Translations under genes and position numbers: made by a program
DNA from: a virus
Reading direction: 5' to 3' (one strand)
Length of the DNA stretch: 29,828 nt
IMG/VR virus record: IMGVR_UViG_3300032736_000375
Coordinates: 1 to 29,828 of that record
Shown: positions 1-29,828 of the stretch, one piece after another
How the letters are laid out: each line of letters starts with the position of its first letter
Numbering within the stretch: the first letter of the stretch is position 1
Notes under the pieces: model-generated
What the model was told of the DNA's origin: nothing
The model's database searches: none
Seen by the model: the letters and a program-made list of their open reading frames with translations, nothing else

Positions 1-1
1 C

Positions 2-223
2 ATGAAACGCAACCAGTACGGATATCCATTACAACGCGCCGCGTTTGCCGCCGATGATGCGTGGAGCGCCGCGCTTCAGCGGATCTACGGTAACGACGCC
101 GGAGACGCCCGGTACGACCGCCGAGGGACTATCACGCCGGAACTCGCCGCGCTTTACCACGCGAAACGCACCGCCGATGACGCATGTTTCAGCCGCGCCC
201 CCCTTCAGGAGAAAACACCATGA
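2..223 (+). CDS. small phage protein, unknown function
   Basis: A 73-residue basic/acidic mixed protein with no membrane segment. The ATG lies at the second base of the window, so its ribosome-binding site is not visible and a start further upstream cannot be excluded. The centre (YGNDAGDARYD, around residues 29-39, then LAALYHAK) resembles small early phage proteins I have seen often without an assigned role. Its TGA overlaps the next ATG (ATGA), so it is translationally coupled to the following gene. Function unknown. Confidence 0.7.
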   Translation: MKRNQYGYPLQRAAFAADDAWSAALQRIYGNDAGDARYDRRGTITPELAALYHAKRTADDACFSRAPLQEKTP

Positions 224-432
224 CGCATTACACACTCGACACCGCTTCACACTATTTAGCCACCTTTGACGGCTCCGAGCGCCTGTTTCGCGCTTGCTGG
301 CGTCAATATATCGCTTTTCTCCGTGGCTCGATTGACGCGCCAATATGCGATCAAGACGTGGCGGACTGGCTCGACTCTATCGCCGCCGAGAAGGTGAACG
401 ACAGCCGATCAGTATTCTATATCTACGGATAG
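220..432 (+). CDS. small phage protein, unknown function
   Basis: A 70-residue protein. An in-frame ATG lies 36 nt upstream, but the ATG at 220 is preferred: it has an AGGAG-type site about 9 nt before it and overlaps the stop of the preceding gene as ATGA. The N-terminal half has tryptophan and arginine in a helical pattern (LFRACWRQYIAFLR), and the C-terminal half has DVADWLDSIAAEK. No catalytic motif is seen. Likely part of the early rightward operon. Confidence 0.65.
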   Translation: MTHYTLDTASHYLATFDGSERLFRACWRQYIAFLRGSIDAPICDQDVADWLDSIAAEKVNDSRSVFYIYG

Positions 433-459
433 CCCACCCAGGATCAGGAGACTCAGACC

Positions 460-681
460 ATGACCCACCCACGGCGCGACTACATCATCATGGACCACAC
501 CCATGCGTCCTGGCCCGGATCGCTGGCGTATCGCACGGCTAGCTCGTGGCGCGGATATCCCACCATGGCCGACGCGGAATCACGGATCACCGCCGTCATC
601 CAGCACTACCACGCCCGGTACGGATGTGCTCCCGGCGACCTCCGGATCTACAGGCGTCATCATGGCGTGGTCGTCCGATAA
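460..681 (+). CDS. hypothetical protein
   Basis: A 73-residue protein starting at an ATG preceded by a CAGGAG ribosome-binding site 8 nt upstream. It is rich in His, Tyr and Arg (MDHTHASWPG near residues 11-20; a His/Arg-rich end) with no recognisable domain. It sits 27 nt after the previous gene in the same direction. The overlapping frame at 503-724 is judged a shadow because it lacks its own ribosome-binding site. Confidence 0.6.
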   Translation: MTHPRRDYIIMDHTHASWPGSLAYRTASSWRGYPTMADAESRITAVIQHYHARYGCAPGDLRIYRRHHGVVVR

Positions 682-720
682 TGACTCGACCTGTCCCCTG
701 TTTCACGGAGAATTGACACC

Positions 721-942
721 ATGACCCACCTACCAGAACACCTACACGCCGCATACGACTGGACGGACGCAGCTGGCGAACTCGACACCCTGACGTACAC
801 CCCTTCCCTGCACGACTACGCTAGAGATAGCGCGGAGCACTGCGCCGACACAGCTGACGGTGACGTGACCGTAGACGATTTGCTAGGACTGCGCGAGTGG
901 CTGCGCCTAGACCGTCCCTCGCACCGGAGGATTGACCGATGA
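721..942 (+). CDS. small acidic protein, unknown function
   Basis: A 73-residue acidic protein. The ATG is preceded by CGGAG about 10 nt upstream. The sequence has a repeated Asp/Ala/Glu pattern (DWTDAAGELDTL, then DYARDSAEHCADTADGDVTVDDLLGL), suggesting a helical, negatively charged protein such as a nucleic-acid mimic or an inhibitor, but that is only inference from composition. Its TGA overlaps the ATG of the 23-residue reading frame that follows. Confidence 0.6.
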   Translation: MTHLPEHLHAAYDWTDAAGELDTLTYTPSLHDYARDSAEHCADTADGDVTVDDLLGLREWLRLDRPSHRRIDR

Positions 943-1010
943 GCTACAACCAAGAAAACTGCGAGGCCCTAGACATGCAGAGCCGCTTCGTATTAGAATC
1001 ACCGACATAG
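939..1010 (+). CDS. possible 23-residue peptide
   Basis: Short ORF encoding 23 residues. The ATG overlaps the preceding stop as ATGA and is preceded by a GGAGG site 8 nt upstream, which is as good as those of its neighbours; this is the only reason to call it. No motif is visible. It may be a leader peptide that carries ribosomes to the next gene at 1032. Confidence 0.35.
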   Translation: MSYNQENCEALDMQSRFVLESPT

Positions 1011-1031
1011 ACCACTGATGGGAGGCTACTG

Positions 1032-1223
1032 ATGGGCATGAACGCGATCTGGCAAGGCAAAGTCTGGCACGTCGGCGAATGTCAGGGCTGGGGCATCCAG
1101 CTTCAGCGGGGGCAGGACGAGGAGATTGTCGTCGCATATGGTCAGGAGGACCTGATCATCGACTGCACCGACAGCGACATCGACGAATGGACGGATGGTC
1201 GCATGTACTGGGAGGAGGACTGA
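1032..1223 (+). CDS. small acidic protein, unknown function
   Basis: A 63-residue protein with a tryptophan-rich N-terminal half (IWQGKVWHVGECQGWG) and an acidic C-terminus ending DEWTDGRMYWEED, possibly a small beta-barrel fold. The ATG at 1032 has GGGAGG 7 nt upstream. The TGA is immediately followed by the ATG of the next gene (no gap), so the two are almost certainly co-translated. No function can be assigned. Confidence 0.65.
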   Translation: MGMNAIWQGKVWHVGECQGWGIQLQRGQDEEIVVAYGQEDLIIDCTDSDIDEWTDGRMYWEED

Positions 1224-1559
1224 ATGGACACCTGCACACACAAGGTCTACGACATGCGCGGTGTTCGGCCCTGCTCGAAACGAGCGGTGAAGGGTGGATT
1301 CTGCACGATCCACCACCCCGGCTACGTCTCACGGGCGGATCGGAATCTTGAGCGCATGGCCGAGGCGAACCGACTGGTCATGGGGATCGGCGATTCCCTG
1401 AAGGCACGGCTGGGGCTGACCGAAGCCCAGGTCGAAATCTGCCGCACCGCGCTGGCTGGTCAGCGCAGCCGGGAATACGCACTGGTGGTCTCTTTCGCCG
1501 AACTCGAAACGCTGGCGGTAGAACTGCACCGGCTGCAATGGCTGGAGGCGCATTTATGA
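1224..1559 (+). CDS. zinc-finger-like protein, unknown function
   Basis: A 111-residue protein whose first 35 residues contain CTH, then C, then CTIHHP (Cys/His spacing C-x(12)-C-x(8)-C-x(2)-H). The pattern Cys...Gly-x-Cys-x(2)-His-x-Pro is a common small zinc-binding module in phage proteins. The rest is predicted helical (AELETLAVELHRLQWLE), suggesting a DNA- or protein-binding adaptor. It abuts the gene before it, and its stop overlaps the next start (ATGA); a GGAGG inside its last codons serves the next gene. Confidence 0.7.
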   Translation: MDTCTHKVYDMRGVRPCSKRAVKGGFCTIHHPGYVSRADRNLERMAEANRLVMGIGDSLKARLGLTEAQVEICRTALAGQRSREYALVVSFAELETLAVELHRLQWLEAHL

Positions 1560-1948
1560 GACGCACCTACACCACGCGCAACGCTCTGCTGGCTGCGATT
1601 CGGGATCGGATGGAAGCCCAGCATTGGGAACGGGCAGTAACCCCCACCGAGGGCTGCACCTACTGGAACCCTGACCGGCGCACCGGCTGCGCCTTGGGCT
1701 GTCTCGCGCCGGGAGCCGACCTGCCGAGGTTCAGCGTCGTCGAGTCGGAGTACCTCTCGATGTACGAGGAGAACGAGGGGGTGGACGGGACTGCCGACCA
1801 GCAACGGGTGCTGCTTGAACGCTTGGGACTCGATGAGTCCCTCCGCGACCTCGCGTACGAACTGCAACAGGCGCACGACGGCAGTGAGTCGTCTGCCGAA
1901 TGGAAATCCAGCTTCGAAGAGATCGAAGAGACGTGGGGGACCGCATGA
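1556..1948 (+). CDS. conserved phage protein, unknown function
   Basis: A 130-residue protein. An upstream in-frame ATG at 1538 exists, but 1556 is chosen because GGAGG lies 8 nt before it and it overlaps the preceding stop. The N-terminus (MRRTYTTRNALLAAIRDRM) and the segment GCTYWNPDRRTGCALGCLAPG (around residues 33-54), with three cysteines and glycine turns, look like a compact metal-binding or disulfide region. The rest is acidic and helical. No enzyme motif is recognised. The stop overlaps the next ATG. Confidence 0.7.
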   Translation: MRRTYTTRNALLAAIRDRMEAQHWERAVTPTEGCTYWNPDRRTGCALGCLAPGADLPRFSVVESEYLSMYEENEGVDGTADQQRVLLERLGLDESLRDLAYELQQAHDGSESSAEWKSSFEEIEETWGTA

Positions 1949-2073
1949 GATACGCCCCCTGCGCCGGTTTTGTCTGGTTCCGCTGGGTCCGTCCAACCCG
2001 CTGGCACTCATGGCGTCCCACTGGACGCGTCACTCGTATCTGCCGCCGCTGCGGCGACTGGAGTAACTTTTGA
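1945..2073 (+). CDS. small basic Cys/Trp protein
   Basis: A 42-residue, strongly basic protein (many Arg, five Trp) ending in ICRRCGDWSNF, which gives a single CxxC pair and possibly half a zinc ribbon. It starts in an ATGA overlap with the preceding gene and ends in a TTGA overlap with the next, and it fills the interval exactly; this coupling is the main support. It may bind nucleic acid, judging from charge only. Confidence 0.55.
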   Translation: MRYAPCAGFVWFRWVRPTRWHSWRPTGRVTRICRRCGDWSNF

Positions 2074-2465
2074 AGACCCTCACCGTCGTCATCACCCTCG
2101 CCACCTACGACGCCGAGTGGCAGGACCCGACCACCGACCTGCGATACATCGAGTGGGGGCTGTACGAATCGGTCGCCGCGATGGGCATCCCCTACGCGAT
2201 TATCAACTCCTCCATGGGACCCACGATGGGACTCCAAGACCCCTCACCCGATACGGCCAGCCAGAGAGCATGGCAAGACGCCGTTGAGGCCCTGCTGAGT
2301 TCTCAGTCGGCCCTCGTCCATCAGGTGCGAGACATCCACGGGGCGATCTACGGGTCGTTCGGCACCCAGTCGGAGGCATGGGGCTGGGTCGATGTTCACG
2401 GGACCCCTGATCTTCAATACGTCGTCGCCGGGATCCACACGAAGGAGACACCAAATGGGAGATAG
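2070..2465 (+). CDS. conserved phage protein, unknown function
   Basis: A 131-residue protein read from a TTG codon that overlaps the previous stop (TTGA) and is preceded by GGAG about 8 nt upstream. The N-terminal strand (LTVVITLATYDAEW) and the alternating hydrophobic pattern suggest an alpha/beta fold. The coding strand is strikingly C-rich, unlike the G-rich genes after 3.2 kb. No catalytic motif is recognised. Confidence 0.65.
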   Translation: MKTLTVVITLATYDAEWQDPTTDLRYIEWGLYESVAAMGIPYAIINSSMGPTMGLQDPSPDTASQRAWQDAVEALLSSQSALVHQVRDIHGAIYGSFGTQSEAWGWVDVHGTPDLQYVVAGIHTKETPNGR

Positions 2466-3003
2466 ATCAAGCGTCAGCGTCACCGTTCTGCGTCAGCACG
2501 TACGTCCATTTCTCGACCTGGGGTATCAGCAGCAGCCCCCATGGGACCCCAACACCCGCACAAGCGTCCCCACCACTGCAGCCACCAGCCACACCGTGAC
2601 GCTCTGGGCGGATGAGGTCAATGACGGGGGCTGGCCCGATGTCATGGATCTCACCGGCGCCGTCTTCATCGCCGAACACGAGGCCGGAGACGCGTATCCC
2701 GCCGGGACCTACGCCTCCGACGGACACACCGTCGTCCACCGCAGCACCCCAGAAGGACGCCCGTTGCTGGAAATCCCGCTGGGACGCGCCCCCGATGGCA
2801 TCCCAAACCTCATTGAGTTTCTTACCGTGCATACCTCCGCATCCATCACGCTCAGACTCGCCCCCAAAGCCCTCCACCGCAACCTCCTCGCCACCCAATC
2901 CTTCCTGCATCAGGTCCAAACACTCGCAGACAAATACTGGCCGGAACCAGACCCACCTCCTGACTCGATTCGAACCCGCAAAAAGCCCAGCGAAAACACG
3001 TAA
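2455..3003 (+). CDS. hypothetical protein
   Basis: A 182-residue protein, last gene of the first operon. The ATG at 2455 has AAGGAG 9 nt upstream and overlaps the preceding gene by 11 nt; an in-frame ATG at 2392 lies deep in that gene and is less likely. Sequence features are proline- and threonine-rich segments (residues 27-50), a central beta-rich portion, and a Pro-rich basic tail ending in Arg-Lys-Lys. Strong C bias on the coding strand. Function not recognised. Confidence 0.6.
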   Translation: MGDRSSVSVTVLRQHVRPFLDLGYQQQPPWDPNTRTSVPTTAATSHTVTLWADEVNDGGWPDVMDLTGAVFIAEHEAGDAYPAGTYASDGHTVVHRSTPEGRPLLEIPLGRAPDGIPNLIEFLTVHTSASITLRLAPKALHRNLLATQSFLHQVQTLADKYWPEPDPPPDSIRTRKKPSENT

Positions 3004-3226
3004 AATCAGTGGGACCGGGATTCGAAAGGAAGCTGGCGGACCGACCAATGGCGTGTAATATTTTCACCCTCGAAAACCAGTGAGGACCCGTGGGGACCGA
3101 AACCATGCGAGACGGCCATCGCGCCACCGTCGTAATTCGTTAGGGAAAGTGTCTGGTTGTCACAGGCGGGAGCCGACATTGCATGCGAGACGGCTTTGTA
3201 GTAGGCTCTTTTTGGGGGTTTTGCTG
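3004..3226 (+). promoter_or_regulatory. intergenic control region with repeated 13-bp element
   Basis: This gap between two rightward gene blocks contains CATGCGAGACGGC twice (3104-3116 and 3182-3194). The second copy overlaps a possible promoter: TTGCAT at 3179-3184, 17-nt spacer, TAGGCT at 3202-3207. An inverted copy lies after the next genes at 3664-3676. The arrangement is what an operator or activator site would give, but the binding protein is unknown. Coding-strand composition switches from C-rich before the region to G-rich after it. Confidence 0.4.
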
Positions 3227-3409
3227 ATGTTCAAACTGAAGATCGAGACGGATAACGCGGCGTTCGGCGAGACGATAGACGAGACGATAGACGAACTGGG
3301 TCGGATTCTGCGCGAGACGGCTGGGCGGATGGAGCGCGGGATCGTGGGTGGTCCGCTTCGGGACATCAACGGTAATCCCGTTGGTGAGTATTCGCTGGAG
3401 GATTTTTAG
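3227..3409 (+). CDS. hypothetical protein with ETID tandem repeat
   Basis: A 60-residue acidic protein. The ATG follows a GGGGGTT stretch 8-12 nt upstream that could serve as a weak ribosome-binding site. Residues about 15-22 are ETIDETID, encoded by a perfect 12-bp tandem repeat at 3269-3292. The C-terminus (GPLRDINGNPVGEYSLEDF) is a turn-rich segment seen in other small phage proteins. It is directly followed by the next ATG (TAG then ATG). Confidence 0.6.
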   Translation: MFKLKIETDNAAFGETIDETIDELGRILRETAGRMERGIVGGPLRDINGNPVGEYSLEDF

Positions 3410-3487
3410 ATGCGGAGCGAGAGCTACTATCGGCAGTTGAACGTGATCATGGATTCCGGCGTGTCCGAAGTGCCAGGAGAAGTCTAA
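3410..3487 (+). CDS. possible 25-residue peptide or leader of the zinc-ribbon gene
   Basis: An ORF of 25 residues starts at the base after the preceding stop. It overlaps, in another frame, the start of the zinc-ribbon gene at 3453. It may be a true short peptide, or the N-terminal part of that gene joined by a +1 frameshift near 3455-3465. No SD beyond GGAGGA inside the upstream gene about 9 nt before the ATG. Confidence 0.35.
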   Translation: MRSESYYRQLNVIMDSGVSEVPGEV

Positions 3488-3659
3488 CGGCATCGACGAG
3501 CAATACAGCTTTGGTGAGTATGCTGGAATCATGTGCCGATCCTGTGCGGTGAGTGGATTCCGGGACCAGTGCGGCTACGGTCCTTCGGGGCAGGGGGATC
3601 CGCGTGAACTGGATGAGCCGATGTACGACGAGGATGGATCTGAGGAGGGGGGCTGGTAG
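3453..3659 (+). CDS. zinc-ribbon phage protein with non-canonical start
   Basis: Reading this frame gives CPKC near the N-terminus, MCRSC near residue 30, then FRDQCGYG and GDPRELDEP, an arrangement I recognise from many small phage zinc-ribbon proteins. It has no ATG, GTG or TTG: the frame is closed by TGA at 3444 and only ATT (3453) lies between that stop and the first conserved cysteine. Either ATT initiates, or a frameshift joins it to the ORF at 3410, or one base is missing. It ends just before a terminator. Protein about 68 residues; family function unknown. Confidence 0.65.
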   Translation: MPACPKCQEKSNGIDEQYSFGEYAGIMCRSCAVSGFRDQCGYGPSGQGDPRELDEPMYDEDGSEEGGW

Positions 3660-3663
3660 CGGA

Positions 3664-3676
3664 GCCGTCTCGCATG
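3664..3676 (-). repeat. inverted copy of CATGCGAGACGGC element
   Basis: Exact reverse complement of the 13-mer at 3104-3116 and 3182-3194; against the second copy the match extends to 15 bp (3181-3195 versus 3663-3677). It lies between the zinc-ribbon gene and the terminator. A possible extended -10 (TG-C-TAGACT, 3675-3683) overlaps its end, so it could be an operator. Confidence 0.5.
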
Positions 3677-3686
3677 CTAGACTGCG

Positions 3687-3725
3687 CGGAGCGACTGGGG
3701 GTTGGCCTTGGTCGCTCCGTTTTTT
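3687..3725 (+). terminator. rho-independent terminator
   Basis: Perfect 9-bp stem (CGGAGCGAC at 3687-3695 with GTCGCTCCG at 3711-3719), 15-nt loop and a run of six T directly after it. It ends the 3227-3659 transcription unit. The next ATG is only 15 nt beyond the T run, so the downstream gene must rely on read-through or on a promoter that overlaps the hairpin; an attenuator role is possible. Confidence 0.85.
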
Positions 3726-3740
3726 CGTTTGGGGGTGAGT

Positions 3741-4136
3741 ATGTCGAATATGGTCACGGTGGGGTTTACGGTTCCTGATTCGGTGCTGCGCGAGATCTTG
3801 ACCGGCGCGGTGGAGGGTGGGTCTGCGTTCTGGCTGGCGTGTAATTCGATTGTGCGGAATGACGAGTTGGACGTGGTCGCCATGATTAAACCGTTTGACG
3901 CAGAGACGTACCAGCCGTTTGACGGTGCGTACTTCAGATCTGAACTGGGATTTGCTACCGGCGACATCACGCCAGCCACGGTGCTGCGTGGGCTTCAGGT
4001 GATCGCTGCGGCTGGGAAGTTCCCCAACTTGGTGGGGCAGATTATGCGGATCCCATCTGGGGGCCACGACTTCGACGCGGACGATTACGATCTGATCGTG
4101 CAGGTGGGTTTCTTCGGTGAGGTCGTTTTCGGCTGA
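3741..4136 (+). CDS. conserved phage protein, unknown function
   Basis: A 131-residue protein. The ATG at 3741 has GGGGGTGAG 4-12 nt upstream; an in-frame ATG at 3702 lies in the terminator loop and is rejected. The segment LTGAVEGGSAFWL (residues 20-32), a central TPATVLRGLQVI helix and an end DADDYDLIVQVGFFGEVVFG match a widespread phage family of unknown role (the terminal D-x-IVQ-x(3)-FGEVV block is characteristic). Followed by a stem-loop that overlaps the next promoter. Confidence 0.75.
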   Translation: MSNMVTVGFTVPDSVLREILTGAVEGGSAFWLACNSIVRNDELDVVAMIKPFDAETYQPFDGAYFRSELGFATGDITPATVLRGLQVIAAAGKFPNLVGQIMRIPSGGHDFDADDYDLIVQVGFFGEVVFG

Positions 4137-4163
4137 CGGTCGTGGCCGGTCTTCGCCCTGGCG

Positions 4164-4196
4164 AATGGCTCGGGGGCTTCGGTCCTCCGGGCCATT
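4164..4196 (+). terminator. strong stem-loop, terminator-like
   Basis: A 13-bp stem with two wobble pairs and a 7-nt loop (left arm 4164-4176, right arm 4184-4196). It is followed by TTGTCATTCT rather than a clean T run, so termination may be partial. The last two bases of the stem are the first two of the -35 of the next promoter. Confidence 0.5.
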
Positions 4197-4223
4197 GTCA
4201 TTCTAGGCCGCTTCGCATATAAT
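4195..4223 (+). promoter_or_regulatory. sigma70-type promoter
   Basis: TTGTCA (4195-4200), exactly 17-nt spacer, TATAAT (4218-4223). It drives the 4244-6040 operon; unlike most promoters in the window it leaves a 5' leader containing a GGAGG ribosome-binding site before the ATG at 4244. This is the best promoter match in the window. Confidence 0.8.
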
Positions 4224-4243
4224 CGCCGCTGGAGGTTTTGCTT

Positions 4244-4318
4244 ATGACTCGATTGAAGGTTTCGATTGTCACATCTGACTCGTTTATGCTGGCGGCAGCG
4301 CAGGAGGGGACGCGATGA
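4244..4318 (+). CDS. 24-residue peptide, first gene after promoter
   Basis: Short reading frame with an ideal GGAGG site (4231-4235) 8 nt before its ATG and a consensus promoter just upstream. It encodes 24 residues with no motif; it ends in an ATGA overlap with the next ORF. It could be a leader peptide for translational coupling. Confidence 0.5.
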   Translation: MTRLKVSIVTSDSFMLAAAQEGTR

Positions 4319-4416
4319 CGGTATTAATTTTGGTCTGCGTTGGGATTTGGCTGTGCGGCATGATGGTCGCCGGATGTGTGATCGGGATCGACGATACAGA
4401 ACCGGGGGAGCGATGA
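4315..4416 (+). CDS. 33-residue single-helix membrane peptide
   Basis: The peptide is almost entirely one hydrophobic helix (residues about 3-25, with Gly, Cys and Val) followed by an acidic tail. ATGA overlaps on both sides couple it to its neighbours, and CAGGAGG precedes the start. One-helix phage peptides of this size can act in the inner membrane, but no specific role is shown. Confidence 0.55.
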   Translation: MTVLILVCVGIWLCGMMVAGCVIGIDDTEPGER

Positions 4417-5075
4417 TCGTTTACGACGGTGCTAGCAGAATCGACCGAACGCCCATTGTGGGCATTGTGACCGGCCTCGTCGGGTGTCCATCGGGGAATA
4501 TGAAAACCGGCCCGATGCTGCAGCTGTGGATCCTTGCGCGTGATGTGCATCCATACGCAGCCATCCAGACCGGCGAGGATAAAGGCATCTGCGGCGCGTG
4601 TTCCCATCGTCCTACGCTCTTCAAGGCGGCAGGTGTCCGTCGATGCTACGTGGGCGTCCACGAAGCTCCTACGTCGGTCTGGCGGACCTATCAGCGGGGC
4701 GTCTATCTGCCCTTCGATATCGCCGGTCGTCGGGAGCTTCCCATCCGGCTGGGAGCGTACGGCGATCCGGGTGCGCTACCACCGTCGGCGATCACTCGTG
4801 CGCTGGCCTTGTCCAGCGGCAGATCGACCGGCTATACCCACCGATGGCGGCAGCGTCCCGATCTGCGCTCGACCTGCATGGCATCCACGGACAACCCAGC
4901 CGAGACTGAGATCGCCAGGGCGAACGGCTGGCGCACGTACGCCATCGCAGACACGGATCCCGGCGCGGTGATGTGTCCGGCCAGCAAGGAGGCGGGGCGG
5001 CGCACGGTGTGCTTTGCTTGCTTGCTGTGTTCGGGATCTGGCACGGCAAAAAGTGTATTTATTCCGGCGCACTGA
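4413..5075 (+). CDS. conserved phage protein, Cys-rich, unknown function
   Basis: A 220-residue protein. The ATG at 4413 overlaps the previous stop and has GGGGGAG 4 nt upstream; the frame is open further upstream but inside other genes. Conserved blocks: GNMKTGPMLQLWIL (residues 30-43), ICGACSHRP (60s), RCYVGVHEAPTSVWRTYQRG, RLGAYGDPGALP, GYTHRWR, CMASTDNPAE, and a C-terminal CPASKEAGRRTVCFACLLC cluster. I recognise this order of blocks from a common phage family without known activity; the Cys clusters suggest metal binding. Confidence 0.8.
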   Translation: MIVYDGASRIDRTPIVGIVTGLVGCPSGNMKTGPMLQLWILARDVHPYAAIQTGEDKGICGACSHRPTLFKAAGVRRCYVGVHEAPTSVWRTYQRGVYLPFDIAGRRELPIRLGAYGDPGALPPSAITRALALSSGRSTGYTHRWRQRPDLRSTCMASTDNPAETEIARANGWRTYAIADTDPGAVMCPASKEAGRRTVCFACLLCSGSGTAKSVFIPAH

Positions 5076-5082
5076 GGCCCGA

Positions 5083-5166
5083 ATGGAAACCCTATGGACC
5101 ATCGTCCTTGCCGCCGTCGTGCTGATCGTCGTCGCCAGAGCATTGGCCGATCTTGCATCCGATTAG
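5083..5166 (+). CDS. 27-residue single-helix membrane peptide
   Basis: The frame encodes a short N-terminus followed by a Val/Ala/Leu/Ile helix and a DLASD end. It begins 7 nt after the preceding gene; the upstream GAGGCCCGA gives a weak ribosome-binding site. The composition is clearly transmembrane. Together with the similar peptides at 4315 and 5470 it suggests a group of small membrane peptides in this operon. Confidence 0.5.
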   Translation: METLWTIVLAAVVLIVVARALADLASD

Positions 5167-5215
5167 CCCCCGGTGTTATACCTATGGCTCGTTAACTTTT
5201 GAGAGGGAGAGGCAC

Positions 5216-5467
5216 ATGGAACTGACTGACTTGATCGCCGCTGTGAAGGCCCACGCAGACGCCAACTACAACTCGGGCGGCTGGGACATGATCGTTGAGT
5301 CGTACGAAGACGCCCAGATCGCTGACATTCTCATGGACCCGTTTGATTTTGTACTTGAGCGCAAGGTCGCAGTGCCGACAACCGCCCGACAAGCGATCCG
5401 GCTCGTCGGACAGGTCGCCGCGCTCCACGCAGACCGTCGCACGGATATCGAAGCGGAGGGATTTTAG
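5216..5467 (+). CDS. conserved small phage protein, unknown function
   Basis: An 83-residue protein with a strong GAGAGGGAGAGG site ahead of the ATG at 5216. It contains DLIAAVKAHADANYNSGGWDMIVESYEDAQIADIL, a pattern I recognise as a widespread small phage family (helix, N-Y-N-x-GGWD turn, acidic helix), then a C-terminal helical hairpin ending in AEGF. The function of the family is unknown. Confidence 0.75.
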   Translation: MELTDLIAAVKAHADANYNSGGWDMIVESYEDAQIADILMDPFDFVLERKVAVPTTARQAIRLVGQVAALHADRRTDIEAEGF

Positions 5468-5469
5468 CT

Positions 5470-5580
5470 ATGACCCAAGACCTTGCCATGCAGCTCGGCC
5501 TCGTCGTCTGGCTGGGCGTCGGCGTGATCTGCGTCGGCGTCATCGTCTGGGCAGTCGCGCAACCACGGAGGCGACGCTGA
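5470..5580 (+). CDS. 36-residue single-helix membrane peptide
   Basis: A Gly/Val-rich membrane helix (residues about 9-30) followed by a strongly basic C-terminus of alternating Pro and Arg, so the tail should stay cytoplasmic. ATG lies 2 nt after the previous stop; the upstream GGAGG (inside the last codons of the previous gene) is well placed. The stop overlaps the next ATG. Confidence 0.55.
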   Translation: MTQDLAMQLGLVVWLGVGVICVGVIVWAVAQPRRRR

Positions 5581-5825
5581 TGCCATGGACGCCCGACCAA
5601 CTCAAGACCCGAGTGCGCGAGCTGATGCTGAGCGAGGGCCACGCCCGTCGATACATCGGCATGTACGACAACTGGGGCAAGTGCCCGGACTGCGGGACAC
5701 AGGTCCGCGACCTGTATGAGTCCACGGTGCTAGCACACGTCTGCGAAGACACGCAGCCCGCACGCCTCGAAGCCGACCGCACTGACGAGCTTAAGAGCTA
5801 CTCAGACGACGAAGGGGGCCGCTAA
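5580..5825 (+). CDS. small zinc-binding-like phage protein
   Basis: An 81-residue protein. The ATG overlaps the preceding TGA and has GGAGG 8 nt upstream. It has an N-terminal helical part (DQLKTRVRELMLSEGHARRYIG) followed by KCPDCG and a later HVC; the CxxC plus H-x-C could bind one metal ion. The C-terminus is acidic. The stop and the next ATG share a base (TAATG). No known function. Confidence 0.7.
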   Translation: MPWTPDQLKTRVRELMLSEGHARRYIGMYDNWGKCPDCGTQVRDLYESTVLAHVCEDTQPARLEADRTDELKSYSDDEGGR

Positions 5826-6040
5826 TGCCACGCATCTACGACTCCGCCAGCAACCCCGTCGATTTCTGCCGCGCATGTATGCCGGATGAATGGGACGCAA
5901 GAGAACGCTTCGGCAACGTCGGCGAAGGGCCAGACGGTCGCGGCGACTGCTTCGACTACGACTGCGCCGGACCTCCATACGAGGAAACCGACTACGTCTG
6001 CGAGGACTGCGGCGACCCGCTCACCCGACTGGACGACTGA
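5825..6040 (+). CDS. zinc-ribbon-like phage protein
   Basis: A 71-residue protein with FCRACMPDE near residue 14, then GPDGRGDCFDYDC and a terminal YVCEDCGDPL. The two CxxC pairs (residues about 15-18 and 59-62) would form a zinc ribbon; the intervening acidic GPDGRG region is conserved in similar phage proteins I recall. It is the last gene before a long gene-free region. Confidence 0.75.
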   Translation: MPRIYDSASNPVDFCRACMPDEWDARERFGNVGEGPDGRGDCFDYDCAGPPYEETDYVCEDCGDPLTRLDD

Positions 6041-6660
6041 CCGACCCACCGACCCCAACGCCCTGCAGGACTGGCCCGACGCCGCTGCGGGGCGTTTGCA
6101 CGTCTGCCCCTGCCCATCCTGCCCACCGTCCAACTGGACGCCCCAGACAGCGCCACCGACCGCCCACCTTTGCCCCCGATGCCGGCCACTTCGGAACGCC
6201 GGCACTTCGCCATGCTGTACGATCAGCCGGCCCCCGCATTCATTGCCCCGATCTGATCCGCGTGGCGCATTGCCGTTTTTCCTTCGCCCCATCCCGAGAT
6301 CCCGAAACCCTGCCAGCTACTGCCGACCTTAGCTCCATCAGCCCACCCATCCGCGCCACGCCACGCGCCACGCTCCAGCCCCACCACACTACGCCAGAGA
6401 GACGACCGACCGACCCTCCGACCCTTCACCCTCGCCGCGCCACGCCACGCCACCAGCTCGATGCAGCTGGGCCAGCACCCTGCCATCGTCCACCGTCCAC
6501 ACGTCGGGCCATCGTCCACCGTCCACCGCTCGCCCCCTTCCTTCCTCCACCTGCCACCATCACCACCACCATTCACCGCCACAACCACCCACCTATTAGC
6601 CCCCCCTTCCACTTTCCCCAGACCCCACCCCCCCCCTTGATCCCTGGACCAATCGGACGG
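6041..6660 (+). repeat. gene-free C-rich, repeat-rich region
   Basis: About 620 bp with a very strong C-over-G bias on this strand and no credible gene: open frames here are low-complexity Pro/His/Arg or, on the other strand, Gly/Trp/Arg. It contains a 19-bp direct repeat (GCCATCGTCCACCGTCCAC at 6482-6500 and 6508-6526), a 15-bp direct repeat (CCGCGCCACGCCACG at 6351-6365 and 6435-6449) and GACC/CACC microrepeats. Possible roles are replication origin, packaging signal or transcription-roadblock region; none is proven. Confidence 0.5.
6600..6636 (-). other. potential G-quadruplex (minus strand)
   Basis: Four C runs on the plus strand (7, 4, 4 and 9 bases at 6600-6606, 6616-6619, 6623-6626, 6628-6636) separated by 9, 3 and 1 bases give a G-quadruplex pattern on the minus strand and an i-motif on the plus strand. 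It lies about 100 bp upstream of the next transcription start. Confidence 0.45.
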
Positions 6661-6721
6661 GACCCGTATACTAATAGGTCCTCAATTCCCAGCACTGCTG
6701 TGGGAAAAGCGTCGTGACATA

Positions 6722-6730
6722 TGATAGAAT
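6722..6730 (+). promoter_or_regulatory. extended -10 promoter, leaderless
   Basis: TG at 6722-6723, one base, then TAGAAT at 6725-6730; the ATG of the next gene follows after 7 nt, where transcription should begin. No clear -35. A small palindrome (CAGCA-C-TGCTG) around 6690-6700 lies just upstream and could be an operator. Confidence 0.55.
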
Positions 6731-6737
6731 GTGGGGC

Positions 6738-7085
6738 ATGGACAGACGGAAGCGATTGTCATTGGAGCGTGCGATGTGGATCCGGAGCGCTCGTGGGGCG
6801 TATGATCGTGCGCGGTCGGGTGGGTTGCCGGTCTTTTTGTGTCATCGGGCGAGTCAATTTGATGAGTGTTGTCTGGGGGTGTCTGTGGCGATGCCACGGT
6901 TAGAATTGTTCCGTCCTGATGAGGCGCCGTATGTCTCATCGTGGTGGGCAACGGGGGTGCCGTGGGATGCGGCGGAGGCGAAGGAGATTGATCGGGACCC
7001 TGGGTATGGCCAGTGGGAGGAGCGGGTCTTGGCGGCGTGTTTATTGGCGGCGATATGTGGGGAGGAGAGGCATGATGCAGTTTGA
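6738..7085 (+). CDS. phage protein of unknown function
   Basis: A 115-residue protein. The ATG at 6738 is placed 7 nt after a -10 hexamer and has no ribosome-binding site, consistent with a leaderless mRNA; an ATG at 6729 is inside the -10 and less likely. Features: basic N-terminus, FLCHRASQFDECCLG (residues 37-51), a FELF-like LELFRP segment and SSWWATG, which resemble a phage family of small alpha-helical proteins without known role. Its end overlaps the RNA ligase gene by 14 nt. Confidence 0.65.
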   Translation: MDRRKRLSLERAMWIRSARGAYDRARSGGLPVFLCHRASQFDECCLGVSVAMPRLELFRPDEAPYVSSWWATGVPWDAAEAKEIDRDPGYGQWEERVLAACLLAAICGEERHDAV

Positions 7086-7710
7086 GGGATTTCCGAAGCT
7101 ATCACGGTTATTGCGGCCGTGTGTGATCACCGAGAAGTTGGATGGGACGAATGCGCAGATTTACATTTGTCCTGAGGCGTTGCACCCGACGGGGGTCTTT
7201 GCGGGTGATCTATCGGATGGTCCGTTGGCGACTCGTGACGGGATGATGTTGTATGCGGGGTCTCGGACGCGGTATCTGACGGTGGCGCAGGACAATTTCG
7301 GGTTTGCGGCGTGGGCGTCGGTGCATGCGCACGAGTTGTTCGAGTTGGGCGAGGGGCGCCATTTTGGGGAGTGGTGGGGCCACAAGATCCAGCGCGGGTA
7401 TGGGTTGGAGGGGCGTCGGTTCAGCCTGTTCAACACGCACCGGTGGGGCCCTGGGCGCGATCTCGAGACGTATCCCGGTGAGGCGCCGGCGTGCTGTTCG
7501 GTGGTCCCGGTGTTGTACCGCGGGTTGTTCCGCACGGAGGCGGTGTTGGACGAGCTGTACGACCTCGAATCTCAGGGGTCTCGGGCCGTGCCTGGGTATC
7601 TGGAGCCGGAGGGCGTGGTGATTTACCACGAGGCGGCCGGCATGTCGTTCAAGGTGACGTTAGAGCATGATGAGGCGCCAAAGGGCACGGTTCAGAGGGG
7701 GGAGCGATGA
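7072..7710 (+). CDS. RNA ligase family (Rnl-type nucleotidyltransferase)
   Basis: A 212-residue ATP-dependent ligase-like protein that should join RNA 3'-OH and 5'-phosphate ends through a lysyl-AMP intermediate. Motif I is EKLDGTNAQ (nucleophile Lys22), the SRTR segment fits motif Ia, motif III is HFGEWWG, motif IIIa FSLFN, motif IV EPEGVVIY and motif V MSFKVTLE, all in order. The size is that of a bare nucleotidyltransferase domain with no C-terminal extension. Start chosen at the first of two adjacent ATGs (7072, 7075) with GGAGGAGAGG upstream. Such enzymes repair tRNAs cut by host defence; the tRNA-like element at 10.6 kb makes that attractive but unproven. Confidence 0.85.
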   Translation: MMQFEGFPKLSRLLRPCVITEKLDGTNAQIYICPEALHPTGVFAGDLSDGPLATRDGMMLYAGSRTRYLTVAQDNFGFAAWASVHAHELFELGEGRHFGEWWGHKIQRGYGLEGRRFSLFNTHRWGPGRDLETYPGEAPACCSVVPVLYRGLFRTEAVLDELYDLESQGSRAVPGYLEPEGVVIYHEAAGMSFKVTLEHDEAPKGTVQRGER

Positions 7711-8006
7711 CACCATTTTTACCTGGGTTTCTTGAGGGGTCGGATCCGGTGCAGTCGTTTGACGGGGAGACGTTCGAGTTGGCGCGTGATGGGGCGCGGT
7801 TAACGGCGCAGATTGACCGTGTTCGGCTGGTGGTGCGGGACGGCCGGTGGCGGTCGTTGTCACAGATTGCGCGGGAGTCTCAGGCGCCTGAGGCGTCGGT
7901 TTCGGCTCGTCTGCGCGATTTGCGGAAGGACCGGTTTGGGGGCTACTCGGTGGATCGCCGATATGTGTCCAAGGGGTTGTATGAGTATCGAGTGGAGGGG
8001 ATATGA
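7707..8006 (+). CDS. winged-helix DNA-binding protein
   Basis: A 99-residue protein. Residues 45-96 form a winged helix: DGRWRSLSQIA (helix 1-2), PEASVSARLRDLRK (recognition helix) and a wing with GGYSVDRRYV then LYEYRV. This exact block order is common in phage proteins annotated only as helix-turn-helix proteins. It may regulate its own operon or act in replication. The ATG overlaps the ligase stop (ATGA) and the stop overlaps the next ATG. Confidence 0.8.
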   Translation: MTPFLPGFLEGSDPVQSFDGETFELARDGARLTAQIDRVRLVVRDGRWRSLSQIARESQAPEASVSARLRDLRKDRFGGYSVDRRYVSKGLYEYRVEGI

Positions 8007-8221
8007 GTGAAGTGACAAGGACGCCGGCGACCGGGGGTCCAGCATTTGCGTCGAATTGGGGATCTGGGGTGACCATTCGGGACTACTTTGCGGCCGCGGT
8101 CGTATCTGGGATTGTGGGGGGCGCAGAGTTGGGCCAGTTATGCCGTGAAGACTTGCCGGCGGTGGCGCGTGGCGCGTATGGCCTGGCGGATGCCATGATG
8201 GGGGCTCGTAGGGAGCAGTAA
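8003..8221 (+). CDS. conserved small phage protein, unknown function
   Basis: A 72-residue protein with GVTIRDYFAAAVVSGIV in the middle and AYGLADAMMGARR at the C-terminus. I recognise the pattern T-x-RDYFAAA...A-x-x-x-ADAM(L)-x-AR from many phages, where it has no assigned function. Coupled on both sides (ATGA before, TAATG after). Confidence 0.75.
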   Translation: MSEVTRTPATGGPAFASNWGSGVTIRDYFAAAVVSGIVGGAELGQLCREDLPAVARGAYGLADAMMGARREQ

Positions 8222-8481
8222 TGTCTGAATATCGAAGCCAGCACGAGAATGATGAGTTGACCCAGGCTCTTTTGTGCGAGGTACGCTCCGTGAGCCCTGT
8301 GTTCTATGCTTTGGTGTTTGCGCAAGCGCAGCGCATCCAGGTGTTGGGGGATGAGGTGGTCTTGTCTTTTGGCCCTGGCCAGTCGGTGCTGTCTGAGCCG
8401 TTATTGGGGAAGAAGGCATGGGTGGAGCGCATGTTGTACCAGGTCACGGGCCGCAATATGATGCTTGTGGTGGAGCAGTGA
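8221..8481 (+). CDS. DnaX/tau C-terminal-domain-like protein
   Basis: An 86-residue protein. Its pattern LLCEVRSVSPVFYALVFAQAQRIQVLGDEVVLSFGPGQSVLSEPL...AWVERMLYQVTGRNMMLVV follows that of the polymerase-binding C-terminal region of the bacterial clamp loader tau subunit (helix, Ala-x-x-x-x-hydrophobic, a beta strand with L-x-F, a further helix, GR-x-hydrophobic strand). If real, it could bind a host or phage polymerase. This is recognition by eye; confirmation by profile search is needed. Coupled to both neighbours. Confidence 0.5.
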   Translation: MSEYRSQHENDELTQALLCEVRSVSPVFYALVFAQAQRIQVLGDEVVLSFGPGQSVLSEPLLGKKAWVERMLYQVTGRNMMLVVEQ

Positions 8482-8993
8482 TGGATGACCTCCACTCCAA
8501 AACCTATACCGCATGCCGCACGAAAACCTACGCGGTGTGTCCCCATTGCGGGGAGGATGCCGGCGCGGTGGACCATGTACTAGGTCGGTCCCTTGAGACT
8601 GCCTGGTATTGCGAGAGCTGCGGGGGGCAGTATGGGCTGCGCTTGACGCCCTACGAGGTTGAGGTGACACGTCTCGAAGGCCGCATGGTCAAGACCGCCG
8701 ATGTGCTGCGGTTGGATCCCCAGGCCAAGCCGGTCTACTTCGTGGTGCCTGGGAGGCGATACGAGCCGGCTGACCCGCTGGTGCCTGAGGAGGACCGTCA
8801 TGCCTTCTACTACGAGGAGCATTCCTGCCCGGTGAATTGGCTGAAGCCGGTGATGGTGTTCTACGACGGCGATACGGACCCACACGGGCTGATCCAGTTC
8901 GTGTCTTCGACAGATGCGCGTGCCATGGGCGACGGAGAGGCCGAGAGCGTGTATGCGGAGCGGATCCAGGCGGACCTGGGGAGGGAGAAATAA
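8481..8993 (+). CDS. zinc-ribbon phage protein, unknown function
   Basis: A 170-residue protein. Start at 8481 overlaps the preceding TGA (TGATG); a start at 8418 would lie inside that gene. Residues about 20-48 contain VCPHCGED and later WYCESCGGQYG, two CxxC pairs 22 residues apart, a zinc ribbon that may replace the usual nucleic-acid-binding module. The C-terminal two-thirds has YFVVPGRRYEP and FYYEEHSCPVNWLKPVMVFYDGDTDPHGLIQFV, suggesting a beta-rich domain. The family is common in phages but of unknown role. Confidence 0.75.
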   Translation: MDDLHSKTYTACRTKTYAVCPHCGEDAGAVDHVLGRSLETAWYCESCGGQYGLRLTPYEVEVTRLEGRMVKTADVLRLDPQAKPVYFVVPGRRYEPADPLVPEEDRHAFYYEEHSCPVNWLKPVMVFYDGDTDPHGLIQFVSSTDARAMGDGEAESVYAERIQADLGREK

Positions 8994-9196
8994 TGCCTCG
9001 CATATTAGGGAAGCCAGCGTTGCAGGCCGCGATCCACGAGGTACGGTGTGTGCTGGCTCGAGATGACGACGAACAGCAGGAACGCGCCTGGGATCGTCTC
9101 AACGCGATCGTAGATCACATGGAGGCCCAGGATCTTGAGATCACCCGGTTGTGGGAACACGTCGAGGTGATGACACGCATCCAGGTAGAATCCTGA
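8993..9196 (+). CDS. small helical protein, unknown function
   Basis: A 67-residue protein, mostly helical and acidic (RDDDEQQERAWDRLNAIVDHMEAQDLEITRLWEHVEVM), with possible short coiled coil from residue 25 on. TAATG overlap with the preceding gene and GGGAGGGAG before the start support it. It is the last gene before the iteron-like region at 9.25 kb. Confidence 0.6.
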   Translation: MPRILGKPALQAAIHEVRCVLARDDDEQQERAWDRLNAIVDHMEAQDLEITRLWEHVEVMTRIQVES

Positions 9197-9201
9197 TTTC
9201 C

Positions 9202-9233
9202 CTGTATACAGAGAATGCGTGTAAAAATTACAC
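9202..9233. promoter_or_regulatory. two adjacent perfect palindromes
   Basis: CTGTATACAG (9202-9211, perfect 10-bp palindrome) and GTGTAA-AAA-TTACAC (9219-9233, 6-bp arms). They sit between the end of the rightward operon and the GTGTCCC repeats. They look like binding sites for dimeric proteins; there is no gene to drive on this side except by anti-sense or convergent promoters. Confidence 0.4.
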
Positions 9234-9251
9234 GGCGATCGTAGTATCCCT

Positions 9252-9332
9252 GTGTCCCGGAGTGTCCCGCCAGTGTCCCAGGGACAGTGTGTCCCAGTGT
9301 CCCGCATATATATAGGCGGGACACAGGGACAC
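9252..9332. repeat. iteron-like GTGTCCC repeat cluster with large dyad
   Basis: GTGTCCC occurs five times direct (9252, 9262, 9273, 9289, 9297) and twice inverted (9318-9324, 9326-9332). The first three copies are 10-11 bp apart, one helical turn. The last two direct and two inverted copies form a 17-bp hairpin (9289-9305 with 9316-9332, one mismatch) whose loop is an alternating AT stretch (9306-9314). No T run follows on either strand, so this is not a normal intrinsic terminator. Iterons plus an AT-rich loop suggest an origin or a multimeric protein-binding site between convergent genes. Confidence 0.6.
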
Positions 9333-9339
9333 TCCCTGG

Positions 9340-9690
9340 TTACCTCCCGTCATTCAGGCGGTCACCCTCAATCCACTCGTCGAGTGTGTGGCATCGAAGT
9401 TCCCTGACGGTCGGTTTGATGCAGAGTGTCTTCCCATCGGACTTGAGCGTGATCAAGATCGAGGCGGAGGAGGCGATCGTGAGGGCTCCGGTGAAGGTCG
9501 TGTCTCCTGTGACGGCGTCAACCAGGAGGCCTTCGAGGGCGGCATCGGGTGCGACGTCCGGCGCGAGAACGTGCTCCACAGCCCCTGGGAGGAGCACGAA
9601 GGTCAGCCCTAAGGTCAGCCCTAAGGAGATCATGAACAACACGTTGAACATGGTACGCAGAACACGGTCTGAAAAAAGAGGCTGTCTCAT
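9340..9690 (-). CDS. membrane-anchored protein, unknown function
   Basis: A 116-residue protein. One transmembrane helix (residues about 13-36, FNVLFMISLGLTLGLTFVLLPG) follows a basic N-terminus; the rest is beta-rich and soluble (TTFTGALTIASSASILITL). An internal AAGGTCAGCCCT direct repeat codes LGLT-LGLT. Leaderless start: TATACT lies 6 nt before the ATG, with no ribosome-binding site. It is convergent with the rightward operon across the iteron region. Role unknown. Confidence 0.65.
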   Translation of the reverse strand: MRQPLFSDRVLRTMFNVLFMISLGLTLGLTFVLLPGAVEHVLAPDVAPDAALEGLLVDAVTGDTTFTGALTIASSASILITLKSDGKTLCIKPTVRELRCHTLDEWIEGDRLNDGR

Positions 9691-9696
9691 GGCGCC

Positions 9697-9702
9697 AGTA
9701 TA
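9697..9702 (-). promoter_or_regulatory. -10 TATACT, leaderless promoter
   Basis: TATACT on the minus strand is separated by 6 nt from the ATG at 9690, so the transcript should start at or next to the A of the start codon. No clear -35 or TGn element is seen. Confidence 0.45.
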
Positions 9703-9802
9703 GCGCGGATCGTGGGCCTGGTCGCGACTAAAATCTGGTAAGACAAGGCATTCTCGAAGGGAGTGGTGACGGGATCACGTAGGACGCACGCCAGGCGAGC
9801 AC

Positions 9803-10081
9803 TTACGCGACGTCATCTGGCGTCTCCATGTCTTCGTGGCGCCACATAAAGATCGGCGTGTGATCGCCCACCCAGGCGCCGGTCACGTTGAAGTCAAAGT
9901 ACTCCCAGGCTTCTTCGTGGTCCATCCCGTCTCGCTCGACCAAGATATAGATGCACTTGAGGATGTCGTAGACCGCCACGGCATGGGTGAACTGGAACCC
10001 ATAGCCCATGAACGCGTCTTCGAACCCATCCGCTAAGAGCGCTTCAGCAAACGGCCCATCAGGGTCTCGGTCAATCATCAT
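9803..10081 (-). CDS. conserved small phage protein, unknown function
   Basis: A 92-residue acidic protein. The second half, GMDHEEAWEYFDFNVTGAWVGDHTPIFM (residues 52-79), matches a very common phage family with the pattern EEA-x-E-(F/Y)-F-x-FN-x-x-GA-(Y/W)-VG-x-x-TP-x-F, whose role is unknown. Two adjacent ATGs (10081, 10078); the first is 6 nt behind an extended -10 and there is no ribosome-binding site, so the mRNA is probably leaderless. Unusual for this family is its isolation from the rightward early operons. Confidence 0.75.
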   Translation of the reverse strand: MMIDRDPDGPFAEALLADGFEDAFMGYGFQFTHAVAVYDILKCIYILVERDGMDHEEAWEYFDFNVTGAWVGDHTPIFMWRHEDMETPDDVA

Positions 10082-10087
10082 ACGGTC

Positions 10088-10096
10088 ATTCTACCA
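10088..10096 (-). promoter_or_regulatory. extended -10 promoter, leaderless
   Basis: On the minus strand TG-G-TAGAAT (10096-10088) is followed after 6 nt by the ATG at 10081. No -35 match; the TGn extension would compensate. Confidence 0.55.
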
Positions 10097-10123
10097 CGGT
10101 GTCATGACTTGCGCATAAGAATC

Positions 10124-10148
10124 TGTGCGCCACTTAATGTTGCGCACA
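10124..10148 (-). terminator. dyad between leftward genes, possible terminator
   Basis: Perfect 7-bp inverted repeat TGTGCGC (10124-10130) and GCGCACA (10142-10148) with an 11-nt loop, just downstream of the leftward gene at 10170-10502 and upstream of the next promoter. No T run follows, so it could be either a weak terminator or an operator. Confidence 0.35.
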
Positions 10149-10169
10149 GGAAACACAGGGAGGCCATGG

Positions 10170-10502
10170 TCACTGGACGGGGCCGGTCGGCAAGCGCGGG
10201 AACACGAGGCAGGCGTCGATGGCGCTGGCCGCGTCCTCAGACGCCTTCCGACATAGGCTGTTACTCTCGTCTGTTTGCTTCGTTCCCATCGCTGTATGCA
10301 TCATCGTATCTCGGAAGCTGACCGCGGAGTAGATCATCGCAAAAAAGAAATCCCCAAGCACGCGTGATGCTTCTTCGCTATCTTTCAGGTCCAGGAGATC
10401 CTGGAGATTGGGGTCACTCACGAGCGCCAGTCGAATGTGCGTGAAAAATTTGAATACGCGTTCTACGTTGACTGTTTCTAATACGACGTTTGGATGTGCC
10501 AT
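10170..10502 (-). CDS. hypothetical protein
   Basis: A 110-residue, largely helical protein (VFKFFTHIRLALVSDPNLQDLLDL, then LGDFFFAMIYSAVSFRDTM) with no recognisable domain; the FFFAMIYSAV stretch could be buried or membrane-associated. The ATG at 10502 is chosen over a longer frame because it is 7 nt behind TATACT of a well-matched promoter, indicating a leaderless mRNA. Confidence 0.6.
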   Translation of the reverse strand: MAHPNVVLETVNVERVFKFFTHIRLALVSDPNLQDLLDLKDSEEASRVLGDFFFAMIYSAVSFRDTMMHTAMGTKQTDESNSLCRKASEDAASAIDACLVFPRLPTGPVQ

Positions 10503-10509
10503 GCGCACG

Positions 10510-10538
10510 AGTATACTGTCACGACTGGCCCGGGTCAA
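10510..10538 (-). promoter_or_regulatory. sigma70 promoter, leaderless
   Basis: Minus-strand TTGACC (10538-10533), 17-nt spacer, TATACT (10515-10510), then 7 nt to the ATG at 10502. This is the clearest two-element promoter among the leaderless set. Confidence 0.75.
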
Positions 10539-10561
10539 TAGGTTTTAAGAGTGAATATGCC

Positions 10562-10644
10562 CGAGACGTGCAGGAATCGAACCTGCTGAGAGGGCGACTC
10601 CCGTCATGTGGAGACGGCCCAGCGCCGTACTGGATTAACGTCTA
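10562..10644 (-). tRNA. class II tRNA-like element, non-canonical
   Basis: Minus strand. The T arm is canonical: 5-bp stem GCAGG/CCTGC with loop TTCGATT (10570-10586). The 7-nt acceptor arms pair at 6 of 7 positions (10638-10644 with 10563-10569; first pair T:C). Anticodon stem CCGTC/GACGG with 7-nt loop TCCACAT; a short variable arm (GAG-TCGCC-CTC) makes it class II. Odd points: position 33 is C instead of T, the triplet at 34-36 would be CAC, the D arm is shifted (CCAG/CTGG), and no CCA is encoded. It may be a degenerate tRNA, a tRNA mimic or a decoy. Confidence 0.45.
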
Positions 10645-10655
10645 GGGGAGGCTTC

Positions 10656-10664
10656 ATTATGACA
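10656..10664 (-). promoter_or_regulatory. extended -10 promoter for tRNA-like RNA
   Basis: Minus-strand TG-T-CATAAT (10664-10656). Transcription would start near 10648-10650, a few bases before the 5' end of the tRNA-like element, and the upstream palindrome at 10683-10701 would cover the -35 region. Confidence 0.4.
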
Positions 10665-10665
10665 C

Positions 10666-10717
10666 GTTCAGTAATATGATCCTGTTCATTATTAATGAAC
10701 ACTCATGATGACTGAAC
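10666..10717. promoter_or_regulatory. nested palindromic operator
   Basis: A perfect palindrome TGTTCATTA-T-TAATGAACA (10683-10701, 9-bp arms) is flanked by an outer inverted repeat GTTCAGT (10666-10672) and ACTGAAC (10711-10717) that shares the GTTCA core. All four half-sites carry GTTCA, the expected look of a repressor operator with a strong central and a weak outer pair. It lies between two divergent tRNA-like sequences. Confidence 0.65.
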
Positions 10718-10720
10718 ATC

Positions 10721-10761
10721 GCTGCCGTGGCCGAGCGGACTGGGATGACTCCTGCGGCGGC
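10721..10761 (+). ncRNA. tRNA 5'-half-like hairpin
   Basis: Plus strand. GCTGCCG (10721-10727) is followed by TGGCCGAGCGG, the usual start of a class II (Ser/Leu) tRNA D arm, but no anticodon or T arm follows. Instead CGGCGGC (10755-10761) pairs fully with GCTGCCG (one G:T), closing a 27-nt loop. It may be a truncated tRNA or an independent small RNA transcribed away from the palindrome, antisense to the 3' flank of the leftward gene at 10778. Confidence 0.35.
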
Positions 10762-10777
10762 AAAACGAACTTGATGC

Positions 10778-11062
10778 TTAATGCGTCGTTCTACTGAGTG
10801 ACGGGAACTGCTCTGCGATGAGCTTAATGGCATCAGAGGCCAGGTCGGCCATGTCGTCAAGGAATTCACCTTCAGGGCCGAATCGTTCCGCATTGAGCGA
10901 GCACATGACGGCCGCACAAATGCATGCGGCTTGCGCGTTAGATTTACGGACTTTAGTAAGGTGGCTAGCGAGCGTCAACGCCAGGTCGAGTACGACGTCA
11001 TGATCAATAGGCTCGTCGTCATTGTCCATTTCAGGGTCGCGTATTCTATCGTGGTTATCCAT
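10778..11062 (-). CDS. hypothetical protein
   Basis: A 94-residue protein with an acidic N-terminus (DNDDEPIDHD) and a helical core containing SNAQAACICAAVMCSLNAERFG. A TTG 18 nt upstream is in frame, but the ATG at 11062 is 7 nt behind TACGAT (11070-11075), in the same layout as the other leaderless genes. Function not recognised. Confidence 0.55.
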   Translation of the reverse strand: MDNHDRIRDPEMDNDDEPIDHDVVLDLALTLASHLTKVRKSNAQAACICAAVMCSLNAERFGPEGEFLDDMADLASDAIKLIAEQFPSLSRTTH

Positions 11063-11197
11063 GCTGTGTATCGTATCCAATGCGGTGTAAACTATCTATG
11101 TCACGGTGAGGGTTTTTTGCTGTTTCCACCTCTTTGTCCGCGGCGAAGCAGAACAGCGTTATCCGCGGGACGTGACGTGCGTAAGGGTCTCCGGTAT
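11063..11197. other. intergenic stretch, no supported gene
   Basis: It holds the probable -10 of the leftward gene at 10778-11062 (minus-strand TACGAT, 11070-11075). A 77-residue minus-strand frame (11055-11288) runs through it, but it has no ribosome-binding site, has a GTG start and overlaps the better-supported gene at 11198; it is treated as a shadow. Confidence 0.4.
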
Positions 11198-11476
11198 TCA
11201 GTCCCGTGGGACAGGGTGCCGGAACGTGCGTCGGCACATCTTTGCCGGGGATAGCCAGGTTGGCGCCGGGTGGACCGGGATGTTCCACCCGCCGGCACTA
11301 CGGTTCGCGTCTTCGTCTAAGATCTCCATGGGATCCTGCTTCCGCCATTCGTCTAACATGAACAGCTTGTCTACAGTAGACAGGCCAGCGAACTGCGCGA
11401 TACACATGAGGCGATTACATACCGGGGCGTCAGTGTTAGTATCTTGGCCGCAAATAGCGCAAGGATGGGTAGTCAT
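11198..11476 (-). CDS. zinc-binding-like small protein
   Basis: A 92-residue protein. Start at 11476 is chosen because the protein then begins MTTHPCAICGQ, directly followed by a second Cys pair (VCNRLMC), giving C-x(2)-C-x(10)-C-x(4)-C. After it comes a helical FAGLSTVDKLFMLDEWRKQ. No good ribosome-binding site; the ATG overlaps the stop of a short upstream reading frame (about 16 residues, ending EDVIAL) that lacks a normal start. Function unknown. Confidence 0.5.
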   Translation of the reverse strand: MTTHPCAICGQDTNTDAPVCNRLMCIAQFAGLSTVDKLFMLDEWRKQDPMEILDEDANRSAGGWNIPVHPAPTWLSPAKMCRRTFRHPVPRD

Positions 11477-11653
11477 AGGGCGATCACGTCTTCGTCGCGC
11501 AACACTTCGAGCAGATAGAGAATGGTAACACCCCTGGGATATGGCTTGCGATGTGTTTTGCCTCAACCCAATGGTGCTGCTTCGACGGCCGAAGCCATCG
11601 GAACCAGACCCACCCTGCACACGATCCATGCCCAGGCCAATATGTTTTCATCG
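11477..11653. other. gap between leftward genes
   Basis: No gene with a normal start is supported. A minus-strand frame just upstream of 11476 reads LYLLEVLRDEDVIAL and ends in an ATGA overlap with the next gene, but only ATT or CTG codons are available to start it. An inverted repeat GCTTCGACGGCCGAAGC lies at 11579-11595. Confidence 0.35.
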
Positions 11654-11986
11654 CTATTGTCCGTTCTCGTCTCCGAGGTCTCTACCCGTGACAAACGAAG
11701 ACGTGCTAGGCGTGATCGAACACCCAAAAATTCCGCGGTCGAACCACGCGATGTCTGAGTATTGAAAGTCGCTCTCTTTTGGGCATTTGTCAATTCGCAC
11801 CAAGAGCGTTCCATGTTTCAGGAGGGCGATGCGCCATATCTCGAGATCGCAAATCTTGATCTCGAGCTCGGTCCCATCGGACAGGCGCATCTGCACTGGG
11901 CCCTCTTCGCGGTCATAGTCGAACTCGCAAGCGAAATCACCAGATACCGCAATCGTAGAATCAATCAACCCGTACACTTTGGTCAT
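11654..11986 (-). CDS. conserved phage protein, unknown function
   Basis: A 110-residue acidic, beta-rich protein (MRLSDGTELEIKICDLEIWRIALLKHGTLLVRIDKCP). The LSDGT-x-(L/I)-x-(I/V) strand-turn-strand recalls small phage beta proteins, but no specific family is certain. Unlike many leftward genes it has a normal ribosome-binding site (AAAGGAC about 8 nt before the ATG). Last gene of the long leftward operon. Confidence 0.65.
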   Translation of the reverse strand: MTKVYGLIDSTIAVSGDFACEFDYDREEGPVQMRLSDGTELEIKICDLEIWRIALLKHGTLLVRIDKCPKESDFQYSDIAWFDRGIFGCSITPSTSSFVTGRDLGDENGQ

Positions 11987-11998
11987 CGTCGCTGTCCT

Positions 11999-12094
11999 TT
12001 AAATCGTCCTGGCTGTGCGCACACGCACACCCACTGTGAATTTAGCGCCAGCGATGTCACCGAATTTGGAATAGCAGATCCTATCGGACATCAT
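11999..12094 (-). CDS. possible 31-residue peptide
   Basis: Minus-strand ORF starting ATGATG; encodes a short basic peptide containing FGDIAGAKFTVGVRVRTAR. It ends 12 nt before the next start, and its last codons provide the region just upstream of that gene's ribosome-binding site. No ribosome-binding site of its own is visible. Confidence 0.35.
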   Translation of the reverse strand: MMSDRICYSKFGDIAGAKFTVGVRVRTARTI

Positions 12095-12133
12095 GAGCTG
12101 GTTTTTTAATACCTTCAGGGCCTCACGCGTGAC

Positions 12134-12304
12134 CTAATCAATCGTCAGGCAGTAATTCCCGGCGGGGGCCGGGTCGTAGATCGTCTGCGTCGGCAAGAAG
12201 ATCGTCTTCTGCCCAGGCACCCAGGGCGCCTTCTCTGGGTCGAGTGCCAGGGCGGCCACGCCGGCGGCCAGGGCCGCGAGGAATGATCTACGGTTTATCG
12301 CCAA
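12134..12304 (-). CDS. small protein with twin-arginine-like signal
   Basis: A 56-residue protein read from TTG, which overlaps the end of the previous gene by 17 nt and has GAAGGG about 8 nt upstream. It starts MAINRRSFLAALAAG followed by VAALAL, giving an n-region, an R-R-x-F-L core and a hydrophobic helix as in Tat signal peptides; then DPEKAPWVPGQKTIFLP, a block I recognise from many phage mini-proteins. No consensus AxA cleavage site, so it may stay anchored. A phage tatA lies upstream in the same operon. The RR could also be a simple positive-inside anchor. Confidence 0.65.
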   Translation of the reverse strand: MAINRRSFLAALAAGVAALALDPEKAPWVPGQKTIFLPTQTIYDPAPAGNYCLTID

Positions 12305-12515
12305 GGAATAAGCCCTTCACCTGACCAAACGCTATCTCAAGTGCGTCCACAGACGGCTGCCTGAATGTGTATGCACGCTCACACACACGGCATGTCACGA
12401 TCGACACGCCGTCAGACATTGACGGGTCGTTCGCATACTCCATCTTGACACCGCATGACCGGCAGGCCACATCGTCAAGCACATGCCATAACTTAACTTT
12501 AACGTCCTTCACCAC
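12288..12515 (-). CDS. zinc-ribbon miniprotein
   Basis: A 75-residue protein with ACRSCGVKMEY and, 21 residues later, TCRVCERAYTF: two CxxC pairs, a typical zinc ribbon. It starts with tandem GTG codons behind an excellent AAAGGAGG site 6-7 nt upstream, after a 20-nt gap. Its C-terminal codons contain the ribosome-binding site and TTG start of the next gene. Confidence 0.7.
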   Translation of the reverse strand: MVKDVKVKLWHVLDDVACRSCGVKMEYANDPSMSDGVSIVTCRVCERAYTFRQPSVDALEIAFGQVKGLFLGDKP

Positions 12516-12535
12516 TTTTGCCTCCTTTAGGCAAA

Positions 12536-12751
12536 CTATCCTTTCCAGGCAAAACGCAGCGACCTTTTCTCTGCGTCAATCTCTCGTAACCGTCGATCTA
12601 TGCAGTCAACCTCTTCCTCGACTGAAGGTTGATCACTGGGGAGAGCGCGGGTGCCGTTTGTTCGTTCGATGCTCTTTGCCCTGTGCTGATACCGCATCCG
12701 ACTCTTGCATCGGTTGCACGTTCCGCACTCGCACACATACACACGCGCCAT
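12536..12751 (-). CDS. small Cys-rich phage protein
   Basis: A 71-residue protein beginning VYVCECGTCNRCKSRMRYQ: C-x-C-G-x-C-x(2)-C-x(2)-R, a motif very common in small phage proteins and similar to the zinc-binding start of HNH-type proteins but without a nuclease domain here. The rest is a charged helix. The ATG at 12751 shares a base with the preceding stop (TAATG). Confidence 0.7.
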   Translation of the reverse strand: MARVYVCECGTCNRCKSRMRYQHRAKSIERTNGTRALPSDQPSVEEEVDCIDRRLREIDAEKRSLRFAWKG

Positions 12752-12972
12752 TACGAATAATCCCGAAGCGGCGACGGGCACGACGCTGCATCACGGTCGT
12801 CACAGAGCACCACATGGCACGCCTTCTCATCGTGATGTATGGTTGTACTACACCGACGATCAAACTTCGTTGGAGACATCGACACGGCATGTTCGCGCCC
12901 ATAATGCGGACTATCACTGACGAATGGACTCCTACATGTAATGAGTTTCCCCTTCATCAAAACACCCGTCAT
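12751..12972 (-). CDS. Cys/His-rich protein, possible metal binding
   Basis: A 73-residue protein with many His and Cys residues (HYGREHAVSM, RRCSTTIHHDEKACHVVLCDDRDAASC). The pattern C...HHDEKACH...C suggests a metal site, but no known fold is matched. Start at 12972: GGAGGC lies 8-13 nt upstream in the last codons of the previous gene, and the ATG overlaps its TGA. Confidence 0.6.
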   Translation of the reverse strand: MTGVLMKGKLITCRSPFVSDSPHYGREHAVSMSPTKFDRRCSTTIHHDEKACHVVLCDDRDAASCPSPLRDYS

Positions 12973-13133
12973 TGCTTAGCCTCCAGTCTATCGATGCGTT
13001 TCGCCAGTTCGCGGAGGCAGTCTGTCACGTTCACCTCGCCGTCGATGTCATAGTCCCAGTCGCCACGGCGATCACTGCACTCGCGTGCCACCCGTGTCGG
13101 CACCGGGATATCGTCGCTATCTCGTATGCTCAT
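12969..13133 (-). CDS. 54-residue acidic protein
   Basis: The frame starts ATGAGC overlapping the preceding TGA and preceded by the GGAGGCGAAGCG cassette; it ends LEAKQ, providing a variant of the same cassette for the next gene. Sequence: an N-terminal charged segment, then GDWDYDIDGEVNVTDCLRELAKRIDRLEAK, a turn followed by an amphipathic helix. No family recognised. Confidence 0.65.
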   Translation of the reverse strand: MSIRDSDDIPVPTRVARECSDRRGDWDYDIDGEVNVTDCLRELAKRIDRLEAKQ

Positions 13134-13363
13134 CGCTTCGCCTCCTCTGGTTCATGCAACGCACACCCGAAATCCGGCGGGGTGTCCATCTCAAACGTGT
13201 CTACGAAGGCGTCTCCGTTGAGAACAATGTCTGCCATATCGTGGAACGCATCGGCCTTCCCGCAGGACGCCCTCCACCGGTTCGCGATATACGCCGCTCG
13301 CATCTTCTCACCTTCGCTGGTTCCGTGGCACCAGTGTCGGCACGTCGAACAGGTGGGCGTCAT
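13130..13363 (-). CDS. Cys-rich phage protein
   Basis: A 77-residue protein beginning TPTCSTCRHWC and continuing to RASCGKAD and, near the end, TPPDFGCALHEP. The arrangement CxxCxxW...GxC/SC...FGC-x-x-(H/W)-E is a familiar zinc-binding phage family without known role. ATGA overlaps on both sides; C-terminus EEAKR encodes the ribosome-binding site of the next gene. Confidence 0.75.
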   Translation of the reverse strand: MTPTCSTCRHWCHGTSEGEKMRAAYIANRWRASCGKADAFHDMADIVLNGDAFVDTFEMDTPPDFGCALHEPEEAKR

Positions 13364-13800
13364 CGCTTCGCCTCCAGTTCAGCTATTGCCATGTACACGT
13401 CTACATACGCCATATGGCTCAAAACCGGGGCGTAGGCTGAGTCACCTTGTGCCGCCACCCACTTCTTCAACTTCGCCCACCGTGCCGTCAGCTGCTCGGT
13501 TTCAGCCTGCCATTGATCGCGTTCTTCGGCGCTCACGGTTTCCGCTTTAAGACGAGACACCTCCCCTTCCAGTGCCGTCACTTGGGGGCGCAGGGCGGCA
13601 AGGTCACAGTAGGGGCAGTCGGGCGCTTGGTATGGTGTCCACGTATCAGTGTGAGCAGGGCAGAGAGGGAATGTCGGGCAGTCGTGGTCAAGGGCGTCTG
13701 CCTTCAGCCGCCCGATCTCCTGCTGCTGCGTCTGAATCGTGTCACCGCGCTCTAAGCAGCGGTCGATCAACGCAATAATCGCTTCCTGCTCTGGTGTCAT
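13360..13800 (-). CDS. coiled-coil protein with Cys motif
   Basis: A 146-residue protein. Residues about 19-35 carry QTQQQEIGRLKAD, a coiled-coil segment nearly identical at DNA level to one in the gene at 14012. A middle region has HDCPTFPLCPAHTD and CPYCDLAAL (metal-binding Cys/His), then a long heptad helix (VTALEGEVSRLKAETVSAEERDQWQAETEQLTARWAKLKKW). It ends AIAELEAKR. Likely oligomeric adaptor; function unknown. Confidence 0.7.
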   Translation of the reverse strand: MTPEQEAIIALIDRCLERGDTIQTQQQEIGRLKADALDHDCPTFPLCPAHTDTWTPYQAPDCPYCDLAALRPQVTALEGEVSRLKAETVSAEERDQWQAETEQLTARWAKLKKWVAAQGDSAYAPVLSHMAYVDVYMAIAELEAKR

Positions 13801-14000
13801 AGCTTCGTCTCCCGCAACGCTATGTCAAATAGATCGCGCCACTCCTTAACTTCTCTTTTCAGTCGCTCTATCGTGACGGTCTGTGCGTCATAGGATCGTA
13901 GCGCAGCGTTCTCTGCCGTCACCCACTCGACTTCAGCCTTGTAGCGGTCGCGCTCGGCTTTTAACGCATTCAATTCTTCCCATGTAATTTCCGGCGTCAT
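13797..14000 (-). CDS. short coiled-coil protein
   Basis: A 67-residue protein, helical along its length (WEELNALKAERDRYKAEVEWVTAENAALR, then TIERLKREVKEWRDLF). Heptads of Leu/Val are visible. GGAGGCGAATCG precedes the ATG; the stop overlaps the next ATG and its end (RETKL) is a diverged form of the shared cassette. Confidence 0.65.
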   Translation of the reverse strand: MTPEITWEELNALKAERDRYKAEVEWVTAENAALRSYDAQTVTIERLKREVKEWRDLFDIALRETKL

Positions 14001-14011
14001 CGATTCGCCTC

Positions 14012-14239
14012 CTAATCATTCCAGCAGTGCCACTTTTTGAGTTCTTCCTTCAGTTCGTCGTGCTCAGCCTTCAGCCGCTCGATCTCCTGCTGCTGGGCCT
14101 CGATCGTGGCCGTCAGTGAGGCCAAAACCACCGGGACATCACGCCCCTCTAGCACATACCGCTGCTGCTCACGCCGCTTCCTGTCGGCGTCATCCCATAT
14201 CCGCTGGGCGACTTTGTGGAGGAATGTGTTGCCAGTCAT
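14012..14239 (-). CDS. short coiled-coil protein
   Basis: A 75-residue protein. An N-terminal basic part (RIWDDADRKRREQQRY) precedes a coiled coil with EAQQQEIERLKAEHDELKEELKKW. The 28-nt stretch at 14068-14095 matches 13701-13728 with one mismatch, showing duplication with the gene at 13360. The ATG is in the exact 18-nt LEAKR cassette. Confidence 0.65.
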   Translation of the reverse strand: MTGNTFLHKVAQRIWDDADRKRREQQRYVLEGRDVPVVLASLTATIEAQQQEIERLKAEHDELKEELKKWHCWND

Positions 14240-14433
14240 CGCTTCGCCTCCAGGTTAGCCAGATTGCTCTGCATCTGTGCCTCAAATGCGCGGACGGCCA
14301 CTACAACCTTGGCCGGGTCAATGGTCTGCAGTCGCAGGGGCATGGGGTCTCGACCCAATAAGCGCATCTTGCGCGTGAATCGCTCCTGCGCTGTCGTACG
14401 GCGATGCTGGAGTGGCTTACCTTGCTGGCTCAT
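14236..14433 (-). CDS. small basic protein, unknown function
   Basis: A 65-residue, Arg-rich protein (QHRRTTAQERFTRKMRLLGRDPMPLRLQ) with a C-terminal helix ending LANLEAKR. It overlaps the preceding gene by 17 nt. Basic character suggests nucleic-acid binding; no fold recognised. Confidence 0.6.
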   Translation of the reverse strand: MSQQGKPLQHRRTTAQERFTRKMRLLGRDPMPLRLQTIDPAKVVVAVRAFEAQMQSNLANLEAKR

Positions 14434-14632
14434 TATTGATAACTCCCATTGATCTCAGCTGGTCGATCTCCTGCTCCAGCGTGGCGACCTTAGTTAGCGC
14501 CTTATCAAGTTCATGCTCCGCGCCTTCGGCTCGCAGCGACAAGTGGATCATCTCTCGCTCCAACAGTTTCAATTCCTCAACGACCCACGGGGCCGCTTCC
14601 ACATTAGGTCGAAGACGATCTGACAAACTCAC
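14417..14632 (-). CDS. short coiled-coil protein
   Basis: A 71-residue protein, almost entirely helical with heptads (VEELKLLEREMIHLSLRAEGAEHELDKALTKVATLEQEIDQLRSMG). Its start overlaps the stop of the secreted protein gene by 4 nt. It may multimerise with the other coiled-coil proteins of this operon. Confidence 0.6.
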   Translation of the reverse strand: MSLSDRLRPNVEAAPWVVEELKLLEREMIHLSLRAEGAEHELDKALTKVATLEQEIDQLRSMGVINNEPAR

Positions 14633-14895
14633 AACCGAGCCACCACAAAAGGCAACAACAGCACGGGCCTAAGAGACCTCCTCACACGCTCCTTGCGGAG
14701 CATACGCTTCACTTCCGCGATCTCGAAGTCAGTCAGTCCAGGTCGCACTGGAGCCGTTTTTTGCACAGGCGCCTGGCGCATCACCTTCGCATAGACATCA
14801 AGACAGACATAGTCCTTATTCTTGCATTGAGCCGAGGCAACTGATGGCACCACCAATAGCAGTAACGCTACAAGTACGCCCCGCAAAAAGGTCAC
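14629..14895 (-). CDS. secreted protein with Sec signal peptide
   Basis: An 88-residue protein. Residues 1-23 are a classical Sec signal: one Arg, a Leu/Val core and ASA before Gln, with likely cleavage after Ala22. It has no twin Arg, so it is not itself a Tat substrate. Mature part has Cys24 and Cys31 (possible disulfide), a charged helix (FEIAEVKRMLRKERVRR) and a hydrophobic end (PVLLLPFVVARL) that could re-contact the membrane. The ATG overlaps the tatA stop (ATGA), so both are made together. Spanin or other envelope role is possible, not shown. Confidence 0.75.
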   Translation of the reverse strand: MTFLRGVLVALLLLVVPSVASAQCKNKDYVCLDVYAKVMRQAPVQKTAPVRPGLTDFEIAEVKRMLRKERVRRSLRPVLLLPFVVARL

Positions 14896-15074
14896 CGGCC
14901 GAGCTCATTGTTGATGTCATCTGGGTCGCCCTGGAGCTGCTTGCCTGCGGCCCTGAACTCCTTGATCGTAGACCCCAGTGACCGCCCGAACTTTGGCAAC
15001 TGAGACGGGCCAAAAATCAACAGCGCGACCCCGCCGATCACGAGCAACTCCGTTATCCCAAGTGAACCAAACAT
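14892..15074 (-). CDS. tatA: TatA/TatE-family protein translocase subunit
   Basis: A 60-residue protein with the full TatA layout: short periplasmic start MFGSLG, one membrane helix with polar Glu near its beginning (ITELLVIGGVALLIF), the hinge FGPSQLPKFGRSLG with conserved Phe-Gly-Pro and Leu-Pro, then an amphipathic helix (STIKEFRAAGKQL) and an acidic tail. In bacteria TatA oligomerises to form the pore for folded RR-signal proteins. Length is at the short end of the family. AGAGGGGAAG precedes the ATG; the gene starts 12 nt after the XRE regulator. Finding it in a phage operon, without tatB or tatC in view, is unusual; alternative use as a membrane-permeabilising (holin-like) peptide is inference. 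Confidence 0.88.
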   Translation of the reverse strand: MFGSLGITELLVIGGVALLIFGPSQLPKFGRSLGSTIKEFRAAGKQLQGDPDDINNELGR

Positions 15075-15086
15075 CTTCCCCTCTTT

Positions 15087-15308
15087 CTATGCCGACAGAC
15101 TGGACTTTGACACACGGGCGCCACTCAGCGCGGTCAGCGCATTCGCGAGTTTCCCGCATTCTTCCGTCGTGAACCCCTTCTCCACAAGGGAGAGCCGGCG
15201 GAAATCAATCCCAGCTTCGCGGCCGAGGTCGCGCAGTGAAATTCTCGACTGCGTACGGATTCCCAGGATAGGGTGCGGGTGCGGGTATTTCGACTTTTTC
15301 TGGACCAT
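15087..15308 (-). CDS. small XRE-type helix-turn-helix regulator
   Basis: A 73-residue protein, first gene of the leftward operon. Residues about 22-60 form the HTH: ISLRDLGREAG (helices 1-2), DFRRLSLVEKG (recognition helix), then ECGKLANALTALSG. Start at 15308 is chosen because GAAGGAGG lies upstream; an in-frame ATG at 15389 lies on the opposite side of the divergent promoter. It probably represses its own promoter or the rightward one through the palindrome at 15326. Confidence 0.8.
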   Translation of the reverse strand: MVQKKSKYPHPHPILGIRTQSRISLRDLGREAGIDFRRLSLVEKGFTTEECGKLANALTALSGARVSKSSLSA

Positions 15309-15325
15309 AAAACTAAAAACCTCCT

Positions 15326-15341
15326 TCGAGATGATTCTCGA
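15326..15341. promoter_or_regulatory. operator palindrome in divergent region
   Basis: TCGAGA-TGAT-TCTCGA, perfect 6-bp arms with a 4-bp centre, 17 bp upstream of the regulator start and inside its probable 5' leader, next to a minus-strand GATACGAT that can serve as -10. It is the natural candidate site for the adjacent XRE protein. Confidence 0.55.
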
Positions 15342-15371
15342 CACGGCGATCGTATCACAGAAGTCACGACA

Positions 15372-15380
15372 TGCTACAAT
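15372..15380 (+). promoter_or_regulatory. extended -10 promoter, leaderless
   Basis: TG-C-TACAAT (15372-15380), followed after 7 nt by the ATG at 15388. No convincing -35. It is divergent from the leftward operon. Confidence 0.6.
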
Positions 15381-15387
15381 GACTCGC

Positions 15388-15657
15388 ATGCCAACAAGTT
15401 ATTTGAATGAAAAATTTAACCGAATGATTAACGGCGCTCTTGAGGCGGATAAGGACCAGTTGTCCCCTCCCAGCCCACACACGATCGAGGCGTTCCGCGC
15501 CTTCTACTTTTGTGGGGCGAGCGAGTCACTGCGTCTCGCCATGTCGGCCCCCGGAGACGTGGAAGGTACTGAGAAGATTATCTCAGCGATGATCCAAGAG
15601 ATCGGGGACACCACGTATCTCAGCAAGATGGCATACAACCCACGAGTGATGCATTAG
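15388..15657 (+). CDS. hypothetical protein, divergent from regulator
   Basis: An 89-residue protein. The frame is open further upstream, but the ATG at 15388 sits 7 nt behind the -10 and so marks a leaderless start. Sequence: helical N-terminus (YLNEKFNRMINGALEADKD), FYFCGASESLRLAM, and a C-terminal IISAMIQEIGDTTYLSKMAYNP. Its position opposite an XRE regulator suggests a regulatory or anti-repressor role, but no domain is recognised. Confidence 0.6.
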   Translation: MPTSYLNEKFNRMINGALEADKDQLSPPSPHTIEAFRAFYFCGASESLRLAMSAPGDVEGTEKIISAMIQEIGDTTYLSKMAYNPRVMH

Positions 15658-15817
15658 AATGGCTACGCCTTACCGCAGCATAGGCTGCCCCTTTGCGGAG
15701 ACACTGTTTGCAGCGTGCTTTCCCTGGCATTACCGGAGATGAGCAGTTCGGGCAAATGGACTTTGCCTTGTATGCGGCATAGCGAGCTCTTCGCTGCTGG
15801 GGGGTGTAGGCTGTCAT
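15620..15817 (-). CDS. zinc-ribbon miniprotein
   Basis: A 65-residue protein with basic N-terminus (TPQQRRARYAAYKAK), then CPNCSSPVMPGKARCKQC, a compact four-Cys zinc ribbon like those at the end of host-nuclease and phage proteins. It is leaderless-type: minus-strand TG-A-GATACT ends 6 nt before the ATG. Its 3' end overlaps the 3' end of the convergent rightward gene by 38 bp. Confidence 0.6.
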   Translation of the reverse strand: MTAYTPQQRRARYAAYKAKSICPNCSSPVMPGKARCKQCLRKGAAYAAVRRSHSNASLVGCMPSC

Positions 15818-15823
15818 GTGTCG

Positions 15824-15832
15824 AGTATCTCA
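15824..15832 (-). promoter_or_regulatory. extended -10 promoter, leaderless
   Basis: Minus-strand TG-A-GATACT (15832-15824), 6 nt before the ATG at 15817. Divergent from the rightward promoter at 15855. Confidence 0.45.
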
Positions 15833-15854
15833 TGGGCAAGTCGCGACCAGCCCA

Positions 15855-15886
15855 TTGACTTGGGATTTATTTTATGTGCATACTAT
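15855..15886 (+). promoter_or_regulatory. probable rightward promoter
   Basis: TTGACT (15855-15860) with CATACT after 18 nt (15879-15884) or TACTAT after 20 nt (15881-15886), set in an AT-rich stretch. It would transcribe the methyltransferase, and perhaps beyond, with an untranslated leader of about 300 nt. Confidence 0.55.
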
Positions 15887-15889
15887 GCG

Positions 15890-16207
15890 CTCGGTGAGGG
15901 AGTGGAGGGGTAACCGCCAGGCTTCTGAATCGTGATACGGCCCTACTGGAACCGCGAGGGCATGGCTGGAGCATTAGAGGCCGCGGTGGCGCTGTACGAC
16001 AGCGGTAGAGTCTGATGCCATCCAGTGCGTGTCGTTACGCGTAGCTGGTGTCTTGAAAAGGGCGGCTCCGTTATGGCTGAACCTCACCTCAGGATTGCGG
16101 TTTCCCTTGGGAGAACGCTGTCCTGTTGGGCTCTCCACCTGGCTATTCCCTCCATAGGGGGGAAATGGTGGAAAACAATAGGGGAAGTGGGGGAAAAAGA
16201 AAAAAAA
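15890..16207 (+). other. long leader region before methyltransferase
   Basis: No strongly supported gene. A GTG-started 27-codon frame (15932-16015) reads YWNREGMAGALEAAVALYDSG and stops; the frame one base further on stays open, so it may be a decayed or frameshifted helix-turn-helix start. A weak hairpin TTCCCTCC-ATA-GGGGGGAA lies near 16145-16163. The methyltransferase frame is open back to 16025, but that part shows no conserved sequence. Confidence 0.35.
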
Positions 16208-16825
16208 ATGCGCAAATCAGCATTTGAGTTTTATCCGACTCCGGCGCCATTCACCGAATGGCTATTGTCAGTATGCCGTGAGCACGGGTTCCCAATCGCT
16301 GGGAGAATCTTAGAGCCCTGTGCCGGCGCCGGAGATATCGCGAGTGTACTCCACGCTGAACTGTCTGTGGCATCGGTATTCCAAAACGACCTGGACCCTC
16401 AATGGAACGTCTCTACCAGGGACGCGACCTCGCCTGACCTGCGAGGGGGGCTGGTGTACGACTGGGAGGTCACAAATTATCCATTCTCAGCCGCATTATC
16501 GTGTTTGAATTTGGCGGTTGATGGTTTACACTCAGTCGCGACGTATCACCGTGCGACGTTACGGGAGCCGCACAAAACACTTGGGCTGGGGCGTTCGTTC
16601 TTTCGCGACCACCCACCCACGGCGACCCTGTGGTGCCCACGGTTTGCGCACATGCGGAGCCAGAAGACGGGCAAATGGTCAACCGACTCGGTATCGTGCG
16701 TCTGGTCTGTGTGGGTCCCAGGCCGCGCTCCTATTGGGGATATTTGGCCCAGCGATGCGATGTTCGACCGTTTGTCTGAGTATACGTCTCCTTACCGGGA
16801 GAGGGTAGACGCCTTGGGTGGCTAG
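16208..16825 (+). CDS. DNA adenine-N6 methyltransferase-like protein
   Basis: A 205-residue protein of the class I S-adenosylmethionine-dependent fold. It begins with FYPTPAPFTEWLL, as in many phage methyltransferases; motif I is LEPCAGAGD (35-43, SAM binding), motif II NDLDP (60-64), and the catalytic motif IV appears as TNYPFS (89-94) in place of the usual D/N-PP-Y/F. The tyrosine replacing the first proline is unusual and may matter for activity. Start at 16208 (GGGGGA about 15 nt upstream) is preferred because conservation begins there. Likely modifies phage DNA against restriction. Confidence 0.75.
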   Translation: MRKSAFEFYPTPAPFTEWLLSVCREHGFPIAGRILEPCAGAGDIASVLHAELSVASVFQNDLDPQWNVSTRDATSPDLRGGLVYDWEVTNYPFSAALSCLNLAVDGLHSVATYHRATLREPHKTLGLGRSFFRDHPPTATLWCPRFAHMRSQKTGKWSTDSVSCVWSVWVPGRAPIGDIWPSDAMFDRLSEYTSPYRERVDALGG

Positions 16826-16879
16826 AAAAGTTTGCGCAAAGTATCAAGGGCGCGAGCGTGACATAAGGAGGGGAGACTG

Positions 16880-17350
16880 ATGGGCAAGTGTTGCCATGCG
16901 TGCGGACAGCAGATTCTTGGGAGTCCTGAAGATTTCATCGTGGCCTACGACGCCTATCCGAGGAAGAAGGCGAAGGAGGCGGCTCATAAGGCGTGGATAC
17001 GCCAAAGGCCTCCACTCGATAAAGTGCTTGAGGCGCTCGCGTGGCAGCGTCTGGAGTGGAAAGACAAGACGTTCATCCCTTATATGGCGACGTGGATCAA
17101 CGCGAGACGATGGGAGGATGAACCTGACGTGGCCCCGAAGGTGGTGCCGGCCTGTGACGACGCCCTCGAGAGCCTCTTGGACCGATTCGGCGTCCTGAAC
17201 CAGTACGACCGTTTCCAGTGGTTCGCTGGGGCGAGGCTACAGGGGAACACGCTCATCGTTGACCCAGAGTCTATCGAATGGATCTCCCATCGGTATTTGA
17301 AGGACCTGTCATTGGTCCATGGCGCTCCTCTGCAGATTATGGGCGGATAG
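16880..17350 (+). CDS. replication-initiation-like protein
   Basis: A 156-residue protein with a strong AAGGAGGGGAG site. It starts with a CC-x-x-C cluster, then YDAYPRKKAKEAAHKAWIRQRPPLDKVLEAL...FIPYMATWINARRWEDEP (residues 23-81), the block shared by phage replisome organisers and DnaT-like C-terminal domains. The last third (LLDRFGVLNQYDRFQWFAGARLQGNTLIVDPESIEWISHRYLKDL) resembles domain I of DnaA. The N-terminal DNA-binding winged helix of such proteins is missing. Probably loads helicase or bridges to host replication proteins. Confidence 0.65.
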   Translation: MGKCCHACGQQILGSPEDFIVAYDAYPRKKAKEAAHKAWIRQRPPLDKVLEALAWQRLEWKDKTFIPYMATWINARRWEDEPDVAPKVVPACDDALESLLDRFGVLNQYDRFQWFAGARLQGNTLIVDPESIEWISHRYLKDLSLVHGAPLQIMGG

Positions 17351-17354
17351 ACGT

Positions 17355-17383
17355 TTGAATAGGCCCGTATTCTTTGCCATGAT
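17355..17383 (+). promoter_or_regulatory. late promoter, leaderless
   Basis: TTGAAT (17355-17360), 17-nt spacer, CATGAT (17378-17383) with a TG-C extension, then 6 nt to the ATG at 17390. It stands at the head of the morphogenesis operon. Confidence 0.65.
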
Positions 17384-17389
17384 CTGTTT

Positions 17390-17683
17390 ATGGCACGGGC
17401 ATCTAAGATCGGGGAGCTCAATCATAAAGGGCGCGGTCGTCCCAAAGGGACGAAGAATATCGTCCCGCCTTCATTCAAGGCGTCCCTAAAAAAGATCTTC
17501 AAAGACATAGCCACTGAGGACCCGGCCATGCTTCGCAAGGCCCTCGAGGATGGCCTTAGCGCGAAGCCCCCCTACTCGTTCCAGTACCTGCAGCTCGCAG
17601 CCCATTACATCGACGGCAAACCTTCGGACAAGGTTGAGCATGACGGCAACGTCACGATTACATGGAAAACGGACGAGTCATAG
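17390..17683 (+). CDS. terS: probable terminase small subunit
   Basis: A 97-residue protein directly before terL. The N-terminus has GRGRPKGTKN, an AT-hook-like basic segment seen at the start of many small terminase and DUF5681-type proteins; the middle is helical (FKASLKKIFKDIATEDPAMLRKALEDGL). It should recognise the packaging site and feed DNA to the large subunit. The start is leaderless. It overlaps terL by 22 nt. It is shorter than typical TerS, so the call rests partly on position. Confidence 0.6.
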   Translation: MARASKIGELNHKGRGRPKGTKNIVPPSFKASLKKIFKDIATEDPAMLRKALEDGLSAKPPYSFQYLQLAAHYIDGKPSDKVEHDGNVTITWKTDES

Positions 17684-19068
17684 AAATCCCGTACGCCCCG
17701 CGTAAGTGGGCGATGCGCATTCATAACACCAAGAAGCGGTGGATTTCTGCCATCTTGCACCGGCGTGCCGGCAAGACCACGGGCATCATCAATCACCACC
17801 AGCGAGCGGCCCTGGATGACAACTGGGAGCGTGAGCGTATCAGGTCATTGATGCCAGAGCTCACCGATAAAGAAATTGCCCCCCTGCTGCGTAATCGGTT
17901 CTATGGGCATGTGATGCCGACGCGTGTCCAGGCCAAGATGGTGGCATGGGACATGGTGAAGTACTACTCGGCCGGCACAGGCGCCACGTACAACGAAGCC
18001 GAACTCCTAGTGAGATATCCGAACGGATCTCGGTTCCAGTTATTTGGCGCTGACTCGCCAGACTCGCTACGAGGGCCTGGTTTCTCTGGTCTTTCGTTCG
18101 ACGAATACAGCCAGCAGGCCCCGAGCATCTTTTCTGAAGTCCTTTCGAAAGCGCTCGCCGATCACCTTGGGTACGCCATCTTCGCAGGCACGGTCAAGGG
18201 GAAGGACCACCTCTACAGGACCTACGAAGAGGGAAAGAAATCAGACCAGTGGGAGTGTATCTGGCAGGATATTGACGCCTCGATCGCCACGGAGGGTGGC
18301 CCGACGGTCAAGACCCTCAAGCGAGCCATGTCCGACGATCGGTCCCTGGTGCTCCAGGGGCTCATGACCCAGGACGAATTCGACCAGGAGTGGTATCTCA
18401 GCACCGACGCGGCCATCAAGGGCGCGATCTACATGAAAGAGTTGTCTGCCGCAAGGGATGGAGGCCGGTTCACTGAGGTGCCGTATGACCTCTTGCTTCC
18501 GGTGGACACAGATTGGGACATTGGGATGGGAGATTCTACCTGCATCTGGTTCTCCCAAAGCTTCCGCGGTGGCGAGGTCAGGGTGATCGACTATTTCGAA
18601 GCCAGTGGCGAGGGACTTCCTTTCTACGTGAAGATGCTCAAGGACAAGGGGTATGTCTACGGCGACCATTGGGCTCCACATGACATCCAGGTACGTGAGT
18701 ACTCCTCTGGTAAGAAGCGCATCGACGTCGCCAAGTCTTTAGGCATCCCGTTCAAGGTGTGCCCCAAAATCCCTGTAGAGGATGGAATCCACGCGACTCG
18801 GTTATTCTTTTCTAAGTGCTGGTTTGACGAGCGAAAGACGCGGCCTGGTATCGAGGCTCTCCGTCACTATCGCCGTGACTTCAGCCACAAGACTGGGGAG
18901 TTCAAGGACTCACCAGTTCATGACTGGTCTTCACACGCGTCAGACGCGTTTCGGACGCTTGCCGTTAGGCACCGGAACCCGCGTGAAAAGAAGAAAGACA
19001 CAGACGCGTTAGGCGTCATCGCTGGTATAGGATCCCGCGGAGTCGAGCAAAAATGGATGAGCTCGTAA
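17662..19068 (+). CDS. terL: terminase large subunit (packaging ATPase-nuclease)
   Basis: A 468-residue DNA-packaging motor. ATPase: Walker A HRRAGKTT (33-40) and Walker B LSFDEY (acidic pair at 147-148), preceded by LRGPGFSG as in many terminases. Nuclease: first Asp in DTDWDIGMGDST (near residue 282), then GDHWAPHD and the final HDWSSHASDAFR (near 440), the acidic/His set of the RNase H-like fold. The length is normal. It translocates DNA into the procapsid through the portal encoded downstream. Confidence 0.95.
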   Translation: MENGRVIEIPYAPRKWAMRIHNTKKRWISAILHRRAGKTTGIINHHQRAALDDNWERERIRSLMPELTDKEIAPLLRNRFYGHVMPTRVQAKMVAWDMVKYYSAGTGATYNEAELLVRYPNGSRFQLFGADSPDSLRGPGFSGLSFDEYSQQAPSIFSEVLSKALADHLGYAIFAGTVKGKDHLYRTYEEGKKSDQWECIWQDIDASIATEGGPTVKTLKRAMSDDRSLVLQGLMTQDEFDQEWYLSTDAAIKGAIYMKELSAARDGGRFTEVPYDLLLPVDTDWDIGMGDSTCIWFSQSFRGGEVRVIDYFEASGEGLPFYVKMLKDKGYVYGDHWAPHDIQVREYSSGKKRIDVAKSLGIPFKVCPKIPVEDGIHATRLFFSKCWFDERKTRPGIEALRHYRRDFSHKTGEFKDSPVHDWSSHASDAFRTLAVRHRNPREKKKDTDALGVIAGIGSRGVEQKWMSS

Positions 19069-19110
19069 ACGTAGGTGGCTCTTTTAGATAAAAATAGGAA
19101 GAGGCAGCAG

Positions 19111-19509
19111 ATGAGGAAAGACCCGACAGGAATTGTATTGATGGCCGAAGGCGCCGGCGGGAAGAGCCAAGGTCCGACGAAAGTCGAGCGCGTGGTGATC
19201 GAGCGTGCCGCGAACGGTGGCGTCGTCGTCAACGTTACGAAGTCCCCAGTATCCGGTGGAGGCAACAGCCTGCCCATGATGGGCGACAGTGAAATGAATG
19301 CTTTCGCGTCATGGCCAGAAGCCCTTGGGTTTATCTCAGAGGTCATGGGGTCAGAGATGAAAGGCCCTGAAGAAGAAGAGCTTGAGGGCCCGTTGGTTGA
19401 GGCCTCTGAAGAGATTCAGGAACCTCCAATAGAAGCCATGGGCACCGGGCCGGAGTCCCATCCACAGGGTGGAGTTGAGTTTGGCGGCCAGCGGTCATAC
19501 GGTAGTTAA
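19111..19509 (+). CDS. hypothetical protein between terL and portal
   Basis: A 132-residue protein. The ATG at 19111 has GGAAGAGG 6 nt upstream; a GTG at 19075 in frame, just behind the terL stop, would add 12 residues. N-terminal half: DPTGIVLMAEGAGG and a beta segment (KVERVVIERAANGGVVVNVTKSP); C-terminal half strongly acidic (GPEEEELEGPLVEASEEIQEPP) and probably disordered. Such acidic small proteins are common between terminase and portal genes. Role unknown. Confidence 0.65.
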   Translation: MRKDPTGIVLMAEGAGGKSQGPTKVERVVIERAANGGVVVNVTKSPVSGGGNSLPMMGDSEMNAFASWPEALGFISEVMGSEMKGPEEEELEGPLVEASEEIQEPPIEAMGTGPESHPQGGVEFGGQRSYGS

Positions 19510-19524
19510 CACAGGAGCGCACAC

Positions 19525-19623
19525 ATGAGTCACACAATCACCCTTACGGGTACGCCATCGAAGATGTCTAAGGTGAAGTCAGTCGCGGCCGGCAAAGTCG
19601 ATTCAGGCGGCAAGAAGAAGTAG
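19525..19623 (+). CDS. 32-residue basic peptide
   Basis: Short frame with ACAGGAG 8 nt before the ATG. It encodes a Ser/Thr/Lys-rich peptide ending GGKKK. It lies 15 nt after one gene and 2 nt before the next, filling the gap. No motif is visible. Confidence 0.5.
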   Translation: MSHTITLTGTPSKMSKVKSVAAGKVDSGGKKK

Positions 19624-19625
19624 GC

Positions 19626-19868
19626 GTGTCTATCCAAGACTCGCCCGAAGTCATTAACGAGTTCTCTCGGCAACAGTGGGCGGTTGTGACCGCAAACGTG
19701 TTACGGAGGTCTTGGCCGCAAGACTTGCTCGATGACGTGGTCTCGGCAGGACGGGACGAGTTCATCCGACTCGCCACTCCCTTTCTCTATGACCAGGACC
19801 TGAGCAAAAAAGACGTCGAAAGCATTTTTAACATGCTGTCTTTGTCCGCAGGGAAAATTCCTCAGTGA
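19626..19868 (+). CDS. hypothetical protein
   Basis: An 80-residue protein starting with GTG two bases after the previous stop, with AAGAAGAAG as a weak ribosome-binding site. Helical: VINEFSRQQWAVVTANVLRRSWPQDLLDDVVSAGRDEFIRL. Its stop overlaps the next GTG (GTGA). Not recognised. Confidence 0.6.
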   Translation: MSIQDSPEVINEFSRQQWAVVTANVLRRSWPQDLLDDVVSAGRDEFIRLATPFLYDQDLSKKDVESIFNMLSLSAGKIPQ

Positions 19869-20137
19869 CCCGTCCGTCGTCTGTGACTGACAACGGTTAC
19901 GGACGTAAGTCTATGAATATCTTAAAGATGGCGTCTATCGACATCGCTGACACGGTTCAGCGAGCGCATCGGTTCAAAGACGCATCTTACCTATTCTCGG
20001 AGAAGTCACTGGCCCGCAAGTGCCAAGAGATGCAGGACCGAGGATATATCGATCGGGCACGCGGTGCGCCCTGGCACCAGTCATGGCTGACGGATAAAGG
20101 CCGTCAAGTCTTGGAGACGGTCTCAATGAGTGGCTAA
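19865..20137 (+). CDS. winged-helix-like small protein
   Basis: A 90-residue protein started by GTG in a GTGA overlap. Residues about 48-86 (SLARKCQEMQDRGYIDRARGAPWHQSWLTDKGRQVLE) show the recognition-helix and wing pattern of winged-helix domains, where the last strand ends in LT-x-x-G. Possible DNA-binding role in late control or packaging. Its last 8 nt overlap the portal gene start. Confidence 0.55.
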   Translation: MTRPSSVTDNGYGRKSMNILKMASIDIADTVQRAHRFKDASYLFSEKSLARKCQEMQDRGYIDRARGAPWHQSWLTDKGRQVLETVSMSG

Positions 20138-22463
20138 CGGTACATACAAAGAGCTCACCGGGGACCTGAAAATCGTTTCACGGTCTGAGTCTGATTCGCC
20201 TGAATCGAAGAGCAAGCGGGAGAAGGTCGCATCCTTCTTACGCCTAGCCAGAGACAGGTTTCAGATGGTTTCTGACGCCGAAAGCGATCTGCGCCGTTCT
20301 CAACTGGAGGACCTTGAATTCGTTTCAAGCGAGCAGTGGCCGGCCGACATTAAGGCCGACCGAGCGGCGGAGGGGCGCCCGTGCCTCACGATCAACCGAC
20401 TCCCCCAGTTTATTCGCCAGGTCACCAACCAGGCACGAGGCTCCAGGCCGTCGATCCAGGTGAACCCCAAGGGCGGCGGAGCCACAATGAAAACAGCCGA
20501 GATCCTACAGGGTCTCGTGAGAGATATCGAGCTCGAGAGCGATGCCGAGGTGGCCTACATCACCGGCGCCGACTCACAAGCGAAAATTGGCCGAGGTTTT
20601 TGGCGCGTGGTCACTGAATATTCAGAAGACCCCACCAGCTTTGACCAGGTGATCCGCATTAGGCGGATTCGCAACCCCTTCACGGTCTACATCGATCCCA
20701 GTACGCAACGGGCTGACGCCAGTGACGCAAAATTCTGTTTCATCGTTGAAGACCTCAGCCATGATGAATACGAGAATCGGTTCGGAAAACAGGACCCCGC
20801 CTCGCTCTCAGAGTTTGCGACAATCGGTGACGACACCCCGCTCTGGCTACCCAACGGAGGTATCCGTATAGCCGAATATTGGTATGTCGAAGAGGAAGAA
20901 GAAACCCTCTATGACATCTACATCGAGCCCAATCCCCTCCAGGCCGATTCAGTCGGGATCAGGATGCAGGTGGAAGGGTCAGCGATCGACATCAAATCCC
21001 TGCCTCCGCACCAAATCCTCAATGAGCGCACGAGAAAAGTGTCGAAGGTCAAGACCTCGTTGATTAACGGGGTCAAGATCCTCGAAGGGAACAAAGACAA
21101 GACGTCAGGCGCTGACTGGCCTGGTAAGTGGATACCCGTCGTCCCAGTGATCGGGGAAGAGATCGACCTCAATGGACGCGTGGATTACCGCGGCATGGTC
21201 AGGGATGCCAGGGAGCCGCAGCGAGCCTACAACTTCTGGATTAGCGCGGCCACCGAAGCCGTGGCCCTGGCGCCCAAAGCCCCATGGGTCATGGCGTATG
21301 GGCAAGACGAAGGCTTCGAGACCATGTGGGATCAGGCCAACGTCAAAAACTTCTCGCGCCTCATCTACAAGCCTGTGGATGCGAATGGGCAACTCGCCCC
21401 ACCCCCACAGCGTCAGACACTTGACCCCGCGATCTCTGCGATTACCTCCCTCATTCATCAGGCCGATAACGACCTGAAGGCGACCATTGGGTTCTATGAC
21501 GCCAGCCTGGGTAACTCCAGACCAGAGCAGTCAGGCAAGGCCATCCTTGCGCAGCAGAAGCAGAGCGAGATCGGGAACAGCAATTACCTCGACAACCTGG
21601 GCCGCGGTATTCGCCATACGGGACGAATTATTATTGACCTTATTCCCAAGGTGCTCGAACGACCGCAGATTGTTCGCATTATCGAGCACGACGATAAGCC
21701 CAGGATGGTCCAGCATGTCCCAGGGGGCGTGATGCCTGAGGGAGAAACCCTCCCTGAGGGGATACTCGAAACGGATGTCTACGACCTCACGCAAGGGCAG
21801 TACGATGTGTCTGTGTCGATTGGCCCATCGTGGGCGTCAAAGCGACAGGAAGCGGTCGCTCAGATGGGCGAGTTGATCCAATCCAACCCAGCGATGGCGC
21901 AAGTCATTGGCGACCTGTGGGTGGGAAACATGGACTCCCCATGGGCGCAAGATGCCGCCAAGAGGCTGAAGAAAACGGTCCCACCGAACCTCCTCGAGGA
22001 GTCTGAGGGAGGACAGCCACAGATCCCCCCTGAAATCCAGCAGCAGATGGAGCAGGCGCAGCAACAGATTCAGCAGCTCACGGGAGCGCTGACTGAGGCC
22101 CAGCAATCGTTGGCGGCGAAGAAGGAACAGTCCGCGGCCCAGGCCCAGATTGCCCAGACCGAGACACAGGCGGATATCCAACGGGCCCAGATTGAGGCTG
22201 CCTCCAGGGCGAAAGTCGAAGAGATTCGTGCGCAGTCTGGCATGGCCGAAGTGCGGGCCAGGGTCGAGAGTGACCGGCTCATCATGGAGATGAAGACCGA
22301 GAACCAGCGCATGCTGGCAGAGATGAAGGCTCAGAATGACTCGTCATTGAAGCGGATGGAGCACGCGTTCTCATCACGGAAGGACGAAGACGAAGCGATG
22401 CGTCAGTCGATTGAGGCTGAGCGCGAAGATCGGGCAAAAAAGAAGCCGATCTACGGGGAATGA
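20130..22463 (+). CDS. portal protein, P22 type
   Basis: A 777-residue portal, forming the twelve-fold ring at the packaging vertex that connects capsid, motor and tail. It begins with GTG overlapping the preceding gene. The N-terminal region has QLEDLEFVSSEQWPADIK and RPCLTINRLPQFIRQVTNQAR (residues 52-100), the typical P22-like portal opening; RDAREPQRAYNFWISAATE (around 355) and GFYDASLGNSRPEQSGKAI (around 455) are also typical. From about residue 630 a long Gln/Ala/Glu coiled coil follows, comparable to the helical barrel of P22 portal. Confidence 0.92.
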   Translation: MANGTYKELTGDLKIVSRSESDSPESKSKREKVASFLRLARDRFQMVSDAESDLRRSQLEDLEFVSSEQWPADIKADRAAEGRPCLTINRLPQFIRQVTNQARGSRPSIQVNPKGGGATMKTAEILQGLVRDIELESDAEVAYITGADSQAKIGRGFWRVVTEYSEDPTSFDQVIRIRRIRNPFTVYIDPSTQRADASDAKFCFIVEDLSHDEYENRFGKQDPASLSEFATIGDDTPLWLPNGGIRIAEYWYVEEEEETLYDIYIEPNPLQADSVGIRMQVEGSAIDIKSLPPHQILNERTRKVSKVKTSLINGVKILEGNKDKTSGADWPGKWIPVVPVIGEEIDLNGRVDYRGMVRDAREPQRAYNFWISAATEAVALAPKAPWVMAYGQDEGFETMWDQANVKNFSRLIYKPVDANGQLAPPPQRQTLDPAISAITSLIHQADNDLKATIGFYDASLGNSRPEQSGKAILAQQKQSEIGNSNYLDNLGRGIRHTGRIIIDLIPKVLERPQIVRIIEHDDKPRMVQHVPGGVMPEGETLPEGILETDVYDLTQGQYDVSVSIGPSWASKRQEAVAQMGELIQSNPAMAQVIGDLWVGNMDSPWAQDAAKRLKKTVPPNLLEESEGGQPQIPPEIQQQMEQAQQQIQQLTGALTEAQQSLAAKKEQSAAQAQIAQTETQADIQRAQIEAASRAKVEEIRAQSGMAEVRARVESDRLIMEMKTENQRMLAEMKAQNDSSLKRMEHAFSSRKDEDEAMRQSIEAEREDRAKKKPIYGE

Positions 22464-22530
22464 CGCATAACACCCAGACCCCTCATGGGGCGTCATCAAT
22501 ACGCAGGGTTCAAGGAGCGACAGGTCACTT

Positions 22531-23613
22531 ATGGCGAATATCGTAATCGCGTCAACTACGGACTCAATGGAGTCTATCCAGGCCGCCGCAGAGGCCCCGA
22601 AATCGGGGACTGCACCGGTGGTTGAGTCTGCATCTTCAGGAGAGCCGACGCCTATGGAAGCGCCGGCAGACCAGGTCGAGGCTGAGGAGCCGGTCGAGGC
22701 TGAAGAGTCTACACAGGAAGACGCACAGGAAGACGCAGAGGGGCCTGAGGCAAAACCCAAGCAGGACAAACCGACCAGGGAGCGCAAGCGCGACATCCAG
22801 GCGAGGATCGACGAGCTTGTTCGAGACAAATACACCTCCAAGCGAGAAGCCGCAGATGCGCAGGGATACGCCCTCCGTCTACAGCGCGAGCTCGACGCAC
22901 TCAAAGCTGATCAGTTTCCAGCCAGGGCCGAAGAGCGCCCGGCACCCACGGCCCCGCCAGCTCCTCCGCAGGAAGACCTAAGCCGTGCGATCGAAGCGGC
23001 ACTGGGACCAGAGCCGTCGTCTGATAACTTCGACACCTTTGAGGCATACACCAAGGCGCAGGCTCGGTGGTCAGCCAAAGCCGAGAGATTTGAACTGGAA
23101 GCAGAATCCAGGCGTGCGAACGAATACGCTCGCCGGCAGCACTTCGAACAGCAGTCCAGGGCCTCCAATGACGCGGTGACCTCTGCACATTTCGCCCGGA
23201 TCGAGACCGCCAGAGAATCGATCCCTGACTTTGACGATGTCATCGCGAAATCTGAGGACATGGTGATTCCACCGCCCATGCGTGCGGTCATCATGAACGA
23301 GGAGGCTGGCCCATACCTGATGTACCACCTCGCGCAGTATCCTGAGGAACTTGAGCGGATTGCGAGCCTGCCCCCTACCCCACAGCTTGTGGCCATGGGG
23401 CGCCTCATCGCGCAGATTGGGTCGGCTGACCCAGGTGTTCCACGTGGAACATCGACTCGGGCCGCGGCTCCAAAGCCCTCGAAGCTGCCTCCACCGCCCA
23501 AAACGGTCGGCGCTGGGTCGGCTCAGAGCACAGTGTCACTTGACGACCTGCCTTACGACCAGTATCGTGAGATCAGGAACAGAGAAGAGCGCGAACGCAT
23601 GGCTCGACGCTGA
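22531..23613 (+). CDS. scaffolding protein
   Basis: A 360-residue protein between portal and coat genes, the P22 gp8 position. It is highly acidic and disordered at the N-terminus (GEPTPMEAPADQVEAEEPVEAEE), then helical and coiled (RERKRDIQARIDELVRDKY; RELDALKADQ; ARWSAKAERFELEAESRRANEYARRQ), with a Pro-rich linker and a basic end with RNREERERMARR that could dock on the coat. It should direct procapsid assembly and then leave. No protease domain is seen. Confidence 0.85.
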   Translation: MANIVIASTTDSMESIQAAAEAPKSGTAPVVESASSGEPTPMEAPADQVEAEEPVEAEESTQEDAQEDAEGPEAKPKQDKPTRERKRDIQARIDELVRDKYTSKREAADAQGYALRLQRELDALKADQFPARAEERPAPTAPPAPPQEDLSRAIEAALGPEPSSDNFDTFEAYTKAQARWSAKAERFELEAESRRANEYARRQHFEQQSRASNDAVTSAHFARIETARESIPDFDDVIAKSEDMVIPPPMRAVIMNEEAGPYLMYHLAQYPEELERIASLPPTPQLVAMGRLIAQIGSADPGVPRGTSTRAAAPKPSKLPPPPKTVGAGSAQSTVSLDDLPYDQYREIRNREERERMARR

Positions 23614-23841
23614 TTCCCTATTTGGCGGTGGGCTGGTCTTGTGTGGCCCAACCTGCCGCCAACGCTCCTCCCTGGAGTGCCGTTCGACGCCGCACTGTAA
23701 AGTAAGACCTATTTCGACCTAACGGTCGCCATTGACGTTCTCAGCGGGTCGTCATTTTCTACTCGCTGTCTGGCCGTTACTCACGCGGAATCGGCTGCCG
23801 CATCCACTTTCTTTGTTTTCTCGTTGAGAGAGGCCTTTATT
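23614..23841 (+). promoter_or_regulatory. leader region of the coat gene
   Basis: The 228-nt gap holds a stem-loop (TGGCGG at 23623-23628 with CCGCCA at 23656-23661, plus an inner TGGGC/GCCCA pairing) and a possible promoter starting TTGACG near 23733, with a poor -10. A separate promoter or processing site here would raise coat protein output. No gene is supported. Confidence 0.4.
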
Positions 23842-25074
23842 ATGGCAGCCCCATCAAACACTCTGCTTACGATCGCAATGATCACTCGAGAGGCACTCCG
23901 TGTTCTCGAAAACAGCCTGACGTTCACCCGTCAGGTCTCCCGTCAGTTCGATGACAAGTTCGGCGTCGAAGGCGCCAAGATTGGGACCGTGCTGAACGTA
24001 CGCAAACCGCCGCGTTACGTGGGACGTACCGGCCAGTCGCTGGCGATTGAAGCCGCAACCGAATCCCAGGTGCCCGTCACGTTGGACACCCAGTTCGGTG
24101 TGGATATCAGCTTCAGCTCTCAGGACCTTGCACTGTCGATTGACGACTTCAGCGAGCGCTTCCTGAAGCCGGCGATTTCCACCGTGGCCAACAAGATGGA
24201 CGCCGACGGCTTGAAGCTGTACAAGCAGATTGCCAACTTCGTCGGAGCCCCTGGCACCACGCCAAGCGCGTGGCTGACCTACCTGGACGCCGGCGTGAAG
24301 CTCGACAACGCGTCGTGCCCACAGGACGGGCAGCGAAGCATCGTGATGACTCCCCGCATGCAGGCGACGTTGGTCGATGCACTCAAGGGGCTCTTCCAGG
24401 CTTCGAACGACATCGCCACTCAGTACCGCAAGGGCAAGATGGGCACGTCGGCCGGGTTCGACTTCTACATGGACCAGAACTGCGCCTCGCACACCGTCGG
24501 TGCGCTGGGTGGCACGCCTCTGGCTAACGCGGCAACCGCGCAGACCGGTTCCTCGATCATCACGGATGGCTGGACGGCTGCGGTCGCCACTCGCCTGAAG
24601 CGTGGTGACGTGATCCAGTTCGCCGGCGTGAACGAAGTCAACACGCAGTCGCGTGAAGACATCGGCGTCCTCAAGGACTTCGTGGTGACGGCTGACTCGG
24701 CCTCGGACGGTTCGGGCAACCTGACGGTCTCGATTAGCCCGTCGATCGTGATTACTGGTGCGAACCAGAACGCGTCGGCTGGCGTGGCCAACAACGCCGT
24801 GGTGACCGTGTTTGGCAGCGCGAGCGCGTATGCGAGCAAGGTGTCGCCGACGGCGCTGGCGTTCCACAAGGATGCATTCACGATGGCGTGTGCCGACCTT
24901 CCATTGCCCCGCGGCGTGGACATGGCCGCTCGCGTGTCGGACAAGCAGCTCGGAATCTCCGTGCGCATGATCCGTGCTTACGACATCAATTCTGACCAGT
25001 TCCCCTGCCGTTTGGACGTGCTCTACGGCTGGTCGGCACTGCGTCCCGAGTTGGCTTGTCGCATTCAGGGCTAG
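23842..25074 (+). CDS. major coat protein, P22 gp5 type
   Basis: A 410-residue coat protein. ATG at 23842 has GAGAGAGG 8-9 nt upstream. Family features: LTIAMITREALRVLENSLTFTRQVSRQFDDKFG at the start, GTVLNVRKPPRYVGRTGQ (about 50-67), and near the end PRGVDMAARVSDKQLGISVRMIRAYDINSDQFPCRLDVLYGW, the usual closing strand of P22-like coats. Domain order fits the HK97 fold with an inserted Ig-like domain (residues about 220-330). Its codons are more biased and G/C-ending than in neighbouring genes, as expected for the most expressed gene. Confidence 0.93.
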   Translation: MAAPSNTLLTIAMITREALRVLENSLTFTRQVSRQFDDKFGVEGAKIGTVLNVRKPPRYVGRTGQSLAIEAATESQVPVTLDTQFGVDISFSSQDLALSIDDFSERFLKPAISTVANKMDADGLKLYKQIANFVGAPGTTPSAWLTYLDAGVKLDNASCPQDGQRSIVMTPRMQATLVDALKGLFQASNDIATQYRKGKMGTSAGFDFYMDQNCASHTVGALGGTPLANAATAQTGSSIITDGWTAAVATRLKRGDVIQFAGVNEVNTQSREDIGVLKDFVVTADSASDGSGNLTVSISPSIVITGANQNASAGVANNAVVTVFGSASAYASKVSPTALAFHKDAFTMACADLPLPRGVDMAARVSDKQLGISVRMIRAYDINSDQFPCRLDVLYGWSALRPELACRIQG

Positions 25075-25082
25075 TTCATCTG

Positions 25083-25126
25083 GACCGTGGGGGCCTTTGG
25101 CCCTCACGGTCAATGACCCTTTTTTC
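25083..25126 (+). terminator. stem-loop after coat gene
   Basis: A 13-bp stem with one G:T pair and a TTT loop (25083-25095 with 25099-25111), then 8 nt and a run of seven T (25120-25126). The spacing to the T run is longer than usual, so it may terminate only part of the transcripts or protect the coat mRNA 3' end. Confidence 0.6.
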
Positions 25127-25140
25127 TGACGGAGACTCAC

Positions 25141-25701
25141 ATGGCACTTACAGCAACTACTCTTAATGGCGCGATCGGCGCTACGGACACCACGATCGTC
25201 CTGACCAGCGGCACCAGTGTCGTGGTCGGTTCGTTCATCCTCGTTGACAGCGAATACGTGCGCGTGTTGGATATCACGAACACCCCATCGATCCGGGTGC
25301 AGCGTGGCCAGCTCGGCACGCTTGCCGTCGCGCATGACACGTTGGCCTACGCGGTTTCGGGCGCCTCGTCTGACTTCTCTGTGAAGCCGGCCGCTCGCCT
25401 GTATTCCTATGGACAGGACGGCGCGATCGTCGTGGCTCCTGGCCTCCACCAATTGACCAAGGCCACGGCCGGCGCCTACACGATTGCTGACCCGAGCAAG
25501 GCGCAGGACGGAGACACCATGGTGTTCACGTCGGCTACGGCTGCGGCCCACGTCATTACTGGCACGACTATCTGGGACGGCACCGCGACGGTGAATACGA
25601 CCCTGACGTTCGCGGCGGTTATCGGCGCGAGCTGCACTCTGGTCGCCGAGCAGGGCAAGTGGAACGTGGTCAGCCTGAACGCGGTCACTCCCGCTCCTTA
25701 A
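25141..25701 (+). CDS. head decoration or fibre-like protein, copy 1
   Basis: A 186-residue, Thr/Ala/Val-rich beta protein. The N-terminal half (TTLNGAIGATDTTIVLTSGTSVVVGSFILVDSEYVRVLDI...IRVQRGQLGTLAVAH) is a strand-rich domain common in phage head and baseplate proteins. The C-terminal half (GAIVVAPGLHQLTKATAG ... LTFAAVIGASCTLVAEQGKWNVVS) is homologous to the whole product of the next gene. Position directly after the coat suggests capsid decoration. ACGGAG lies before the ATG. Confidence 0.7.
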   Translation: MALTATTLNGAIGATDTTIVLTSGTSVVVGSFILVDSEYVRVLDITNTPSIRVQRGQLGTLAVAHDTLAYAVSGASSDFSVKPAARLYSYGQDGAIVVAPGLHQLTKATAGAYTIADPSKAQDGDTMVFTSATAAAHVITGTTIWDGTATVNTTLTFAAVIGASCTLVAEQGKWNVVSLNAVTPAP

Positions 25702-25711
25702 CACACCATGA

Positions 25712-25741
25712 GTGGGGCGCCGTAGCGATATGGCGCCCCAC
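25712..25741 (+). terminator. stem-loop between paralogous head genes
   Basis: Perfect 10-bp stem GTGGGGCGCC/GGCGCCCCAC (25712-25721 and 25732-25741), 10-nt loop, then CTTGTTT. Likely a partial terminator that sets the ratio of upstream to downstream products. Confidence 0.6.
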
Positions 25742-25789
25742 CTTGTTTAGACCCCACGCGTCTCCCCACGCTTCAGAAAAGAACAACCT

Positions 25790-26059
25790 ATGGTTACAGC
25801 CCTCCCTGATATCACCGTGGAACCCACCATTACCGGTGACGGGGCGATCACGATCGCTGCGGGGCTGGTGACGCTGACCAAGGGCTCGGCGGCGGAGATT
25901 AACCGGCTCGTTGCGGCCACGAGCCTCATCAAAGACGGCGCCACGGGCGGTGCCAAGACGACCTGCACGTTTGCCGCGTTTGTCGGCGCGACGTTGAAAC
26001 TAGCGGCCTCACAGTTCAAGTGGAACGTCGTCTCCAAGAACGTCGTGACCATCACGTAA
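25790..26059 (+). CDS. head decoration-like protein, copy 2 (paralogue)
   Basis: An 89-residue protein equal to the C-terminal domain of the gene at 25141: both have GAI-x-x-A-x-GL-x-x-LTK, then T-x-TFAA-x-x-GA-x-x-x-L-x-A-x-x-x-KWNVVS. It lacks the N-terminal domain. Weak ribosome-binding site (AAAAGAAC). Tandem paralogues with and without the anchoring domain suggest one attached and one free or capping form. Confidence 0.65.
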   Translation: MVTALPDITVEPTITGDGAITIAAGLVTLTKGSAAEINRLVAATSLIKDGATGGAKTTCTFAAFVGATLKLAASQFKWNVVSKNVVTIT

Positions 26060-26111
26060 CTAGGTGCCAGGGCGGGGTCACACCTGTCCTGTTCATCCGG
26101 AGCGCACCCTT

Positions 26112-26360
26112 ATGGATTCACTCACGCATTACAACGATCTCTTTGAGATCACCAAGAGCGACACCGCGGCGATCCCCTCAGGGCCGCCCGATGCGATTTA
26201 TGTCGGCGGCGCGGGGGTCTTGCAGTTGGTGCTCTCAAACGGGCGCATCGTCCCGGTGACGGCAGTGGCTGGCACAATCCTGCCCTTCCGAAAGTGTGTC
26301 GTCCGCGTCAACAGCACGAGCACGACCGCCTCCCTGATGGTGGCGTTGTACTCAATTTAG
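26112..26360 (+). CDS. spike-base/head-tail small protein (Rcc01079-like)
   Basis: An 82-residue protein. ATG at 26112 (weak upstream GGAGC). The pattern DAIYVGGAGVLQLVLSNGRIVPVTAVAGTILPFRKCVVRVNSTSTTASLMVALY matches the widespread small phage protein with ALYVG-x-AG ... G-x-LP-(I/V)-R-x-x-(R/V)-V...TTA-x-x-(I/M)-VALY, found near head-tail genes and related to the Rhodobacter capsulatus gene transfer agent spike-base protein. The reading frame continues without a stop past its TAG into the next gene. Confidence 0.7.
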   Translation: MDSLTHYNDLFEITKSDTAAIPSGPPDAIYVGGAGVLQLVLSNGRIVPVTAVAGTILPFRKCVVRVNSTSTTASLMVALYSI

Positions 26361-26441
26361 GCTGGAGACATTATAAGCGACGACTTTCCCTTCACCCCAG
26401 GGACCGGACCCGGCACGATTGCCGCCAATAAGGAGTATGCA

Positions 26442-26822
26442 GTGTCTGATTTTTCACAATGGATGTACCACCAATCGCAAGGGGATCGATTGTTTTCGTC
26501 ACAGGATGACCTGGACGCCGCCGGCCCAGGATGGAGAGATAGCCCCGCTGCCTTCGGTACACCTGAGCCAGTCGTGGTGAAAGTCGAGGCTCCTCCTTCG
26601 GCCCCATCAGCGGTGGAACTCTTGACGGAGATCCAGTCGCCTGACCCCGTGAAGTTTATTGCCCCTGACTACGATGAGGACGAGGACGAGAACCGGGAAT
26701 CATCGACGGTGTCATTCAGCAAAACGGAAGAGAGTGCGCCTCTTGAGGCCCCGAAACAGGCCCCGGTGAAAACACAGGTGGCTCTTCAGGGCGCAAAAGC
26801 GAAAAAGACTGGCAAGTCGTAG
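26442..26822 (+). CDS. phage structural-module protein, W-protein
   Basis: A 126-residue protein from GTG with AAGGAG 7-8 nt upstream. N-terminal WMYHQSQGDRLFSSQDDLDAAGPGWRDSPAAFG resembles the small conserved phage pattern of Trp-Met/Leu-Tyr ... S-x-x-DLD-A-x-GPGW-x-DSPA; the rest is acidic and disordered with a Lys-rich end. The same frame is open upstream to the TAG at 26358, and the segment 26370-26435 reads SDDFPFTPGTGPGTIAAN, itself typical of a phage protein N-terminus, so an ATT start at 26370 or stop read-through is possible. Confidence 0.65.
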   Translation: MSDFSQWMYHQSQGDRLFSSQDDLDAAGPGWRDSPAAFGTPEPVVVKVEAPPSAPSAVELLTEIQSPDPVKFIAPDYDEDEDENRESSTVSFSKTEESAPLEAPKQAPVKTQVALQGAKAKKTGKS

Positions 26823-26843
26823 CCGGCGCCTTGAAAGGCAGAT

Positions 26844-27593
26844 ATGGCCACTACCGCACGCAAGCTGATTACGTCGTCCCTCCGCCTCATTGGGGTGCTC
26901 GCCTCTGGGGAGACCGCACTCGGTGATGATGCGAACGACGGGCTCGTCGTTTTAAACGACTTCGTGGATGAGCTTGCAGCGCAGCGTCTCTCGATCAATG
27001 CAACGACGAGGACGGAGTATCCGCTGACCGCAGCGGTCTCGAGCTACACGATCGGCGTTGGGGGAGACTTGAACCAGGCGCGGCCGCTGTGGATCCCTTA
27101 CGCCGGCCTGATTATCGACAACACAGAGACCGTGCCGACCGAGATCGGCATCGACGTGTACAGCGTGCAGCAATATGCGGACATCTTCCAGAAGACGCTC
27201 GCAAGTGCCTATGTCCAGGCGATTTACTTTGACCATGCCTGGTCGGCCGGACTGGGAAATATCCACGTATACCCCGTCCCCGATATTGGGACCACGAATT
27301 TGGTCCTCTACACGCCGACGGCGATTACGGAGTTCGCCGCGCTTGACACGGCGTACACCTTCCCGCCTGGCTACCGGAAGATGCTGCGCTACAACCTCGC
27401 CGTGCAGCTCGCCCCGGAATACGGACGGCAAGTGGACCAGGTGATCTTCGAATTGGCGAAGTCTTCGTTGGCCATCGTGAAGGCCGCCAATGCCACCCAA
27501 CCTGGGTTGATGCGCGTTGACTCAGCGTTGGTCGGCCGTTCGGGCACATGGGACTGGCGCACAGGGAATGACCACACCAGGGGAAGTGGCTAA
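26844..27593 (+). CDS. tail accessory/head-closure protein, P22 gp4-like
   Basis: A 249-residue protein that should bind beneath the portal ring and start tail assembly. It begins TTARKLITSSLRLIGVLASGETALGDDANDGLVVLNDFVDELAAQRLSI, the standard opening of P22 gp4-like proteins; later LPPGYRKMLRYNLAVQLAPEYG (with PP in place) and VIFELAKSSLAIVKAANATQP are also typical. In P22 gp4 this family has been linked to lysozyme-like activity; no catalytic residues are claimed here. Stop overlaps the next ATG (TAATG). Confidence 0.85.
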   Translation: MATTARKLITSSLRLIGVLASGETALGDDANDGLVVLNDFVDELAAQRLSINATTRTEYPLTAAVSSYTIGVGGDLNQARPLWIPYAGLIIDNTETVPTEIGIDVYSVQQYADIFQKTLASAYVQAIYFDHAWSAGLGNIHVYPVPDIGTTNLVLYTPTAITEFAALDTAYTFPPGYRKMLRYNLAVQLAPEYGRQVDQVIFELAKSSLAIVKAANATQPGLMRVDSALVGRSGTWDWRTGNDHTRGSG

Positions 27594-29023
27594 TGAAGCT
27601 CCCGCATTTCATTGGGGGATCCTACCGGTCTGCGAGCAAAATTGCTGACGACTCAGTCACGATGAACTTCTACCCGGAGATCATGGAGTCTCCAGGGGCG
27701 AAGTCCCAGATGGTGCTGTACCCGACCCCTGGGGTGACGGCGTTTACGACGGCTGGGACACAAAACCCGGTGCGGGGCCTGTGGTCACAGGACGGGCGCA
27801 CGCTCGCGGCTTTCGGCGGCACGCTTTACGAGCTATTGGCGGACGGCACAAAAACCTACCGTGGAACCATCGCAAATGACGGCTCACCGGTGACGTTCTC
27901 GACCAACGGCGACGGGGGTGGAGAGGTGTTCATTACCTCTGGGGACACGGGATACGTCTTCACACTGTCTTCAAATGTAATGGCGACTGTATTGTCAGAT
28001 GTGACGTTTGGGTCATTTCTGAGCACAAGATTCCTTGCCCTCGACGCGGCCACGTCTACGCTGAAAATATCCGACCAGCTCGATGGGACTACATGGGACG
28101 CCACCCAGGTGGTCCAGCGAACGATTGGATCCGACGCGTGGATCTCCATGCTCGTGAACAACCGTGAGATCTGGCTGTTTGGGTCACGCACAAGCGAGGT
28201 GTGGTACGACTCTGGGGCGTCCCCGTTCCCGTTCGCGCCCATCAGTGGCGCCTACATCCAACAGGGGATTCTTGCGGCATGGTCGGCCGCACGCCTGTCG
28301 GGGACGGTGCTGTGGCTTGGGTCAAACGAAAACGGCGCCGGCGTGGTGTATCGAGCGAATGGTTATGCAGCAGAACGCATAAGTAACCACGCGATGGAAT
28401 CTGAGATTCAAGCCTACGGGACCCTCTCGGACGCCCTGGGGTGGTCCTACGAGCACGATGGACACTCGTTCTATGTGTTGACGTTCCCAACAGCGAACAA
28501 GACGTGGGTCTATGACGCGGTCTCTCAACTGTGGCACAACCGCGGGTACTGGGACGTGGCCACCGGCGTCTACAAGGCGTATCGTCCGATGTGGCATGCC
28601 TACGGGTTCGGGAAGCACCTCGTTGGGGATCTGATCAAAGGGCGCGTCTACGAGCTGTCGGACACGTCGTACGTGGACGTGGACTCCGCCCTTGTGCGGC
28701 GGTTCAGGCGAGGCCCCCACATCTCTCAGGACCAGCTCATTATTTCCCACCAGCTCTTCCAGTTGGACCTCGAGGTTGGACTGGGGCTCGCATCTGGGCA
28801 GGGCAGCGACCCTCAGATCATGCTCCGGTGGTCGGACGATGGGGGCCAAACGTGGGGGAACGAGCACTGGAAGTCGGCCGGCAAGATCGGCAAATATCGC
28901 ACCCGTGCGAAGTGGACACGTCTCGGGTCGTCACGCGATCGCGTTTATGAGATCGCGATGACAGACCCCGTCCCGTGGCGCATCATCGACGCGTATATCG
29001 GCGCGTCAACAGGGACCAGCTAG
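27593..29023 (+). CDS. packaged DNA stabilisation/tail hub protein, P22 gp10-like
   Basis: A 476-residue protein starting MKLPHFIGGSYRSASKIADDSVTMNFYPE, the typical start of gp10-like proteins (F-x-G-x-Y-x-x-x-S...A-x-x-x-NLYPE). Further blocks are YPTPG, VRGLW, WISMLVNNREIWLFGSRTSEVWYDSG, FPFAPISGAYIQQGILAAWS and, near the end, MLRWSDDGGQTWGNEHW...RTRAKWTRLGSSRDRVYEI. These form beta propeller-like repeats. It plugs the portal/gp4 channel and holds the DNA and the tail needle. Confidence 0.9.
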   Translation: MKLPHFIGGSYRSASKIADDSVTMNFYPEIMESPGAKSQMVLYPTPGVTAFTTAGTQNPVRGLWSQDGRTLAAFGGTLYELLADGTKTYRGTIANDGSPVTFSTNGDGGGEVFITSGDTGYVFTLSSNVMATVLSDVTFGSFLSTRFLALDAATSTLKISDQLDGTTWDATQVVQRTIGSDAWISMLVNNREIWLFGSRTSEVWYDSGASPFPFAPISGAYIQQGILAAWSAARLSGTVLWLGSNENGAGVVYRANGYAAERISNHAMESEIQAYGTLSDALGWSYEHDGHSFYVLTFPTANKTWVYDAVSQLWHNRGYWDVATGVYKAYRPMWHAYGFGKHLVGDLIKGRVYELSDTSYVDVDSALVRRFRRGPHISQDQLIISHQLFQLDLEVGLGLASGQGSDPQIMLRWSDDGGQTWGNEHWKSAGKIGKYRTRAKWTRLGSSRDRVYEIAMTDPVPWRIIDAYIGASTGTS

Positions 29024-29490
29024 TGGCGATCATCAGCCCCCCTCCCTTGTACAGCGACGTCGCCGTCGATGGGAGACGCGTCAATATCGACTGGCTGCGA
29101 TGGTTCAACAGTATTGTGCAGGGCTTCTCATTATCTTCGTCTTTGGCCGGGTCCGTCACATTGGCTGCCCAGGCGGCATCGGTGGCCTCTGCGCCAGTGG
29201 CGCAGTCTTTGGCCCCAGGGGTCTATCGCGTTTCGTATTACGCGAGGGTGACGACTGCCGCGACCTCTAGCAGTTCGCTGGCGATCGATGTTGGATGGAC
29301 CGATGGTGTGATTGCCTGTGCCTTGTCTGTCGCAGCGGTCACAGGGAACACCACGGCCACCGTGTCTGCTGGCAGCCTGATCGTCAAGGTGGACAATGGG
29401 ACGGACATCACCTACGCCACGACGTATGCCAGCACCGGCGCGACCTCTATGCAATATGCACTGTCCTTGCGCGTAGAAGCTCTGCCGTAG
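29023..29490 (+). CDS. small tail protein, beta sandwich
   Basis: A 155-residue protein. It starts with GTG sharing one base with the gp10-like stop (TAGTG); a start at 28975 in frame would lie inside that gene. The core APGVYRVSYYARVTTAATSSSSLAIDVGWTDG...TGNTTATVSAGSLIVKVDNGTDITYATTYASTGATSMQYALSLRVEALP is a very common phage domain, a jelly-roll/beta-sandwich found in tail or head-fibre proteins. The short N-terminal part (DVAVDGRRVNIDWLRWFNSI) probably attaches it. Confidence 0.75.
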   Translation: MAIISPPPLYSDVAVDGRRVNIDWLRWFNSIVQGFSLSSSLAGSVTLAAQAASVASAPVAQSLAPGVYRVSYYARVTTAATSSSSLAIDVGWTDGVIACALSVAAVTGNTTATVSAGSLIVKVDNGTDITYATTYASTGATSMQYALSLRVEALP

Positions 29491-29501
29491 CCCGTTTGTA
29501 T

Positions 29502-29526
29502 TGCCCGGTTTCATAGGGCATTCTTT
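29502..29526 (+). terminator. weak terminator-like hairpin
   Basis: TGCCC (29502-29506) pairs with GGGCA (29516-29520), 9-nt loop, followed by TTCTTT. Only 5 bp, so at best a partial terminator ahead of the last gene. Confidence 0.35.
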
Positions 29527-29560
29527 AATGTATCGACGATTTTCCCAGGAGCGACATCAA

Positions 29561-29828
29561 TGACCTTTGCCATGACATTGTTTACCGGAGGAGGGGCTGC
29601 CGCACTTCCTATTGTGCTCGTGGTCGGGTGGCTGATCGGCCTGATGATGGGACTCTCTGCCGCGGCGAAGCTCATCGGCGGGAAAAGGGCCTCCGACTCT
29701 GCAAAAAAGGCTGCGAAGATCCAAGACCAGGCGGCTGTGCGTGCCTTCGCTGCGCAGAAAGCTGAGTGGGAGCGCGTCCAGAAGATCAACGCGCCCTTCA
29801 TGGAGGGGATGGCGGAGCGACGGAACAC
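29561..29828 (+). CDS. membrane-associated internal/injection protein, partial
   Basis: The gene starts at an ATG with CAGGAG 9 nt upstream and runs out of the window after 89 codons. A Gly/Ala-rich start leads into a membrane helix (PIVLVVGWLIGLMMGLSAAAKL, residues about 17-38), then a Lys/Ala/Gln coiled region (SDSAKKAAKIQDQAAVRAFAAQKAEWERVQKINAPFMEG). In P22-like phages the genes after gp10 encode tail needle and injected proteins; that assignment is by position only. Confidence 0.6.

Follow-up and report, generated by a model that had tools for sequence, protein, structure and literature searches.

A phage-encoded TatA and a family of putative Tat leaders, many of which precede coat protein fragments

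A TatA gene in a P22-like phage contig

The window analyzed here is a single stretch of 29,828 nucleotides, positions 1 to 29,828 of the IMG/VR virus record IMGVR_UViG_3300032736_000375. It is a phage contig, filed as a virus record and encoding terminase, P22-like portal and P22-type coat genes (Table 1). It also carries a short tatA gene and, some way further along that strand (about 2.6 kb downstream), an ORF with a Tat-type leader that was overlooked in the initial annotation. Two other matches were found in the window. A CyVA-1 RNA family match at 11100-11176 (+ strand; 51.4 bits against a gathering threshold of 41.4) lies on the strand opposite to the tatA cluster and may hint at the host group. 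One ORF, assigned by eye and probably that at 6919-7710 (+), matches the phrog_548 RNA ligase family (E 1e-22).

Table 1. Positions of the features discussed in the window.
Feature	Position	Strand	Basis
In-frame continuation past the TAG stop, resembling the P22-type coat N-arm	11999..12133	-	three-frame translation
Putative Tat-leader ORF, TTG start, RRSFL signal and LDPEKAPWVPGQKTIFLP motif	12134..12304	-	TIGR01409; PF10518 sub-threshold; 77 distinct relatives
75-aa ORF overlapping the start of the Tat-leader ORF	12288..12515	-	ORF list; best PHROG E 0.035
Sec-signal protein, 88 aa, probably not Tat cargo	14629..14895	-	sequence; no Pfam family
tatA, TatA subunit, 60 aa	14892..15074	-	PF02416, TIGR01411 and NF011430 above cut-offs; helix-hinge-helix model
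Possible HTH regulator upstream of tatA	15087..15389	-	HTH_3 E 0.021, below cut-off
Terminase large subunit	17662..19068	+	phrog_2 E 4e-14
P22-like portal protein	20130..22463	+	phrog_156 E 5e-128
P22-type major coat protein (coat-A fragment family)	23824..25074	+	PF11651 E 2e-43; phrog_283 E 1.5e-84

The tatA ORF encodes a true TatA, a new member of a known family. The initial annotation credited it with every hallmark of a TatA subunit and proposed a search against the TatA/TatE profile, and curated profiles, an alignment and a structural model all bear this out. The match to PF02416 (TatA_B_E) is significant (E 6.9e-18, 64.1 bits, cut-off 21), and the protein also exceeds the cut-offs of TIGR01411 (tatAE; 60.3 bits, cut-off 53.9) and NF011430 (63.5 bits, cut-off 62). 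The TatB model gives 31.6 bits, under its cut-off of 56.5. When seven phage and eight cellular TatAs are aligned, G6, E9, F21-G22, L26-P27 and G34 do not vary. In the window protein the FG hinge and the LP and G positions are kept, as is an acidic residue ahead of the membrane helix. An AlphaFold2 model (mean pLDDT 80) consists of a helix at residues 3-21, a hinge, and a second helix at residues 25-48. A profile search of the PDB returned B. subtilis TatAd (2l16), E. coli TatA (2lzr) and chloroplast TATA (7b7o) with E values of 2.6e-19, 3.2e-16 and 1.8e-13, respectively. Foldseek found no match for the model, perhaps because it comprises two helices only.

The phage TatAs share with cellular TatA/TatE the family profile, the conserved residues and the helix-hinge-helix architecture, but they are 52-70 aa long, come without tatC and lie beside phage Tat-signal genes. 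A tree with cellular TatAs, also suggested at annotation, groups the phage TatAs together and apart from the cellular ones, although it is poorly resolved and compatible with either one or two origins of phage TatA. As originally noted, neither tatB nor tatC is visible in the window. A PF02416 search of the window recovers a single gene, the TatA ORF, and a PF00902 profile search for TatC is negative in the window and in the six other phage contigs with TatA (0/7). The initial annotation had raised a host fragment with tatABC as the counter-case; the contig is phage and no TatC was found in it.

The gene that follows tatA was first described as encoding a secreted protein coupled to TatA. Its GTG start does overlap the tatA stop codon and the signal is of the Sec type. 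However, the signal, read by eye, is of the ASA type, strongly hydrophobic and with a single arginine, so the protein is unlikely to use Tat and is probably not the cargo of TatA. The call of an XRE regulator next to tatA is weaker than was stated, its match to HTH_3 being sub-threshold (Table 1).

Leader proteins and their coat protein fragments

The leader ORF of the window (MAINRRSFLAALAAGVAALALDPEKAPWVPGQKTIFLP) scores 24.5 bits with TIGR01409 (cut-off 16.7), and the Pfam Tat-signal model PF10518 remains sub-threshold. It belongs to a family with the pattern RRxFL-(hydrophobic)-LDPERLLWVPGxKTIF(I/L)P and the consensus [NSDT]RRxFLxxL...LDP[ED][RK]LLWVPGxK[TL]I[FS][IL]P. Searched without its arginines, the leader pattern recovers at least 120 stretches from the viral collection. 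Among 69 distinct motif hits, RRx[FLIVMY] is present upstream in 67 and a hydrophobic stretch in 68. At E<0.01, TIGR01409 matches only 15 of 77 leader proteins; every other family matches one at most. The spacing from the twin arginines to the W motif (19/20, 23 or 26/27 residues) looked helical, but when each distinct spacing is given a single count little signal is left (resultant 0.3), and the idea was dropped.

The phage leaders resemble bacterial Tat signal peptides (TIGR01409, PF10518) in the twin arginine, the F/L positions and a moderately hydrophobic core. They differ in the fixed LDPERLLWVPGxKTIF motif that follows, in the capsid pieces that they carry and in the AxA signal peptidase site, which is found in the expected stretch of only 17 of 78 leaders. 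The resemblance suggests that the leader uses Tat. Uncleaved Tat anchors exist, and because the cleavage site is usually missing the cargo would stay anchored to the inner membrane, on its outer face. Close pairs of leader proteins have a whole-protein dN/dS of 0.07-0.27. Constraint extends to the C-terminal part wherever this could be estimated, which indicates that the leader ORFs are real proteins. This phage family is apparently undescribed. PHROGs offers only weak coat-protein matches, linking nine leader proteins to the major head protein phrog_283 (best E 0.001).

Fragments of major coat proteins, from two coat families, are found in 33 of the 77 leader proteins. A P22-type coat profile matches 16 or 17 of the C-terminal parts at E<0.01, depending on which of two profile builds is used (best E 6.6e-20), and a second family of the phrog_14242 type matches 16 others; no protein has both. 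Reversed sequences gave no match, and 770 shuffled sequences gave one with the first build and none with the second. Portal, terminase, scaffold and tail profiles each had one match or none. The fragments come from the coat N-arm, an internal domain or the C-end, as in the 17 leader proteins with stretches of the P22-type major coat (PF11651, phrog_283). They are always partial, never full-length, and the intact coat gene is separate. In all ten cases where it could be tested, the fragment belongs to the same family as the phage's own coat protein. The remaining 44 leader proteins have no recognized cargo. For a leader protein with the coat-A internal domain, AlphaFold2 produced a poor model (pLDDT 54). 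For a phrog_14242-like major coat family, comprising L255:12836-14077 and relatives in G060, G092 and G109, a search of 50,697 phage records at E 1e-5 gave no relative. The phages with this coat also encode members of the Tat-leader family.

In the window the leader gene is broken by an in-frame TAG (12134-12136, - strand) where the coat N-arm-like stretch begins, and the frame continues beyond it. The same N-arm-like piece follows the leader in L122, L112 and L132, and open N-arm copies occur in other phages. The window copy could be a pseudogene or a shortened form, or the stop could be a sequencing error. TAG recoding was considered as the cause and set aside because terminase, portal and coat all read as open frames with table 11.

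Co-occurrence of TatA and Tat-signal genes

A TatA-hinge pattern was used to scan 2.9 million viral contigs and matched five; the pattern catches only one hinge style, and further phage TatAs may have escaped it. Each of the five has genes for TatA and for one or more Tat-signal proteins. When the window and a contig located through its leader are added, phage TatA is accompanied by a phage Tat-signal protein in 7/7 cases, and in five of the seven the genes adjoin or lie in one same-strand cluster. The closest viral relative of the window TatA is encoded on G001, 2 nt after a leader protein gene, and this contig encodes a second leader protein as well. In G034 tatA overlaps a leader gene that in turn overlaps portal, with scaffold and coat beyond. 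In the contig found from its leader (G057), the start of tatA overlaps the stop of the leader gene, with terminase genes beyond. In G056 tatA is followed by one small ORF and then by Tat-signal ORFs, five in all, ahead of terminase. G030 has tatA and then two Tat-signal ORFs within 100 nt, with a divergent leader (KELWLPKKTI). In G055 tatA lies about 10.6 kb from the nearest of four Tat-signal ORFs.

Two of these contigs have further features. Four of the G056 Tat-signal proteins (L116:5183-7806, - strand) have neither the LLWVPGxK motif nor a PHROG match, and coat-like stretches are visible by eye in one of them. Just downstream of the tatA and Tat-signal genes of G030 lies an apparent fusion of sulfate adenylyltransferase GTPase-like and PAPS-reductase-like parts (L079:2279-3565; by eye).

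Several observations count against a role in export: the distance between tatA and leader genes in the window and in G055, the early stop in the leader gene of the window, the divergence of the G030 leader, and the low share of leaders (15 of 77) that the generic Tat-signal model matches at E<0.01. The leader is also much more common than TatA. Only three of about 91 leader-bearing contigs encode TatA and 88 do not, which indicates that the host Tat alone may suffice or that tatA lies off the fragment. Neither gene is seen in the available DNA of 24 relatives of the window terminase, a weak control drawn from partial contigs. Were the contigs independent, which is true only in part, the contrast of 7/7 with 0/24 would arise by chance with a probability of about 4e-7. 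TatA matches in INPHARED were also considered. H2 (L259, CAKLQH020000024.1), filed as Acinetobacter phage MD-2021a, carries tatABC beside ssu transporter genes and was rejected as bacterial DNA; H1 and H4 are unannotated, unverified wastewater contigs and were left out. Tat leaders are absent from the parts examined of Xanthomonas phage PBR31 and of two Manatee Spring genomes, so these leaders are not standard in P22-like phages.

The association could reflect a single phage lineage. tatA would then be a host-derived passenger kept for general fitness, with no functional link to the leader. The P22-type coat and portal common to six of the seven TatA contigs, and the clustering of phage TatAs on the tree, are what such descent would leave. 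We nevertheless regard it as unlikely. The contigs include at least two terminase lineages, and G030 matches none of the P22-type coat, portal and terminase genes. Adjacency of tatA and Tat-signal genes recurs in different gene orders, and the relatives of the window terminase, as far as these partial contigs extend, lack both genes.

Phage TatA and the host Tat translocase

In the Tat pathway cargo binds a receptor that contains TatC, and many copies of TatA are then recruited (PMC9251779). We consider it probable that phage TatA tops up the host translocase for the export of phage Tat cargo. The phage protein would join the host translocase by polymerizing on the substrate-loaded, TatC-containing receptor, and so would work with a TatC that the host is presumed to supply. 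The added TatA would raise the capacity to export phage Tat-signal proteins or to insert them into the membrane. With much Tat cargo and a short infection TatA could be limiting, and a tatA gene beside the cargo genes would relieve that limit. A boost to host Tat export was among the options of the initial annotation and is the best supported of them, on grounds that the annotation had not seen: it is favored because phage Tat-signal proteins accompany every phage TatA found.

Excess or mismatched TatA might instead jam the receptor, with leader proteins occupying it, and thereby stop host export or starve competitors. TatA without TatC in 7/7 contigs would fit such sabotage, as would the many leader proteins without AxA, which could stay on the receptor. 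However, jamming requires no conserved cargo, whereas purifying selection acts on the C-terminal parts, and these include coat fragments that match the phage's own coat in family. Most leader-bearing phages, moreover, have no TatA. This explanation is improbable.

Least likely of all is the holin-like use put forward in the initial annotation, in which the membrane and amphipathic helices of TatA thin the membrane for lysis without TatC; the phage TatAs keep the residues conserved in working TatAs, and their neighbors are mostly Tat-signal genes, with no endolysin or other lysis gene beside any of them. The holin TpeE of the TpeE/BhlA family shares with phage TatA a short membrane helix followed by an amphipathic helix, and has been likened to TatA in topology with a similar membrane-weakening mechanism proposed, but the same review considers the two unrelated in sequence (PMC9527704), and the TatA motifs differ. 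The initial annotation saw no holin or endolysin in the window, and no lysis family is listed among the window matches or in those shown for G055. This would fit a holin role, but the contigs are fragments, in which a lack of lysis genes says little.

If phage TatA serves the export of phage cargo, the purpose of exported coat fragments is a matter for guesses, such as envelope modification or competition with other phages. A broader and more tentative possibility is a widespread phage strategy in which pieces of the phage's own capsid are tagged with Tat leaders and displayed on the outer face of the inner membrane, some phages adding TatA, as a device for interference, exclusion or immune evasion.

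We know of no described phage that combines a part of the Tat machine with dedicated Tat cargo. In the open-access literature searched, neither a phage tatA nor a phage Tat cargo that includes coat fragments is reported. A 2026 Klebsiella screen that examined its phages for Tat signals detected none (PMC13412088). As far as can be told, phage TatA together with Tat-tagged coat fragments is a new arrangement. It turns three points into testable questions: whether host export is topped up by phages, why fragments of the capsid would be exported, and whether the supply of TatA limits flux through Tat.
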